Shown here piece by piece: positions 1 through 64,000 of a stretch of 64,000 nt of DNA. The stretch comes from Peribacillus sp. ACCC06369. GTDB lineage: Bacteria > Bacillota > Bacilli > Bacillales > DSM-1321. Every line of letters starts with the position of its first letter. The stretch's first letter is position 1. A program made the translations under genes and the position numbers. The DNA lies in the NCBI RefSeq assembly GCF_030348945.1, contig NZ_JAUCEN010000002.1:2728001-2792000 (forward strand), given 5' to 3'. The notes below the pieces were generated by a model. The model had not been told where the DNA came from. It did no database searches and worked only from the letters and a program-made list of their open reading frames with translations.

Positions 1-1202
1 ATCGTCAAAATCGATACATCACTATGTTCCGATGATACTTTAACCATTTCTGCCCTTTTGGTTGTATCTCGACCACCCCGGAAACCAAAGATATGAAAAA
101 TCTTTTCCGCCCCGCATTCTTTGGCAGTTTGAAGCATGTGATGAATGGCATCAGCAGTATGAGCATAATCGATGACTATTGTCGGTCCATCTTCTTTCTT
201 ATACATTTCAAATCTTCCTGGCACACCAGAAAATTGTTTTAGTGACATGAGAATTTCCTCTTTTTTGATCGGAAACATCTTCGCTATGGAATACGCTGCG
301 GTTGCGTTATATAAATTATGAAGTCCAGGTAATGGTAATTCAATTTTCACAAAGTCATGATGCTCATTCAATAAAATAAAGGGGGTCGTTGCGGTATTAT
401 AATTGGTGATCGTTAAATCGAAGCGATTGGATTTTCCAAATACATAGGTACTGACATTTTTCTCCCGTAAGTATTCTTGTAGTTTTTCTCCCCAGAAATC
501 ATCTCCATTAATAATCGCAAGACCATTGGGTTTCAATTTTTCAAAAAGCAGTAATTTAGCCAGGAAATAATCCTCCATCGTACCGTGGAAGTCGAGATGG
601 TCATGATATAAATTCGTGAAGACACAGAAATCAAATTCAATTCCTTCTAAACGATATTGAGCTAAACCATGCGAAGACACTTCCATAATGACAACCATGT
701 CCTTACTGGCAGCCAGCAAGGAATTCAATTCCATGGTACCTGGAGTCGTATTATGGGAATCGACTTTGTTTCCATTGATAATATGCTGTATTGTCCCAAT
801 GACGGAACAGGTTACCCCATTCTCTTCTAATATTTGTTGAAGCATATAGCTTGTTGTGGTTTTTCCATTTGTACCCGTAATTCCTATCATTATTTTTTTA
901 ATGCTGGGGTCCCCGTAAAACCTTTTCGCGATTGTTCCTAACGCTTTTCGACTGTTCCCCACACGTAGATAAGGAACATCCAATCCCTTAATATCACGTT
1001 CGCCTATTACAACCGATGCCCCTAGACGTATTGCATCTTTAATGTAATTATGGCCATCGGCCTTATATCCGTTTACGGCAACAAAAAGGTATCCATTTTT
1101 TATTTCTTTAGAATTATCGGTTACCCCTGTGATGGATATATCTTCAATGTCCTTCGGCAAATCCCAGTTTATTTCTTCATTCATTATGTCTTTAAGGATC
1201 AT
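1..1202 (-). CDS. murE: MurE-type Mur ligase (UDP-MurNAc-tripeptide synthetase), 3' end outside window
   Basis: Cytoplasmic ATP-dependent ligase that adds the third residue to UDP-MurNAc-L-Ala-D-Glu in peptidoglycan precursor synthesis. About 400 codons are visible on the minus strand. Seen: the ATP loop TGTNGKTTT near residues 109-117, a SSHGL motif followed by a VFTNL-DHLD-HGTM block typical of MurE, and DYAHT in the C-terminal domain. The DNPR motif that would tell mDAP from Lys specificity lies beyond the edge. The ATG at 1202 has AAGGAG eight bases upstream. No other division/cell-wall gene is visible beside it, so it may be a second murE outside the usual cluster; that is inference because only one side can be seen. 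Confidence 0.88.
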   Translation of the reverse strand, partial: MILKDIMNEEINWDLPKDIEDISITGVTDNSKEIKNGYLFVAVNGYKADGHNYIKDAIRLGASVVIGERDIKGLDVPYLRVGNSRKALGTIAKRFYGDPSIKKIMIGITGTNGKTTTSYMLQQILEENGVTCSVIGTIQHIINGNKVDSHNTTPGTMELNSLLAASKDMVVIMEVSSHGLAQYRLEGIEFDFCVFTNLYHDHLDFHGTMEDYFLAKLLLFEKLKPNGLAIINGDDFWGEKLQEYLREKNVSTYVFGKSNRFDLTITNYNTATTPFILLNEHHDFVKIELPLPGLHNLYNATAAYSIAKMFPIKKEEILMSLKQFSGVPGRFEMYKKEDGPTIVIDYAHTADAIHHMLQTAKECGAEKIFHIFGFRGGRDTTKRAEMVKVSSEHSDVSILT

Positions 1203-1424
1203 TAACTTTTCTCCTTTATCATTTAAGCTATTCACCTATCTGTTGTAATAAATATGACCTTCAAAAATGCATAAGTAACAACAAGCCAATATTAGTATTT
1301 ACCAGTAGTCTAAAAATAATTGTTTATCCAGAATTTGTTGTTGGTAAAAATATAGCTCCGTTGAGTCTACCGGGATAGATTTTAACCTTGTCACAGAAAA
1401 AAAAATAGAAAAGCAGCCAGAATG

Positions 1425-1471
1425 AACTGCACCCCAATTGTTAGACACATCTAACAATTGGAGGTGCAGTT
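1425..1471 (+). promoter_or_regulatory. Hairpin at IS left end that covers the orfA ribosome binding site
   Basis: AACTGCACC (1425-1433) pairs with GGTGCAGTT (1463-1471), and CAATTGTTAG pairs with CTAACAATTG inside it, around a six-base loop. The GGAGG that serves orfA lies in the 3' arm. A transcript entering from outside would fold and hide the site, while one starting inside would not. Such guards are known in other IS elements; here the function is inferred from the fold. Confidence 0.6.
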
Positions 1472-1476
1472 TCTTT

Positions 1477-1983
1477 ATGGCCAAATTTACAGCACAACAG
1501 AAAATACAAGCCGTACAGAGATATATTGAAGGTACAGAGGGACAGGCAAGCATAGCTAAATCTATTGGTGTTACTTCTGGAGTATTAATCACTTGGATTC
1601 GACAGTACCAATATCATGGAGAGAGTGCATTTGTAAAACGCTATACAACTTATACGGTAGAAGATAAACTGAAAGTACTTGAATATATGAACTTACAGGG
1701 GACGTCTCTCCGTGAAACTGCTGCGGTTTTCAATATTCCGGCACCTTCTACCCTATTACTTTGGCAAAAACAATGTGAAGCGGAAGGAGTAGACGCCCTC
1801 AAACCAAAGAAAAAGGGGCGTCCATCCATGAAAAAAGAAACGAAGAAACCACTAGCAGAAGGATCATTAGAGGCATTAAAGGCTGAAAATGAGCGTTTGC
1901 GTGCGGAGAATGCCTATTTAAAAAAGTTGAAAGCCTTAGTTCAGGAAAGAGAAGTGTCAGAACGCAAGAAAAAGCGAAAGTAG
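1477..1983 (+). CDS. IS3-family transposase OrfA (helix-turn-helix)
   Basis: DNA-binding subunit of the IS transposase, about 168 residues from the ATG at 1477, preceded by GGAGG. It has two helix-turn-helix blocks ([17 protein letters not shown] near the start and a second near residues 65-100) and a C-terminal coiled coil ([18 protein letters not shown]). It overlaps orfB, which lies in the -1 frame; an A-rich run just before the orfA stop (around 1965-1978) is a plausible slippage site for an OrfAB fusion. An upstream in-frame ATG at 1438 lies within the terminal repeat and is less likely. Confidence 0.9.
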
Positions 1984-2822
1984 TGTACGAACTAAGGGGA
2001 GAATTTAATTTAAAGCTACTTCTATCTGTCGCGAATATCGCACGGAGCACCTATTATTATTGGAGAAACGCCTTCGGGCGTCAGGATAAATACGTGGAGA
2101 TAAAGTCTGTCATCGAAGAGATATTTCAGACGAATAGAGGGAGATATGGATATCGACGTATCACCTTAGAATTACATAATCGGGGCATTGTGATTAACCA
2201 TAAAACGGTGCTTCGATTGATGAATGAGCTGGGGTTAAAGTGTCTGGTACGTTTGAAGAAATACCGTTCGTACAAAGGCAAGGTTGGAAAGATTGCACCC
2301 AATATTCTCGAGCGTAATTTTAAAGCAACAAAGCCAAATGAAAAATGGGTCACTGATGTGACGGAATTTCATCTAAAAGGTGAGAAGTTGTACTTATCGC
2401 CCATTCTTGATTTATTTAATGGAGAAATCATCGCCTACAATATCGAATCACGTCCTATTTACCCTTTAGTCTCCAAGATGTTAGACCAAGCCATAATGCG
2501 ATTGGAATCGGAAGATTCACCCATCCTTCATTCGGATCAAGGCTGGCACTACCAAATGAAACCCTATTCACATACCTTGAAGACACATGCGATTACACAA
2601 AGCATGTCTCGGAAGGGAAATTGTCTCGACAACGCTGTCATGGAAAACTTCTTTGGCTTATTAAAATCCGAATTGCTTTATTTACAGAAGTTCGACAGCA
2701 TGAAGCATTTCAAACAAGAATTAGAAGATTATATTTATTATTACAATCACCAACGAATTAAGGTGAAATTAAAAGGCATGAGCCCGGTTGATTACCGGGT
2801 TCATGCCCTCAAGGTTGCCTAA
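1983..2822 (+). CDS. IS3-family transposase OrfB (DDE integrase domain)
   Basis: Catalytic subunit carrying an rve/DDE domain. Seen: an N-terminal HTH_21 block ([12 protein letters not shown]), the first Asp in WVTDVTEF, the second in [10 protein letters not shown] and the Glu in [14 protein letters not shown]; the C-terminus has [19 protein letters not shown], typical of the family. The nominal GTG start at 1983 overlaps the orfA stop, so it is probably made mainly as a -1 frameshift product. The three catalytic residues are present and the frame is uninterrupted. Confidence 0.93.
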
Positions 2823-2983
2823 CTAAATAAAGTGTCTAACTTTTTGGGTTCACTTCAGAATTGGCTGCTTTTTTTTGGTCCTATATGGATATAGCTAAGA
2901 TACACCCTTTTAAGTTGAATCGAGAATTTTTTTTCTTTTATTCCCCAGTAATTCACTAGGTTACAACACTTTTTCCATGCCTA

Positions 2984-4234
2984 TTAGTGAGTTTCCAGGG
3001 TTTGTGTTTCCGCCTTTTGATTGTACAATGGCAAAATGAAAACCATACCTAGAATAAAAAAGAATGCCGCGGTTTCAAAAATGGCGACGAGTGAAAATTG
3101 CTCCTTCAACACGCCTGCCGCACTCATAGTCAAAACCATCGAACCCGTGAATAATGGGCTTAAGATTCCATTGACCCTTCCAATGAACTCGCCTTCTGTC
3201 CTCTGCAATATCAATGTATTGATCCCTATTTGAATACAAGGCAGCATCAACCCATTAAAGAACTCGGCAGTAAGTGTTATCCAAAGATTTGTTGACAGCC
3301 CCATTACAGCCAATCCAATGGCATTCACAAGCATTCCTAAAGCTAATAATCTCTGAGGTGCCACCTTTTTGGCAAAAATCATCACACCAGCTCCGCCTAA
3401 AATCATACCGAACCCATTCACCATAAATAACCATTGGAGGTTTTCCTTAGGCAGGTGGAGTTGTTCGGTAACAAGGAATATCGAAAGCGGTTGAATGAAA
3501 CCCAGTCCGAGCCCGGCGGCTAAAAAACATAAACCAAGCAGACTTAGTTCTTTTTTTCGCAACACGTAGCTCACTCCGCTTTTCATTTCTTGCCATAATG
3601 TTGTTTTTGCGGTTTCTACATTCAGTTCGCGATCTTTTGGAAGGAAAGCGAGTGCTCCAGCTGAAAGTAAAAACGCCAGGCCGGTGATTCCAATCGAGAT
3701 ATTGATTCCGAATGATTGGTAGGCAAATGTACCGAGAATCGGACCTAGAACCATAAATACTGCGAAGACGGTCTGATAAACTGACATCCCTGTCTGAATT
3801 TGACTTTCTGGTAAGTGCATCTTAAATAGCTTCATGCCTGATGGCTGAGAAAATTGAGAAAGTATCGCCGAAATCAACGTTGCAAAAAACACCATTTTCC
3901 AACTACCGAAGATAAGTGCGATAAGCACAGCAAAAACGGATATTGCACTTAAAATATCACACCAAACCATCGTTTTTTTCGGACTCCAGCGGTCAGCAAA
4001 AGTTCCACCAATAAATGAAAAAATGAAAATTGGTGCGAATTCCGCTACTGAAATCATGGAAATGGCAAAGGCATCACCGTTTGTCTTTTCCATGACGAAT
4101 AACAAAACGGCAAAATTTCGTACCCAGATTCCTATTTGTAAAAACAAGCCTGAAAAGATAATGGCCTGAAAAACACGATTTTTAAATATGTTCTGTTCCT
4201 TATTACTTAATGGTAAAGATGTGTTTTTTTCCAA
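2984..4234 (-). CDS. MFS efflux transporter, MefA/EntS-like
   Basis: Twelve-helix inner-membrane exporter of the major facilitator superfamily, 416 residues. The loop after helix 2 reads GGTFADRWSPKKTM, and the sequence resembles the macrolide/siderophore exporter branch. I chose the TTG at 4234 because CAGGAGG lies eight bases upstream; a longer frame reaching 4282 would run through that site. The ribosome binding site is itself in a hairpin (4243-4269), which suggests translational control. The natural terminator downstream is broken by the IS3-family element. The substrate cannot be read from sequence. Confidence 0.85.
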   Translation of the reverse strand: MEKNTSLPLSNKEQNIFKNRVFQAIIFSGLFLQIGIWVRNFAVLLFVMEKTNGDAFAISMISVAEFAPIFIFSFIGGTFADRWSPKKTMVWCDILSAISVFAVLIALIFGSWKMVFFATLISAILSQFSQPSGMKLFKMHLPESQIQTGMSVYQTVFAVFMVLGPILGTFAYQSFGINISIGITGLAFLLSAGALAFLPKDRELNVETAKTTLWQEMKSGVSYVLRKKELSLLGLCFLAAGLGLGFIQPLSIFLVTEQLHLPKENLQWLFMVNGFGMILGGAGVMIFAKKVAPQRLLALGMLVNAIGLAVMGLSTNLWITLTAEFFNGLMLPCIQIGINTLILQRTEGEFIGRVNGILSPLFTGSMVLTMSAAGVLKEQFSLVAIFETAAFFFILGMVFILPLYNQKAETQTLETH

Positions 4235-4242
4235 TATAAAAA

Positions 4243-4269
4243 CCTCCTGAGAAATTTCTGGACAGGAGG
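4243..4269 (-). promoter_or_regulatory. Hairpin sequestering the MFS ribosome binding site
   Basis: On the minus strand CCTCCTG (4263-4269) is followed by 13 bases and then CAGGAGG (4243-4249), the Shine-Dalgarno of the MFS gene. The 7-bp stem is perfect. Further upstream, inverted TAATCCTAT / ATAGGATTA arms lie around 4351-4415 and a short frame starts near 4391. This resembles translational attenuators of drug exporters, but the trigger is unknown. Confidence 0.55.
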
Positions 4270-4544
4270 CAGTACAATACAAATTTAAAAAGGCAAAATA
4301 TTCCTAATGGAAGGAACACAATGATCTTTGTTTGTATTTTAATGTACAGACTAATCCTATCCAGAAAAAAAAGATCGTATTTATCACGCATTTTTTTCTT
4401 AAAGAATAGGATTAAATGATCATCGTTTCAAGGTCACCCTTCCATTTTATGTTAATTTCATAATAATCGATTTAATCTGATAAATCAAGGTAAAATCCAA
4501 AAAAATAATACTTTTTTTGGTGAGGCGTGTTCAATTTTTTGTAC

Positions 4545-4575
4545 AAAAAAACGGACTTCCTTTAAAAGAAAGCCC
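4545..4575 (-). terminator. Terminator of the Spo0M-like/MscS operon
   Basis: Minus strand GGGCTTTC, loop, GGAAGTCC, then TTTTTTT; 107 bases after the MscS stop. Confidence 0.75.
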
Positions 4576-4682
4576 TTTTATTTCCTTAAGTTTTAAGGAT
4601 ATGTAGCTGAGTAATGTTAGTGCCGTTTGTTACACTCCATGATCATTATCTTCATGACCTCAAGCAAGTGTGATTCTTCTTT

Positions 4683-5564
4683 TCAGTTCCCCATCATACG
4701 TTCATGATTCTGATTTGCTTGTACAAGCAAATGGGATGATGGCATTAGAATTTGATGCTCATGTAAAGCAGTCATCATTTCAAACCTCACACTTCTTGCT
4801 GTTTCAAAGTAATGTTCAGGTTTAACAAGTCCGACTAAGCATAGTTCATATCCAACATATTTGAGATTCGGATTTAAATCCGTAATGCCAATGTATCTAA
4901 AATCCTCTTCAGGTGTACCATCCTCTAGCCTTAGCAGGGTTTCACCATACTTCTCATTGCAGATAATGCATATATCTTCCAACAGCCGTTTTACCTTTTC
5001 AGGATTTTCTTGGTAACTTACTGTAATGCGCTCAATGATTCGCATTCTCCCTTTATTAAAATTTTGAATCGTCCTGATTTCACTGTGTGGGATTGTCAGC
5101 AATTTTCCTGACCATTCCCTGATCTGCATGAACCGGATACCGATTTCCTCTACGGTTCCGGAACTTGTCCCATTGAAAGTCACAAAATTCCCTACTCGGA
5201 ATTCATTATCTGACAGCCTTACAAATCCCAATAAGATATCTTTAAGCATTTGCTGCGCCGCAAATCCGATAACGACCCCTACAATCCCAGCTCCAGCTAA
5301 AATTCCTTTTAGGTCTATGAACTGTCCAATCAGATAAATGAGGAAAATCGCAGCAATGCCGTACCTAAGTGTAGAACGAGTAACCCCCTGTATCGTTTTT
5401 TCCACTTCTTCATCAAAAAAGGCGGACCTCTTAAAGAACCATTCGACCATTTTATTCAAAATATAATAAACCGCCATTAACAGTAATGCCAATATAAAAA
5501 GCCTCATTAATAAGAATTCTTCCAGGATATCCAAAGCACGCTCAGTTATATTCAAGAAGTCCAT
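4683..5564 (-). CDS. MscS-family small-conductance mechanosensitive channel
   Basis: Membrane channel of the MscS family, 293 residues, close to the YkuT size class. Seen: hydrophobic helices near residues 18-40, 68-86 and 88-112; the pore-lining TM3 (GIVGVVIGFAAQQMLKDILLGF region) and the beta-domain start DNEFRVGNFV; a soluble alpha/beta C-terminus ends the protein. ATG at 5564 with GGTGG just upstream. It follows the Spo0M-like gene by 20 bases and both lie downstream of a manganese-type riboswitch, so it is probably made when Mn is high. Family knowledge: opens on hypo-osmotic stress. A Mn-linked role is inference. Confidence 0.9.
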   Translation of the reverse strand: MDFLNITERALDILEEFLLMRLFILALLLMAVYYILNKMVEWFFKRSAFFDEEVEKTIQGVTRSTLRYGIAAIFLIYLIGQFIDLKGILAGAGIVGVVIGFAAQQMLKDILLGFVRLSDNEFRVGNFVTFNGTSSGTVEEIGIRFMQIREWSGKLLTIPHSEIRTIQNFNKGRMRIIERITVSYQENPEKVKRLLEDICIICNEKYGETLLRLEDGTPEEDFRYIGITDLNPNLKYVGYELCLVGLVKPEHYFETARSVRFEMMTALHEHQILMPSSHLLVQANQNHERMMGN

Positions 5565-5584
5565 GTTCCACCTACATTTCCACT

Positions 5585-5977
5585 TTATTCAGAATCGATT
5601 AAAAGCCAGTCGTCATCTTTGCCTATTATCCCTTTATCAAGTATGAGTCTCGTTTTAAGGCGATAGGAAACCCCTCGCTTATAAGGCTCCTCCAACGTAG
5701 GCAGACAAAAGTTAAAAGGAATTTCATTACTTTCCCCAGACTTAATCACACTTGAAGATAAAATGGTGCTCGTCTTAAGGGTATTTTCCATCCCTGTCGA
5801 ATGAGTATCCATTATTAAATCACATTCAATTCTCCTTATTCTTTGCTCTTGTGTACCACCTTTAATCAAGAAATACCCATTTATACATTCACCAGATTTA
5901 TACGTATTTTTCGAAAGGATTAAATCAATTTGTGCCGAACCTATCCCTAAAAGTAACAAAGATTTTCTAAGTATCAA
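5585..5977 (-). CDS. Short Spo0M-like (arrestin-fold) protein
   Basis: About 130 residues resembling the N-terminal half of the sporulation-control protein Spo0M (B. subtilis Spo0M is about twice as long). The match is clear at LGIGSAQIDLILSKNTY and GYFLIKGGTQEQRIRRIE near the start, then the PF-CLP segment. I prefer the TTG at 5977, because TGGAG lies seven bases upstream; a GTG at 5986 overlaps that site. First gene after the manganese-type riboswitch, 20 bases ahead of mscS. Cytoplasmic; function unknown. The missing second lobe may be a family trait or a truncation; the stop is clean and the operon spacing normal, so I favour the former. Confidence 0.7.
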   Translation of the reverse strand: MILRKSLLLLGIGSAQIDLILSKNTYKSGECINGYFLIKGGTQEQRIRRIECDLIMDTHSTGMENTLKTSTILSSSVIKSGESNEIPFNFCLPTLEEPYKRGVSYRLKTRLILDKGIIGKDDDWLLIDSE

Positions 5978-6055
5978 AGAACACACTCCATTTATATTTA
6001 TTTGTTTCTATTATCAACCCAAAAGTTCATACATTTCCTAAGTATGCATCACTAC

Positions 6056-6087
6056 AAAAAAACCTTTACACATTTTGGTAAAGGTTT
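6056..6087 (-). terminator. Riboswitch expression-platform terminator
   Basis: Minus strand AAACCTTTAC, eight-base loop, GTAAAGGTTT, then seven T. The 5' arm can instead pair with GGGTAAAGGT (complement of 6103-6112), giving an antiterminator, so the two folds exclude each other. Confidence 0.85.
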
Positions 6088-6101
6088 ACTAAAATAAAAT
6101 A

Positions 6102-6209
6102 GACCTTTACCCATAGGTAAGGTCTGGCTAACAACAATATGCTGCCAACAACACCGAGAGCTATGAACTCCGTAATGACGATATTGTTGTAAAAGCTACT
6201 CCCCTTAGG
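6102..6209 (-). promoter_or_regulatory. yybP-ykoY (manganese) riboswitch
   Basis: Minus-strand leader. Seen: the hallmark GGGGAGTAGC near the 5' end (6195-6204), an ATCGTCA loop, a nested CGGAG/CTC stem, ACAACA/TGTTGT closing pairs, a GGC/GCC stem and the 3' closing strand GACCTTACC (6116-6124) that pairs with CCTAAGG. After the aptamer, GACCTTACC can pair with GGGTAAAGGTC (6102-6112), leaving the terminator arm free; when the aptamer holds its own 3' strand, GGGTAAAGGT is released to block the terminator. This is the logic of a transcriptional ON switch, as known for Mn2+ sensing by this family. The next genes are a Spo0M-like gene and mscS, not a recognised Mn exporter. Confidence 0.85.
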
Positions 6210-6233
6210 AGAATGTATTCAATTATATTGTTT

Positions 6234-6263
6234 ATCATACGGTAAGATTAGAAAGGTTGTCAA
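6234..6263 (-). promoter_or_regulatory. SigA-type promoter of the riboswitch operon
   Basis: TTGACA (6263-6258), 18-bp spacer, TATGAT (6239-6234), about 25 bases before the aptamer. The -35 lies in a dyad AAAGGTT-N4-AACCTTT (6252-6269), a possible operator. Confidence 0.8.
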
Positions 6264-6540
6264 ACCTTTATTTTTTTATTTTAGGGTTCTAACCAGGAAA
6301 TTTCAGTTCTTTGCACATATATTGATATAAATGAAAATATATTGAATTAACTTGTCCAGATATTGCAAAAGAATTAACTACTGGGTTTTAAATAGGCCAG
6401 TTAGTGGAATATGAAGTATGTAACAGCCGTTGTCCTTCCATATCACCATTTCATTTTACAACTGGATGAACGCTCCTTTCAAAAAGAATAAAGTGAACAA
6501 TTTATGTATATTTAATGAAAACTAAAATTAAATTTAAAAA

Positions 6541-6593
6541 TTAACAATATTTCTCTTTTACTTATGATAATCATGTTGTAATATAAATGTAAC
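6541..6593 (+). promoter_or_regulatory. iseA promoter with WalR box
   Basis: TTAACA (6541-6546), 16-bp spacer, TATGAT (6563-6568). A direct repeat TGTAAT-N5-TGTAAC at 6577-6593 fits the WalR (YycF) consensus TGTWAH-N5-TGTWAH and overlaps the expected start of transcription, a position that fits repression, as known for B. subtilis iseA. The rest of 6270-6540 shows no gene that I recognise. Confidence 0.7.
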
Positions 6594-6652
6594 AATTGTA
6601 ATATTAATTAAACTTTCGTTACATAAGATATTAGGGATTGGGGAGATTAAGT

Positions 6653-7186
6653 ATGAAAAAATTTTCAGGTATACTATTATCCATTATCATTCTATTTTTC
6701 ACATTGAGTGCTCAAGTTACCGCACAAACCACATCACAGAATTTATCAAACGTAAATGCATTAAAGATAGCCGATAATGCCAGCAAACATTTTTGGAATG
6801 CATTACATGGGTACACTAATCGTTCATGTTCACAAAAAACATTCAATTATAAAGGGACAGAGTATTCATACCTTTGCCAAGAATTCAATACAAAAGCTAA
6901 ATTGACTAACTACTTAGCAGAGACATTTACCAATAATGCAGTTGAAAAAGGCCTGAATAAATATAACTACATTACCCATAAAGGGAAATTAGCCCGTCCT
7001 ATCGGAGACGGCGACAGCATGTTGTTGTGGAAAAAAGCAAAAATTAAATTAGTCTATCAAAAATTAAACGTAAGATCCTACAATTTAACTGTACCTACAG
7101 TCGACGGTGAATCAGTAAAAAGAACTGTAACCTTTTATAAGTCCGGATCTAAGTGGAAAGTTAATCAGTTCGATGCAGTTCAATAA
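6653..7186 (+). CDS. iseA: IseA-family DL-endopeptidase inhibitor (secreted)
   Basis: Secreted inhibitor of cell-wall DL-endopeptidases (LytE/LytF/CwlO type), which limits autolysis. 177 residues from the ATG at 6653, preceded by GGGGAG. Seen: a Sec signal peptide (MKKFSGILLSIIILFF, cleavage after VTAQ), then the IseA pattern with HFWNALHGY, YKGTEYSYL, EFNTKAKL, KLARPIGDGDS and YQKLNVRSY. Two Cys residues near 59 and 73 of the precursor could pair. The WalR box in front supports the assignment: IseA is repressed by the WalKR system in B. subtilis. Monocistronic, with its own terminator. Confidence 0.85.
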   Translation: MKKFSGILLSIIILFFTLSAQVTAQTTSQNLSNVNALKIADNASKHFWNALHGYTNRSCSQKTFNYKGTEYSYLCQEFNTKAKLTNYLAETFTNNAVEKGLNKYNYITHKGKLARPIGDGDSMLLWKKAKIKLVYQKLNVRSYNLTVPTVDGESVKRTVTFYKSGSKWKVNQFDAVQ

Positions 7187-7206
7187 AAAAATGGGTTAAA
7201 TGCCAT

Positions 7207-7259
7207 ACCTCATATGCCGTATAGTTAGCTATAAACTATATAACATATGAGGTTTTTTT
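7207..7259 (+). terminator. iseA terminator
   Basis: ACCTCATATG (7207-7216) pairs with CATATGAGGT (7244-7253), then a T run; an inner TAGTT/AACTA stem fills the loop. Confidence 0.85.
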
Positions 7260-7365
7260 GTTTCCCGCTAGTACTTGAGAAATACCCAGTAGTGCCTTCA
7301 TATCAGCTCACAGCCTTGAATTATCTCCCTCCCTTCCCCACTTACCAATTAAACCCTCATACAAA

Positions 7366-7388
7366 AAAACACAGCAAGGATGCTGTGC
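7366..7388 (-). terminator. Terminator of the PadR/HAAS operon
   Basis: Minus strand CACAGCA-TCCT-TGCTGTG followed by seven T, directly after and partly touching the stop region of the HAAS gene. Confidence 0.8.
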
Positions 7389-7389
7389 C

Positions 7390-8394
7390 TTAACGGATTT
7401 TTGCTTTTCGAAAGCCTTGATAGGAATCGTAGGCGGCAAAAAAGATTGTGATGAATATAAGCCCCCAGTAAATCGAGTTTTTCCATTCATCAATTGAATC
7501 ATCAATTGAAAACAGTGTCATTTCGTATGCAATGAATTCCGGATTCAATAAATTCGGATTACTGATGACGATGATGAAAGTCAGAGTGGATAGCAGCTGG
7601 TAAATGGCATGGAAAAAAGCAAGTTTCAGAGTCCACTGTCTCAAGAATAATTTGTATATGGCCAAGATCACTCCAAAGATTACGACGCAAGAAACCAGCA
7701 GCCAATAGGAATTCAATACCTCTTGATTGAAAGAAGGTGTCACAAAAATGAGGCTGCCATTTCTTTTTTCATAGACGCCAAGGAGGTTTGCTGCATTGAA
7801 ATAAAGGGCCGCAAATACAGAAAGACCTAACAAACTTGCAAAGACCTCGATCATATGAATGGCCTTTTTCTTTGAAATGTTCGGAATATCTTTTAGGTTT
7901 TCCGGTGTCCATGGTTTCAAATCTTTCGTTAAAGGAGACTGGTCTTTTGAAGTATCCATGCGTTCTAAAATGGCAAATGAAAGCGTTAGCCAGAAAAACA
8001 CTTGGATACCTGTACTGATGATACCTGCTATCGCTTTCCCGATTATGGTGAGAACCGCGTCCATAACCGTATTATCCCCCATATCCCGAAACGGATTATC
8101 CCCTACTAACCCGATTAGTGATATAACTGCAGCGATAGGCAAAATCATTTTCAACAGACTGATATATACATCATAATAACGTGGTCCAATCAGATGCATC
8201 GGGCGATCGCGATAACCACTAGCCAGTGTAACAGGATCTCCTAATTTTAATAGAACCGCTTTTACATCTTGCTCCGTATGATTCTCCGGAAGCATATCTT
8301 CGATTGTTGACTGAAGCTCAAGCGCAATATCCTCCCGACTTTTTTCTGGCAGCCTGCGAGTCACTTCCTGAATATAAAGTTCAATCAGCTCCAT
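7390..8394 (-). CDS. HAAS-domain multi-pass membrane protein
   Basis: 334-residue membrane protein. The first 60 residues (MELIELYIQEVTRRLPEK, then LELQSTIEDML and LGDPVTLASGYRDRP) match the HAAS/permease-prefix domain that is usually coupled to a PadR regulator. About six hydrophobic segments follow (near residues 80-100, 115-140, 180-205, 230-255, 262-282, 305-325). It overlaps the PadR gene by 14 bases, so the two are translationally coupled. Role unknown; in such pairs the membrane protein is often thought to act in envelope stress or signalling. Confidence 0.8.
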   Translation of the reverse strand: MELIELYIQEVTRRLPEKSREDIALELQSTIEDMLPENHTEQDVKAVLLKLGDPVTLASGYRDRPMHLIGPRYYDVYISLLKMILPIAAVISLIGLVGDNPFRDMGDNTVMDAVLTIIGKAIAGIISTGIQVFFWLTLSFAILERMDTSKDQSPLTKDLKPWTPENLKDIPNISKKKAIHMIEVFASLLGLSVFAALYFNAANLLGVYEKRNGSLIFVTPSFNQEVLNSYWLLVSCVVIFGVILAIYKLFLRQWTLKLAFFHAIYQLLSTLTFIIVISNPNLLNPEFIAYEMTLFSIDDSIDEWKNSIYWGLIFITIFFAAYDSYQGFRKAKIR

Positions 8395-8728
8395 CTTCTT
8401 CCTCTCCTTTTAATAATATATAAAGTTCTTGTGACGTTTTTTCCCATTCTTGCTTTAACTGAATGAAAATTTCTCCCCCATAATCACTTAAAGAATAATA
8501 CTTGCGCGGTCTACTTTCAGAAGTATCCCAGCTGCTGGTCACCAATTCTTGTTTTTCCAGGCGGCGAAGCAAAGGATATAAAGTACTTTGATCAATGGTA
8601 ATTCCCGACTTCTCTAAACGCTGGACAAGCGAGTACCCATACTGAGGGGTTTTGAGCTGACTTAGAACAGCTAGCGTTAAAGTGCCTCTGCGCAGCTCAG
8701 TTGTTAATGAATTCAGTAAATTGCTCAT
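8381..8728 (-). CDS. PadR-family transcriptional regulator
   Basis: 115-residue winged-helix repressor. Seen: ELRRGTLTLAVLSQL, YGYSLVQRLEKSG and DQSTLYPLLRRLEKQ, the signature of the family, then a wing with SRPRKYYSL and a short dimerisation helix. ATG at 8728 with GAGGTG upstream. It probably represses its own operon with the HAAS gene; direct repeats lie just downstream of its promoter. Confidence 0.92.
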   Translation of the reverse strand: MSNLLNSLTTELRRGTLTLAVLSQLKTPQYGYSLVQRLEKSGITIDQSTLYPLLRRLEKQELVTSSWDTSESRPRKYYSLSDYGGEIFIQLKQEWEKTSQELYILLKGEEEDGAD

Positions 8729-8744
8729 CCAATCACCTCTTCTC

Positions 8745-8809
8745 TATACTATGTGACGTACACCATACCTTATACTATGCATCATACACTATTTTAGTTC
8801 TTACACCAA
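8745..8809 (-). promoter_or_regulatory. padR promoter with repeated candidate operator
   Basis: Minus strand TTGGTG (8809-8804), 17-bp spacer, TATGAT (8786-8781). TATACTATG occurs twice on the plus strand (8745-8753 and 8771-8779), 26 bp apart, in the start-site region between the -10 and the ribosome binding site; likely sites for autoregulation by PadR (inferred). Confidence 0.6.
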
Positions 8810-8842
8810 CATAAAAATGAAATTATAATTTATTGAAAGCAT

Positions 8843-8871
8843 AAAAAAGAGAAGCGTTTTACGCCTCTCCG
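8843..8871 (-). terminator. Terminator after the gntP/garK remnants
   Basis: Minus strand GAGAGGCGT-AAA-ACGCTTCTC then six T; retained although the genes before it are broken. Confidence 0.8.
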
Positions 8872-8885
8872 TTTGTCCATTATTA

Positions 8886-9060
8886 CTATGTTCCGATTAT
8901 TGTACCGAAAACGATTACAAGTCCAATGCTTGTCATCAGTCTGCAAAAACCGCCGTTAATTTTCTCCACAATCTGATTTAGAGGCATCCCAGGGCAAAAC
9001 CCACAAATAAAGTGCCTAGAAGTAACGATAAGAACGGATGAAGCTTACATTTGGTTGTCG
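8886..9060 (-). pseudogene. Gluconate/glycerate permease (GntP-type) N-terminal remnant
   Basis: In two frames the minus strand encodes LHPFLSLLLLGTLFVGFALG-like and GMPLNQIVEKINGGF then MTSIGLVIVFGTIIGT, the start of a GntP-family permease (LG-PL-VEKI-GG-G--GSIGLVI pattern). A frameshift separates the parts and the protein ends after about 55 residues at 8886. It follows the glycerate kinase remnant, a normal partner for a glycerate permease. The rest of the permease is gone. Confidence 0.6.
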
Positions 9061-10216
9061 CCAGAACACGCAATAACCAAGACTATTCGCTGCCAAAAAG
9101 GTCCGCATTACTTGTTCAGCTGAAAATTCCAAAAATTCAGCTCCTCTTTCCATAGCTTCCTTTAAAGGTATTGGAGCTTTCACCAGACTATGAACACTTG
9201 TTATTCCATGATCATATAAAGCTTCAATACCAGTTCCGATTGATCCAGCCAAAACGAATACGGGAATACCATGCTTTTTCGCTTCTTGTGCAACTCCCAT
9301 CGGTGTTTTTTCTAAAGCTGTTAGGTAATCGATTAGGTCCTCACCCGTAAAGACACAATCAGCATCGTATAGTTTTTCACCCAGTTTCGTATATTCCATA
9401 ACAATATCTACGCCCCTTTTTGTTTCCGCATTGAAAAAGGGTTGAAAGGCACTACCGATTCCACATGCAGCACCAGCTTTATCATGCAAGTGAATGCCTG
9501 TCTTGACTTCCACTAAATCAGCCCATGATGTTAAAGCCTTATCTTGCATCTCAACCATGGCAGGAGTCGCCCCTTTTTGGGGATCCGAATACACTTGATG
9601 CCCCTTCCGGCCCGACTAACGGATTTTGAACATCCGAGGCAATCAAAAACTCGGAATCTGCTATTCTTGGATTAAAATCCTCCGTATTTATTTCTGATAT
9701 GCGCGACAATTCGGCTCCACCGAATCCCAGCGGATTACCAACTGCATCAAATGCCCTCATTCCCAAAGCCTGGTGCATTCCAACGCCGGCGTCGTTGGTA
9801 GCGCTACCCCCCAATTGCTAAAATGAACTTTCGACAGCCATCATCCAATGCTTTTTGAATGAGCTCTCCTGTACCGTATGTAGTAGTGATCAATGGGTTC
9901 AACTCTTCTGGATTGACTAGGCATAAACCGGATGCACTAGCCATTTCAATCACACATGTTTCTTGATCCCCCAAGATTCCATATGCTGCCGGTATGTCTT
10001 CAAATAAAGGTCCTTTAACGGTCACTTCAACTTTTCGCCCGTTTGTAACTGTCACAAGGCTATCCATCGTACCTTCACCACCATCCGCTACAGGAACCAA
10101 TTCTGTCTTGGCATCCGGCATAGCCTTCCTCACCCCTCGCTCGATTGCTTTCGAAAGCCTCTAATGCATGCTGACAAACTTCCCTTATAAGAATCTGGTG
10201 CAATGACAATTTTCAT
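9040..10216 (-). pseudogene. Glycerate kinase (GarK/GlxK family), frameshifted
   Basis: The start MKIVIAPDSYKGSLSA (ATG at 10216) is clear, but the frame is then lost and AIERGVRKAMPDAKTELVP continues in another. Further shifts occur near 9806 (between LAIGG and GGSATNDAG) and near 9590 (between GASSVFG and QKGATPAMVEM). All parts of a type-2 glycerate kinase are present, including VADGGEGTMDSL and FTGEDLID. At the 3' end, after EQVMRTFLAA, the frame runs into permease DNA, which suggests a deletion fusing the two genes. The product would be inactive. Confidence 0.88.
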
Positions 10217-10617
10217 TCTCAGGCCCCCTTTGAATTTATTTTAATATTTATTTAATTATAATCTTAGGGAATATGTTAGTCATCGCCCAAACTAAATGAA
10301 AATTAGTATGACATAATGTATTTAATTTTTTAGCTATAATAAAATAATGGTCCCTCACCCTCCATGGTTTGAAACTCTGCACCATTTTCCTAAGTAACTT
10401 AAATATCGGGGAATGTGCAAAAAGAATGTATATAAATCGTAATTCCTTTATATACCGATTAAAAAAATCGTTGAAGGAAATTGTGAAATAAGACTGCTCA
10501 TTTAAATTTTTTTCGTTTCTATCCCTATTAAGACCTTACATTGGAATTCTGTATAATTGATCGAGGTACCGAGTAGATTAACATTACATGATTTTTTTCC
10601 ATATCAGGAGGGATTGG
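10217..10617. other. Intergenic stretch before yerD
   Basis: No gene seen. A TATAAT at 10552-10557 is a likely -10 for yerD; the matching -35 is weak. AT-rich otherwise. Confidence 0.4.
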
Positions 10618-12225
10618 ATGAGTGGTATCGCAAATATTTTAATAATCCTTGGATTTTCCATTATCTTCATCATCATCATTGTCTTGTTTTTCCTATTACT
10701 TTATATGATTTTCTTTGACCGCATGCAGAAGCATCATGCAATTTTAAGGAATTACCCAGTGCTTGGGAGGATACGTTACTTTCTGGAAAAAATCGGCCCT
10801 GAAATGCGGCAATATTGGTTTAACAGTGATAATGAAGGAAAACCCTTTTCCCGAGATGACTATGAACATATGGTGAAAAGTTCAAAATATTTACGAGATG
10901 TCATTGGTTTTGGTTCAAAACGGGACTTTGATGAAGAAGGTTTTTTTGTTAATAATAGCATGTTCCCAAAATTGGCCGAAGAAGAAAAATACGATAGAGA
11001 AACAAAAGTAACGACTAAAAGATACATTCTTTTGAAAGACCCGCTTTTCTCACAGCGAGAAGAACAATGGGGAGATGTAGAATCCTCTGCATTCTTATTG
11101 GATGATGAAGATGCCGTGATCATCGGCCCAAACACTAAGAATCCCTTTCGATTAAAAGGTCTTATCGGCATGTCCGCCATGAGTTATGGCTCTTTGGGGA
11201 AAAATGCAATCACTGCCCTGTCTGAGGGATTGGCCGCCGCAAAAGGCACATGGATGAATACAGGGGAAGGTGGACTTTCTCCTTATCATTTAATTGGGGG
11301 CGTCGATATTATCATGCAAATCGGTCCTGCCATGTTTGGGGTTCGTGATAGTATCGGCGAAATGGATTGGGATGAGTTAAAAAGAAAAAGTGAAATACCA
11401 GAAATCAAAGCATTTGAAATCAAATTGGCTCAAGGTGCCAAAACTCGTGGAGGACATATTGATGCTGAAAAAGTTAATCCCGAAATCGCTGAAATCCGTA
11501 AGGTCGTACCGTACAAAGCTATCGATAGTCCGAATCGGTTTCATCAATTCAATGACGTAGAATCCATGTGCGATTTTATCGAAAAAATCAGGGACCATAC
11601 AGGCATCCCGGTCGGTATCAAAATGGTCATCGGTGGCAATGAAAGTGTTGAAGAGCTAGCTAGCTATATGAAAGAAACCGGGAAAGGTCCGGATTTCATT
11701 TCATTGGATGGCGGTGAAGGCGGCACGGGTGCATCTTATCAGGAATTGATCGATAGCGTAGGATTACCGATAAAATCCGCTTTGCCGATTTTAGTATCGA
11801 CCCTGGAAAAGTACGGTGTCCGCAATCGGGTAAAAATCATCGCCTCCGGTAAATTGTTCACGCCTGATAGAATAGCGATAGCTCTTGCCATGGGGGCCGA
11901 CCTTGTTAACATAGCTCGAGGTTTCATGATTGCCATTGGATGTATACAGACGATGAAATGTCAATCCAATGCTTGCCCTGTCGGGGTAGCAACCACCGAT
12001 CCAGAATTGCAAAAGGCACTTGTCATCGATGAAAAGAAATACCGCGTGGTCAACTTTCTTGTTACCCTTAGAAAAGGATTATATCGAATCTCAGCCGCTG
12101 CTGGTTTGGATTCGCCCATTCATTTTCAACCGAAGCACATTAGCTATAAGGACGATAAAGGAATAGTCACATCCCTTGAAGATATCATGAAAGAAGTTAA
12201 GGGACTAATAGGAGTTAGACAATGA
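10618..12225 (+). CDS. yerD: FMN-binding glutamate-synthase-like protein (YerD family)
   Basis: 535 residues from the ATG at 10618, which has AGGAGG six bases upstream. A hydrophobic N-terminal helix (residues 2-32) anchors it to the membrane; the rest is the central FMN barrel of ferredoxin-type glutamate synthase, with GMSAMSYGSLGKNAI, TGEGGLSPYH, GGHIDAEKVNPEIA, SLDGGEGGTGA and a CQSNACPVGVAT cluster near the C-terminus. The amidotransferase domain of true GltB is missing, as in B. subtilis YerD, whose reaction is not settled. Monocistronic with its own terminator. Confidence 0.9.
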   Translation: MSGIANILIILGFSIIFIIIIVLFFLLLYMIFFDRMQKHHAILRNYPVLGRIRYFLEKIGPEMRQYWFNSDNEGKPFSRDDYEHMVKSSKYLRDVIGFGSKRDFDEEGFFVNNSMFPKLAEEEKYDRETKVTTKRYILLKDPLFSQREEQWGDVESSAFLLDDEDAVIIGPNTKNPFRLKGLIGMSAMSYGSLGKNAITALSEGLAAAKGTWMNTGEGGLSPYHLIGGVDIIMQIGPAMFGVRDSIGEMDWDELKRKSEIPEIKAFEIKLAQGAKTRGGHIDAEKVNPEIAEIRKVVPYKAIDSPNRFHQFNDVESMCDFIEKIRDHTGIPVGIKMVIGGNESVEELASYMKETGKGPDFISLDGGEGGTGASYQELIDSVGLPIKSALPILVSTLEKYGVRNRVKIIASGKLFTPDRIAIALAMGADLVNIARGFMIAIGCIQTMKCQSNACPVGVATTDPELQKALVIDEKKYRVVNFLVTLRKGLYRISAAAGLDSPIHFQPKHISYKDDKGIVTSLEDIMKEVKGLIGVRQ

Positions 12226-12263
12226 AAAAACCGCCGCCCAAATTGTGATGGGCGGTTTTTTCT
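12225..12263 (+). terminator. yerD terminator
   Basis: AACCGCC pairs with GGGCGGTT, followed by six T; begins at the stop codon. Confidence 0.85.
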
Positions 12264-12377
12264 TTATCAATTAAGGTAGCGCATGTAGCTGTATAATTTA
12301 CAATATTATGTAAACCAGACCTCTTACTATAATAAATCAATTAGAATATGGGACAGTTTGACATTCGTTGTTAAATC

Positions 12378-12403
12378 AAAAAAAAGCTCATATGATATGA
12401 GCT
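12378..12403 (-). terminator. Terminator of the MBL hydrolase gene
   Basis: Minus strand AGCTCATA-TCA-TATGAGCT followed by eight T. Confidence 0.85.
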
Positions 12404-12422
12404 AGATTCAATGTTCAATATA

Positions 12423-13361
12423 TCAAATGGATTGATAATACCATTTGCCATCACGTTTAAACTTTCTGCATTGGTCATTCAAAAGAAGGTATTCAAGGTG
12501 AGCCAATGTTTCACCAACAGCAAACCTAGTTTCGTGAATGGGTAGATTTCCAAATAAGATATTGCATGCACTTTTAACAGTAATCGGCTCTTTCATGTTT
12601 TCATGAATTACATGCAACCGGTCCTGATGGTGATCCAATAATTCAACAATTCTTTTATTGGCATTTTGAAATGGTTTCCCATGTGAAGGGATGACATATT
12701 CTACGTCCAACTTTTGAATTTTTTTTAAAGAAGTAAAAAACTCTTCCAATGGGTTGCTTAAACCCTTAAACCAATAAGAAATATTAGGAGATACCCTGGG
12801 CAATATATGATCTGTTGAGAAAAGGACACTATTTTCCTTATTGTATAAGGAAATCAGGCCATCTGAATGCCCCGGCGTGAAGATCACTTCATACTCATAT
12901 TTGCCAAAACGTAGCTTCAATCCTTCGTCAAGATGATGATTTACAGTAGGATAGGGTTTTACTTGTGGCATAAAGCTGCTTTCGTCACTAGATAAGGCGA
13001 CAGCTATTTCGTCTTTCATCCCGCATGCCTCATAATTTTCTTTAAGCTTATTCAGAGAATCCGCTTCCCAATACGTAGTTCCCGCATGTTCATCCACTTT
13101 TGTCATCCAAACATCTGCACTGGTTAATTGTTGTAAAGCTCCTGCATACCCGAAATGGTCTGGGTGATAGTGGGTGATGATAATATCGGTAATATCATGT
13201 TTTTCAATAATGGGGTTCCATATATCCCTTGTAGTGTTATTATTTAATCCCGTATCAATGATTGTCCACCCTTTTTCACCTTCTGCCAGGAAACAATGGA
13301 CATGGTCCAACCTAAAAGGCATTGGAATGGTAACCTGAGTAACTTTCAATTCATTCAGCAA
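12423..13361 (-). CDS. Metallo-beta-lactamase-fold hydrolase (YqjP-like)
   Basis: 312-residue cytoplasmic MBL-fold protein with a binuclear metal site: THYHPDHFG (about residues 62-70), FTPGHSDG (about 166), the Asp in LFSTDHILP and the terminal His in IPSHGKP. The length and extra C-terminal helical domain match the YqjP group. TTG start at 13361, with AAGGAG nine bases upstream. Single gene with its own terminator. Substrate unknown; thioester or phosphodiester hydrolysis are both known in the family. Confidence 0.82.
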   Translation of the reverse strand: MLNELKVTQVTIPMPFRLDHVHCFLAEGEKGWTIIDTGLNNNTTRDIWNPIIEKHDITDIIITHYHPDHFGYAGALQQLTSADVWMTKVDEHAGTTYWEADSLNKLKENYEACGMKDEIAVALSSDESSFMPQVKPYPTVNHHLDEGLKLRFGKYEYEVIFTPGHSDGLISLYNKENSVLFSTDHILPRVSPNISYWFKGLSNPLEEFFTSLKKIQKLDVEYVIPSHGKPFQNANKRIVELLDHHQDRLHVIHENMKEPITVKSACNILFGNLPIHETRFAVGETLAHLEYLLLNDQCRKFKRDGKWYYQSI

Positions 13362-13546
13362 GTATAACTTCTCCTTCCGATGTAACTTTCAATTTTATAA
13401 GTTCGAAATGAACATTGTTAAATAAAGGTATATTATTAATCAATTCGACGAATTATTTGCAGTTCCTCTAATCATCATCTACATTTATGGCCAATTGGAT
13501 AAATCTAAGAAGATTAACCAGTGGCTAAGGGCATGTATAAAGAAAA

Positions 13547-13572
13547 ACCGCCATCAATTGATGGCGGTTTCT
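13547..13572 (-). terminator. Terminator after gene 13577-14170
   Basis: Perfect palindrome of AACCGCCATCAATTG with its complement; T-rich run on the minus strand. Confidence 0.85.
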
Positions 13573-13576
13573 CGTT

Positions 13577-14170
13577 TTACATATCTTCCTCGATTGTTTG
13601 AACAAGGATAAATAGAAAATGATAAATTAAATTGAAAGCTTGTTCCAATGACATGTCCTCTCGAAAACCTTTTACGTTATCCAAGGCAAAATTCACATCC
13701 CATAGTCCGTCACCCTGGTTAAACATTAAACTGAATGATCCAATGCCTTCTTGAAGTTCCTTTGTTAAATAGGTTTTTAAAACCTCTCCCATTTTTTTCT
13801 GGAATTTCAATCCGAACATCGCGTTATAAGTACCGAAAACATCATCCACTTCCAACGAAAGTGCTTCAACACCGATTAATTCAAACCATTTGGATTCAAA
13901 GTAAAGGAATTCTTCTTTATTATTTTTCAAATACCCGATCGGTTGTGATAAAAATGCAGAGTTCTCTTCAGAAATCAATTCTTCGCTCTCTTTATTACTG
14001 CGCTCGATATAAGCATCAGTAAAACGGGATGCATTTTCTTTTTCCACTATTATGATATCATCTGCGATTAATTTATGCTTTTCTGCATAATCCCTTTCTT
14101 CTTTGAACAACTCAACCTTGTTTTCGATTACGGATTTCGATATGTATGATTCCATTTGTTTTTTTAGCAT
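13577..14170 (-). CDS. Conserved hypothetical protein
   Basis: 197 residues from the ATG at 14170, which has GGAGG seven bases upstream; a longer frame to 14212 lacks such a site. No signal peptide or membrane helix. It is acidic, with a helical first third (MLKKQMESYISKSVIENKVE) and an alpha/beta second half ending in a hydrophobic helix (NLIYHFLFILVQTIEEDM). I do not recognise a catalytic motif. Single gene with a strong terminator, so it is probably real and expressed on its own. Confidence 0.75.
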   Translation of the reverse strand: MLKKQMESYISKSVIENKVELFKEERDYAEKHKLIADDIIIVEKENASRFTDAYIERSNKESEELISEENSAFLSQPIGYLKNNKEEFLYFESKWFELIGVEALSLEVDDVFGTYNAMFGLKFQKKMGEVLKTYLTKELQEGIGSFSLMFNQGDGLWDVNFALDNVKGFREDMSLEQAFNLIYHFLFILVQTIEEDM

Positions 14171-14335
14171 GTTATGTCCTCCTAATATCTTTTCAAGCTT
14201 TCGCAATTTCAATCATAGCATATTCAATACAGATAAAATAACTTTGTGAAAGAAATTACAATATCGGCTGTGGCAATCGTTTCGTGTCTTCGATATAGTA
14301 ATGGTAAGCGTATATATATATAAGAGAGAAATGAG

Positions 14336-15463
14336 ATGTTAAATATGCAAAAAATCATTGTAGTTGGTGCAGGGATTCTGGGAGCTTCCACTGCCTATCA
14401 GCTGGCTAAAAGTGGAGCTGAGGTTATCATAATAGACCGCCAAGATGATGGACAGGCAACTTCTGCTGCTGCAGGAATCGTGTGCCCATGGATTTCGCAA
14501 AGGCGCAATCAAGCTTGGTATCTCCTTGCTAAAAATGGAGCTGCTTTCTATCCGGGTTTAATTGAAGAACTTGAACAGGATGGGGAAACGGAGACTGGTT
14601 ATGCCCAAGTCGGGGCCATAAGTTTACATACAGATGAAGAAAAACTGATTGCCATGAAGAACCGAGCGGAAAAACGGAAAGAAGATGCACCGGAGATCGG
14701 GACGATCACATTACTTTCTGCAGAGAAAACAAATGCCTTATTCCCGCCTCTTTCCAGTGAATATGCAGCAGTTCACGTGAGTGGGGCCGCTCGAGTCGAT
14801 GGACGAGCGCTACGTGATTCCTTATTGAGGGCATCACAAAAAAACGGTGCGAAACTTATGTATGGTGAGGCTATACTTTCATATAATGGTGCACATGTTA
14901 CAGGTGTAACACTTGAAGATGAAATCATACCTGCTGATAAAGTGATTGTTTGTGCTGGAGCTTGGGCACCGGAATTACTGAAACCACTGGGCCTGAATTT
15001 TCAAGTCAGCTTCCAAAAGGCTCAAATCATTCATCTGGAAGCACCAAATACAAATACGAATAACTGGCCTGTGGTCATGCCTCCCAGTGATCAATATCTT
15101 TTGGCTTTCGATAATAATAAGATCGTTGCTGGGGCGACTCATGAAAACACGGACGTCTTCGATAACCGAATGACTGCAGGAGGGCTGCAGGAAGTTTTCA
15201 ATAAGGCCCTGCATACCGCTCCAGGCTTGTCGGATAGTACGTTTGTTGAAGCGCGGGTCGGATTTCGTCCATTCACGCCTGGATTCCTTCCGGTTATTGG
15301 TCCTTTACCTAATTGGGAAGGAATTATCATAGCCAATGGTCTTGGAGCTTCCGGTTTAACTATGGGCCCCTATATAGGCTCCCAATTGGCAAACCTCGCA
15401 CTTGATAGAAAAATCGATATCGATTTAGAAAAGTATGATGTTAGAGGTGCGCTTTTAACATAA
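14336..15463 (+). CDS. FAD-dependent oxidoreductase, DadA/YurR-like
   Basis: 375-residue flavoprotein of the DAO family, acting on an amino acid or amine. Seen: the dinucleotide motif VVGAGILGASTAYQLA at the start, RQDDGQATSAAAGIVCPWIS, which resembles B. subtilis YurR, a second FAD contact VIVCAGAWAPELL, and the C-terminal GFRPFTPGFLPVIGP then ANGLGASGLTMGP. ATG at 14336; an in-frame ATG at 14345 is also possible because the upstream site is weak. Monocistronic, with a terminator. The substrate cannot be told from sequence. Confidence 0.85.
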   Translation: MLNMQKIIVVGAGILGASTAYQLAKSGAEVIIIDRQDDGQATSAAAGIVCPWISQRRNQAWYLLAKNGAAFYPGLIEELEQDGETETGYAQVGAISLHTDEEKLIAMKNRAEKRKEDAPEIGTITLLSAEKTNALFPPLSSEYAAVHVSGAARVDGRALRDSLLRASQKNGAKLMYGEAILSYNGAHVTGVTLEDEIIPADKVIVCAGAWAPELLKPLGLNFQVSFQKAQIIHLEAPNTNTNNWPVVMPPSDQYLLAFDNNKIVAGATHENTDVFDNRMTAGGLQEVFNKALHTAPGLSDSTFVEARVGFRPFTPGFLPVIGPLPNWEGIIIANGLGASGLTMGPYIGSQLANLALDRKIDIDLEKYDVRGALLT

Positions 15464-15505
15464 CTGCCAAAACATTACCTATCTGGATAATGAACGTATT
15501 AAATC

Positions 15506-15540
15506 AACTGACTCTGGAACTTTCCTAGGTCAGTTTTTTT
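15506..15540 (+). terminator. Terminator of the DadA/YurR-like gene
   Basis: AACTGAC (15506-15512) and GTCAGTT (15529-15535) followed by T; the IS1595-type element starts eight bases later. Confidence 0.8.
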
Positions 15541-15590
15541 AAAAAAAAGGCTTTGTTAAGTAGTATTGTTGTTTTTTAGGTATAAAATAT

Positions 15591-15651
15591 GGGAACGTCC
15601 GTTTTGGACGTTCCCGTTCTTATTCCATTAAAGCCCCCTATAATGGAATAA
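15591..15651. repeat. Two tandem hairpins inside the IS1595-type left end
   Basis: GGGAACGTCC-GTTTT-GGACGTTCCC (15591-15615) is followed by TTATTCCATTA (15620-15630) pairing with TAATGGAATAA (15641-15651). Neither is followed by a clear T run. Confidence 0.6.
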
Positions 15652-15673
15652 CTGTAAAGCTAATGAAGCTTTT

Positions 15674-16165
15674 TTAAAAGCTGCGTTTCGCTGCCCAAGC
15701 ACCTTGCATTTTACTAAGGAATACAATTTGCCCAATATGATATGCGTCGTGCATTGCTAAACTCTTCAGTTCAAGCACTAATGAATTATCTCCTGGAACC
15801 TGTCTATACAAATCTTCATGTTCTGATTTTGCTAGTATTTTTCCAAGTTCGCGATGAACATAAAAATATTCTTGTTTTGTTTCCTTCCAATTTTCTAACG
15901 TCTCAGTTGGTAATCGAAATGTAGAGTCATTATTTTCTGCCTGTGGTTCATTCGCTGTTTCACCAAGAAATCGCATCATATATCTTTTTTCAAAGAAAAG
16001 TAAATGACAAACTAATTCCCAAATGGAATTCATTGCCCCATCAGCTGGTTTCCAAATTGCCTGTTCAAAAGTGATGTCCTCTAGCACTTTTTCAAGTGGT
16101 GGAAACCAGTCTTCTTCATCTAAGCAGCTTGCCCATTGTTGTAACAAAAGTGTCTTTACATCCAT
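15674..16165 (-). CDS. DinB/YfiT-like metal-dependent protein, apparent IS passenger
   Basis: 163 residues, a four-helix DinB-superfamily protein, with the three metal-binding His positions visible in VCHLLFFEKRY and AMHDAYHIGQIVFL. Members include thiol transferases for bacillithiol and other small thiols; the exact reaction is unknown. ATG at 16165 with GGAGG nine bases upstream. It lies between the terminal repeats of the IS1595-type element, 148 bases from the broken transposase, and in the same direction. Unlike the transposase, its frame is intact, so it has probably been kept by selection. Confidence 0.85.
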   Translation of the reverse strand: MDVKTLLLQQWASCLDEEDWFPPLEKVLEDITFEQAIWKPADGAMNSIWELVCHLLFFEKRYMMRFLGETANEPQAENNDSTFRLPTETLENWKETKQEYFYVHRELGKILAKSEHEDLYRQVPGDNSLVLELKSLAMHDAYHIGQIVFLSKMQGAWAAKRSF

Positions 16166-16313
16166 TTTCTATTCCCTCCAATTTAATCCCTTTAATAGAT
16201 AATCCCTTTGGTAAAAATATTTGCGGCGTGTTGTAGATAGCTCACTAATTAAGGTGTCATGCCATTTCCTTGTTCAATTAAACTGGCCCTTTAACGGAAC
16301 AATGAACGTTCTG

Positions 16314-17306
16314 TTATTTGGAAAATTCTGATATCCTTAGTTTATCATAAGTTGTGTTAACTGAGAAAGAACAACTGTCTAAAACCATTTTGGTTATCGT
16401 AAAGTTATCTTTTATATGTTTGATGGTGTCTAAGAATGGGAACCAGCTCAAATAATGGTCTAGATATTTAGTCGCTACACCATTAAAACGCTCCATCCAG
16501 CTCTTTAAACGGCTGTGATAACTATTTACATTCTGGATGTGAAAAATCCCTTTAACTCGCTCCCTACCATTTACTTTAAAGCGATGACGCTCAATTCCTT
16601 TTTCTTTGGCATAAGTCATAAACGCCCGCCAAGCATCCGTACATAGAACATTTTGTATTGATAGCTTGGAACCTAACGCTTCGTCCAAACTCTTTTTTAT
16701 AATACGCCCTTTTCCTATTGTTTTGGAAAACGTTCTCTTTTGGCGGTCTCTGGCTATAAGAACGCATACTTGGTCCTTACTTATTCCTCTAAACTCCGAA
16801 CTACCACCGCGTAACCTTGTTTTTCGACCTTGGATATTCCGTTTTCCTTTCTCGGAATAGAGGAAATAGGTTTCATCCATTTCTACTATGCCTTCGAAAA
16901 GAAAAAGCGTCACATAATGAGCACCAATGAGTTAAGCTGATTTCCGAAGGGAATACCTTTCAATCATACATTCGATGAACTGAAGCCATTTACTAGGCAT
17001 ATGAGTTCTGTGAAGAGGAGTGTTCGTCATATCTGTGAATGTTTTACCGCACTCTTTGCAGCGGTATCTTTGATGTTCATTGGTATTGATTGTAGTTTTT
17101 ACTTGAAATTTACAGAAGCGAATGCCATTAGTGGATGGACAATGGGTGCAGGTGTAGCCGTCTTTGTGTTTCTATTCTGATACATCAGTGAATACAGACT
17201 CTGTTTCTCCCGCACTCCCTAATGAGTTTGTGAAGAACTCCTTCAATCGCTGCTGGTCTCTTTGGCTAAGATTTCTGATTTGGTTAATTATGTCCGCTAA
17301 CGCCAT
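16314..17306 (-). pseudogene. ISXO2-like (IS1595 family) transposase, degenerate
   Basis: The start MALADIINQIRNLSQRDQQ (ATG at 17306) is followed by an in-frame stop after FTDVSE, then the zinc-ribbon part (CTHCPST, YRCKECGKTFTDMT), then a second stop after RYSLRKSA and a loss of about 20-40 residues. The last 199 codons are open and hold the catalytic block: FEGIVEMDETYF, VLCTDAWRAFMTYA and HHLLS-like NVNSYHSRLKSWMERF. The two stops and deletion make it non-functional. Confidence 0.88.
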
Positions 17307-17393
17307 TAAAACTCACTCGCTCTCAGTAATTTTATTTCATTGTAGAACGACCGTTCGAGCAAATCAAATAACAACATTATTCTTTAACAAAGC

Positions 17394-17444
17394 AAAAAAA
17401 AGATAAATTCCTTTCCAACCAAAGGGTTGAAAGGAATTTATCTT
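17394..17444 (-). terminator. Terminator of the glutarate cluster
   Basis: A very long stem (17400-17420 with 17425-17444) then eight T on the minus strand. The T tract is also the flank of the IS1595-type element. Confidence 0.9.
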
Positions 17445-17492
17445 AAAAATGTTATTTGGGGATGAAAAAACATTTGGGTTTACAAAATGAAA

Positions 17493-18431
17493 CTATTGAT
17501 TGAATCTTCCGCGCTGGCGAAGTAATTCACGGTTCAGGTTTGGATCTTTTTCAAATGCAGCGCGGCCGTGAAGCCAAAATATATTGTTGACGACAACTAA
17601 ATCTCCAACAGGCAGTTCCAGTTCAAGTACACTTTCATCGTTTTCTAATGAATTGGATAAATCGCGTAAGTATTTGGCTTGTTCGATTGATTCAGGATAA
17701 ACAAATTGATCGATAAAACATACACCAGGTTTGTTATTATGATTGAAGAAAGTCAATCTTTCAATTTCCTGATCAATGTTCTTGCTTTTTGGAGACTTAT
17801 ACGTGAATTTTTGGCTAGATAATGGATGATTAACATACGTATCAAGCTCTTTCCAATCGTCTAGGTGCAATAAACGTGATTCGCCACCGCGGGCATTTTG
17901 TTCGATCATCTTCATCATTAGTAACCAGTCAGTTGGTTCATCTACAAATGTTCCGTCCGTATGAAGTGTAAATAAACGATAGGCCTGACGCAAATATGAA
18001 TCACTGCTATCCGTATCTTGAACACTAAAGCGGGCATAATATTTTCCTGACATGGCATCATGGTTTGGAGTCCCCAGCAAGTATGAAATGGCCGTCGCAA
18101 AAATGACATATTCATCTGTATTTTCCGTGACACCCTCCAAGCCGAGGGTGAAGCCGCCAGATTCCCGGTCATGAACGATGTTCCGAAGCACTTCACCAAA
18201 GTCTTCCCCCACTTGATCCAATAGATATGATGCAACGATGAGTCGTGCATATGGTGTATATTCCAGATGTTGAACAGACTGATTATCCTTCGATACAGTT
18301 TCTAAAAAAGCGGCAATTGCCTCTTTTGAAATTTCAATATGATATAATCGGCTGGTTTGAGGGTGAACTTTCACCTCGTATTTTTCTGTTTTCCTTTCAA
18401 ACTTCGCTCTCTTTTTTTCTGCAATGCTCAT
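17493..18431 (-). CDS. csiD: Glutarate 2-hydroxylase CsiD (GlaH)
   Basis: Fe(II)/2-oxoglutarate-dependent dioxygenase that turns glutarate into L-2-hydroxyglutarate. 312 residues, near the family length of about 325. The metal triad is visible as H157 and D159 in LFTLHTDGTF and H288 in FWLHGRAAF, with Arg residues in NRELLRQRGRF for 2-oxoglutarate. ATG at 18431 with GGAGG upstream. Last gene of the cluster; LhgO upstream oxidises its product. A strong hairpin with T tract lies between it and the DUF3870 gene, so it may be read through or have its own promoter. Confidence 0.93.
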   Translation of the reverse strand: MSIAEKKRAKFERKTEKYEVKVHPQTSRLYHIEISKEAIAAFLETVSKDNQSVQHLEYTPYARLIVASYLLDQVGEDFGEVLRNIVHDRESGGFTLGLEGVTENTDEYVIFATAISYLLGTPNHDAMSGKYYARFSVQDTDSSDSYLRQAYRLFTLHTDGTFVDEPTDWLLMMKMIEQNARGGESRLLHLDDWKELDTYVNHPLSSQKFTYKSPKSKNIDQEIERLTFFNHNNKPGVCFIDQFVYPESIEQAKYLRDLSNSLENDESVLELELPVGDLVVVNNIFWLHGRAAFEKDPNLNRELLRQRGRFNQ

Positions 18432-18479
18432 GAATAATTCCTCCTGTTATTTGTAATATAGGTGACAAAGTTAACGGGA

Positions 18480-18543
18480 AATATAAAAAGCCAGTCGCAC
18501 ATGGTCCCCAAATAAAATAGGAATCCAACTGTACAACTGGCTT
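18480..18543 (-). terminator. Long-stem terminator or attenuator ahead of csiD
   Basis: On the minus strand a 14-bp stem (18543-18530 with 18501-18488, including G-T pairs) is followed by TTTTTATATTT. Just upstream (about 18550-18592) a second hairpin contains CTCTAT-TTAC-ATAGAG. The two structured elements occupy the 18432-18759 gap, which holds no gene. They may end lhgO transcripts or attenuate csiD; I see no known riboswitch signature. Confidence 0.65.
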
Positions 18544-18759
18544 ATATTCACTTCACTGCTCTATGTAAATAGAGTCACAGCGAATATGCAGTTTATGTAT
18601 GATTTATTTTTCCTGTTTCCAATTATTAAGATCTTTACACGATTCTGAAATGGAGTTTTCCAAAAGGTGTTAATGTCATAATATTGGCTTAATTCCATTA
18701 AAACGTTTTTTCGCAAAATTGTCAACACTTTTTTCATATTATTCTGATAAATCAAATTA

Positions 18760-19101
18760 CTAACTTGGTAGTTTTGTTTTTTCTCCAGCTTTAATTTGCT
18801 GAAAATGGAGATCAAGGTCCTTCAAGGCCGCAATCAATGCATTAGCTGCTTTCCCACGATAATAAGATTGAATCATTTCTAGCAAGTCATCAACACCATC
18901 ATTTAAACTGGCCCCTTTTAACAAACGCCCAATAAATTCCCGGCCATGTTCTGTTGCCAGTGTGCAAGAAGCTTCCAGGACAACCCCATATTTAGCATCT
19001 ACTTCTGCAGTAATGGTCAATGTTTCAAATACACTTTTCGCTGCCATCCCCTGAGGTAAACGGGCATGACCAGCAATAAAAATTGTTTTACCATTAAACA
19101 T
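18760..19101 (-). CDS. DUF3870 protein in the glutarate operon
   Basis: 113 residues; small cytoplasmic protein of the DUF3870 family. It opens with MFNGKTIFIAGHARLPQGMA, then a beta strand with EVDAKYGVVLEASCTLATEHG and a helical half containing GVDDLLEMIQSYYRGKA. Members of this family often sit in catabolic operons and are thought to be associated with dicarboxylate or amino-acid breakdown, but no function is established. Starts 21 bases after lhgO, so co-transcribed; a tight association with CsiD/LhgO. Confidence 0.8.
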   Translation of the reverse strand: MFNGKTIFIAGHARLPQGMAAKSVFETLTITAEVDAKYGVVLEASCTLATEHGREFIGRLLKGASLNDGVDDLLEMIQSYYRGKAANALIAALKDLDLHFQQIKAGEKTKLPS

Positions 19102-19122
19102 GAGGCTTCTTCCTCTCGAATT

Positions 19123-20340
19123 TTATTTTGTTAATATGGCTTCCAATAAGTGTGATTGTTCCGGAATGCGGTTTACAACCTCTTTTCCAATTTCAATCGA
19201 AGCTGTTGCAGCAGGTGATGGTGCATTACATACATGAATGGTCCGTTTTCCCATGATAATATGAAAATCATCCACCATATTACCATCATCTTGTAACGCC
19301 TGGGCCCGGACTCCAGCAGGTGCAGGGATTAAATCATCCGCTTGAATTTCCGGAATTAATTCCTGCAGGCTTTTCGTGAATTGCTTTTTACTAAATGAAC
19401 GGACATATTCATCCATCCCTTCCTTCATGAATTTACTGGCCAGCTTCCAAAAACCTTTATAGCTTAAAACTTCAGTCAAATCTTTCGCATTGAAGTCGGT
19501 CTTTTTATATCCTTCCCGTTTGAAACTTAGTACAGCATTGGGACCAGCATCTACTTCTCCGCTAATCATCCGCGTAAAATGAACCCCCAGAAATGGGAAT
19601 TTCGGGTTAGGTACCGGATATATTAAATGATTGACAAGGAAGCGTTTATCAGGCTTCAATTTAAAATACTCACCGCGAAACGGGACAATTTTCATATCAG
19701 TTTTATACCCTGCAGCTGCTGCGATACGATCACTGTGCAACCCTGCGCAATTAATGACCATCCTTGCCTTTATGGTACCGTTGTTTGTGTCGATGATGAC
19801 ATCATCAAAATCCTCGTCAATCTTCTCCACCTTTGTATTCAGCTTAATTTCACCCCCGTTGCCTCGGATGATATCCGCCATCTTTTCACTTACCTGACGA
19901 TAATTGACGATGCCGGCTTGCGGGACGCGAATTGCACCTAGTCCATTAACATGCGGTTCGATTTCCTTTAACTCACCCACACCGATTTTTTGTATAGCTA
20001 GTTCATTTTGCAAACCGCGTGAATATAAATCATCCAGTAGGGGCATCTCTTCTGGCTTTGTTGCAACAATGACTTTCCCGCAAATATCATGTTCAATTCC
20101 ATGCATCCGGCAGAATTCCGTCATTGATTTGCTTCCTTGACGGGCAAACCGTGCCTTGAAACTGCCTGGTTTATAATAAATTCCTGAATGGATGACGCCG
20201 CTGTTATGCCCCGTTTGATGATCTGCAACAACAGCCTCTTTTTCAATGACTACCACTTTAGCATTAGGAAAACGCTGATAAAGTGCCATTCCCGTCGATA
20301 ATCCTACAATTCCCCCACCAACAATTGCGAAATCATACAC
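19123..20340 (-). CDS. lhgO: L-2-hydroxyglutarate oxidase LhgO
   Basis: FAD enzyme that oxidises L-2-hydroxyglutarate to 2-oxoglutarate, passing electrons to the quinone pool. 405 residues from the GTG at 20340, eight bases after AAAGGAG; an earlier GTG at 20349 overlaps that site. Seen: DFAIVGGGIVGLSTGMALY, the GHNSGVIHSGIYYKPGS block characteristic of LhgO, a GLHSDRIAA segment and the C-terminal APAGVRAQALQDDGNMVDDF. It pairs with CsiD to convert glutarate to 2-oxoglutarate and starts 14 bases after the regulator. Confidence 0.93.
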   Translation of the reverse strand: MYDFAIVGGGIVGLSTGMALYQRFPNAKVVVIEKEAVVADHQTGHNSGVIHSGIYYKPGSFKARFARQGSKSMTEFCRMHGIEHDICGKVIVATKPEEMPLLDDLYSRGLQNELAIQKIGVGELKEIEPHVNGLGAIRVPQAGIVNYRQVSEKMADIIRGNGGEIKLNTKVEKIDEDFDDVIIDTNNGTIKARMVINCAGLHSDRIAAAAGYKTDMKIVPFRGEYFKLKPDKRFLVNHLIYPVPNPKFPFLGVHFTRMISGEVDAGPNAVLSFKREGYKKTDFNAKDLTEVLSYKGFWKLASKFMKEGMDEYVRSFSKKQFTKSLQELIPEIQADDLIPAPAGVRAQALQDDGNMVDDFHIIMGKRTIHVCNAPSPAATASIEIGKEVVNRIPEQSHLLEAILTK

Positions 20341-20354
20341 AATTAACACTCCTT

Positions 20355-21041
20355 TTATTGATGATTTTTAGTATTCAGCAACTCCATATACGATATTAAA
20401 TTGTTCTTAGTCCGTAAGATGTGAAATTCTACTGCTGCCCTTAGTTCTGCAGGATCCCCTCTTAGTGCCGCTTCATATATCATCCGGTGTTCCCGTTGCG
20501 TTTCTGGGTAATGGTCAATCAGCAAATTCGGCGCAATGGGTGAGATCCCTAGTGTTTCTACCATTTTTTGAACCCTTGGCCATGGGCAACCTTTTCGGAG
20601 GGTTTCATGAAAAGCCGCATTCAAAATGATATAATGCTCATTGGTTTCATCAGATAACTGAATTCCTTCCATTTCAATCAAAATTCCCTTTAATTTTTCT
20701 TTATCCTCCTTTGTTAAATAAGGAAGCGATTTTTCCACGGCAAGGCCTTCAAGTAGAGACCTTGTATGATAAATTTCTTCAATATCATCCCGGGTAATCG
20801 GTGTTACAATTGCTCCTTTATGAGGAACCATTTCCACCAACCCTTCCATTTGAAGCTGTGTAAGGGCTTCGCGAATGGGCATTCTGCTTACTTCCAGGCG
20901 ATCAGCCCATTCCTCTTGGATGAGTCGCTCCCCCTTTTTCAACGTCCCATTCAAAATCGCTTTCCTGAGGCTTTTTGTCACATTTTTAACAATTGTTGAT
21001 TTATCTTTATTCGAATTAGATTTATCCAATTCAGCGTCCAC
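20355..21041 (-). CDS. GntR/FCD-family regulator of the glutarate cluster
   Basis: 228 residues: an N-terminal winged helix (GTLKKGERLIQEEWADRLEVSRMPIREAL, about residues 36-65) and a C-terminal helical FCD ligand domain (RSLLEGLAVEKSLP, then His residues for metal/ligand binding). Like enterobacterial CsiR, it probably senses glutarate or 2-hydroxyglutarate and represses its own operon (inferred from position). GTG at 21041 or the TTG five codons on, which is better spaced from AAAGGTGG. Matching operators flank its promoter. Confidence 0.88.
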   Translation of the reverse strand: MDAELDKSNSNKDKSTIVKNVTKSLRKAILNGTLKKGERLIQEEWADRLEVSRMPIREALTQLQMEGLVEMVPHKGAIVTPITRDDIEEIYHTRSLLEGLAVEKSLPYLTKEDKEKLKGILIEMEGIQLSDETNEHYIILNAAFHETLRKGCPWPRVQKMVETLGISPIAPNLLIDHYPETQREHRMIYEAALRGDPAELRAAVEFHILRTKNNLISYMELLNTKNHQ

Positions 21042-21049
21042 CTTTCAAT

Positions 21050-21144
21050 ATTGGATACAATTTTAACTATATCAACTAAATAAAGCGATTACAATACTGA
21101 AAATTAAATATATTGTATCCAATTACAAAATTACTGGATACAAT
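21050..21144 (-). promoter_or_regulatory. Glutarate operon promoter with three GntR-type operators
   Basis: ATTGGATACAAT (21050-21061), its exact inverse ATTGTATCCAAT (21112-21123) and GGATACAAT (21136-21144). Between them on the minus strand are TTGTAA (21094-21089), a 17-bp spacer and TATAGT (21071-21066). The first site covers the start of transcription and the other two lie upstream of the -35, so DNA looping or dual control is possible. Confidence 0.75.
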
Positions 21145-21352
21145 ACATTAGGTAAACATCACATATGAACATAAATCTCATTTTCCATTCCTCGAAATAA
21201 TTTGATACTGTGAAATCAGAATCAACTATATAAATAACTTTGCATTTTTTTAAAGACCATTAAAATTCACAAGTTTTTAATTGGTCATCTTTTGTGATTA
21301 TGATATCATTGATACAATAACCAAATTTATACAAATGAGGGGTTGCTAGTTT

Positions 21353-21748
21353 ATGAGTAATGAAGTCTATCTTATTGGCGAAATACGGACTAATAATTTC
21401 TCTGATAAGGATCTTTTCGAGAAAATTAGATCGTTGTGGGGCAAAACAAATGATTATCCAATTGATAATGATATGAAATATGGGATTTATCATCAGTACG
21501 TAAGCAACTATCGAGGAGATTATACTTTATCTATAGCTACCGAAACCCCTGTATCGAATGAAAAATTGATCATTCCAGATCATGAATACGAAGTGTTTGA
21601 ATGTCTACAAGATGAACATTCCATAGGTGAAACGTGGAAAAAGATATGGCGGTTGGAAGATGAAAAAAAATTGAACAGGGATTATAGTCTGGATTTCGAA
21701 AAATATTATCCTGATGGAAAAGTGGAAATACATATTGCGATTAAATAA
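21353..21748 (+). CDS. GyrI-like/AraC effector-binding domain protein
   Basis: 131 residues forming a single small-molecule binding (SHS2/GyrI-like) domain with no DNA-binding part. Seen: the repeated strand-helix pattern (EVYLIGEIRTNN, DYTLSIATETPV, YEVFECLQDE) and the end KVEIHIAIK, typical of YozB/integron-associated effector-binding proteins. ATG at 21353 with GAGGGG upstream. Faces away from the glutarate regulator and ends at a strong terminator. The ligand is unknown. Confidence 0.75.
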   Translation: MSNEVYLIGEIRTNNFSDKDLFEKIRSLWGKTNDYPIDNDMKYGIYHQYVSNYRGDYTLSIATETPVSNEKLIIPDHEYEVFECLQDEHSIGETWKKIWRLEDEKKLNRDYSLDFEKYYPDGKVEIHIAIK

Positions 21749-21754
21749 GCTATA

Positions 21755-21787
21755 AAAAGAACCCTATCTTAACGATAGGGTTCTTTT
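21755..21787 (+). terminator. Terminator of the GyrI-like gene
   Basis: AAAGAACCCTATC and GATAGGGTTCTTTT with a five-base loop. Confidence 0.85.
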
Positions 21788-21810
21788 ATGTTTACAATTG
21801 ACGACTCCCT

Positions 21811-21837
21811 AGTTACCATAATAATATTATGGTAACT
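21811..21837. repeat. 12-bp-arm palindrome
   Basis: AGTTACCATAAT, three bases, then ATTATGGTAACT. No T run follows on either strand, so it is more likely an operator or a relic end than a terminator. Confidence 0.5.
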
Positions 21838-21918
21838 AAGAGCTGTTACATCACAAATGCTTCTAATATAATGTGTTGATAATTATCCCTCTAGAAAATG
21901 AGTCTATTTTTCTCAACA

Positions 21919-21946
21919 AAAAAAAGACTATACAATAGTCTTTTTT
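21919..21946 (-). terminator. Terminator of the DinB gene
   Basis: AAAGACTAT-ACA-ATAGTCTTT with T/A tracts on both sides. Confidence 0.8.
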
Positions 21947-21954
21947 TGAGGAAG

Positions 21955-22434
21955 TCATTCGGATGAGATAAGTCCCCGTCCAATAAGGTTTGCAGAAACA
22001 GGCTTTTTCCCTGCTTCTCTTGCCCAAACTGATATTTGTCCTACATGGTGAATTTCGTGAGCAATGACATGCCGCATAATCTCACCCCAAGTATCTGTTA
22101 CGATTTTTCCATCTGGCATAGTATCATGAAATAATTTATTTTCCATAACCACATTCCAATTGTATACAAAGTTATTCACTTCCGTCCGAAAAACAGCATC
22201 CAATTTCATGACCTGATCCAAACTCTTATATTTTTCAAAACTCTCAGTGAAGTCTTTTTTACCTTGTAAAAGGCGTATCCAACTCCACTCTACATCAACT
22301 ATATGGAAGAGTGTTTGCAAAATGCTCCCCACTCCGCCAGTTCTGGAACGAAGAAGTTCTTCTTCGTTCACCTCACCACACCAACGATACCAGTCTTCTC
22401 TAACCATCCAGTTATATCGAAATAATGTTTGCAC
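21955..22434 (-). CDS. DinB-family protein (YizA-like)
   Basis: 159 residues, four-helix DinB fold with putative metal His residues in LQTLFHIVDVEWSWI and HVIAHEIHHVGQISVW. It opens MQTLFRYNWMVREDWYRW, typical of the YizA-like branch. GTG start at 22434; the ribosome binding site (GGGA) is weak. Possible thiol-dependent transferase, unproven. A different branch from the DinB-like gene at 15674-16165. Confidence 0.82.
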   Translation of the reverse strand: MQTLFRYNWMVREDWYRWCGEVNEEELLRSRTGGVGSILQTLFHIVDVEWSWIRLLQGKKDFTESFEKYKSLDQVMKLDAVFRTEVNNFVYNWNVVMENKLFHDTMPDGKIVTDTWGEIMRHVIAHEIHHVGQISVWAREAGKKPVSANLIGRGLISSE

Positions 22435-22516
22435 TGGAATCCCGCCATTGTAGGACTATGGTGATCATAAAAAAAATACTAAGTAATACATGAGAGCTGT
22501 AACTCGTCCCGTTCAG

Positions 22517-23089
22517 TTAATAATAGAAATCCATCAATGTTTCGTCCATTAAATCCTGTGTGAGTCCTATGTAAATCATCGTATCTTTTGGATTGGAGTG
22601 ATTAAGGATTTGCTGCAGTAACGCAATATCCTTGAACTTTTGGTAATGTAAATAGCCGAAAGTTTTTCGAAGAGTATGTGTACCTACATCCGGAATGTCT
22701 GCCATTTCAGCTGCTTTGTTCAAGACCCTGTAGGCCTGTACCCTAGTTATTGGACCATTCCCTTTTCGACTTGGAAATAAATACTGTTCATTTTTCAAGT
22801 TCATCTTCCGGACATATTTCCTTACTTCCTTACGAAGTTGAGGATTGACCAGGAACCGCTTAATTTTATCTGTCTTTTGCTCCACAATGACTATATGCGT
22901 ACCCTCAAGGATATCTTTCACTCGCAATTGCAATAGATCCCCAATACGTAACCCGATGTTTATCCCGATGGAAAACATCATATAATCCCTATAGCTGCAA
23001 TATTTTAATAGTGACTTTTTCATCTTATCTATGTGATCCAGCCGCCGTATCGGCTGAACATTTTTTATTCTTTGAGAGGTTGCTTGCAT
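22517..23089 (-). CDS. Orphan tyrosine recombinase (short)
   Basis: About 190 residues, essentially a full catalytic domain. The active-site set is visible: Arg in IGLRIGDLLQLR, Lys in VEQKTDKIKRF, HTLRKTFGY, His in ILNHSNPK and Tyr in DTMIYIGLT. The N-terminal core-binding (SAM-like) domain is reduced to about 30 residues. Start: ATG at 23089, preceded by AAAGGGG twelve bases away; a further start at 23122 has no such site. No phage genes or paired att sites are seen nearby. Confidence 0.85.
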   Translation of the reverse strand: MQATSQRIKNVQPIRRLDHIDKMKKSLLKYCSYRDYMMFSIGINIGLRIGDLLQLRVKDILEGTHIVIVEQKTDKIKRFLVNPQLRKEVRKYVRKMNLKNEQYLFPSRKGNGPITRVQAYRVLNKAAEMADIPDVGTHTLRKTFGYLHYQKFKDIALLQQILNHSNPKDTMIYIGLTQDLMDETLMDFYY

Positions 23090-23574
23090 GAATGGCTCAT
23101 TCCCCTTTCCCCCTTCTTTCATTGTACGTGAACAGGCGAAAAAAAGGCAAGTTTTATAAATTTCAATCCCCTTATAAACCTTGATTTAACGCGTTTTCGA
23201 ATGTATCAATAGAGGTCCTTTGTTACATTCGGAATATTCTTGTAAATTCTTTTGTGAAACCCCAATAATCTATTAATCGCCATTAAACGCTTATATAGCC
23301 TCATAGAGCGATTTTAATTCAAACTGGAATAAAGACTCTATGTATTTCAAACAATAGCTTTAAAACCCAAATATGAAGGTCGTTTTTTTGTCATTATTAA
23401 GACTTTTGTAAAATAATGTATAAAATATTAATCATCCTATCAATATCAATAATGACTTCCCTTTCCATTTATGAAGCATCCAACGTGTTAACGATAATTA
23501 TGTTATGTAAACAATTGCATTTGATGATAAAGAGAAACTTATACATAATCCCTTTATCAAATCATACCGATTGA
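23090..23574. other. Gene-free stretch
   Basis: About 480 bases, AT-rich; I see no gene or RNA signature. Confidence 0.4.
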
Positions 23575-24546
23575 TTAATGAATATAAAAACTGGCACCAT
23601 CAATGATTTCTATTTCTTTGTAACTTTTCAGTTCATCCATCAACTGGAAAAGTGCTCCATCCTTTTGTTTAGCTTCAATCATGCAATCCAATTGTGGTAA
23701 GCTTCCCTTTATTTGTTGCAAAAAATCAATGAACATTCCTGTATCCACAAAGTCAGCGTGTGCTCGAAATTCTTTATCGGACCTTGGACTTGAAATATGC
23801 ATTTTAGGAGGTAGTTTGGAATTGCTCCAGGTATGTAAGACCCTGTCCCAATGATCTTTCCAATTTTCACTTGGTAACTGATGTGCGAGGTAATGGTGAT
23901 AATCAAAAACCATGGGAATCCCCAATTTCTCACATAAGTAAAGGGTTTCCGACAAAGTGTAGGTGGTATCATCATTCTCAAGTATGACCATCCTTTGAAT
24001 CGATTCGGGAATCAACCCCCAATTATGGATAAATTGCTCCAAAGCCTGTACATGTTCGCCATAACCGCCACCAACATGCAGAACACAGCGATGCTCGGGG
24101 TCCACCCCCATTTTTTTCAATAAAGTATAATGCATCCTTAATGTTTTTAATGATGTCTTCAGTATATCGATATTTGAACTATTCAAGATGACGAAATGAT
24201 CTGGGTGAAAATCTATCCTTATTTTTGGGTGATCAGTAATGAATGTTTTTAATTTAGCAAGTTCTTCTGCAATAGGATCAATGTAATCCCATTCTGGAAT
24301 TTCTGGATGATTGGCTAAAGGGATAAGTTTAGAAGAAAGTCTAAAAAACTGAATATTATTAGCTTCGTTATGGATCAGTAAACGCCAACAATTATGAAGA
24401 TTGGAAATTGAAATACGTTCAAGCTTCCTTATCGCTGCATCTCTGTCCTTAATTTTCGAAAACTGAGCAAAAGTCATCGTTTGGGATGGTGAACAGTTTG
24501 GCACATGGTTACTCATGGCTACATAACCTAGGCGAATTAATGTCAA
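23575..24546 (-). CDS. uvsE: UV DNA damage endonuclease UvsE
   Basis: UVDE-type endonuclease that nicks DNA 5' to UV photoproducts in the alternative excision pathway. 323 residues forming a TIM barrel. Seen: IRLGYVAMSNHVPNCSPS at the start, FHPDHFVILNS, LHVGGGYGEH, RMVILENDDTTY and VFDYHHYLAH, which supply the metal ligands. TTG at 24546 with AAAGGAGG seven bases upstream. Single gene; common in spore formers. Confidence 0.92.
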   Translation of the reverse strand: MTLIRLGYVAMSNHVPNCSPSQTMTFAQFSKIKDRDAAIRKLERISISNLHNCWRLLIHNEANNIQFFRLSSKLIPLANHPEIPEWDYIDPIAEELAKLKTFITDHPKIRIDFHPDHFVILNSSNIDILKTSLKTLRMHYTLLKKMGVDPEHRCVLHVGGGYGEHVQALEQFIHNWGLIPESIQRMVILENDDTTYTLSETLYLCEKLGIPMVFDYHHYLAHQLPSENWKDHWDRVLHTWSNSKLPPKMHISSPRSDKEFRAHADFVDTGMFIDFLQQIKGSLPQLDCMIEAKQKDGALFQLMDELKSYKEIEIIDGASFYIH

Positions 24547-24640
24547 ATGGTTACCTCCTTTAAGATTTAATGGTTAATGGAAGTATTCCCCTTAGTGACC
24601 AATATTATATATGTGAAAGAATCCATCACGCCAAGAAAAT

Positions 24641-24685
24641 AAAAAAATGGCATTTTCCGAATGAATATCGGGCAAAAGCCATTTT
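24641..24685 (-). terminator. Terminator of the PCYCGC lipoprotein
   Basis: AAAATGGC with GCCATTTT plus an inner TTTTGCC/GGCAAAA-like pairing; T run on the minus strand. Confidence 0.75.
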
Positions 24686-24728
24686 CCTAATTATCTTTCA
24701 CGGTAGAATTTCATTTCTTTTTTAGTTC

Positions 24729-25232
24729 TTACACTTCAGGGGTTGGTGTTGGTTTGGCATATCCACTTTTATATTTTTCATCGACTTTATTTCGGATATC
24801 TTTGATGCTCATACCATCATTCAAGTCCAGTATGGATTGTGCAGCTATTTCTAAACAAACTCCACATCTAGTCCCGTGGTCATCCCAGACCACTTCACCA
24901 TTTTTTTTATTTTCATGGATGAAACAATCATAATTGTTTTTATGGTTAGCTGATTCCCCGCAACCGCAGTAACAAGGTATTTTTTCTAGTAAATCTTTAT
25001 TTTGAGCAACAGCTAAATAGATTGTCTTCATGTCATCTGGTTTTTCTGCTAAGAAATCCGGCGCTATTTCCTTACTGCTGGTCTCTTCCTGAAGATCTCC
25101 GGATACTGTATGTTCGGAATGTCCTTCATGACTGCTTTCTTTTTGTACAACGCTTTTCTCTTCACTTGAACAACCAGAAAGTATTAAAGATGAACAGACA
25201 CCTAAAGTAATGGTCATTAATTTTAGCTTCAT
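24729..25232 (-). CDS. PCYCGC-motif lipoprotein
   Basis: 167-residue exported lipoprotein. The ATG at 25232 has AAGGAG seven bases upstream. A signal peptide ends in the lipobox LILSGC, then a His-rich low-complexity linker (HEGHSEH) and the PCYCGCG motif with further Cys in CFIH and RCGVCLEIA, a set likely to bind metal, perhaps copper. The C-terminus is a proline/threonine tail. Family function is unknown; the His/Cys content suggests metal handling outside the membrane (inference). Confidence 0.85.
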   Translation of the reverse strand: MKLKLMTITLGVCSSLILSGCSSEEKSVVQKESSHEGHSEHTVSGDLQEETSSKEIAPDFLAEKPDDMKTIYLAVAQNKDLLEKIPCYCGCGESANHKNNYDCFIHENKKNGEVVWDDHGTRCGVCLEIAAQSILDLNDGMSIKDIRNKVDEKYKSGYAKPTPTPEV

Positions 25233-25433
25233 TTTTACACTCCTTGACAATCTTGATACTCCCATTTTATGGCCTGGAAAGAAATTCTACAAGCATAAAG
25301 GTTACAACACTTTAAGGATTAAAAAATGACAAGTATCCATAACATATATACTATATGACTATTTGTTACGACTTCGTACATATTTTTAAAGTATTAACCA
25401 CACTTTAAGAAATAAGAATGAGGTGATATTGTC

Positions 25434-25658
25434 GTGAGGGCGCTTCCATCATTGTTAATTTTGTTAGGAACGTATTTACTTATTTTACTCCTTGACAACT
25501 TACAGGGCTTGAGTATATTGCACTCTTTCTATAGTATCAAACTATATTTGATAGTAGCTCGTGGAGAAGATTACTTTCTACTCTTGTTATTCACTATAAT
25601 TTTTCTATATTTGATTGTATTCTCAGCAATCAAAAACCGGCAGCCTCCATCTTCATGA
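25434..25658 (+). CDS. Small two-helix membrane protein
   Basis: 74 residues with two hydrophobic segments (about 5-22 and 47-66) joined by a short loop and a basic tail KNRQPPSS. GTG start at 25434, with GAGGTG eight bases upstream. It faces the gerK operon and shares a terminator with it. Not recognised; the good ribosome binding site and terminator support a real gene. Confidence 0.6.
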   Translation: MRALPSLLILLGTYLLILLLDNLQGLSILHSFYSIKLYLIVARGEDYFLLLLFTIIFLYLIVFSAIKNRQPPSS

Positions 25659-25671
25659 AACTGCTGGTTTT
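25633..25671. terminator. Shared bidirectional terminator
   Basis: AAAACCGGCAG (25633-25643) with CTGCTGGTTTT (25661-25671); covers the ends of both convergent genes. Confidence 0.8.
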
Positions 25672-26756
25672 AATTTTTGTTTTATATATGCGGTAAGCAA
25701 TAATAGAATGGGGATTCCAATGAGCAAAGGTAGATGCAAAAGGTAAGGAACTACTTTTAACCCTTCATTTATATGTGCCTGATAGCTAGGAGCAATCATA
25801 ATCGAAGAGATGATAATAACACCGCCAACCAGATAAATGAATATAGGAGATGGTTTCATTTGAAATAAGTCCGCTGAGCCAATAATGGCACAAAAGAAAA
25901 ATATCGAAATCTTAATGAAGCCTAAAATAATCATTAAAACAAGAATGAACGAATCCAGTCTTTCAATAAAATCAGCGATATTTATATAACTCACAGCTCT
26001 AAGAGCAGGGAAATTAGACCTTAATACCGCCTCTGGACCTAATACGGACAAAAGAATGATCGAATTAAGAGTTAAAGAAACTCCACCTATAATTATGGCA
26101 AAGAGGCCAACTTTAAAAGCGGAACTCTTTTTATTCAAATACGGAAGGATCATCGTAAACGTAATCAATTCTCCAAAAGGTACGGTGATACCTGTAGGAA
26201 TCAACTCTTTCCATACCATTCCCCATCCGTTGCCTAATACAGGTTGAAGGTTTTCCAATTTTGTATATCCTCCTAATACAAACATAATGTTCAGAATCAA
26301 AAGGGCCACGATAATAATGGCAAAGCATAAGCATGCAACACGTGCAAATGCTTCCAAACCTAGATGAACTCCATAAATCAAAACAAGTATCATGCATATC
26401 CCCAGCGTTATAATGGAAGTGCGTCTATAAGTGGAGCTAATTAATAATTCTTCAAAATCGCGTAATATTCTTGAAGCCAGATAAACAAAATAGATGATAT
26501 AGGTAAAACTCAATACGCTGCCGATATATTTACCCCAAATTTTCCGGACATAACCGGTCATCGGTAAGTCAGGGTATTTTTTGTATAATGAAATATACAC
26601 GAAATAAAGTAAACAACCAAAAAGGGTTGATAAGAGATTCACAATCCAGACATCCTGCTTGGCCCCCTTACCTATATTAAGCAGTAGATTACTGCCAAAC
26701 ATAAAAATGATCATCATACAAAATAACTGAAATCCATCAATTTTTATTTTAGGCAA
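25653..26756 (-). CDS. gerKB: Germinant receptor subunit B (GerKB-like)
   Basis: 367-residue spore inner-membrane permease-like subunit of a GerA-type germinant receptor, about ten helices, amino-acid/polyamine permease fold. Seen: DGFQLFCMMIIFMFGSNLLL and the PYLNKK and NLQPVLGNGW segments typical of the family. TTG start at 26756 after GAGGTGAGG. Third gene of the A-C-B operon, 23 bases after the C subunit. Made in the forespore; the germinant (sugar or amino acid) is probably read by this subunit. Confidence 0.9.
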   Translation of the reverse strand: MPKIKIDGFQLFCMMIIFMFGSNLLLNIGKGAKQDVWIVNLLSTLFGCLLYFVYISLYKKYPDLPMTGYVRKIWGKYIGSVLSFTYIIYFVYLASRILRDFEELLISSTYRRTSIITLGICMILVLIYGVHLGLEAFARVACLCFAIIIVALLILNIMFVLGGYTKLENLQPVLGNGWGMVWKELIPTGITVPFGELITFTMILPYLNKKSSAFKVGLFAIIIGGVSLTLNSIILLSVLGPEAVLRSNFPALRAVSYINIADFIERLDSFILVLMIILGFIKISIFFFCAIIGSADLFQMKPSPIFIYLVGGVIIISSIMIAPSYQAHINEGLKVVPYLLHLPLLIGIPILLLLTAYIKQKLKPAVS

Positions 26757-26779
26757 TGCATCCTCACCTCCTCATTCTT

Positions 26780-27970
26780 TTATTTCGGCTCATAAGGTTC
26801 CATTAGCAATCCGGAATTGATAATCTCTACATTAACTTTCAATGATATCTGCGCATCTGAATATAGGTTATCCCAATTTTTTTTGTTCTGGCGCCAATAA
26901 ACGGGATTTGTTCGAGACAAGGCATCACCAAAACCAAAAATATCTGACTTTTCTTTTTGAGTGATGCTAATCGTCCTATTAATTTGCTTTTTAATTTCTT
27001 TCACCATTTTTTTTTCGAATTCTTTTAACACTCTGGGATCGCTTAAATTAAGCTCACATGATGTTTCCAACAGTTCTCCCATTACGTTGATATTAGTATG
27101 AATGACAGGTTTTTCATGATGGATTTCGGTTAACATTTTACTTTTTACACCGATTGTGTTGATTGTCACATTGCCTCTTTCACAAGGTAACACAACGGGG
27201 GTATTTTTCACTTTCGATGTAACGAATTGAGCGGCTCGGGCCGTTTCTCCATCCAACCATCTCACCAATTTACCTTTTCTGAAAATGGCTAATCCCTTAA
27301 CCTTAATAGTAGTCGGGTTCGTCGTCTCTAAATTTCCTGTTTGCTTCCCCTTCTGGGAAGCATTGCTTATACTGATTCCAGGAAGTGATGCATCTTTACC
27401 TTCACTCAACAGTGAAGAAATGATTTCATAAGCTAACACCTCACTAGATGATCCATACAACTTTTGATTATTTTGTGTTGTACTGATAATATTTTTACCT
27501 GGAGTATTCTCAAGAGGTTCAATTACCCCAAGTACATCCTTAGCAGTCTTCCCACGCGCAATAAAGATCGGGATACTTACCCGTGAATATTTTCCTCTAT
27601 CGAGACCATCAAAGATTAAATCCAGATCATTTCGAGCTAACTTCTCACCAATAATAATGAGCGAGAGATGTGTTGTGTTATTTTCCCTCGGAATAACGGA
27701 AGCTGATTTTCCCAAAGTTTCCAAAAACGTTTTTCCTGTTACCGTATAGTTGATGACAGCGAGGCCTTGACCTCCTGTTGTGCTGGTTTGGGATAGGCCG
27801 CTAGGATTTATGACTTGATATGTTACTCGGTACGGTTGTTTTGGATCGTCATTTTGGTCAACTCCCATAGCTATTATGACACCTAGCTCGTTTAATTCCC
27901 GGTAATTTGAACAACCTGAAATCAGTAAGCAAATGGCTGCCATACATAATAGTGAAATATTCATTTTCAT
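26780..27970 (-). CDS. gerKC: Germinant receptor lipoprotein subunit C (GerKC-like)
   Basis: 396-residue Ger(x)C lipoprotein. The signal peptide ends in LLISGC, then the conserved YRELNELGVIIAMGVDQ. The third domain with EIKKQINRTISITQKEKSDIFGFGD is the usual C-terminal part. ATG at 27970 with GGGGGAC upstream. It lies 25 bases after the A subunit. The order A-C-B matches gerK rather than gerA of B. subtilis. Confidence 0.92.
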   Translation of the reverse strand: MKMNISLLCMAAICLLISGCSNYRELNELGVIIAMGVDQNDDPKQPYRVTYQVINPSGLSQTSTTGGQGLAVINYTVTGKTFLETLGKSASVIPRENNTTHLSLIIIGEKLARNDLDLIFDGLDRGKYSRVSIPIFIARGKTAKDVLGVIEPLENTPGKNIISTTQNNQKLYGSSSEVLAYEIISSLLSEGKDASLPGISISNASQKGKQTGNLETTNPTTIKVKGLAIFRKGKLVRWLDGETARAAQFVTSKVKNTPVVLPCERGNVTINTIGVKSKMLTEIHHEKPVIHTNINVMGELLETSCELNLSDPRVLKEFEKKMVKEIKKQINRTISITQKEKSDIFGFGDALSRTNPVYWRQNKKNWDNLYSDAQISLKVNVEIINSGLLMEPYEPK

Positions 27971-27995
27971 TTTTCGTCCCCCGTAATTGCCAGTT

Positions 27996-29489
27996 TTATT
28001 TTCTTGATGGTTTTTTCAATAGTGATGAAAGCGGGAAACGAAAAAAACCATCTCTTTGCTCCTTTAAACGAAATGGAGCAAATGGAGCAAAATATGGTAC
28101 ACCAAAAGATCTAAGGCTGCTCATATGAAGCCAGATACATAAAGTGAAAAGCAATATGCCATATAAGCCTATAAATGCTGAAATAAAAATCAACATAAAT
28201 CGAATTCCACGAGTCACATTAACTAAACTGGTATTCGGCAGTGTAAAACTGCTGATTGCAGAAATGGCTACAATAATAACCACTGCCGCTCCCACAAATC
28301 CCGCTTCAACAGCTGCTTGTCCTAAAATGAGTGCTCCTACAATTGATACAGCCGGCCCAATCGCTCTTGGCATCCGAACTCCTGCCTCACGCAAAACCTC
28401 AAAGGCCATTTCCATTACCAGTATTTCGACAATTGCTGGAAAAGGAACAGTTTCCCTTTGGGCCATTAGACTGACGATTAACGTTGTAGGAATAAGCCCT
28501 TGGTGATGTGTAATCAGTGCCAAATAGATAGCGGAGGCATACGTAGCAAGAAAAAAGGCTCCTAATCTTAACAACCTTAAAAAGGAACTGATATATTGAT
28601 TTTGATAATAGTCTTCCGGAGATTGAAAAAATTGAGAGAAAACAGCCGGGACGATTAAAACAAAAGGTGTTCCTTGTATGATGATGGCAATTCTACCCTC
28701 TAATAAATTTCCTACAACCGCATCAGGTCGTTCCGTATTTAAAAGAAGCGGAAAAATGGTTGTTCCATCATCCCGAATTAATTCCTCAATGTAATTAGAT
28801 TCAAGAACCCCATCAATATCAATGCCCTTTACTCGTTCTTTGACTTCCTTCACGATACTCTCATCCGCGATTCCCTGAATGTACATGATTCCAATATCCG
28901 TTTGAGTGACGCTTCCGACTTTCAAGCTTTCTAAGCGTACATCAGGATTTTGAATCCTAGTACGAATTAATGACGTATTGGTTCTTAAATTCTCTGTAAA
29001 ACTATCTTTTGGTCCTCTAATGACCGTTTGGCTTGTCGGTTCAGTTATTGCCCGTGACGGCTGTTTTTTCGTACTGGCGATGAATGCTTTTGTACTGCCA
29101 TTCAGCAATACTGCCGTATCTCCTGTCAAAACCGCTGACACGAATTCCTGCCAACTTTCTTTAATGGTCAATTGAGATACTGTTAAAATATGGCTTGCTC
29201 GTTCTTCTATCAATTTTTGATTATTTTCATTAAACGACTGTATTAATGGATCCACTATGTTCTCGTTAATGATGTTATCATCAGCCAATCCGTCAAGGTG
29301 GATTACAGCTGCTTGTACCGATTTATGGTGCGGAGATTCAATCATTCGAACAGACAAATCAGAACTGTGTCCAAGCTCGTTCATTAATCTCACTACATTT
29401 TCATTCACCTCGTCGGATAAGGTATTTACTTGTATATGGTTTGTTGTAGGTTTTTCTTTAGACCTTTTAAGAGAACGTCCTATTCGCAC
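27996..29489 (-). CDS. gerKA: Germinant receptor subunit A (GerKA-like)
   Basis: 497-residue GerA-family protein: a soluble N-terminal half with VQAAVIHLDGLADD and GDTAVLLNGSTKAF, then about five membrane helices starting near residue 290 (AIIIQGTPFVLIVPAVFSQF) with RMPRAIGPAVSIVGALILGQ. GTG start at 29489 with GGGGG just upstream. First gene of the operon; I see no convincing SigG promoter match, although forespore control is expected from family knowledge. Confidence 0.92.
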   Translation of the reverse strand: MRIGRSLKRSKEKPTTNHIQVNTLSDEVNENVVRLMNELGHSSDLSVRMIESPHHKSVQAAVIHLDGLADDNIINENIVDPLIQSFNENNQKLIEERASHILTVSQLTIKESWQEFVSAVLTGDTAVLLNGSTKAFIASTKKQPSRAITEPTSQTVIRGPKDSFTENLRTNTSLIRTRIQNPDVRLESLKVGSVTQTDIGIMYIQGIADESIVKEVKERVKGIDIDGVLESNYIEELIRDDGTTIFPLLLNTERPDAVVGNLLEGRIAIIIQGTPFVLIVPAVFSQFFQSPEDYYQNQYISSFLRLLRLGAFFLATYASAIYLALITHHQGLIPTTLIVSLMAQRETVPFPAIVEILVMEMAFEVLREAGVRMPRAIGPAVSIVGALILGQAAVEAGFVGAAVVIIVAISAISSFTLPNTSLVNVTRGIRFMLIFISAFIGLYGILLFTLCIWLHMSSLRSFGVPYFAPFAPFRLKEQRDGFFRFPLSSLLKKPSRK

Positions 29490-29636
29490 TTCCCCGCCCC
29501 CTTTTGATTAAGTGTATGTGTATTTGTTCGTTTCACTAATGATTGATTTTATTATTTGTATCTAATTTAAATATATGTAATAAAAGGCTAGTGAGAAAAA
29601 TTTTGTTAGTAATTTTATTACCGCATTCAACCAGTC

Positions 29637-29678
29637 AAAAAAAGCCGACGATTCCCTATAAGGGAATCATCGGCTTTA
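29637..29678 (-). terminator. Terminator of the formate dehydrogenase operon
   Basis: AAAGCCGATGATTCCC with GGGAATCGTCGGCTTT on the minus strand, followed by seven T. The remainder of 29490-29779 shows only possible gerKA promoter DNA. Confidence 0.85.
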
Positions 29679-29779
29679 ATATTTTGGTGGGTAATCGACA
29701 CCATCATACAAGACAAAGTCAATATCGTTCACTAATTTACTTGCGTTTCAAATTTCCAATATGAAAATAACAAGTTTTT

Positions 29780-30469
29780 TTACTTCTTACTTTTCGATAA
29801 AGTAAGCGGAATGGTTACGAGCGAAACTCCTGCTGCAATCCATAACCAGCTGGTGTTTCGTTTTTTTTCGCTACCGCCTTTACTGGGTATACTTGATCCG
29901 TATGACTTTCTCGAGTTGGGCCGTTCTATGTCAGCTGTTTCATTCGCTTTATGCAAATGCTGATTCTCTGGTAATTGGGTGGTTCTTTCTAAATCGCTTG
30001 TATCTTCTCCCATTCCTTTAAGGAAGGTCATCAGGTAAGTCATAGCTTGTTTGACTTCTTGGTCATTCAAGGAGCGCAGCAAGGCTAAATAACTTGGCTT
30101 TTCTGGCTTTCCGTCAGGCTCGGCTACACGGGCAATCCCTGAATTGACTTTGAGGATAAGCGGTTCAAGCTGTTGAACATTCAGTGTACCTAACGTACCA
30201 AGTATGAGAAGGAGATTTTTTAGGGTATTTGCGGTTTCGGGAGTGTCTGCTGTCTTGACAAGAATGTTCAGCACCTTGTCCCCTTCCTTCAACAAACTGT
30301 TAACCATTGATAAAATCCCACGATCCTGCATACCTTTCATGACTTCAAACGTTTCTTTAATCACTTCTTTATTTTCCAAAAGGGTACGCTCGATATCCTC
30401 GAGTTCAATTCTTCTTCTTTCTTCATCGCTAATGGTGATTCGGTTGATCACTTTCGTTGCTTTAGCCAC
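29780..30469 (-). CDS. DUF1641 protein paired with formate dehydrogenase
   Basis: 229 residues. The N-terminal two thirds are the helical DUF1641 region ([27 protein letters not shown], then [12 protein letters not shown]); the end is a polar linker and a hydrophobic segment ([19 protein letters not shown]) that may anchor the protein. B. subtilis YrhD is a shorter relative beside the same dehydrogenase. GTG at 30469 overlaps the fdh stop by eight bases, so they are translationally coupled. Possible assembly or membrane-linking role, inferred. Confidence 0.85.
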
Positions 30470-33425
30470 GGTTCCTCTCCTCCTTTTTGATTTTCAAGAG
30501 GTCACCAGGGAAAATATAATCTTCGCGGGCCCATTTTTTTTGTACTTGTACACCTATCTGCGGTTGTGGATTACCATTACGATGGTTGATGCTTGGTAAT
30601 GGGTTGTCTCCTTTGATCCTGAGAACTTCCATTTTTGCCTGAACTTCCTTATAAGCAGGGGTATCAGTATCTTTATCTGAATGGGAGCTTGTCAATTGGT
30701 TTATTGCTCCGTCACCTGAATCGTTCATCGGCAGATAAACCTCTTTACCTTTTACACGATCTGTAATCAGGCATTGCACTTTTGCATTTCCATACGGTGA
30801 AGTAAGCCGAACAAGAGTGCCATCCTCAAGCCCTCTATCTTTTGCCAATTCACGGGATACCTCAAGGAAGACTTTTGGCGTTTTGGATGTGATGCCTTTT
30901 GATTGATAAGTCATGTTCCCTTCATGGAAATGTTCCAATAAACGACCGTTATTCACATGGATATCAAACTCCTCCCCAAAGTCAATCGGTTTGGTCCATT
31001 CGACTGGAAATAATCTTGCTTTTCCATCGGGGAATGGAAAATCCTCCGTGAATAAAAGCGGCGTATCTGTGCCATCTGGTGCTACGGGCCATTGAAGACT
31101 TTTATAACCTTCCAACCGTTCGTAACTTACTCCAGCATATAATGGTGATAGTTTAGCTGCTTCGTCCATGATTTCACTTGGATGCTCATAATTCCAGCCT
31201 GCTCCTAACGAATTAGCCACGTTCATGATGATTTGCCAATCAGGCTTAGATTCACCTAATGGTTCAAAGACTTGATAAAGACGTTGAATACGGCGCTCGG
31301 TATTCGTGAAAGTACCTTCTTTTTCAAAGCTTGGGCTTGCTGGAAGGACGACATCCGCGAATTCAGCCGTTCTTGATAAGAAGATATCTTGGACCACAAA
31401 GAAGTCCAGTTTTTCAAATGCTTCATGGACATGATTGATATTCGAATCGACCAGACCCATATCTTCACCTTTTAAGTACATTGCTCTAAGGGTACCTGCA
31501 TGAATCCCTTCGACCATTTCATGGTTATTAAGGCCAGGGTTTTCTGGTAATTTGGCACCCCAGATGTTTTCATATTTCGTGCGGACCCTTTTATCCGTTA
31601 CTTTTTCATAACCTGGCATGCGATCCGGCATACTGCCAAAGTCACTGGCTCCTTGTACATTATTATGTCCGCGTAAAGGATAAGTACCTGTTCCAGGTTT
31701 ACCGTAGTTGCCTGTTATGAGCATTAGATTGGAAATTGCAGTACTCGTATCGCTTCCTCCGCCATGCTGCGTAACGCCCATGGCCCAAAGCGATGCAACG
31801 CTCCCCGCTTCATGAATGGCTTCTGCAAGCGTAATTAAATCTTCTTTAGCTACGCCAGTTACTTTTTCCGCATATTCCATTGTGTAAGGTTCTAAAGTCT
31901 TGATGTATTCCTCCATCCCATTTACACGGTTTTTAATGAAGTCTTTATCTGTCCAACCTTGGTCGACGATATATTTAGTCACGGCCGACAGCCATATGAT
32001 ATCCGATCCCGGAGCAGGTTGGATAAAGAGGTCGGAACGTTCGGCCATTTCATGCTTTCTAATGTCCGCCACTATCAGCTTCTGTTTACCTAGTTTATGG
32101 GAACGTTTGATTCTCGTAGCCAAAACTGGATGTGATTCGGATGTATTGGAGCCTATGATCAATACAAGTTCGGACTTTTCGATATCCTTTATGCCCCCTG
32201 TATCTCCGCCATATCCAACCGTTCTGAACAGTCCCAAAGTAGCCGGTGTCTGACAATACCGGGAGCAGTTATCCACATTATTGGTGCCAATGATTCCCCT
32301 TGCCAGCTTTTGCATTAAATAGGACTCTTCATTGGTGCATTTGGATGACGTTATGAAAGCCATCGAATCCGGACCGTGATCATCTTTTATTTCGGTGAAT
32401 TTACGGGAAATCAATTCAAGGGCTTCTTCCCATTCAGCTTCTCTGAATGCATCCCCTTCTCTAATTAAAGGTTTTGTAAGCCTTTCCTCACTATTTACGA
32501 AATCCCATCCGAATTTCCCTTTCACACAAGTCGAAATTCCATTTGCAGGTGCCTCAACTTGCGGTTCAACCTTAAGGATTTTACGGTCTTTGGTCCAGAC
32601 GTCAAAGCTGCATCCTACACCGCAGTATGTACAAACCGTTTTCGTCTTTTTGATTCTTGCATCCCTCATGGCGGATTCCATATCTGAAATTGCTAAAATC
32701 GAACCATAACCCGTTTCAACATTTTTAGTGATTTCTATCATAGGTCGAAGGGTTTGTTTAGCAATACCGGTTAAAAATCCGGCTTCACCTTCCATTCCTT
32801 TTTCCATCATCGCATTACACGGGCAAACTGTGGAACAATGACCACATGAAACACATGAAGATTCATTGATTGGAACTTTATTATCCCAAATGACACGTGG
32901 ACGTTTTGCTTGCCAATCTATAGTCAATGTTTCTGTGACCTGTACATCTTGACAAGCTTCAACACAACGGCCGCAAAGGATGCATTGGTCCGGATCATAT
33001 CGATAGAATGGATTTGAACGATCTACTTCATACGGTTTTTGATCAAAAGGCACACTTTGATGATTTACCTTCATTTCCTTAACGGTATTGTGTATTTCAC
33101 AAGTGCCATTATTATAATCGCAAACCGTACAATAAAGCTCATGGTTATACAATATCTTGTCCATTGCCATGACCTGTGCTTCTTTTACATCTGCTCCAAC
33201 TGTATCAATTACATCCCCATCATCGATTTTGGTAGAACACGACCTTACAAGTTCTCCATTTACGCTCACTAGACATGTATCACATGTTTCGATAGGACCT
33301 AGGCTGGGATGGTAACAAACATTCGGGACTTCAATGGAGCTGTCCATCAGCGTTTGTAAAATTGTTTGATTACCTTCCAGGGTGGCTTCAGCACCATTGA
33401 TTTTTATATGTACTTTCTCTGGCAA
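30462..33425 (-). CDS. Molybdopterin formate dehydrogenase, alpha subunit (YrhE/YjgC type)
   Basis: Cytoplasmic formate oxidase of 987 residues. In order: a [2Fe-2S] domain ([15 protein letters not shown]), a Cys/His cluster ([14 protein letters not shown]), two [4Fe-4S] motifs ([11 protein letters not shown] and [15 protein letters not shown]), the catalytic [4Fe-4S] block (CTYCGVGC) and the bis-MGD domains. The active residue is Cys ([14 protein letters not shown]), not selenocysteine. I chose the TTG at 33425 because GAGGGGAG lies just upstream; a longer frame to 33443 runs through that site. Operon with DUF1641. Confidence 0.9.
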
Positions 33426-33556
33426 AATTATCGCTCCCCTCAATATAAACGATAAATTTCAATCGTTATTATTTTCTACCCCGACAAATTTTTCACCAAA
33501 CGTGCGGGAGTAAATTATGGAAGATTTCATTTGTCCAATAAATTTCAACAGATAAT

Positions 33557-33603
33557 GAACTAAAGTCGAAGTGAGGCATAGTTGCTCACTTCGACTTTAG
33601 TTC
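33557..33603. repeat. Perfect 19-bp inverted repeat after amyX
   Basis: Arms 33557-33575 and 33585-33603 (GAACTAAAGTCGAAGTGAG and its exact complement) with a nine-base loop. It may terminate amyX, but there is no proper T run. Confidence 0.7.
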
Positions 33604-33608
33604 ATGCA

Positions 33609-35600
33609 TTACAAGCTTATTTTCAATACAAGCGAACTTAAAGGGGGAACGGTTATCTGACTGCCTTTGATTCTTGCTATTTCTTCCAGGCCTGCCCGCT
33701 GACCATCCACTAAAACGGACCAATCTCTTTCATGGGGAAGTGTAATGTTTATCGCGTCCCAATTTGCATTATGAATCACTGCAATTTTTGAATCCTTTGT
33801 TATAAGGGTGAATGCAACCGCATTTGGTGGAGCATCAATGAATTGTAAATGCTCCTCAATTTCTTCTGGCGTGCTTAATCTAAAAACAGAATGGTTTTTC
33901 CTGAGCGAAATCAGCCCTTTCATATATTCCACTTCGCGATCTAACTCCGCTCTCCTTTTCCAATCCAAACGGTTAATCCAATCAGAAGATTGATAGCTAT
34001 TTTCATCCCCATCCTTTGTTCGCATGAATTCTTGTCCAGCATGTATCATTGGTATTCCCTGTGATAACAGGACAATTGCGGAAGCTAGTTTATGCATCTG
34101 TTTTCGTTCTTGTTCTGTCGCATCTGGATTAGTGATGAGAAGCTTATCCCATAAAGTATAATTATCATGTGCTTCAACATAATTGATCACTTGATCTGGT
34201 TTTTGGTATGTGGCGATATGATCACCATATTTCAAGCCACCAGCGATTCCTTTTTTTATGATATCTTCCATACCTGGTTTGCCATTCACAAAACCTTTAT
34301 CGTGTTCATTCATTACAAATCCTTTTAAACCATCTCGGATTGCATCATTAAAATGAGCGATTCCAGGCATTTTAAAAGCATTCTTTTGATTTGCTTTCAG
34401 CTCTTGGGCCAAGGGGGTATCCATATCCCATCCTTCGCCCAAAACAATGAGGGTCGGATCAATTTCTGCCAGTGTTTTTTTCACTTCATTCATCGTTTCC
34501 ACATCATGGATCCCCATTAAATCGAAACGGAAACCATCAAGGTTAAATTCCTTCGCCCAATAGGTTACGGATTCCACCATGAATTTTCGCATCATTTTAT
34601 TTTCAGATGCGGTATCATTTCCTACACCAGTTCCATTAGATAAGGTACCGTCGCCGTTATAGCGAAAAAAGTAGGTGGGAACAAGTTTATGGAAGTTTGA
34701 ATCTTCCACTGAATAAACGTGATTGTATACAACATCCATGATTACTCGTAAACCGTGATCATGTAACCCTTGAATCATTTCCTTTAGCTCCCGAATCCTG
34801 ACTTTTGGTTGATACGGATCTGTCGAATAAGAGCCTTCGGGAGCGTTATAATTCTGTGGATCATAGCCCCAGTTATATTGTGGTTCATTCAATTTCATTT
34901 CATTGACTGTAGCAAAATCGAATATTGGAATAAACTGCACATGGGTTACACCCAGATCCTTAATATGATCAAGACCCGTTTTCGCTCCTTCTGGACCTTT
35001 TGTTCCCGTTTCAATTACTCCTAAGAATTTACCTTTATGATGGATTCCACTTTCAGGATGAATCGACAAATCCCGTGTATGCAATTCATAAATGATTATG
35101 TCCTCAGCCTTATCGAGAGGTGGTTTATCCCGTGTCCACTTTTCAGGGTTCGTGTCTGTTAAATCTACCACGACCCCTTTATTTCCATTTACCGTAACTG
35201 CACGAACATAGGGATCCACGGCTTCACTCCAAATTTCTCCAATTTTCACTTTGTATGTATAAATCAACCCATCCTGATCACCCGCCAGTTCAATGGTCCA
35301 GGTTCCCTTTTCCGAACGAGCCATCTGAACCTCCATTCCATCTGAATCCTCCCAACGTTTATAAGTAACTAGCTTAGCTTCAGATGCAAGAGGTGCCCAT
35401 AACCTGAATGCCGTTTTATCTTTAAGGTAGGAATTTCCTAAATCTTTTCCTTCATAGAAATACTGTGCATCCAATTCTGCCGGATTTACTGGATTAATAC
35501 TTGGAATTGGCAGGGATTCAGCCTGGTTTTCCGTTTCTTTATCCTCCGGTTTGCGATTATTTGTATTTTCCTCTTCGAAATAAGAAAGTGAATCTTTAAT
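33609..35600 (-). CDS. amyX: Type I pullulanase AmyX, apparent ATT start
   Basis: Debranching enzyme for alpha-1,6 bonds of pullulan/glycogen, GH13. Seen: an N-terminal CBM48-like domain (AFRLWAPLASEAKLVTY), the type I mark YNWGYDPQNY, and the catalytic regions DVVYNH, DGFRFDLMGIHD (nucleophile), LGEGWDMD (acid) and YVEAHDNYTLWD. The frame stays open 126 bases upstream of the TTG at 35474, and the only good ribosome binding site (GGAGG, spacing eight) points to an ATT at 35600, preceded by an in-frame stop. From there the protein has 663 residues with an acidic, Asn/Glu-rich leader. No signal peptide; cytoplasmic. Confidence 0.85.
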   Translation of the reverse strand: MKDSLSYFEEENTNNRKPEDKETENQAESLPIPSINPVNPAELDAQYFYEGKDLGNSYLKDKTAFRLWAPLASEAKLVTYKRWEDSDGMEVQMARSEKGTWTIELAGDQDGLIYTYKVKIGEIWSEAVDPYVRAVTVNGNKGVVVDLTDTNPEKWTRDKPPLDKAEDIIIYELHTRDLSIHPESGIHHKGKFLGVIETGTKGPEGAKTGLDHIKDLGVTHVQFIPIFDFATVNEMKLNEPQYNWGYDPQNYNAPEGSYSTDPYQPKVRIRELKEMIQGLHDHGLRVIMDVVYNHVYSVEDSNFHKLVPTYFFRYNGDGTLSNGTGVGNDTASENKMMRKFMVESVTYWAKEFNLDGFRFDLMGIHDVETMNEVKKTLAEIDPTLIVLGEGWDMDTPLAQELKANQKNAFKMPGIAHFNDAIRDGLKGFVMNEHDKGFVNGKPGMEDIIKKGIAGGLKYGDHIATYQKPDQVINYVEAHDNYTLWDKLLITNPDATEQERKQMHKLASAIVLLSQGIPMIHAGQEFMRTKDGDENSYQSSDWINRLDWKRRAELDREVEYMKGLISLRKNHSVFRLSTPEEIEEHLQFIDAPPNAVAFTLITKDSKIAVIHNANWDAINITLPHERDWSVLVDGQRAGLEEIARIKGSQITVPPLSSLVLKISL

Positions 35601-35842
35601 AGGTCATTCCTCCATTGAAATTCCCATTTTATAACAGGATTTTTTTATATTTATAATCAAGGGTGAATCTTCCCCAATGCTATGATTCCACAGATATTCC
35701 CCTTCGAAACATCGGATTATGTTGAAAATTCAGAAATCTAATATTGGATTTGTTAGTTTAAATAACCAAATGCAACAACATAGTCATTCACGTTACTGAC
35801 TGGACCTTTTTTTGTCCTTTTGAATGCCCATACCTAAAAAAG

Positions 35843-35885
35843 AAAAAAATGCCTCCATAACAGTTTTACGGTCTTGGAGGCATTT
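35843..35885 (-). terminator. clpE terminator
   Basis: AAATGCCTCCA with TGGAGGCATTT and a long T run on the minus strand. Confidence 0.9.
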
Positions 35886-35895
35886 CTAGTACTCT

Positions 35896-38025
35896 TTATG
35901 GTGTTTTAATAATTTTCACAGAAGTATCTTCAACAATTGCAGTGAAGTTCTTAACGTCAGGTTGCTCAAAGATAAAGTCAGTGATGCCGTCTTCGAGTTG
36001 TTCTTGAAGTACCCGGCGGAGCGGTCTCGCCCCGAAAGCTGGATGATACCCGAGTTCAATCAGTTTTTGTTTTGCTTCAGAAGTTACACTTAAAGTTAAC
36101 CCATTAGCAGCAAGTGTTTCGTCAAGCTCTTCAATCATGATATCAACGATTTGCAGAAGATCTTCTTTCTTCAATGCCGAAAATTCAATGATGCTATCGA
36201 ATCTGTTCAAGAATTCCGGTTTGAAGAAATTGCCCAATGATTGAAGGATGGAAGCCTCTTCTACAGCAGTACTTGTACCGAATCCCATTACTTTTTGTTT
36301 TTCTCCGACTCCAGCGTTACTCGTCATGATGATCACGGTATCTTTAAAAGCTACGGTCCGGCCTTGACTGTCCGTTAACCGGCCATCTTCCATGATTTGC
36401 AGGAACATATGCATTACATCTGGATGAGCTTTTTCTATTTCATCCAATAAGATAATACTGTAAGGTTTGCGGCGAACTTTTTCAGTCAATTGCCCCGCTT
36501 CCTCATGGCCTACGTATCCAGGGGGAGAACCGATTAATTTAGAAACACTATGTTTCTCCATGAACTCACTCATGTCAAGACGAATCATCGCTTCCTTGTC
36601 CCCGAACAATTCCTCAGCAAGAGTTTTCGCCAATTCGGTTTTACCGACACCTGTTGGACCTACGAAAAGGAAAGAACCGGTTGGACGGTTTTTGGATTTT
36701 AATCCGGCACGGCTCCTTCGGACGGCTTTAGAAACCTTTTTGACAGCCTCTTCCTGCCCGATGACTTTTTTCATAAGTTCGTCTTGAAGATGAACCATTC
36801 TTTCCTGCTCATCTTCTTGCAGCTTGCCTACAGGTATACCAGTCTTTTGTTCGATGATTTTTTGAATGTCCTCAACGGAAACGGTTGGCTTAATTGCATT
36901 TTCTCCAGCCTGTAAAGATTTTTCCAGTCTTTCTTCTTCATCACGGAGGACGGCAGCCTTTTCGTAGGCTTCTTCTTTTAAGGCCATTTCTTTTTCTTTA
37001 TAGATTTGCGCCAAGCGCTCTTTCATATTTTCTGCCTGGCCGTCTTCTATGGTCAAGTTCAATTTGGAACCCGCTTCATCCATCAAGTCTATTGCCTTGT
37101 CCGGCAAGAAACGATCTTGAATGTAACGGTTCGAGAGTTCAACAGCTGCTTTTAGCGCTTCTTCACTATATGAGACTCCATGATAGGATTCATAACTATC
37201 TTTTAAACCTTGTAAGATGACCAATGCCTCAGCTGTTGTCGGCTCATTAACCTGTACAGGCTGGAAGCGTCTTTCAAGAGCACCATCTTTTTCAATTTTC
37301 CTATATTCGGATAAAGTGGTGGCTCCGACAAGCTGAAGTTCACCGCGTGCAAGTGCTGGTTTCAAGATATTTCCTGCATCCATTGATCCTTCGGCTGAAC
37401 CCGCCCCAACCAGTTGATGAATTTCATCGATGAATAAAATGACATTTTTTCTTTCCTGTAATTCACTGATCAATTGCTTCATTCGTTCTTCGAATTGACC
37501 TCTAATTCCAGTATTCGAAACAAGGGACGCGACATCAAGCATATATACCAGCTTATTACGTAATTTACCAGGCACTGAACCCTCAGCAATGGCTAAAGCC
37601 AGACCTTCAGCTATGGCTGTTTTACCGACTCCAGGTTCACCAATTAAAACTGGATTATTTTTATTGCGTCTATTAAGGACTTCGATGACACGTTTGATTT
37701 CTTCATCTCTTCCGATTACCGGATCAATAAGTCCTGCTTTAGCTACATCAGTCAGATTACGGCCATACTCTTCAAGCAAACCTTCACCCTCGTCTTGTTC
37801 GACGGAATCCGGTTTAGGAACTTCATTATAATTAAATGGATTGAATGAGTTTAGGGATCCGTTATACGGGAATTTCCCTGAATCCATTCCCCCCATTGCT
37901 GCACCCAGTTTATTTCGCTCTTCTTTATAACAAGTGGAGCACAGTTTCACATCATGCTCCTGACCATTCATATTTAGATGAACTTGAATATTAGCTTGGT
38001 TTACATGGCATTTTTCACAAAACAT
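35896..38025 (-). CDS. clpE: ATP-dependent Clp protease ATPase ClpE
   Basis: 709-residue Hsp100 unfoldase working with ClpP in heat-stress proteolysis. Seen: an N-terminal zinc finger (CEKCHVN and CSTCYKEE), AAA+ domain 1 with [13 protein letters not shown], a UVR-like coiled segment (residues 340-370), AAA+ domain 2 with [12 protein letters not shown], and a C-terminal D2-small domain ([12 protein letters not shown]). ATG at 38025 with AAAGGAGG eight bases upstream; an upstream in-frame start at 38058 has no such site. Controlled by a tandem CtsR operator. Confidence 0.95.
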
Positions 38026-38065
38026 GTAGTACTCCTCCTTTAAAAATATTAAACTCAATTAAATC

Positions 38066-38121
38066 TTTGACCTTCTTTGACTTTCTGACTTTATTATACA
38101 TTGACCTTCTTTGACTTTCAA
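38066..38121 (-). promoter_or_regulatory. clpE promoter with two CtsR boxes
   Basis: Minus strand TTGAAA (38121-38116), 17-bp spacer, TATAAT (38098-38093). AGTCAAA-GAA-GGTCAAA heptad repeats occur at 38082-38066 and, with one mismatch, at 38116-38100, one on each side of the -10. These fit the CtsR consensus. Confidence 0.9.
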
Positions 38122-38363
38122 TAATTTTGTCTGTGAATTTTTTTGGAAACAAATTATAAATTCCCTCCAATTAGTTTGCTAATCATATTAAACTATCCAT
38201 TTATAGTCAAATAAAAAGATTCTATGCATCTAGCATTTTCAATTATTATTGATTACCCATTTCAGCACGCACATAACCAATAAACCACCACTCACTTACT
38301 CTTTTTGCAAGAAAAAACTTACGTTAAACAATCATCTGTCTCATCAATTCTTATTTTTTAAAA

Positions 38364-38391
38364 CAAAAAAAGAGACTTCATTAAGTCTCTT
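38364..38391 (-). terminator. Terminator of the NlpC/P60 gene
   Basis: AAGAGACTT with AAGTCTCTT and seven T on the minus strand. The stretch 38122-38363 shows no gene. Confidence 0.8.
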
Positions 38392-38421
38392 AGTATTTTA
38401 TATTAAGTTGATTTTCTTCTA

Positions 38422-38865
38422 TTATATACGTTTGGCACCAATATACTTTGGCTTCCAATAACTATTATTTGTTTTGGCGTATGACACTCCTTTAGATGAT
38501 GAAGAGTGTATGAATTCATTGTTCCCTATGTAAATAGCCATGTGTGTAGGTTTTTTCGCTTTGTTTGGAGCAAAAAACATTAAGTCACCTTTTTGTAAAG
38601 TCTTAACTTTCTTTCCTTTTTTATATATATCGGCAGCCGTCCTAGGTAAATTCTTACCAGCCTTTTGATATGAATATTTCACTAAGCCGGAGCAATCAAA
38701 ACCAGAAGTAGAAATGCCACCCGTTTTATATTTTGTACCTAATTCACTTTTTGCCACTTTAATCGCTTTAGTATGATATGAAGCAGCTTCAACTTGGTCC
38801 CCTGTAAAAGATACTGTTCCAAGCATAATAGCCAATGACAATCCGACGACAATTTTCTTAAACAA
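38422..38865 (-). CDS. Secreted NlpC/P60 endopeptidase (single domain)
   Basis: 147-residue cell-wall peptidase with a Sec signal peptide (MFKKIVVGLSLAIMLGTVSF, cleavage after VEA) and a bare NlpC/P60 domain: catalytic Cys in FDCSGLVKYSYQ, His in PTHMAIYIG, and a third polar residue in FIHSSSS. No LysM or SH3 binding domain, so it is among the smallest of its kind. TTG start at 38865 with AGGGGG eight bases upstream. Likely DL-endopeptidase acting on peptide stems; a possible target of an IseA-type inhibitor such as the one at 6653-7186 (inference). Confidence 0.88.
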   Translation of the reverse strand: MFKKIVVGLSLAIMLGTVSFTGDQVEAASYHTKAIKVAKSELGTKYKTGGISTSGFDCSGLVKYSYQKAGKNLPRTAADIYKKGKKVKTLQKGDLMFFAPNKAKKPTHMAIYIGNNEFIHSSSSKGVSYAKTNNSYWKPKYIGAKRI

Positions 38866-39085
38866 ATTATTTACCCCCTGATGTGATTTGCTAAACCTAA
38901 TATACTAGAAAAGGCATATCATCCGCATCACAGGATCTTTACAATTATGTTACATTTAGTAGATATAGGAAGAATGACCATATAAAAGATAAAAAAAAGT
39001 CGAAACAGACATCCAACATTCACCTTATTGTCAAAGCACTTTTACTTTTCCTCATAGAAAAAACAGTAGTAAGAAAACCACTGTC

Positions 39086-39381
39086 CAGTTTAACGACAAA
39101 AGGAGTTTCGGAATGCTCTCACCCCGAACCATGATTTAAATGAAATTTTATTATCCTTCATGTTTTTTTACTTGATTATACGTATGGAACCCTCTCTAGA
39201 TTGAAGAAATTTGCGAAACTCCTGCCGAATAACTGGCTAGCCGAGACCCACAGGCGTTTGCGGCGAGGAGGCTCGGCAGACAGTCGGCGGAAAGGGAGCG
39301 GATTTCTGAAATCAACTGAAACTTTTTTTAAAAGAAAACATTGAAAGTAAACTGGTTCTTCACCAATTTGTCTATAGTCTG
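39086..39381. mobile_element. MITE-like deleted copy (A) of the IS1182-type element
   Basis: 296 bp, no transposase. The left end CAGTTTAACGACAAAAGG matches the left end of the full element at 57729; the right end TTTGTCTATAGTCTG matches its right end. It contains the shared GC-rich core (about 39208-39310). The flanks are 24-base direct repeats (39062-39085 and 39382-39405) that each form a hairpin and differ by three transitions; this is a duplicated terminator of the YdjM-like gene. The oldest of the three copies by divergence. Confidence 0.75.
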
Positions 39382-39403
39382 AACAGCGGTAAGAAAGCCA
39401 CTG

Positions 39404-40030
39404 TCAAAATTCTTTTGAGAAAAATGGAAGAAATAACTTTACCCCACGTTTATTAAAAGGTAAAAACTTCATATCTGCAATTAAATGACTTATGTATCCT
39501 AAAACACAAGTAGTTAAAATCCCATCAATCCCCATGAATTCTTCGAATTGAAAGGCAATGATGCCAAAGAAGACGATTCCGGCAATCGAATGGGTGTAAC
39601 TTCTATGCGGTGTAAAGGATGCTAGGATAATATAGACGCCCAACAGCCATAACCAGTTTTCCTGCCAAGATAATCCCCCGCCTAATACAACTAACCCAGT
39701 CAGGGTCAGCATATGCCTTTGTGTAATGAAAGATGAAATAATGATGATTCCGATTCCTGCCCCTACTCCAATCCACTTTTCAGTTTCAGAACCTTCCAAA
39801 ACACAATAAAGGATCATTAAAATCCCAATCGTTTGTGCTAACGTTCGGATAAACTTATGTGAAAAGGTAATCCTATTACTTAACTTTCCATCAATATCCA
39901 TATCGGGCATAAGGCCTGAAACGCCCCCAATCCCAACCAAGAATAAAGTGGTGGTTGGATCTGTTTGAAGTGTGTTAGCCGTCAAGAATCCAACCGATGC
40001 CCCTAATGCCATGTGTGCTGTACCGTTCAC
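39404..40030 (-). CDS. YdjM-family membrane-bound metal-dependent hydrolase
   Basis: 208 residues, about five membrane helices. Seen: the opening GTAHMALGASVGF and SGLMPDMDIDGKLSNR, then HRSYTHSIAGI and HLIADMKFLPF, the His/Asp set of the YdjM (LexA-regulated) family. GTG at 40030 with GGAG ten bases upstream. The stop codon overlaps its terminator, which has been duplicated by the inserted MITE-like element. Function uncertain; some relatives are SOS-induced. Confidence 0.82.
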   Translation of the reverse strand: MNGTAHMALGASVGFLTANTLQTDPTTTLFLVGIGGVSGLMPDMDIDGKLSNRITFSHKFIRTLAQTIGILMILYCVLEGSETEKWIGVGAGIGIIIISSFITQRHMLTLTGLVVLGGGLSWQENWLWLLGVYIILASFTPHRSYTHSIAGIVFFGIIAFQFEEFMGIDGILTTCVLGYISHLIADMKFLPFNKRGVKLFLPFFSKEF

Positions 40031-40389
40031 TGTCTCTCTCCTGTCCCTCTAAGAAGTAATCTCGCTCCCAAGAAACGAATGTTTGTTCGAATCCCTGCAT
40101 TCTAACTATACAATATTTTTGAAGGAATTTCTTTAATTCTTTTAAAAAACCCGATCAATCATTATTACAGGACAAATAGAACCTAATGATTTAAGGTTCT
40201 TAGGACTCGATTGTTTATAGATTGCTATTATCTTTCTTTATAAAAATCTAAATTAAAATCTTTCTTCTAAAAGGTTATAAATGTATTTTTCAATGTAATT
40301 TTTATCAAAACCGCAAAAATATTTTTCTGTAAATGGAGGTTTTTCATGAAATTTTATCCATAATATGAATATACTAATCTATAAGGGGA
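40031..40389. other. AT-rich intergenic stretch
   Basis: About 360 bases; only promoter-like A/T runs are seen. No gene or RNA that I recognise. Confidence 0.4.
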
Positions 40390-40572
40390 GTGATTCAGAT
40401 AGCTTTTTTAAACGCCTTCAATAATTTTAAAAAAGGGAAAAAGTCCAAGAAAATAAAGAACATGGATTTTCGGGAACAGGACGTAAAGAAATCGTCTGAG
40501 CTCATTGGTAATAATGTAATTGTCCAAAATATAATTAACAATCACCTTTCAAAAAAAAATAACCACTTATAG
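40390..40572 (+). CDS. Small basic hypothetical protein
   Basis: About 55-60 residues, Lys/Asn-rich (NNFKKGKKSKKIKNMDFREQ). AAGGGGA directly precedes the GTG at 40390, too close for normal spacing, so the true start may be a later non-ATG codon (an ATA at 40399 is well placed). It ends within a terminator hairpin. No homologue recognised; could be a small spore or regulatory protein, or not a gene. Confidence 0.4.
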   Translation: MIQIAFLNAFNNFKKGKKSKKIKNMDFREQDVKKSSELIGNNVIVQNIINNHLSKKNNHL

Positions 40573-40585
40573 GGTGGTTTTTTTA
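40555..40585 (+). terminator. Terminator of the small gene
   Basis: AACCAC with GTGGTT and seven T; overlaps the stop codon. Confidence 0.7.
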
Positions 40586-40604
40586 ATTATCATGGGTAAT
40601 CGTT

Positions 40605-41501
40605 TCAATCTTTTTCTATCTTCTCGCTTACTTCATAAATATAGTTATACTGTAAATAGTAATCGTATATGACATTTTGCAGGATCTTGAGTAGTGATTT
40701 ATCGAATGTATCGAATTCAGTTTGATAACTATTTAAGACAGTGACAAATTTCCCGTCTGTGTTTTCAAAATAATGGAGAAGAAAATTCTTGTAATATTCA
40801 CTATCACTATTGCTTTTATTCGAAATGCACGGATCTCCGGTTTCGATCGACTTATCAATCATGGCTTTGATGGATTTAGGCAGCTTAGCTTTCTTGAACT
40901 GGTTCAAGGTATAGATATCATAGGTAAAGGATAGTCCTAATTGATTGGAGTAAAAGTCCATGGCACATTCCAATGTATAGATTAAGGGTGTTTTAAAGTC
41001 TTTGCTGTTGGCAATTTCCTCTGATATCTCCAATTGATATTCCTCGGATGTTAAATATGCTGCAAATTTCATTTTCGAACTGCTGACGCTGAATACCTCA
41101 TAAACGGCTGCGTCTTGTTTTTCAATTTCAATTTCGATATTAAAAAACTTAAAGTGCTTTAAACGGTAAAAAGCAATCGGTGCCAATAGGAAAAGCAGTA
41201 TCCATACAAGGTATAGAAATAACGTGTTAAAGATGATTTGATAAAATTCTGATGTTACTATCGGTTCGATGATTAACGTTATCAATGTATGTTCAAAGCC
41301 TTGAGAAATAGGAGGATTTTGTGTAATTGTTGAATCAACGGCTTCCTCTGGCTTATTCCAAGTTTGGATACCTAATTGAGCCATCGCAACAAGGGTATAA
41401 ATAAAAATTAAAATAGTTCCTATCACATAAAATTTTGGCATGAACCCTATAATCCTGTCGAAAACAGAAATCCGCTTATCTTTCTGCTCCTCTATAGCCA
41501 A
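40605..41501 (-). CDS. Unknown protein with two membrane helices and a soluble C-terminal domain
   Basis: 298 residues. Two strong hydrophobic segments (about 24-46 and 90-115) border an extracellular loop of about 45 residues rich in Thr/Pro; a cytoplasmic domain of about 180 residues follows, with mixed alpha/beta pattern (FFNIEIEIEKQDAAVYEVF, then LGLSFTYDIYTLNQF) that could be a GAF-like sensor. TTG start at 41501 with AAAAGGAG eight to ten bases upstream. Single gene. I do not recognise the family; a membrane sensor is a guess from shape. Confidence 0.65.
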   Translation of the reverse strand: MAIEEQKDKRISVFDRIIGFMPKFYVIGTILIFIYTLVAMAQLGIQTWNKPEEAVDSTITQNPPISQGFEHTLITLIIEPIVTSEFYQIIFNTLFLYLVWILLFLLAPIAFYRLKHFKFFNIEIEIEKQDAAVYEVFSVSSSKMKFAAYLTSEEYQLEISEEIANSKDFKTPLIYTLECAMDFYSNQLGLSFTYDIYTLNQFKKAKLPKSIKAMIDKSIETGDPCISNKSNSDSEYYKNFLLHYFENTDGKFVTVLNSYQTEFDTFDKSLLKILQNVIYDYYLQYNYIYEVSEKIEKD

Positions 41502-41687
41502 TGTGGTTGCTCCTTTTAAGATTGATAAATGCAGGAAAAGTCCTACAGGGACTCAGAAGTTCCTGGAGGCTATCTATTTAATTTATATGTTTGAAATTAT
41601 GTTAAAATACGTAAATATTGTTTATTGATTGACATATTCCAAAATACTTTCGACGTTTTCATTAACATAATAAATATTTCGTCATAC

Positions 41688-41725
41688 AAAAAATGCCCAT
41701 CCTCTTCAAAATTGAAAGGATGAGC
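41688..41725 (-). terminator. Terminator of the LysR gene
   Basis: Minus strand GCTCATCCT with AGGATGGGC and six T. Confidence 0.75.
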
Positions 41726-41741
41726 TTAAAGTTTAAGTGAT

Positions 41742-42635
41742 TTATTTAGGCTGGCCCTTTATCGCAAATTCCTCGACCTTCCTTAAAAACAACTCCATCG
41801 CTTTTGACGCTTCGAAATCTAACTTTCTCACGATTGAAAAAGGTCTTATAATGGGTTCATTTTTTAAATGAAAGGTTTTCAATTCATTGGATTTCAATTC
41901 TTTTTGTACAGTCAATCGGGATAACAAGGCAATGCCCAGCCCAGCCATCACCGCTTCTTTCACTCCTTGGATACTGGTGAAAATAAAACTTTTCTTTATG
42001 TTCAGTTCCAGGCTACTCAGAAGCTTATCCGAATATGCCCGGGTTCCTGATCCTTGCTCCCTTAGTACCCATGTTTGGTTTTGGAGCAAGCTACCCTCGA
42101 TGATATCCATCTGTGAAAGTGGATGAACGGGGGGGACGACGACAATCATCTCATCGTTCATGAATGGGCTGACATCTATATCTTTATAATCCGTTTCCCC
42201 CTCAATCAAACCTATATCAAGCTTATTCGACCGTATTCCTTGAATGACTTCATTAGAATTCGAGATGATGATTTGTATGTCCACCAGCGGATATTGAGCA
42301 GCATATTCCGCTAAAACTTTTGGAAGGTAGTATTCCCCTATCGTGAAACTTGCACCTATTTTCATCGTTCCGCTAACCACGTTATTAAAGTCATTTATTT
42401 CCCTTATTGCTGTCTCATAATGATTAAGCATTTGCTTTGCATGTCTATACAAAATTTTTCCCGGCTCTGTTATTTGAACTTGTTTGGGAGAACGGTAAAT
42501 TAATTTCGTACCTAACTCATTTTCCAGATTCCTTATGTGAAGACTGACTCCTGGCTGCGACAGGTTCAGAATATCGCCTGCTCTAGAAAAGTTTTTCTGT
42601 TCGATTACGGTTACGAATACCTTTAAAGGATCCAT
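41742..42635 (-). CDS. LysR-family regulator divergent from a YeiH-type transporter
   Basis: 297 residues: N-terminal winged helix (FSRAGDILNLSQPGVSLHIRNLENELGTKLI, residues 17-48) and a two-lobe effector domain (MKIGASFTIGEYYLP, then GIGLLSRL-like GIALLSRL). Similar in shape to CysL/CbbR regulators. It is divergent from the transporter at 42760, with 125 bases between them, and probably activates it. Effector unknown. Confidence 0.9.
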   Translation of the reverse strand: MDPLKVFVTVIEQKNFSRAGDILNLSQPGVSLHIRNLENELGTKLIYRSPKQVQITEPGKILYRHAKQMLNHYETAIREINDFNNVVSGTMKIGASFTIGEYYLPKVLAEYAAQYPLVDIQIIISNSNEVIQGIRSNKLDIGLIEGETDYKDIDVSPFMNDEMIVVVPPVHPLSQMDIIEGSLLQNQTWVLREQGSGTRAYSDKLLSSLELNIKKSFIFTSIQGVKEAVMAGLGIALLSRLTVQKELKSNELKTFHLKNEPIIRPFSIVRKLDFEASKAMELFLRKVEEFAIKGQPK

Positions 42636-42759
42636 GGTTACCTCCCTATATACTTATGCATTTTATTTTATCATAAGTATTAGTAATCATTGAAATAGCA
42701 AAAATATATTTCACTTATTTTTACTTAAGCTTTAAAGTAAAGGCATCAACACAGATGGA

Positions 42760-43791
42760 GTGATCACACTGGAACAAACAGAGGTTCAAACGAGAAAATT
42801 CGGATTTATAAAAGGAATAGCTTTGACTTTGCTAATTGCCATGGCAGCAAAATACTTAGCAGAGCTTCCATTCCTGCATATAATGGGACAGCTAGTCATT
42901 GCAATACTGATTGGTGTTGTTTGGAAATCGGTCATTGGCGTTCCTGCTTACGCTGTTGCAGGTACAAATTATTCAAGTAAAGTCCTTTTGAGAATGGGCA
43001 TTATCCTATTGGGGATGCGCTTGAACTTGAAGGATATTTTTAATGCCGGCCCGAAAACATTTGCAGTTGGGGCCATTAGTCTTATATTTGCCATATTAGT
43101 AGTTTATGGGCTGACCCGTCTATTTAAAGTTGAGAAAAAGCTAGGCATATTGACAGCTTGCGGAACAGGAATTTGTGGAGCTGCAGCCATCCTGGCAATT
43201 TCCACTCAAATTAAAGCAAAAGAAAAAGATACAGCACTCGCTGTAGCGACGGTTGCTGTTTTAGGTACAACCTTCACTTTCGGTTACACGATCCTTTACC
43301 CATTATTGGAGTTATCCGGGCCAGGATACGGTATATTTTCGGGTGCGACACTGCATGAAATTGCTCACGTCATCGCTGCGGCAGCACCAGGAGGAAATGA
43401 GTCAGTCGACTTGGCAGTCATGGTCAAATTGACTAGGGTTGCCCTACTCATTCCCGTTGCCATTTTAATTGGATTCATCATGAACTGGAAAGAGCGAGAA
43501 ACAGACGGAAAGAAATTTTCCTGGAAGTCCGTTCAGGTACCATGGTTTATTTTTGGATTTTTATTAATGAGCGCCCTCTATTCAACTGGTGCAGTTCCCG
43601 AATCTATAGCTGATAAGCTTGTTATACTTTCCTACATCCTCATGGCAATGTCCATGGCAGGACTAGGATTGAATATAGACCTCATAACTTTTAAAAAATA
43701 TGGCGGTAAACCTTTTATTGCTGGACTGATCGGTTCTGTTTTATTAACGTGTCTCGGCTATGTATTGGTTCATGTTTTCCAGTTAAATTAA
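42760..43791 (+). CDS. YeiH-family putative sulfate exporter
   Basis: 343 residues, about ten helices, Cons_hypoth698/PSE family. Seen: LRMGIILLGMRLNLKDI, ACGTGICGAAAILAI and ATLHEIAHVIAAAAPGG, the hallmark blocks. The GTG at 42760 overlaps the GGAG site, while a CTG at 42769 is eight bases from it, so translation may begin at CTG. Its LysR neighbour is a likely regulator. Taurine or sulfur-compound export is proposed for relatives; not shown. Confidence 0.88.
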   Translation: MITLEQTEVQTRKFGFIKGIALTLLIAMAAKYLAELPFLHIMGQLVIAILIGVVWKSVIGVPAYAVAGTNYSSKVLLRMGIILLGMRLNLKDIFNAGPKTFAVGAISLIFAILVVYGLTRLFKVEKKLGILTACGTGICGAAAILAISTQIKAKEKDTALAVATVAVLGTTFTFGYTILYPLLELSGPGYGIFSGATLHEIAHVIAAAAPGGNESVDLAVMVKLTRVALLIPVAILIGFIMNWKERETDGKKFSWKSVQVPWFIFGFLLMSALYSTGAVPESIADKLVILSYILMAMSMAGLGLNIDLITFKKYGGKPFIAGLIGSVLLTCLGYVLVHVFQLN

Positions 43792-43800
43792 CATTTCACT

Positions 43801-43836
43801 AAGAACAAGCATCCCTTAATCGGCATGCTTGTTCTT
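43801..43836. terminator. Bidirectional terminator between yeiH-like and speD
   Basis: AAGAACAAGCAT with ATGCTTGTTCTT; the last codons of speD form one arm. Confidence 0.85.
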
Positions 43837-44652
43837 TACTGAGGGATGCGGGACATTGGCACCATAAAAAATTTCATCCATCTCCGTTTGTAGCCTTTCA
43901 ATTATTTCCTCCCTTTCTTCTGTATTTAGCTTTTCCTCTGTATAACCGAATAAGTAATTATTAATATCGAATCTTTTTAGCTTACATTTTGTATGGAATA
44001 TATTTTCCTGGTATACATTTACATCAATCATGTCATATAAACCCTTTACTTCTTCAGGAATATAGTTTTGAATGGAATTAATATCGTGATCAATGAACAA
44101 TTTCCGGCCATCTTTATCTCTCGTAAATCCTCTAACACGGTAATCTATCGTGATAATGTCGGTATCGAAGGAATGTATGAGATAATTAAGGGCTTTAAGC
44201 GGAGATATTTCCCCACAAGTAGAGACATCGATATCGGCCCTGAATGTGCTAATGCCTTCATTTGGATGGAATTCCGGGTATGTATGTACGGTAATGTGGC
44301 TTTTATCAAGTTGCATGACCACATTATCAGGTAAAGGTCCTGGTGATTCCTCATAAGTCCCAGTGGGTACTTCAACGACAGGACCTTCTGAAACAAGAAT
44401 GGTTACACTCGCGCCTTGAGGGACATAATCCTGTTTGGCTGTATTTAAAACGTGTGCTCCAATTAAATCAGAAACGTTATGCAAAATCTTCGAAAGCCTT
44501 TCTGCATTATATTGTTCATCGATATAATCCAGATATGCCTCTCTCTCTTCCCTGGTTTTTGTATAACAGACATCATACATATTAAAGCTTAAAGATTTCG
44601 TAAGATTATTAAAGCCATGAAGTTCAATACGTTGCTCTGGTGTAAGTTTCAT
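43816..44652 (-). CDS. speD: S-adenosylmethionine decarboxylase proenzyme (enterobacterial type)
   Basis: Pyruvoyl enzyme making decarboxylated SAM for spermidine. 278 residues, strongly like the E. coli type (about 264) and not the short B. subtilis SpeD (about 126). Seen: [20 protein letters not shown] at the start, RQDY-like [17 protein letters not shown], the self-cleavage site with the pyruvoyl-forming Ser in [13 protein letters not shown], and [17 protein letters not shown] at 44652, with GGGGAATC upstream. It stands alone, without speE. Confidence 0.93.
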
Positions 44653-44813
44653 GATTGATTCCCCTTTATTTTTTTACAACTACCCTTATAGTTACCCTTT
44701 TTCTGAAATAAAAAACTAAGCAGGCAAGGCTCAACTTCCATCTTCTAATAGGCAATAGTAATTTTCTGGTAAAGAAACCTAATAAAAAGAGCCATTGCAT
44801 CAGCATTGGCTCT

Positions 44814-45435
44814 CAGACTGTAGACAACCGATGAAAATGAGTTTGCCTATAGTTTTTTTATGACTTGTACAAATTGAACGTTGATTTCCGCTCCAGGCAC
44901 TCGCTTTCCGCGGGCGGTCCGGGAGCCTCCTTGGCTTGTGCCTGCGGGGTCTCCCCTAGACGCGCTTTTCCCGCAGGAGTCTCGCACCTTCCACTCAAAT
45001 CAATTTCGTTATAAAATTTAGATTAAAAACATACCTGAGAGTTTAAGGTGTTACTTCGAATCAGTTGGTTCGGGAACATCACTTGAACCTATACAAGGCC
45101 TCGCACAAAAGAAGGATTATTTCGGAAAAATGACTATTTTTACAATGACCACTTTGATTGTTACCTTTACCCTTCGGACGAAATTTAAAAGTACTCAACA
45201 ACTAAAGAAGGTTATCGTGAGTACAAATCGCCAAAACAAATTAGTGCAACATGCTCATCTTTATCACTACAGAAAGCAAATACCATCAAAAGGGAGTGAC
45301 ACAGCGTCTGGCAAGCTTGTGTGGAAGAGGCAGATCATCTGCGTAATCATCAAGATAAAACCTATATATGCGAAATGAAAGAAACGAAAGGGGTTCGGAA
45401 TAAAAAATTCCGAACCCCTTTCGCCTAGAAACTAT
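44814..45435. mobile_element. Internally deleted copy (B) of the IS1182-type element
   Basis: 622 bp in the opposite orientation to copy C. Left end CAGACTGTAGACAA and right end (minus) AGTTTCTAGGCGAAAGGGG match the terminal repeats at 57729-59472. It carries the GC-rich core (about 44893-44999) and a remnant of the transposase. It is flanked by direct 24-base copies of a terminator hairpin (44789-44812 and 45436-45459) with one difference. The copy nearest the opu operon would be its terminator. Confidence 0.82.
45107..45390 (+). pseudogene. IS1182 transposase fragment
   Basis: Plus-strand DNA matches the stretch of the transposase gene at 57840-59207 that encodes HFDCYLCPSGELLKYSTT through HVEEADHLRHHQD to KTIYAKRKET, with many small indels and stops. 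The remainder is lost, and the fragment joins directly to the element's terminal hairpin (AAAGGGGTTCGG). Confidence 0.85.
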
Positions 45436-45480
45436 GAGCCATTGCATCAACATTGGCTCTTTTATTGTTTTGACTTTGTT

Positions 45481-46143
45481 TTAGGCAGTATGAATTTTTT
45501 TCTTTTTAATCGGTGAAAGCAATCGTTCCAGCCATCCGAGTAAAAGATCTGACAGAATGGCCATCAATGCCGTCGGGATAGCTCCTGCAAGTATGATCGC
45601 GGTTCCATTTGAAGCATTCGTTCCCCTCACAATGATATCCCCCAGGCCACCTGCGCCCACGAATGTACCGACAGCAGTTACTCCTATTGCAACGACAAGT
45701 GCTGTACGTAAGCCAGCCATTATGACAGACAAGGATAATGGCAGTTCAACCATTCTTAGTAACTGGAGCTTCGTCATCCCCATTGCCTTGCCAGATTCTA
45801 AATAAGCATGATCGATACTTGTAATTCCGACATATGTGTTCCTCAGGATTGGCAGTAAAGAGTATAGAAACAATGATAAGATTACCGTATTTGTTCCTAA
45901 GCCCATTACTAGCATTAGGAGAGCAAGCATAGCCAATGCTGGTGTGGTTTGTATGACATTCGTTATCGAAAATATCCAATTACTCAATTTCTTATGTTTC
46001 GCGATGAAAATGCCTATCGGGATGGCTACGATTGCAGCAAATAAAACTCCATAAGCGGACATTAAAAAGTGGCGATAAAACTCAGTAAGTACATACATCC
46101 AATTTTGGGAATAATAAGTTCCCAGCTGTTGCAAGGTTTCCAT
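45481..46143 (-). CDS. Osmoprotectant ABC transporter permease (OpuBD/OpuCD-like)
   Basis: 220 residues, five to six helices; one of two membrane subunits. It has the EAA-type loop MGMTKLQLLRMVELPLSLSVIMAGLR and the family-specific VGAGGLGDIIVRG. ATG at 46143 with GGGAGG upstream. Fourth and last gene of an A-B-C-D operon importing quaternary ammonium compounds such as choline, betaine or carnitine. The order is the same in opuB and opuC, so the substrate range cannot be told. Confidence 0.9.
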   Translation of the reverse strand: METLQQLGTYYSQNWMYVLTEFYRHFLMSAYGVLFAAIVAIPIGIFIAKHKKLSNWIFSITNVIQTTPALAMLALLMLVMGLGTNTVILSLFLYSLLPILRNTYVGITSIDHAYLESGKAMGMTKLQLLRMVELPLSLSVIMAGLRTALVVAIGVTAVGTFVGAGGLGDIIVRGTNASNGTAIILAGAIPTALMAILSDLLLGWLERLLSPIKKKKIHTA

Positions 46144-46160
46144 TGGTTTGCACCTCCCAT

Positions 46161-47743
<1,583 letters not shown>

Positions 47744-47755
47744 CTCTTGCACCTC

Positions 47756-48910
47756 CTAAAACATTTCTACCATTTCTGCCACTTGATTTTCTTCCTCTCC
47801 CCATAAACTGTCATAGACGATATCGACCAAGGTTGCCCTAGTAACAATTCCGACCAAAAGTTTATTCTGGTCAACTACCGGCACGTATTTGAATCCCCGT
47901 TTTAATATCTTCTGGACGGAATCACGGATTAAAGAATCCTGTTTCACTGAATAAACTTCAGTATTGATGACTTCACTGATAAATTTAGCTTTTTTTCGAT
48001 ATTCACTGATCGTTTCAATATCTACGTATCCTTTCAAAACATTTTGCTCATCGACCACAAGTAAAGAATCAACCCGTTTCTCGCGCATTATCGTAATAGC
48101 ATCGGTAAGGGATTTTTCCTCTGTAATGGATATGGGATTACGACTCATGATTTGTTCAACCAACTCAACATTAGGTCTTGTTTGAAGCAATCGATCTTTA
48201 CCGATGAATTCTTCAACAAACTCATTGGCTGGGTTTCTAAGGATTTCATCAGGTGTTCCAACTTGGACGATTTCACCAGCCTTTAAGATGACGATCCTGT
48301 CGGCTAGCTTAATGGCCTCATCCATATCATGGGTAACAAAAACGATTGTTTTATCAAGTGTGCGCTGCAGATTCTTAAATTCCTCCTGAAGGGCATCTCG
48401 GGTGATGGGATCCAGTGCGCCAAAAGGTTCATCCATTAAAATGAGCGGAGGATTGGAAGCAAGAGCTCTGAGTACGCCTATCCTTTGTTGCTGCCCGCCG
48501 CTCAATTCGTAGGGATACCTTTCCAGATACTCCGGTCCCATATCAACAAGCTGAAGCAATTCCAGTGCACGTTCTTTTTTCTTCTGATCATTCCATTTAA
48601 GAAGTTTTGGAACGAGGGTGATATTTTCAAGAATTGTCATATGGGGGAAAAGTCCGATTTGCTGGATAACGTACCCAATCTGCCTTCTTAGCTCGACTGG
48701 ATCTTTATCCATTATATTTTCCCCATTAATAAGTATCTTGCCTTCAGATGGTTCAATAAGCCGGTTAATCATTTTCATAGTCGTTGTCTTACCACATCCA
48801 CTCGGACCAATGAAGCAAATGAACTCCCCTTTTTTAATATCCAATGATATATTCTTTACAGCTTTCTTTCCTCCCTTATAGATTTTTGATACATTTTCGA
48901 TTTTTAACAC
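47756..48910 (-). CDS. Osmoprotectant ABC transporter ATPase with CBS pair (OpuBA/OpuCA-like)
   Basis: 384-residue nucleotide-binding subunit. Walker A GPSGCGKTTTMK, signature LSGGQQQRIGVLRAL, Walker B LILMDEPFGALDP, then two CBS domains in the last 120 residues (MREKRVDSLLVVD and KYVPVVDQNKLLVG), which gate related carriers by ionic strength or nucleotide. I chose the GTG at 48910 because GGAGG lies eight bases upstream; a longer frame starts at 48934. First gene of the operon, so its promoter lies in 48911-49063. Confidence 0.9.
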   Translation of the reverse strand: MLKIENVSKIYKGGKKAVKNISLDIKKGEFICFIGPSGCGKTTTMKMINRLIEPSEGKILINGENIMDKDPVELRRQIGYVIQQIGLFPHMTILENITLVPKLLKWNDQKKKERALELLQLVDMGPEYLERYPYELSGGQQQRIGVLRALASNPPLILMDEPFGALDPITRDALQEEFKNLQRTLDKTIVFVTHDMDEAIKLADRIVILKAGEIVQVGTPDEILRNPANEFVEEFIGKDRLLQTRPNVELVEQIMSRNPISITEEKSLTDAITIMREKRVDSLLVVDEQNVLKGYVDIETISEYRKKAKFISEVINTEVYSVKQDSLIRDSVQKILKRGFKYVPVVDQNKLLVGIVTRATLVDIVYDSLWGEEENQVAEMVEMF

Positions 48911-49063
48911 AAAAAGCACCTCCATCTTTCGCATACAATTACAAATTTTACAAAAATATTAATTTTTCATATGCACAGTCTCTTTTACCCATAAGATAAA
49001 TGGTATAAACCTTTTAATTAAAAAAACTAGTTCATTGTAATTATATTGAATAAATGGAATAAA

Positions 49064-49092
49064 AAAAACTACCTCATTTTAATTGAGGCAGT
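49064..49092 (-). terminator. Terminator of the acyl-CoA dehydrogenase gene
   Basis: Minus strand ACTGCCTCA with TGAGGTAGT and eight T. Confidence 0.85.
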
Positions 49093-49119
49093 CAATAGAT
49101 TTAAGTGATTAATAATGAA

Positions 49120-50295
49120 TTAAAACCCGATATTTTCAGAAATCAGGGTTTTTATGTTTTCATCTGACCCTGTATAGAGTGTTGTCAAAGGAATGTCCCG
49201 ATGACGCCGGGCAATTTTATCGTCGCCCATATTTCCGTATCGATCATGTAACTGCATGCATTTTTCGGATATTCGCTTGGACATCTCCGTGATCCAGTAT
49301 TTAGCCATCGATACTTCAGTTATGATATTCTCGCCATTTATATGTTTACAGATCAAACCATCAACAAACGTTCTTCCCAACTGAATATCGGTCGCTATTT
49401 CAGCAATGGTAAACTGTAACTTTTTAAATTCACTTATTTTCTTACCAAATGCTTTTCGTCCTTTTATATAATTCACCGTTAAGTGGAGCATGTCTTTAGC
49501 TGCCATCAAAGACCCAATCGCACACATAAGTCTTTCCTGCTGCAGTTTTTGCATTATATATGAAAGGCCCCTCCCTTCCTCCCCAAGGAGGTTCCCAACT
49601 GGAACTGGAGCATCATCGAAAAATAGTTCGGCTGTGCCTGAGCTATCCTGGCCTGCTTTTTCAAGCTTTCTGCCTCGGGTAAACCCTGGAGTATCTTTAT
49701 CTACTAGCAACAAACTGATTCCATCATGGGAAGGAACAGCATCATGATCAGTTTTGCATGCTACTATCATGAAGTCGGCTTTAAAGCCATTTGTGATAAA
49801 CGTTTTAGCTCCATTTACAATATAATACCCATCTTTCTTGATGGCAGTTGTTTGGATACTAGCAAATTCTGAATCCATCCCTGGCTCTGCCATTGCAAAG
49901 GCGGTAATCATTTCTCCTGTAATGAACTTAGGTAAATATCTTTGTTTTTGATCCATTGTTCCGAATGAAGCAATATAAGGGGCTACAACGTCAGAATGAA
50001 TTGATATTCCTCTTAAGGCTGATCCAACCATTTCGAATTCTTCTGCCAATACAACTGAATATCCGAAATCTGCTCCTACCCCACCGAATTCCACATCAAG
50101 CCAAGGACATAAAAGTCCGTTATCCCCAACTTTTTTCCAAAAGGAGCGAGGGATCCCCCCCTCTTTTTCCCACTGATCATAAAAGGGGACAGCCTCCTTG
50201 TCGAGAAATTCACGAATTGACTGTTTAAATAATAAGTGTTTTTCCGTGAGGAAAGAACGTGAATCATTCATATTGATCGCCATCGTGCCAATCAT
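49120..50295 (-). CDS. Acyl-CoA dehydrogenase
   Basis: 391-residue FAD enzyme of acyl-CoA oxidation (short/medium or branched chain). Seen: AFAMAEPGMDSEFASIQTTA (FAD site), YYIVNGAKTFITNG, KAFGKKISEFKKLQFTIAE, and the catalytic Glu position in LYTGSDENIKTLI, where many relatives have YGGTTEI. ATG at 50295 with GGAGG upstream. Single gene; the exact chain length preference cannot be read. Confidence 0.9.
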   Translation of the reverse strand: MIGTMAINMNDSRSFLTEKHLLFKQSIREFLDKEAVPFYDQWEKEGGIPRSFWKKVGDNGLLCPWLDVEFGGVGADFGYSVVLAEEFEMVGSALRGISIHSDVVAPYIASFGTMDQKQRYLPKFITGEMITAFAMAEPGMDSEFASIQTTAIKKDGYYIVNGAKTFITNGFKADFMIVACKTDHDAVPSHDGISLLLVDKDTPGFTRGRKLEKAGQDSSGTAELFFDDAPVPVGNLLGEEGRGLSYIMQKLQQERLMCAIGSLMAAKDMLHLTVNYIKGRKAFGKKISEFKKLQFTIAEIATDIQLGRTFVDGLICKHINGENIITEVSMAKYWITEMSKRISEKCMQLHDRYGNMGDDKIARRHRDIPLTTLYTGSDENIKTLISENIGF

Positions 50296-51270
50296 GGGTT
50301 AACCTCCATTCGCTAATAATATAATCCACTACCATGATCAAGATAAATATGATAAATCCCGATGTAATCGCTTACACAAAATCACGAAACTGTTAAAATG
50401 GCCCACAATATTCATGTTCAACAAAAGATTTGAATTCCCTTTTTAAAATCTATTTTTTACCATTTTGAATTTATTTTTGATTATATTAATTGAAAAGAAA
50501 TCCGATTTAAGAAAAAGATGGTTAATACTTAACTGCTTAAATATGGTTTAACCATATATTCTAGCGAGGTTATTTTTGAAATATTGTATATCATTATTTT
50601 AAGATTTATTGAAATATCGAGTTCGTACAAAAGGAAATTTCATCACTAGATGGCACTTGGGGAAGCAAGTCTGGTTATCAAATGAAGGCGATCGTATAAA
50701 AGTGTTATAACTCCTTAATCCAATCGAAAGTTAAAGTAATGGATAGTTAAGTAAAATAGTAAAAAGACTTCCATACTGAAGGAAATCCTTTTTACATGTT
50801 AATTATTAGATTATGAGTACGGTTGTCTAAGTCCTATTTAAAATTGGCAAGTATTCGTTTAATGGCTTCCAGCATTGAATTTGTGGATTCCCTCTTCAAT
50901 CCAAGACTTGATCGTTACTAAAGCATGAATCACCAGGATTTATGTAACATCCGAAGGAATTAAAAGTTTATTTATTTTTATGTTATTTTTTTGTATTTCT
51001 CCTTTTCGCTGCTAAGCTTTGCGACATCCTCATCTTATCAATCGGACTTTTCACGCTCAAACTCTATTTCATTCATTACATGAATACTTTCCCCCATAGT
51101 TACATAATAAAATGATGTTTTAACAACCTTCATTAAAGATAAAGCACGTGTAAGCAGAATAAGAAACAGTTATATAACAACGTTCATGATATAATTATCA
51201 TAGAAACCGTTTACAGAAATAAAACAAAATGATCAGTCAGAAAATTCATTCTTTTAGGAGTCGATGAAAG
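50296..51270. other. Long gene-free stretch with decayed DNA
   Basis: About 975 bases. A minus-strand open run near 50834-50917 (encoding LGLKRESTNSMLEAIKRIL) ends at a stop and is followed at about 50760-50796 by a T-ended hairpin; it looks like the tail of a lost gene. Nothing else recognised. Confidence 0.4.
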
Positions 51271-51915
51271 TTGACAGTGGACAATAAAATAAGTAAAGAA
51301 CAAACTATTTTTAATCACATTGGAAATAAAATCAAAACGGAAGATAGAGAAATTAATATAATTACTAGATTAGAAGAACCTCTAATTGTGGTTTTAGAAA
51401 ATGTTTTGAGTGACGAAGAATGTGACGAACTTATTAGATTGTCAAAAGACAAAATGCATCGTTCTAAAATTGGAGTTACACACGAATTAAATGAGATAAG
51501 AACAAGTAGTAGTATGTTTTTTCAAGATAATGAAAATGACATCATTTCCAAAATTGAAAAAAGAGTATCATCAATCATGAATATACCCATTGAACATGGG
51601 GATGGTATTCAAATTCTTAAATATACTCCTGGTCAAGAATATAAAGCTCACTTTGATTTTTTTACACCTACAAGTAAAGCCGCAAAAAATAATAGAATTA
51701 GCACAATCATCATGTACTTAAATGATGTGGAGCAAGGGGGGGAAACTTTTTTTCCTAAACTGAACTTTTCAGTGTCCCCACAAAAAGGCATGGCGGTGTA
51801 TTTCGAATATTTCTATAACGATAAAAACCTAAACGAACTAACTTTACACGGTGGAGCGCCAGTTATAACCGGAGAAAAATGGGTTGCAACACAATGGATG
51901 AGAAGACAAAAATAG
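51271..51915 (+). CDS. Prolyl 4-hydroxylase-like 2-oxoglutarate/Fe(II) dioxygenase
   Basis: 214 residues, close to the B. anthracis prolyl 4-hydroxylase. Seen: EEPLIVVLENVLSDEECDELI, metal ligands in YKAHFDFF, the GGETFFPKLNFSV strand, and the distal His and 2-oxoglutarate Lys in LHGGAPVITGEKWVATQW. TTG at 51271 with AGGAG ten bases upstream. Such enzymes hydroxylate Pro in collagen-like or translation-factor substrates; no collagen-like gene is visible here. Alone, in gene-poor DNA. Confidence 0.88.
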   Translation: MTVDNKISKEQTIFNHIGNKIKTEDREINIITRLEEPLIVVLENVLSDEECDELIRLSKDKMHRSKIGVTHELNEIRTSSSMFFQDNENDIISKIEKRVSSIMNIPIEHGDGIQILKYTPGQEYKAHFDFFTPTSKAAKNNRISTIIMYLNDVEQGGETFFPKLNFSVSPQKGMAVYFEYFYNDKNLNELTLHGGAPVITGEKWVATQWMRRQK

Positions 51916-52493
51916 ACTATAGATTTCCCACATGACTGTCCAAGCCAATCCTTTATATCTTTTATTAATGGATGAAGAATGAAGTGCGGGCAAAAAACTA
52001 TTGGAATGAACAATTTTAATTTTTCTTAATGAACTAATGTACCTATTAGTTCATTAGGAATCTGCCTATTTAAAATGGGCACACGTTGAGTTCATAAAAA
52101 AAGAAAGATCAACAGCCAAGAAGACTTGTCCATTGAACCTCCAAAACTTCATCTCTTCTTTTATATGTTTATAAGGCAAAATATTTATAGCAATCCCACC
52201 GTTATCGTTATATGTACTGGTAAATTTTTGCGTCTATTTCAAGCATCAGCATGAATTGATGAATTCGTTTCATTCAAGTTCAAGTTCCTAGGCGTTCTGA
52301 TCCCAATATTGAATATGTATTCCAACTATCAAGGATTTTAAAATGCTCTTTTTCTAAAATTTTATTTAATTCCAAAATATTGGCTGGCGGAACTTCCCTG
52401 AGGCTCCTAAGCTGTGCAAATCCTAATTCTGATTAGCCTTTCTTTGCATTTACTTTCCCCCATTCAGCATGTTAGGGACTTAAACTCTAATGA
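51916..52493. other. Gene-free stretch
   Basis: Holds a hairpin at 52028-52055 (AATGAACTAAT with ATTAGTTCATT, a possible terminator for the hydroxylase, without a T run). No gene recognised. Confidence 0.4.
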
Positions 52494-53273
52494 TCATTTT
52501 CCTCTGTTACTATTTCTAAAAATATCGTAATCAGTCTTAATGTAATGAAATACCTTTGCGTTACCATTATGGTCTGGATGAGTTATTTTTAACAACCCTT
52601 TATATCCTGCTAACACTTCTTTATTACTCGCCATTTTTGAAAGCCCTAATTTTTTAATATAATCATTTGTATGAGTAGTGGAGCCTAGATTGTATTTGTC
52701 CCTTAGGTTCTCTTTTACTTTTATCAATTCATTACGTAATTCAATATTTTCTTTTAATAAATCCTTTGTTTCTTTTTGTAATTCACTTTTCTCATTCTTT
52801 AGAATTACAACTTCCTTTTTAAACATATCCCTTTGCTGAATCAATATTTTTTTTGAAGTCTCATTAAGTTCTTCAATTCCTTCTATATGCTTTTCTTGAG
52901 CTTGTATTTTTAATTTTAACCGGTGTATGATTTCATCCTTATTTTGATCGATAGAATCATTTATAGCCAGCCTTGAGGCTGTGTCATCGATTATGTATCC
53001 AGATTTCCTCTTCCCGTTTCCCTCGTATTTAATTTTCCCTTCTCGCAGCCAACGTCTGACTGTTTGTATACTACTACTTTCTGTTACCCCTGCATCCTTT
53101 AACAAGTCGAATGCTTGATCTGTGTCATCCATTATGTATCCAGTTTTTCTATTCCCGTTTCCTCCCTCGTATTTAATTTTCCCTTCTCGCAGCCAACGTC
53201 TGACAGTTTGTATACTACTACTTTCTGTTACCCCTGCATCCTTTAACAGGTCGAAAGCTTGATCTGTGTTCAC
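52494..53273 (-). CDS. Tandem helix-turn-helix, coiled-coil and J-domain-like protein
   Basis: 259 residues. Residues 3-50 and 51-97 are near-identical copies of a small DNA-binding domain (SIQTVRRWLREGKIKYEG, a MerR/excisionase-like helix-turn-helix and wing). Residues 108-205 form a long coiled coil. The end (about 215-257) resembles a J domain with the key HPD in LLKITHPDHNGNAKVF. I know of HTH-plus-coiled-coil proteins such as RacA, but not this three-part form. Role unknown: a DNA-bound recruiter of DnaK is an inference. No operon partner. Confidence 0.75.
   Translation of the reverse strand: MNTDQAFDLLKDAGVTESSSIQTVRRWLREGKIKYEGGNGNRKTGYIMDDTDQAFDLLKDAGVTESSSIQTVRRWLREGKIKYEGNGKRKSGYIIDDTASRLAINDSIDQNKDEIIHRLKLKIQAQEKHIEGIEELNETSKKILIQQRDMFKKEVVILKNEKSELQKETKDLLKENIELRNELIKVKENLRDKYNLGSTTHTNDYIKKLGLSKMASNKEVLAGYKGLLKITHPDHNGNAKVFHYIKTDYDIFRNSNRGK
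52983..53267 (-). repeat. Tandem DNA duplication encoding the two HTH copies
   Basis: Units at 53267-53124 (144 bases) and 53123-52983 (141 bases) are nearly identical; the first has one extra codon and there are a few base changes. The closeness suggests a recent duplication. Confidence 0.9.
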
Positions 53274-54071
53274 AATGTTCCCCCTTCCCCCATATTACGC
53301 CATGTAAAGTTACTGAGTGATATTAGCTTATTAATAGAAAAAAATGAATCGATTCAACATTGGTAAATAACAGGCTTTGGATGATGTGGCAGATTGGCGA
53401 GAAAATGATCAATATATATTTGAATTGATTTAAGTCAATTTTCATATAAAACGATCAATTATATGAATTTAGTTCATTCAAGACTTGCATTTTTTCGTTT
53501 TTAACGCCCTATTTTCAGCACTGCGTGTCATCTCCCCTATTGGCGATATGATATTTCATTTTTCATATGTTGTTACATCCTATTTGGCTAGTATGTATGC
53601 TAATGGTTTAAATGATAGCATAGCCATTTTCTATACAAAGAACAAACAGATAAAGAATTGATGACAGATATCACAAAAGGATAACGTTAACGTATCAAAA
53701 TCATGAAATGGCACTGGAATCATCAACGTAAGGGGTATTTTTTGAGCTAATAATATTCAAATCTTTTTCCGGGAGCCTACATCATGCATAAACGTGGTCT
53801 TGTTCTTCTTTTGATACCTGATATGCTTAACGTGTGGGAGGATCTTTAGCTGCTCATGAAAAGCGATAAGGATCACAGTTAAATTCCATAAGAAGGACCT
53901 AAAGCAAAACGTGGATTTTACAACGTTAGGGATATTCCAATATTAAGAATCCCAATCTCTCAGTGATATAAATGAGAAATCGGGATTTTTTTTGCGCCTT
54001 AAGTTGAAACTTGATTCACCAAAACAGCCGCTTTTGACTTTTTCCATGGGGCTATTTTTAACTAGAAAAAA
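53274..54071. other. Gene-free stretch with one terminator
   Basis: About 800 bases. A plus-strand terminator lies at 53949-53991 (AATCCC and GGGATT arms, then eight T), but no gene before it is intact. The remainder shows no feature I can name. Confidence 0.45.
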
Positions 54072-54497
54072 TTATTGCTTACCCTCTGTATAAATTTGGA
54101 AGGTTACACCGAATTTGTCCAATACAACCCCATAAGCAGGGCTAAAAAAAGCTTCCTGCAGCGGCATTTTCACTTCTCCATCTTGCGACAAGGTTTCAAA
54201 GATCTGTTTTGATTTTTCGATATCATCAATAGAAATACAAATCGTAACTTGGTCCCCAGTTTGACTGGTCTGACCTGGAAACGTATCTGAAAACATGAGG
54301 TCTGTTTCTCCAACCTTTAACATTGCGTGTGCCACAAGATCCCTTGCTTCTTCTGGTAGAGGAAATTCCGGGTTTTCAGGCATTTCTCCAAAAGTTTGAT
54401 TAATAAGAACTTTCGCATCAAGTGCTTGTTCGTAAAATTGAATCGCTTCCTTTGCATTTCCGTTCATCATTAAATAGGGAGACAGTCGCATGGTCAT
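54072..54497 (-). CDS. VOC-family (PhnB/YjdN-like) protein
   Basis: 141 residues, two beta-alpha-beta-beta-beta modules of the glyoxalase/VOC fold, PhnB branch: LSPYLMMNGNAKEAIQFYEQA, then MLKVGETDLMFSD, ICISIDDIEKSKQIFETL and GVVLDKFGVTFQIY. The usual metal ligands of glyoxalase I are not all visible. ATG at 54497 with AAAGGAG ten bases upstream. Single gene; substrate unknown. Confidence 0.88.
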   Translation of the reverse strand: MTMRLSPYLMMNGNAKEAIQFYEQALDAKVLINQTFGEMPENPEFPLPEEARDLVAHAMLKVGETDLMFSDTFPGQTSQTGDQVTICISIDDIEKSKQIFETLSQDGEVKMPLQEAFFSPAYGVVLDKFGVTFQIYTEGKQ

Positions 54498-55272
54498 AAT
54501 TATATAGCTCCTTTTGTTCTAATTTTTGTTAGAAAGCTTGAGTAACTTCCAAGCCTCCTTTTGAACTTGTGGGCAATAACCACTATACCATTATTACCCA
54601 TGACTGTATTTTATAATAGAGAACATGTGTTCGTCAACGAAAATCACTTGAATACTAACAATTTTTCAGGTGACAGACTGGTTTAAATAAAATATTAAAT
54701 GATTATCCCACTAGCTTAAAGTGTTTGTTTTGTTCATGAACACATTGTTACAAAACACTGAACCATTCACCTTGATTTTCTTCGATTAAACAAAAACAAA
54801 TACTTTTGCATTAAAATGAACAGTCTATCCAACTTGTTCAGTAAATTTTCCATTACAAAAATTGTTTTGCCTTTCATCATTTTCAAAAATAGAGTAGTTA
54901 TGAAATAAGTTGGTCACTGCATATACTCCTTCTAGTTTTCAATAAGATTTATATTAAATCTACATATATAGTTTAATATGCTTTATACCGGTTAACTCTG
55001 TTGCAGTTATCCCTACTAATATAATTATCAGTAAGAGGCATCACGAGCGAAAATAATCAAGAGAGTAGCCCACCTTATCTACCATTTACTGTTGCATTAA
55101 AAAAATCTATTTTTTGTTTGTTATTCATAAAAGCTATAGTAGCAGGAGAAATCACGGTCCTTATCAAGCCTAATGATCATGACACCCAATTACGTTTAAG
55201 ATGGAATTTCTTGAATCTCTTTGCTGGACTAATAGAAAAATCCTTCAGTATTCCTCTTTTAGCCGTACTTAA
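54498..55272. other. Gene-free stretch
   Basis: About 775 AT-rich bases. No complete gene or RNA seen. Confidence 0.4.
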
Positions 55273-55442
55273 CTAAAAAAGGAACCTGAAGGATTGCATA
55301 GACCAATCAATTCTTTTTTCCTCCGCAGCAGATTCATCGTAAAATTCCCTGCCCGGTACATGGTAGATTTTCTCTCCTGCACTTTGCCTTCCATACGCAG
55401 AGTACCAATAAAAAATGAAGCGAACAAAAAGTAGTCCCGAAA
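55273..55442 (-). pseudogene. Remnant of an unknown gene with a KIYHVPG motif
   Basis: An open minus-strand run of about 55 codons encodes FIFYWYSAYGRQSAGEKIYHVPG and REFYDESAAEEKRIDW, then stops at 55273. KIYHVPG followed by aromatic residues occurs in small domains attached to thermonuclease-like exported proteins. No start codon is found. It is followed by its own hairpin terminator (arms about 55287-55296 and 55241-55250), so it looks like the 3' end of a lost gene. A further hairpin ending in T on the minus strand lies at 55430-55480. Confidence 0.4.
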
Positions 55443-55896
55443 TACACCATTTATGTAGTATATTTTGGGGCTACTTGACGTTTACTTAATTTTAGCGTTC
55501 ATAGTTTACTTAAAAACTGAGTAGTCAGTCATATATTCCGGACTATCAGTTCTTTTCATTCCCACTTTTTTTGAAAGTTTGTCTAGTCTTTAATCTTTTG
55601 TAGCTTAGAATCATACTAATTTGCCCCTGGTTGTCCAATGGCTCTCAGACTAAATTTGTATCCCACTATTATATAAGTTACCCATCTTGTTTAAATTCTC
55701 ACGTTCTAAAAAAGATGGAAAATAGCTATAGAATGTTGATATAAAAGTTTTAGAGGTAATTTATCTTGTGCTTGTTAGCACCAATTTAACTATATAACTG
55801 AAAAAAGTTCACGTTTTTCTTCTAAAAATAATTGAATGATGTCTTTAGTAACAAGCAAGAATTATAACCAATTTCACTTCCCTATTAACTATAACT
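55443..55896. other. Gene-free stretch before the ClpP-like gene 3' end
   Basis: Apart from the hairpin at 55430-55480, nothing recognised. Confidence 0.35.
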
Positions 55897-56505
55897 TTAA
55901 ATTATTTCATGTACAATTCCTAAACTCAAACCTTCGTCATTTGCAAACATGTACCATTCTTCATCTTCCTTTTCAGCATACAATTCTTCTGAAATGTTGG
56001 TATTTTCCACAACAAACTTCTTAATACGATTATCTAAACGATCATAGAAATTCATTGTATTTTTAGCCTTCTTAGAAGTTGATTGAACAGACATACTTCC
56101 ATCATGAATAAGAATTATTGTATTGGGATATGCTTTTCTATAATGTCCGCTAATCAACAGTAACGCACCCATAGAAACACAAGATCCTACACCAATGGTT
56201 TCAACTTTCGTTTTACTTGATTTAATTGCATCAATGGCAGAAAAACCAGCCACTACATCTCCACCATTAGATGTTACATAAATTTGTATTGTCTTTCTTT
56301 TATCTATTGGAATATTTAACTCTTCATCTTCTCGATTCCATTCTTGAATCCAATAAACAATTTTATTGACAATGGTTGCATCCACATCATAATTATAATA
56401 AATCTTCCGTTCTTTCAGTCCAAGGTAAAACTGATACTCCTCAAGAGAATCAGGTAAATTTCCGATTAACTCCAAATATTCTTTATTGAATTCAACTATT
56501 TTCAT
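55897..56505 (-). CDS. Orphan ClpP-like serine protease
   Basis: 202 residues with the ClpP/crotonase-type fold: IQIYVTSNGGDVVAGFSAIDAI (oxyanion region), catalytic Ser in GVGSCVSMGALLLISGH and His in IILIHDGSMSV; an acidic residue in KEDEEWYMFANDEGLSLG would complete the triad. An N-terminal extension of about 60 residues replaces the usual loop that docks Clp ATPases. ATG at 56505 with AGGAGG upstream. Similar proteins occur in phages and mobile DNA. It stands in gene-poor DNA beside IS remnants. Confidence 0.82.
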   Translation of the reverse strand: MKIVEFNKEYLELIGNLPDSLEEYQFYLGLKERKIYYNYDVDATIVNKIVYWIQEWNREDEELNIPIDKRKTIQIYVTSNGGDVVAGFSAIDAIKSSKTKVETIGVGSCVSMGALLLISGHYRKAYPNTIILIHDGSMSVQSTSKKAKNTMNFYDRLDNRIKKFVVENTNISEELYAEKEDEEWYMFANDEGLSLGIVHEII

Positions 56506-56805
56506 TATAAATCCTCCTTAATAATATGCTGAGTTATAGGAAGAAAAAGGGTAATTACACAATCATATCTATTTATTAATCTATTCAGCAAGTACCATCT
56601 TCGCAACAGCATTCATCATCATTTTAAAGCCATTATTTTTTAGAACATAGATAAGTGAAATAAGGAAACATAACAAAAAGAAATATGAGAGCAACCCCTT
56701 ATTTTTTGGTAAGAAAATATTACATAAGTGAAATCTTTTTAAAAATCGGTAATTTTTTTTTATGCACCTAACCAATGACAAAAAGAAAGAAATAAATGAA
56801 ATTAA

Positions 56806-57098
56806 ATAGATACATTGACATTAAAAGTAATATTTTTTATAAGCAGTACGCCATCTAGAGGCTGTTTTTTAATCCTGTCAGTACCAATGATTTCAATATC
56901 AAATCCATACTCTTCAAAAATAAGACGTAGTAGCTTTCCTTATTCAGCGATAAATATTCTTTTAAAACCATTAGTATATGTAATTGACTTTGAACTAACA
57001 GATTTCACATAAGGATTTATCGATAAGTTATTTATTATTTCTTTTCAGTAAAGTGTTTTATCCTCTTTTGAAAATTCACCAATTTTTTTTTTACTCAT
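56806..57098 (-). pseudogene. IS3-family OrfA remnant
   Basis: From an ATG at 57098 the minus strand gives SKKKIGEFSKEDKTLY, a stop, then NPYVKSVSSKSITYTNGFK and RIFIAE, another stop, then GKLLRLIFEEYGFDIEIIG and, after a shift, ASRWRTAYKKYYF. This is the helix-turn-helix start of an IS3-type OrfA from a group unlike the element at 1423-2857. The rest, including orfB, is absent. Confidence 0.65.
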
Positions 57099-57262
57099 TA
57101 CAAAAAAGAACCCCATATGAAGGGAAACCAAAGCCGATCGGTTTGATGATTACTTCTGGACATAACGGGTTCTAACAGCATACTACGGAGCCCTTTGTAC
57201 TGTAAGATAAATTAACCGTCACATGCAGTCTTTGTCCAATGTATAAACATACAGAAAAAAGA

Positions 57263-57292
57263 CCCAAATCCTTGTTATATCAAGGATTTGAG
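57263..57292 (-). terminator. Terminator after the tRNA-like fragment
   Basis: Minus strand CTCAAATCCTTG with CAAGGATTTGGG and six T. Confidence 0.8.
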
Positions 57293-57307
57293 CCTTTGTT
57301 AGTTGAT

Positions 57308-57352
57308 GACCTGTGAGGGATTCGAACCCACGACACCTTCCCTGTCAAGGTT
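57308..57352 (-). other. tRNA 3'-half-like fragment, candidate attachment site
   Basis: On the minus strand ACC-TTGACAG-GG, a short variable part, GTGGGTTCGAATCCC and the acceptor-like ACAGGTC resemble the anticodon loop, T arm and 3' end of a tRNA (a GAC anticodon, Val-like). The 5' half (D arm, acceptor 5' strand) is not there. Such 3' ends are left as att sites by integrating elements; this is a candidate only. Confidence 0.5.
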
Positions 57353-57740
57353 AATTTAATATTGCCGTATTTCTCCTAGTACTATACACCTTGTACTATA
57401 AGGCTTCTGTAGCACAAAGTACTATTCTATAATATTATGGACGATATATTCCCCTTCCGACCAATGTCCTGTTTTGTTCTGCTAAAAAGCAGTGTCACCA
57501 GAAGGACCACAGAATAGGACAAGGTAGGTATTGGACAAATAAGAGAATGTAGAACCTTTTACAAAGGGAAAAACACAATAGCCCAATTTTGAAATTCCAA
57601 ACCATTAAACCCTGACTCGATTTTCTTTAGCGATTATTTGCGTACAATAGTAGAAAATCAAAGGTTCTGGTGCATTTCAACAGAATATCGCTCCATCAAA
57701 AAAAAGGACCTAATCTATTAGGTCCTTTCAGTTTGTAGAC

Positions 57741-57778
57741 AAAAGGGGTTCGGAATTAAAAAATTCCGAACCCCTTTT
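57741..57778 (-). terminator. IS1182 transposase terminator
   Basis: AAAAGGGGTTCGGAATT pairs with AATTCCGAACCCCTTTT; strong, on both strands. Confidence 0.85.
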
Positions 57779-57839
57779 TGAGATTCCCTTTGAATTTTTG
57801 CCTGAAGTTAGGAGATTGGGGCTCTACGAGCCCACTATG

Positions 57840-59207
57840 TTAGGCCATTTTTGGACCTCGCCATGTCCAATTGGCCATCTTCTTTAAATTAATGGCAGCG
57901 AAAGTAAGCATCGCCTGCATCGACAATTTTTTAAGTCCCCTTAAAGTTGTCCAACGCATACCATGCTTTTCTTTTGCATCTGCGAATACACGCTCAATCG
58001 TTTCTTTACGTTTCGCATATATAGTTTTTACATCTTGATGATGACGCAGATGATCTGCTTCTTCCACATGTGTTTGCCAAATATGCCGTGTCACCACTTT
58101 TTGATGGTCTTTGCTTTCTGTACACTGAGATAAAAATGAGCATGTCGCACAAGTGTGTTTGGGTGATTTATACTCGCGATAGCCCTCTTTATTGGTTGTT
58201 GAGTACTTTAATAGCTCTCCCGAAGGACAAAGGTAACAATCAAAATGTTCATCGTATACATAGTCCTGTTTGCGGAAAAATCCTTCTTTGGTGCGAGGAC
58301 GTGTATAAGGTAAAGCCGGTATGATTTCTTTGTTAAATAGGTAGCTTGTAATCGCTGGTGTTTTATAAGCTGCATCTGCGGCAACGGCTTCCGGTTTTCC
58401 AACTTTCTCAATCACTTGTTCAACTAGTGGCTCTAAGATCTGACTGTCATGTATATTTCCAGGTGTTACAATCGTTCCCAATACAAAACCGTTGCGGTCT
58501 GCGGCCGCATGGAATGAATAGGCAAACTGTTTTGTTCGTTCATCTTTCACATAGTAGCCACTCTCAGAATCCGTTGTACTTTCTTTAATCTCTTTGGTCT
58601 CTTCTTTATCAAATTTATCTGATGGAAAAGGCTTCTTTCCATGTTTTTCACGATCTTGATTGATTTCTTCTTGAAGACGCCCTTGATACGCTCGTGTTTC
58701 TTTACGAACGATTTTCTTTTCAAATTTCCTTTTATTCGCACTGGCTTTCACATGTGTGGAATCCACGAAAACGTGTTCAGCACTTATTAACTTTTTATTA
58801 GCAGCTGTCATTAAAATGCGATAGAAAATCTGTTCAAACAGGTCTGTATCTTTAAAGCGTCGCTCATAATTTTTCCCGAACGTAGAGAAATGAGGTACTT
58901 TATCATGGAAACCATAGCCTAAGAACCAACGGTAAGCCATATTGGTTTCAACTTCTTCAATCGTTTTACGCATGGAACGAATACCGAAGGTATATTGAAT
59001 GAATGTCAGTTTAACTAAAATAACTGGATCAATACTTGGGCGTCCTACCTCTGAATACATCTCTTTCACCAAGTCATAAATGAAAGTGAAGTCAATGGCA
59101 GCCTCCATTTTACGAACCAAATGGTTCAGTGGCACCAGTTGATCTAACGTAATCATTTCAAGTTGATCTCGCTGAATAGAATCATGTTTAGAAAGCATCC
59201 TCATCAC
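57840..59207 (-). CDS. IS1182-family transposase
   Basis: 455-residue DDE (DUF772/IS1182) transposase. Seen: the N-terminal domain LVPLNHLVRKMEAAIDFTFIY, YTFGIRSMRKTIEEVE and RWFLGYGFHDKVPHFSTF, the first catalytic Asp in HVFVDSTHVKAS, the second in AVAADAAYKTPA, a zinc-binding-like CATCSFLSQC, and the C-terminal Glu in RKETIERVFADAKEKHG. ATG at 59207 or 59204, with GAGGTGATGAGG upstream. The frame is intact and all catalytic positions are present. Confidence 0.95.
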   Translation of the reverse strand: MMRMLSKHDSIQRDQLEMITLDQLVPLNHLVRKMEAAIDFTFIYDLVKEMYSEVGRPSIDPVILVKLTFIQYTFGIRSMRKTIEEVETNMAYRWFLGYGFHDKVPHFSTFGKNYERRFKDTDLFEQIFYRILMTAANKKLISAEHVFVDSTHVKASANKRKFEKKIVRKETRAYQGRLQEEINQDREKHGKKPFPSDKFDKEETKEIKESTTDSESGYYVKDERTKQFAYSFHAAADRNGFVLGTIVTPGNIHDSQILEPLVEQVIEKVGKPEAVAADAAYKTPAITSYLFNKEIIPALPYTRPRTKEGFFRKQDYVYDEHFDCYLCPSGELLKYSTTNKEGYREYKSPKHTCATCSFLSQCTESKDHQKVVTRHIWQTHVEEADHLRHHQDVKTIYAKRKETIERVFADAKEKHGMRWTTLRGLKKLSMQAMLTFAAINLKKMANWTWRGPKMA

Positions 59208-59472
59208 CTCAAGTTTTAATACTTCTATTTTAAAACAAAAATGACTCCAGGCAAAAGTGTTTATCTAAAAGGTAAGACAAAGTTGATTGGAACGGAAGGT
59301 ACGAGACTCCTGCGGGAAAAGCGCGTCTAGGGGAGACCCCGCAGGCGAAAGCCGAGGAGGCTCCCCGACCGCCCGCGGAAAGCGAGTGCCTGGAGTGGAA
59401 AATCAACGGCCAAATTGTACAACTCATAAAAAATAGACAAACTCGATTTTCATCGAGTTTGTCTACAGTCTG

Positions 59473-59498
59473 AAAGGACCTAATCTATTAGGTCCTTT
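59473..59498 (-). terminator. doxX terminator, one of two copies made by the IS1182 insertion
   Basis: AAAGGACCTAAT with ATTAGGTCCTTT around a two-base centre; an identical copy lies at 57703-57728, where the long T run on the minus strand remains. Confidence 0.8.
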
Positions 59499-59565
59499 TT
59501 GACTTTAGTCTATTCGTTCTATTCGGTGAGCTACAAACTTGAAGCCGTGATAATTTTTATCCCTA

Positions 59566-59994
59566 TTAACTTGCTATTGTTTCTGATTCTTGTCCTCTTT
59601 TAAGATTTGGTAACTTAGAGTCTATAGATAGGAATCGACTTCCATTTAATACTAGGTGAAGTGCAATTATCATAAGAATGAGATCTAATTCGAAACCTGT
59701 ACCTTCTCCATTCCCCATAAAACCTGATGGAAATTTCACATAAACAATTGCACCAGCCATAATGATTATAAGGAGGGCAGAAATTATTCTTGTTCCAAGA
59801 CCTAAAATTAAAGCAATTCCTCCAACCAATTCAATTGTACCAACTACATAGGCCATAAACCCGGGAATGCCTATACTTTGAAACCATCCTGAAGTGTTTT
59901 CCAATCCACCTTGGAATTTTGACAGACCATGCAACAAAAATGTAACTCCCAATATTACTCTTAATAAAAAGGTACCGATTTCCTGTTTATTCAT
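59566..59994 (-). CDS. DoxX-family membrane protein, likely BlaI-controlled
   Basis: 142 residues, four helices, DoxX fold: FLLRVILGVTFLLHGLSKFQGG, GTIELVGGIALILGLGTR and a short polar tail. ATG at 59994 with AAGGAG upstream. An ACACTACA-AAG-TGTAGTGT operator (60020-60038) lies just ahead of it, like the one ahead of the BlaI-type gene, so the two are probably one regulon. DoxX proteins are linked to redox/sulfur stress and membrane quinone chemistry; the substrate is unknown. Confidence 0.88.
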   Translation of the reverse strand: MNKQEIGTFLLRVILGVTFLLHGLSKFQGGLENTSGWFQSIGIPGFMAYVVGTIELVGGIALILGLGTRIISALLIIIMAGAIVYVKFPSGFMGNGEGTGFELDLILMIIALHLVLNGSRFLSIDSKLPNLKRGQESETIAS

Positions 59995-60019
59995 GACACA
60001 ACTCCTTTTATTTTATTTC

Positions 60020-60038
60020 ACACTACAAAGTGTAGTGT
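60020..60038. promoter_or_regulatory. BlaI-type operator before doxX
   Basis: Perfect dyad ACACTACA-AAG-TGTAGTGT. It contains the TACA/TGTA core of BlaI/MecI sites. Confidence 0.75.
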
Positions 60039-60067
60039 AATGGTGTAAAAAAATCAAGTGAAAGTCA

Positions 60068-60919
60068 TCAGACAATCACTATAGTCATTCCCAATAGTAT
60101 AATCAAAACATATATAGAAACAAAAATCGTGGTAATATCAGCCCTCAAAGGAATTGTTTTATGGGGATCGACTAATTGCTGAAGTCTATAGTTAACCGAT
60201 TCATTCGAGAAGTGGACAAGGACAGGAGAGGATTTATCAGAGCAACAATGTTTAATTAACTTCAACAAAGCAGCACTTATGCCTAATTCAGTCCCCATTT
60301 TATTAATCGCATATTCATCGGCTAATAATTCACTTATTATTTTGTAATTTTTATAACACCATTTTGTCAGTGGGATAAACCATAACGCATGTGAAATCAA
60401 CTGTAAAATGAAGATTACCAGCGGATCGTATTTTTTTTGGTGAAAGGCCTCATGCTCTACTACCGCTTCTAGCTCATCAAAGTCCAATAATCGAATTAAA
60501 CCAGTACTGATAACAATGAATGGTCGCCTGAAACCAAGTGTAAACGCAAGAGGTTGATCAGCATTCACAACTAAGATATCTTTGTTGACCCGTTTGAATG
60601 TTTCATTTATAGACCTTGTCTTTTCAACATTTTTGTAGATAAAAAGCTTTTGTTTAAACCTTCTGGATAAGAGATATTGCTCTGCAATTTTGAATAGGGT
60701 GCTCAATATACTATAGGCTATTACAATATTGAGCAGTGTGATGACCACAAAGTAGTATACTGAACCTTCCTTGAATAGACTAAAGCAAAATTTAAAAAAG
60801 TTGGCTTTAATATTTACTCCAAAAAAGATGTGTGCCAAAAAAGCTCCCATTTGGCTCCATACTAAACAGGCAATTAGTAGACTCAGGCTTATCACAAAAT
60901 AAGACTTTTTCCTCCACAT
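60068..60919 (-). CDS. M56 (BlaR1/MecR1-type) membrane metalloprotease without sensor domain
   Basis: 283 residues: four helices, a cytosolic zinc protease loop with HEAFH in EAVVEHEAFHQKKYDP and the downstream Glu in ISELLADEYA, and a final helix (about residues 262-282). The C-terminal penicillin-sensor domain of BlaR1 is absent; the protein stops after the last helix. It starts in the TAATG overlap with the BlaI gene. It probably cleaves the repressor on a membrane signal other than a beta-lactam. Confidence 0.9.
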   Translation of the reverse strand: MWRKKSYFVISLSLLIACLVWSQMGAFLAHIFFGVNIKANFFKFCFSLFKEGSVYYFVVITLLNIVIAYSILSTLFKIAEQYLLSRRFKQKLFIYKNVEKTRSINETFKRVNKDILVVNADQPLAFTLGFRRPFIVISTGLIRLLDFDELEAVVEHEAFHQKKYDPLVIFILQLISHALWFIPLTKWCYKNYKIISELLADEYAINKMGTELGISAALLKLIKHCCSDKSSPVLVHFSNESVNYRLQQLVDPHKTIPLRADITTIFVSIYVLIILLGMTIVIV

Positions 60920-61335
60920 TATAATTTATCCTTTTTTAATGATTGAATTTTTTGTTCCAATTTTTCAATTAAACCTTGGTCAGCATCTTTCATGGCATCT
61001 AACATATGGCTAATTACAGCCCCTCCAAATTCATCCAGCAAATTCTCAGTAAGTTTCTTTGACTGCTCTTCTAAAAACTCCGCTTTAGACTGAACGGGGC
61101 GAAATAATGAAAGCCTTCCTTCAGACCGCTTTTCAAGAATGCCTTTTTCAACCAGTCGATTCATGACCGTCATTACCGTATTAAAGTTGATAGGTTTATC
61201 AAGCTCCAAGAACTGTTGAACCGCTTTAATACTCTGTTCATTTTCATTCCATAAATATTCCATGATATTAGCTTCCAAAGGGCCAAAGAAACGATTCAGT
61301 CCAACTTCATCATATTTAAAATTTTTAATATTCAT
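60919..61335 (-). CDS. BlaI/MecI/CopY-family repressor
   Basis: 138 residues: winged helix (MEYLWNENEQSIKAVQQFLE, then NTVMTVMNRLVEKGILEKRS) and a C-terminal dimer helix set that holds the proteolysis site in relatives. Its promoter holds the dyad CCACTAC-N5-GTAGTGG. Operon with the M56 protease, one-base overlap. It probably represses itself and doxX. Confidence 0.93.
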   Translation of the reverse strand: MNIKNFKYDEVGLNRFFGPLEANIMEYLWNENEQSIKAVQQFLELDKPINFNTVMTVMNRLVEKGILEKRSEGRLSLFRPVQSKAEFLEEQSKKLTENLLDEFGGAVISHMLDAMKDADQGLIEKLEQKIQSLKKDKL

Positions 61336-61346
61336 TTTTCACCCTC

Positions 61347-61365
61347 CCACTACGAATTGTAGTGG
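61347..61365. promoter_or_regulatory. BlaI-type operator before its own gene
   Basis: CCACTAC-GAATT-GTAGTGG, 12 bases before the BlaI start. Compare the doxX operator. Confidence 0.75.
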
Positions 61366-61591
61366 AAATCCTTGTTAGAATCAAGTTTCAATCGGAAGAT
61401 TAGATCAAGTATATCCAAAATTCCTACTGGGCCGGTACAACAGAAATTGTACCCCTTCGTAAGACTTTACCTGCCAACCTTTAACATTAGCTTCAATTGC
61501 TTTTCCAGCATCAATAGTTTCATTAAAACAGATCCCCTTTCTTCTTAAACGGGCATGAATTCTCAAAAAAAAATTTGTTTTTATATTAAAA
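61366..61591. other. Promoter region of the BlaI/M56 operon
   Basis: No gene recognised. Ends at the terminator of the oxidoreductase. Confidence 0.35.
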
Positions 61592-61616
61592 AAACGAGCC
61601 TTTTGGAGGCTCGTTT
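61592..61616 (-). terminator. Terminator of the TIP30-like gene
   Basis: AAACGAGCC with GGCTCGTTT and seven T on the minus strand. Confidence 0.88.
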
Positions 61617-61629
61617 CACTAATTAATAA

Positions 61630-62298
61630 TTACCTCTTTGTTGCAAGTTTCTCTATTTCATCTGAATTATAAAAATAATATCCTCGTGCCGTCGTTTGGG
61701 CCGCTGCATACATTGCAGCAGCTACTTTGTTTGCTTCTATGGCACAATATGGACGTAATGGGCCCACAAAGAGAAATTTAGCAAAGGAACTTAGCATACC
61801 AGAGATCTTTTCACCTGCCCTAAATTCCTTTCGTTCACCAATAAGTAAGGATGGACGAAATATATGGACAGAATTCAATTCTAGGTGTTGTAGTGTTCCT
61901 TCCACATCGCCCTTAACACGACTGTAGAAAAACTTTGATTTGGAATCGGCTCCCATGGCTGTTATGACGAGTAATTTTTCAACATCGGACGCTTTCGCCA
62001 TTTTAGCTGCCTCTATTACATAATCATAATCGACTTTACGAAAAGCTTCCTTCGATTTAGCATTCTTGATCGTTGTACCTAAACAAATGAAAACATCGGT
62101 GACGTTGAACAAATCGGCATACTTGGATAAATTTTCAAAATCCACAACGTGTCCTGTGCACTTGGGTTCCGTGAATTTCATTTCCCTTCTTGTCAGTAAG
62201 TGGATTTCCTTATAAATTTTGCTCTTGCTTATCTCTTTAACCAACTGGGTACCAACCACACCTGTAGCCCCTAAAATCAATGCCGTCTTAGTAGTCAT
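61630..62298 (-). CDS. NAD(P)-binding TIP30/HTATIP2-like oxidoreductase
   Basis: 222-residue atypical short-chain dehydrogenase: nucleotide motif LILGATGVVGTQLV, FICLGTTIKNAKSKEAFRK, VDYDYVIEAA and VKGDVEGTLQHLEL with HIFRPSLLIGER. ATG at 62298. It resembles YwnB/TIP30-type proteins; the usual Tyr-Lys pair may be YSRVK (Tyr in FFYSRVKGD). Single gene with its own terminator; substrate unknown. Confidence 0.85.
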   Translation of the reverse strand: MTTKTALILGATGVVGTQLVKEISKSKIYKEIHLLTRREMKFTEPKCTGHVVDFENLSKYADLFNVTDVFICLGTTIKNAKSKEAFRKVDYDYVIEAAKMAKASDVEKLLVITAMGADSKSKFFYSRVKGDVEGTLQHLELNSVHIFRPSLLIGERKEFRAGEKISGMLSSFAKFLFVGPLRPYCAIEANKVAAAMYAAAQTTARGYYFYNSDEIEKLATKR

Positions 62299-62362
62299 GA
62301 TTTCCTTCTTTCCTTCATTAGTTACTGAATATCATCCAGACCCATTTTTTAACCTAAATAAA

Positions 62363-62932
62363 CTAAGTTAAATGATTAACTTGATTGAAATCATCTATTA
62401 TCCAGGAATCGACATCAAATCTAATCGTACTCAAACATGCATTGAACAAGCGCATTTCGTTGGAAACGATAGACTCGTTTGACATCAACCGTAAAATGAA
62501 ATGAATGACAGCGCCATGTGCAACAAGTATAACTTTCTTCTCGGGATACTCCTTTTGAATTTCCTGGAGCCCATTCATCAGCCTGTATTGTAAAGAATCC
62601 TGATTTTCCTGACCCGGATATACTTTATCCTTGAATGCAGCTTCCCTTTCAGCCGCTGTCATTCCTTCAGCGACACCAAAATTCTTTTCAATGAATTCCA
62701 TTTTTTCGATAACCGGGACTTCAATATTACGGGAAATGATATCAGCCGTTTCCCTTGCCCTTTTTAGAGGGCTTGAAATAATTACATCCCAATCCTCTTT
62801 TGACAAAAATTCACCACATTGCCGTGCCTGTAACTTTCCTAGTTCATTTAAAGGGATATCAGTCTGCCCCTGAAGTTTTCCTATTGCATTCCAATCTGTT
62901 TGACCATGCCGCACTAAACATATAGTAGTAAT
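62363..62932 (-). CDS. phoE: Histidine phosphatase (PhoE/YhfR-like)
   Basis: About 190 residues. Seen: the phosphohistidine motif LVRHGQTDWN, NELGKLQARQ, SSPLKRARETADII (Arg), EKNFGVAEGM (Glu) and VAHGAVIHFIL (second His). It resembles B. subtilis PhoE, which starts MTAVCLVRHG. Here the matching ITTICLVRHG begins with an ATT at 62932, ten bases after GAGGGG; a TTG at 62941 is only two bases from it. Hence the true start may be ATT. Broad phosphatase on small phosphoesters. Confidence 0.85.
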   Translation of the reverse strand: MTTICLVRHGQTDWNAIGKLQGQTDIPLNELGKLQARQCGEFLSKEDWDVIISSPLKRARETADIISRNIEVPVIEKMEFIEKNFGVAEGMTAAEREAAFKDKVYPGQENQDSLQYRLMNGLQEIQKEYPEKKVILVAHGAVIHFILRLMSNESIVSNEMRLFNACLSTIRFDVDSWIIDDFNQVNHLT

Positions 62933-62959
62933 TGTCCTCAAACCCCTCTATGTAGATTG

Positions 62960-63304
62960 TTATTTTATCACTTCTTCTATGATGGAGTGTCCTTCACTCT
63001 GCTCGAGATCAGACCATTTCCACTTTTCATGCAAGCGTATCCTTCCATCAGGGAGTATTTTAGGGGTGGAAAGACAGCTACCTCCTCTAATTTCACCTTT
63101 TTCATTGACATGATTATACCTGAATTCCAGAGATCCATCCATATTGACAAGCCCAATTAAAGTACCCTTAACAATCTCTCCGCCCTGATAACTTGCTGAA
63201 AGAATTGAACCTTCTTGTGAATAGTGGAAGGATGTACTTCCTGATACTTCTCCATTTTCAGAATTGACTTTAGCTCTGAATATCCGTCCATCATAATTAA
63301 TCAT
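62960..63304 (-). CDS. Conserved small hypothetical protein (MORN-like strands)
   Basis: 114 residues from the ATG at 63304, eight bases after GGGGG; upstream starts at 63310 and 63346 are less well placed. All-beta look with repeated turns: [51 protein letters not shown] and [14 protein letters not shown]. Similar Bacillus proteins are sometimes labelled N-acetylglutamate synthase without ground. Ends with a gap of 27 bases to phoE; could be co-transcribed. Confidence 0.75.
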
Positions 63305-63546
63305 GATCATTCCCCCATATTGAATTAATAAGGATAATGATACCAAATTAATGAAAAAAAAGAATATTTAAAATCTTATAAAAACATAATTCGTCCTCAA
63401 TGTAAATGCCACAAAAAATACATAATATTTCCCATTGAATTCTTCTATTATTTTGTGGTTAGATTATGGAAGATGTTACATATGGTATGAACAATCCCAG
63501 AGGTGAAACATCTAAATTAATTTGAAGATATTGGTGAGGTGCTCAT

Positions 63547-64000
63547 TTGAAAGAAATACTTCTGATTCTACTATTACAACTTATTTATGTTCCGATTTAC
63601 ACGCTGCGAACCATTTTCTTAGTAAAAAATATTACCATACTTGCCTCGATTCTGGGTATCGCAGAAATGTTAGTATACGTTTTTGGTTTATCCCTTGTAT
63701 TTGGCGGTGACCAAAGCATACTCGCCATGGTTGTATATGCAGTCGGTTTTGGAATCGGAATAATTTTTGGTACGAAAATTGAGCAAAAACTCGCCATCGG
63801 TTTTATAAATGTAACCGTTAATACCCAAACCAAAAATGAATCCTTAGTTGATACATTGAGGAATAATGGATTTGGTGTCACTCTTTATACGGGCGAAGGC
63901 AGGGATAGCAACCGTTATCGAATGGAAATATTGACAAAACGCAACCGGGAACAAGAATTGATAGCAACCGTTGAAAAGTTTGAGCCTAAGGCTTTCATCA
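63547..64000 (+). CDS. UPF0316 (YebE-like, DUF2179) membrane protein, 3' end outside window
   Basis: 151 codons visible. Three hydrophobic helices in the first 80 residues (LLILLLQLIYVPIY, TILASILGIAEMLVYVFG, LAMVVYAVGFGIGIIFG), then the start of the soluble DUF2179 domain (VTVNTQTKNESLVDTLRNN, GFGVTLYTGEG). B. subtilis YebE is about 184 residues, so some 30 are missing. TTG at 63547 with GAGGTG upstream. Some DUF2179 domains bind nucleotides; role unknown. Confidence 0.85.
   Translation, partial: MKEILLILLLQLIYVPIYTLRTIFLVKNITILASILGIAEMLVYVFGLSLVFGGDQSILAMVVYAVGFGIGIIFGTKIEQKLAIGFINVTVNTQTKNESLVDTLRNNGFGVTLYTGEGRDSNRYRMEILTKRNREQELIATVEKFEPKAFI

Follow-up and report, generated by a model that had tools for sequence, protein, structure and literature searches.

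The yybP-ykoY, or Mn2+, riboswitch (RF00080) combines an L1 sequence, GGGGAGUAGC, and an L3 sequence, CGUCA, with a switch helix called P1.1, and turns genes on by antitermination. Passages from two papers on the class (PMC6754395, PMC11087558) describe Mn2+ as stabilizing P1.1. In B. subtilis, TerC genes (MeeY/YkoY) are under riboswitches of this class. Here, an operon is described from Peribacillus sp. ACCC06369 that shares these features of the class and has no TerC. Its targets are instead a gene for a short arrestin-fold protein and a gene for a mechanosensitive channel, mscS.

Both proteins have described relatives. Spo0M of B. subtilis (PDB 5cl2) has an N-domain whose sequence and fold are common to the arrestin found here. 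The latter, however, at ~130 amino acids, corresponds to just one of Spo0M's two domains, and the switch was found upstream of none of 20 loci encoding long Spo0M (0/20, searched with the model R1 described below). The MscS channels (TtMscS, PDB 3udc, and YfkC) resemble the second protein in their beta-domain and overall; what sets the latter apart is its riboswitch. A more distant likeness is to ARRD-6, an arrestin-fold chain in the mechanotransduction channel complex of TMC-1 (7usy; Foldseek E 2.6e-5). This likeness is at the level of the fold and is one among several beta-sandwich matches, and MscS and TMC are, of course, unrelated.

The DNA that was analysed, called the window below, is a stretch of 64,000 nucleotides. 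Within it, the operon runs on the minus strand in the order promoter, aptamer, two hairpins, Spo0M-like reading frame, mscS, and terminator-like hairpin:

6263-6234 (-), SigA-type promoter, TTGACA-18-TATGAT, 11 of 12 letters, the best match of the region
6109-6218 (-), aptamer of the yybP-ykoY (Mn2+) type, a three-way form without P2
6207-6203 and 6122-6118 (-), the two strands of P1.1
6204-6195 (-), aptamer motif GGGGAGTAGC
6180-6175 (-), aptamer motif CGTCAT
6128-6118 (-), aptamer motif GCCAGACCTTA
6125-6101 (-), anti-P1.1 hairpin, then a U-rich stretch (fold; alignment of 22)
6077..6111 (-), antiterminator, 6111-6103 with 6085-6077, nine perfect Watson-Crick pairs
6087-6056 (-), intrinsic terminator (terminator search and fold)
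5977-5585 (-), short single-domain Spo0M-like (arrestin-fold) reading frame, TTG start, N-half of PF07070
5564-4683 (-), mscS, 293 amino acids, PF00924, PDB 3udc
4575-4553 (-), terminator-like hairpin 3' of mscS (terminator search)

An initial annotation, made from the sequence alone, had placed a SigA promoter and a yybP-ykoY aptamer here, and both assignments stand. At each of the 22 orthologous sites that were read, a similar promoter lies 5' of the aptamer. The L1 core, the L3 core, and the 3' GACCUU strand of the class are all present in the aptamer. A covariance model, R1, was trained on 24 other RF00080-type aptamers, a set that holds none of the arrestin-linked loci found in 89 loci whose sequence 3' of an RF00080 match was read. 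This model matches 6109-6218 (-) with 72.3 bits (E 1.3e-16 in 301,541 bases searched), and the folding energy has a z of -4.13.

The Rfam model is less generous. At its gathering score, it finds zero yybP-ykoY elements in the window; the RF00080 check that the annotation had proposed for the aptamer does give a match when 5950-6500 is searched alone (19.8 bits, E 0.002), but one that misses the 45-bit cut-off. Even the best of the orthologous sites (34.9 bits, in genome G035) stays below it. This cut-off is hard on the clade, since RF00080 matches at E <= 0.001 occur in 56 of 61 relatives, and matches that exceed the cut-off in 14 of the 61. A gathering score is a threshold of curation, not a defining trait of the class. 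By sequence and predicted structure, then, 6109-6218 (-) is a genuine yybP-ykoY riboswitch. Other Rfam rows on 5950-6500 (STnc460, PyrR, and others) were judged to be chance.

The expression platform is built from competing pairings. The 3' strand of P1.1 has two alternative partners, being taken up either by P1.1 or by the hairpin at 6125-6101. The 3' arm of this hairpin, GGUAAAGGU, is complementary to ACCUUUACC, the 5' arm of the terminator, and the resulting antiterminator is paired in 20 of 20 distinct aligned rows. Formation of P1.1 thus frees the antiterminator, which makes an ON switch if Mn2+ stabilizes P1.1. With Mn2+ bound, P1.1 would hold the GACCUUA strand, and GGUAAAGGU would be freed to pair with ACCUUUACC; this pairing would block the terminator, and both genes would be transcribed. 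When Mn2+ is lacking, the hairpin that opposes P1.1 would form, and so would the terminator. Folded in isolation and free of ligand, the OFF form has -47.8 kcal/mol and the ON form -39.0, the former being better by 8.8.

Across 20 distinct sequences, 96.0% of the cells of a hand-written version of this structure are paired; none of 500 shuffles reaches this figure, and the best slid version has 47.4%. Covariation within the mscS set is modest: three pairs have changed on both sides, which 111 of 500 shuffles equal. The mutually exclusive terminator and antiterminator pairings that the annotation had drawn are all there (the hairpin at 6125-6101, the terminator at 6087-6056, and the nine-pair antiterminator). 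Its wider claim, a Mn2+-type transcriptional riboswitch with ON logic ahead of a Spo0M-like/mscS operon, is borne out by these pairings together with R1, and the arrangement is conserved in 22 of the genus's 24 orthologues; the pairings are seen in the sequence, and the response to Mn2+ is what the riboswitch class would predict. No match to a separate promoter is listed on the minus strand at 6055-5978, where the annotation had thought that one might undermine its reading.

Tandem hairpins with a separate, later antiterminator (at least seven perfect pairs) occur in every one of the 17 mscS-linked platforms, compared with 3 of 31 in a set that is mostly TerC-linked; an antiterminator of this kind is found in 30 of 60 platforms from the order-wide arrestin survey described below, among the matches listed. 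These counts come from regular expressions, with identical platforms merged. The genome itself also carries a TerC-linked switch, which, unlike that in the window, is predicted to fold into just one terminator, formed with the P1.1 strand itself.

The first gene had been recognized as Spo0M-like, correctly except for its start, here moved to the TTG at 5977. Its product scores 59.5 bits against PF07070 (cut-off 23), aligning with positions 2-134 of the 213 in the profile and falling short of the two-domain length. This, in turn, marks it as a single-domain relative, not Spo0M itself. PDB 5cl2 matches it both by sequence and by fold. In its predicted model (pLDDT 84.2, with residues 1-10 low), Foldseek places Spo0M 5cl2 first (E 1.5e-10), followed by beta-arrestin, ARRDC3, VPS26, and TXNIP. 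Further down come the ARRD-6 chain noted above, from the TMC-1 complex of C. elegans, and VPS26 with DMT1 (5f0m, 1.0e-4), along with unrelated beta-sandwiches. Such matches to a model are best taken as leads at the level of the fold.

By sequence, the second gene encodes an MscS-family channel, whose conductance is predicted. The beta-domain profile PF00924 gives 55.4 bits (cut-off 20.2); the NCBIfam equivalog NF047601 gives 118.9, short of its cut-off of 500, as such models name other subgroups. From gene order and length, we take YfkC to be its relative in the B. subtilis group. Gain-of-function YfkC is described, in the passages seen of PMC7857571, as exporting glutamate in B. subtilis lacking c-di-AMP. 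A search for relatives of this MscS in viral contigs found none. The 20-base spacing between the two genes and the operon's own terminator are as first annotated: the gap between the reading frames is 20 nt, and the terminator-like hairpin follows mscS.

Among 36 Peribacillus genomes, 24 have an mscS orthologue (at least 68% identity). The aptamer core lies upstream in 22 of these 24, R1 recovering the same 22, and in these the promoter, the antitermination platform, the Spo0M-like gene, and mscS recur together. The two exceptions are G010, where a stretch of N precedes mscS, and G012, where neither switch nor arrestin is found at mscS. A ribosome-binding-like stretch precedes mscS, and the gap between the two genes is 20-22 nt in 18 of 22 (19 if locus L003 starts at ATG). 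Wide gaps occur in G009 and G029 (423 nt in L022 and 297 nt in L024), and a search of these two gaps for terminator-like sites found none. In the L035 gap (the same as L024), two weak matches to a promoter lie on the coding strand ahead of mscS; the stretch has five such sites, with 2.3 expected. At two loci a gene is interrupted, the arrestin frame being broken in L007 (G024) and mscS holding an internal stop in L021 (G011); each may be sequencing error or decay.

What the switch controls elsewhere was read in 61 relatives. Here, RF00080 matches sum to 126 (17 mscS-linked, 90 in the 89 loci read, 19 unread), from a listing with strict filters, which lose weak sites. The 89 loci start with a TerC-like reading frame in 53 cases, and 12 have a short Spo0M-like frame without MscS. 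In several relatives, the order is riboswitch, FbpB-like small reading frame, arrestin, DUF1232, TerC, and CNNM (families via Pfam). In four loci (L171, L182, L185, L175), a DUF1232 membrane protein comes immediately after a Mn-type riboswitch, with TerC next in three. Looked at from the side of the arrestin, the same genomes contain 46 short copies (E <= 1.4e-16). Of these, 40 have the switch upstream; mscS accompanies 22 of the 40 and is absent from the other 18. The six lacking the switch are second copies in G006 and G031, and those of G019, G042, G046, and G048. In G006 (L215) and G031 (L221), the switchless short arrestin sits directly 3' of a long Spo0M gene. The survey of RF00080 matches for a downstream mscS that had been suggested is thus positive within the genus orthologues and negative beyond, as no MscS was found beside RF00080 outside this orthologue group in the 61 genomes (lists compared by eye).

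A survey of the order drew 249 genomes and gave 90 short-arrestin loci among the matches listed; it omitted one locus cut by a contig end and loci already examined, and has eight loci in common with the survey of 61 relatives. Among these matches, R1 finds a same-strand switch upstream of the arrestin in 60 of the 90 loci and not in the other 30, and the 60 span 21 family labels. With both surveys pooled, 92 of 128 distinct short-arrestin loci are switch-linked, again among the matches listed. Downstream of the arrestin in those 60 loci, among the same matches, there is TerC in 19, DUF1232 in nine, and CNNM in five (as the next gene in three), with any of the three in 26. The remaining 34 have neither these nor MscS within the 1.3-1.5 kb read, and MscS follows none of the 60 over that distance.

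Two side observations belong here. Between riboswitch and arrestin, 31 of the 60 loci (among the matches listed; for example L223, L227, L186, L195) have a small basic FbpB-like reading frame (PF13040). FbpB is known from iron sparing, and this arrangement may tie the control of Mn and Fe together. In L247 and L250 (G056, G187), two riboswitches stand ~510 nt apart; a DUF1232 frame lies in the space between, and the second riboswitch is followed by the arrestin.

Looked at from the side of the channel, R1 was run on 80 mscS loci taken from named records and finds a switch upstream of 13. Each of these is a member of the orthologue set, from species already in the genus count; their record labels include one Paenibacillus sp. 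and three Bacillus sp. The other 67 are that of Peribacillus loiseleuriae, with an upstream stretch of N, and 66 from other genera, where no Mn-type riboswitch was found (one of the 66 has no upstream sequence). The recurrent partner of the switch is, therefore, the short single-domain arrestin-fold gene, the N-half of Spo0M, and not mscS.

A tree was built from 143 arrestins, 8 of 151 having been left out as identical or short, over few columns. The 19 mscS-linked rows form one side of a branch with support 99/95, present in 99% of bootstrap trees. They are one clade. This branch sits among switch-linked rows, in a tree that has many open forks. G012 has a switch and arrestin located away from mscS (L206). 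G010 and G029 have a switch followed by DUF1232 and TerC (L171, L182), and G029 additionally has switch, arrestin, and mscS (L034). The simplest history would start from an older switch-arrestin operon that carried DUF1232 and TerC in some lineages; its arrestin part would have come together with mscS a single time.

Taken with the R1 match, the conserved exclusive pairings, the arrestin surveys, the fold, and the glutamate export by YfkC, this history leads to a reading to which we give about an even chance: a Mn-responsive antitermination switch whose recurrent target is an arrestin adaptor, and to which MscS was coupled once as a valve for turgor or anions. Excess Mn would induce the arrestin-fold protein, which would most likely serve membrane proteins required under such excess, as their cytoplasmic adaptor or auxiliary subunit. 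The arrestin gene occurs behind this switch in many families of the order, either on its own or accompanied by genes for DUF1232, TerC, or CNNM membrane proteins. In Peribacillus, switch and arrestin would have been joined once to MscS, probably a tension-gated valve that relieves turgor, or an imbalance of glutamate or another anion, in Mn overload. C-di-AMP phosphodiesterases are Mn-dependent, a possible link between Mn and turgor. As 34 of the 60 loci, among the matches listed, have no TerC, DUF1232, CNNM, or MscS in the stretch read, the adaptor idea rests on a minority. The 30 of 90 short arrestins lacking an upstream match, the better energy of the isolated OFF fold, the modest covariation, and the wide gaps in G009 and G029 also weigh against the reading. 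Its most specific form, an adaptor or auxiliary subunit for TerC, CNNM, DUF1232, and the Peribacillus MscS that works as ARRD-6 does with TMC-1, so that manganese would switch on a bacterial complex of arrestin and channel, we hold to be unlikely.

Alternatively, the arrestin might be the sole meaningful target, with mscS a passenger that settled downstream in Peribacillus. The recurrence of the arrestin, the single clade of its mscS-linked members, the mscS orthologues that other genera keep without a switch, and the wide gaps in two species all suit this idea. The pair has, however, been kept in 22 of 24 orthologues, mostly with its tight spacing, and mscS has its own ribosome-binding-like stretch. 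A passenger is thus rather unlikely, if a serious contender.

A much slimmer chance goes to arrestin-linked riboswitches being a variant that senses another divalent ion. Variants that explain genes ill-fitting Mn2+ are expected in the passages seen of a review (PMC7266159). Here, however, the L1 and L3 core letters, including the adenosine of CGUCA, are identical to those of the training aptamers, and TerC also lies behind 19 of the 60 arrestin-linked switches, among the matches listed.

Slimmer still, on the evidence, is the chance that, with help from its arrestin-fold partner, MscS itself lets Mn2+ out under overload, as the initial annotation had supposed. At about -120 mV, the Nernst relation puts the equilibrium of a divalent cation ~10^4-fold inward. 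A passive pore therefore favours entry, and high external Mn would let Mn2+ in; on these grounds alone, exit via MscS is unlikely. Between 15 riboswitch-linked MscS orthologues and 20 unlinked ones (the latter including the Peribacillus loiseleuriae protein, whose upstream reads N), a single column separates the sets, residue 176 (90% each), with no shift in charge. One such residue gives no hint of changed selectivity, and the candidate of a Mn-selective MscS was dropped. The idea does draw on mscS being part of this operon in 22 of the 24 orthologues, and on class targets that, in the passages seen of two sources (PMC7266159, PMC10550928), are mostly Mn exporters or metalation proteins. Nor does MscS appear to be the purpose of the switch, which precedes arrestins without mscS across the order (60 of 90, among the matches listed), while the arrestins next to mscS all fall in a single clade. 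Of the two halves of the original idea, the arrestin-fold partner was the better guess.

Within the bounds of the searches made, a known riboswitch class here gains new gene associations, of which the link to arrestin is the larger finding; the founding Mn-riboswitch papers, which lay outside those searches, may mention arrestin or MscS targets earlier. A literature search for DUF1232 with riboswitches found nothing, and one for yybP-ykoY with mechanosensitive returned, in the passages covered, unrelated text. Targets named in the passages seen are transporters or metalation proteins, from which an arrestin-fold target differs. Linked to the switch at 92 of 128 loci among the matches listed, the short arrestin would place bacterial arrestins in a physiological context, and as a recurrent partner it points to an unexplored side of bacterial manganese control. 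The Peribacillus operon, for its part, would tie manganese genetically to a valve for turgor. Sensitivity to hypo-osmotic shock is described, in the passages seen of PMC3136493, for a Xanthomonas mutant in a Mn exporter.

The neighbourhood of the operon offers a few minor observations. At 6638-7186 (+), transcribed away from it, is a gene for an IseA-type inhibitor of DL-endopeptidases (PF16800, E 1.9e-53). At 9016-10133 (-), three consecutive overlapping reading frames seem to be pieces of one broken gene, presumably a glycerate-kinase-like one. Finally, ~1.9 kb from the end of mscS, two reading frames at 1438-2822 (+) resemble what we take to be an IS3-type transposase pair.
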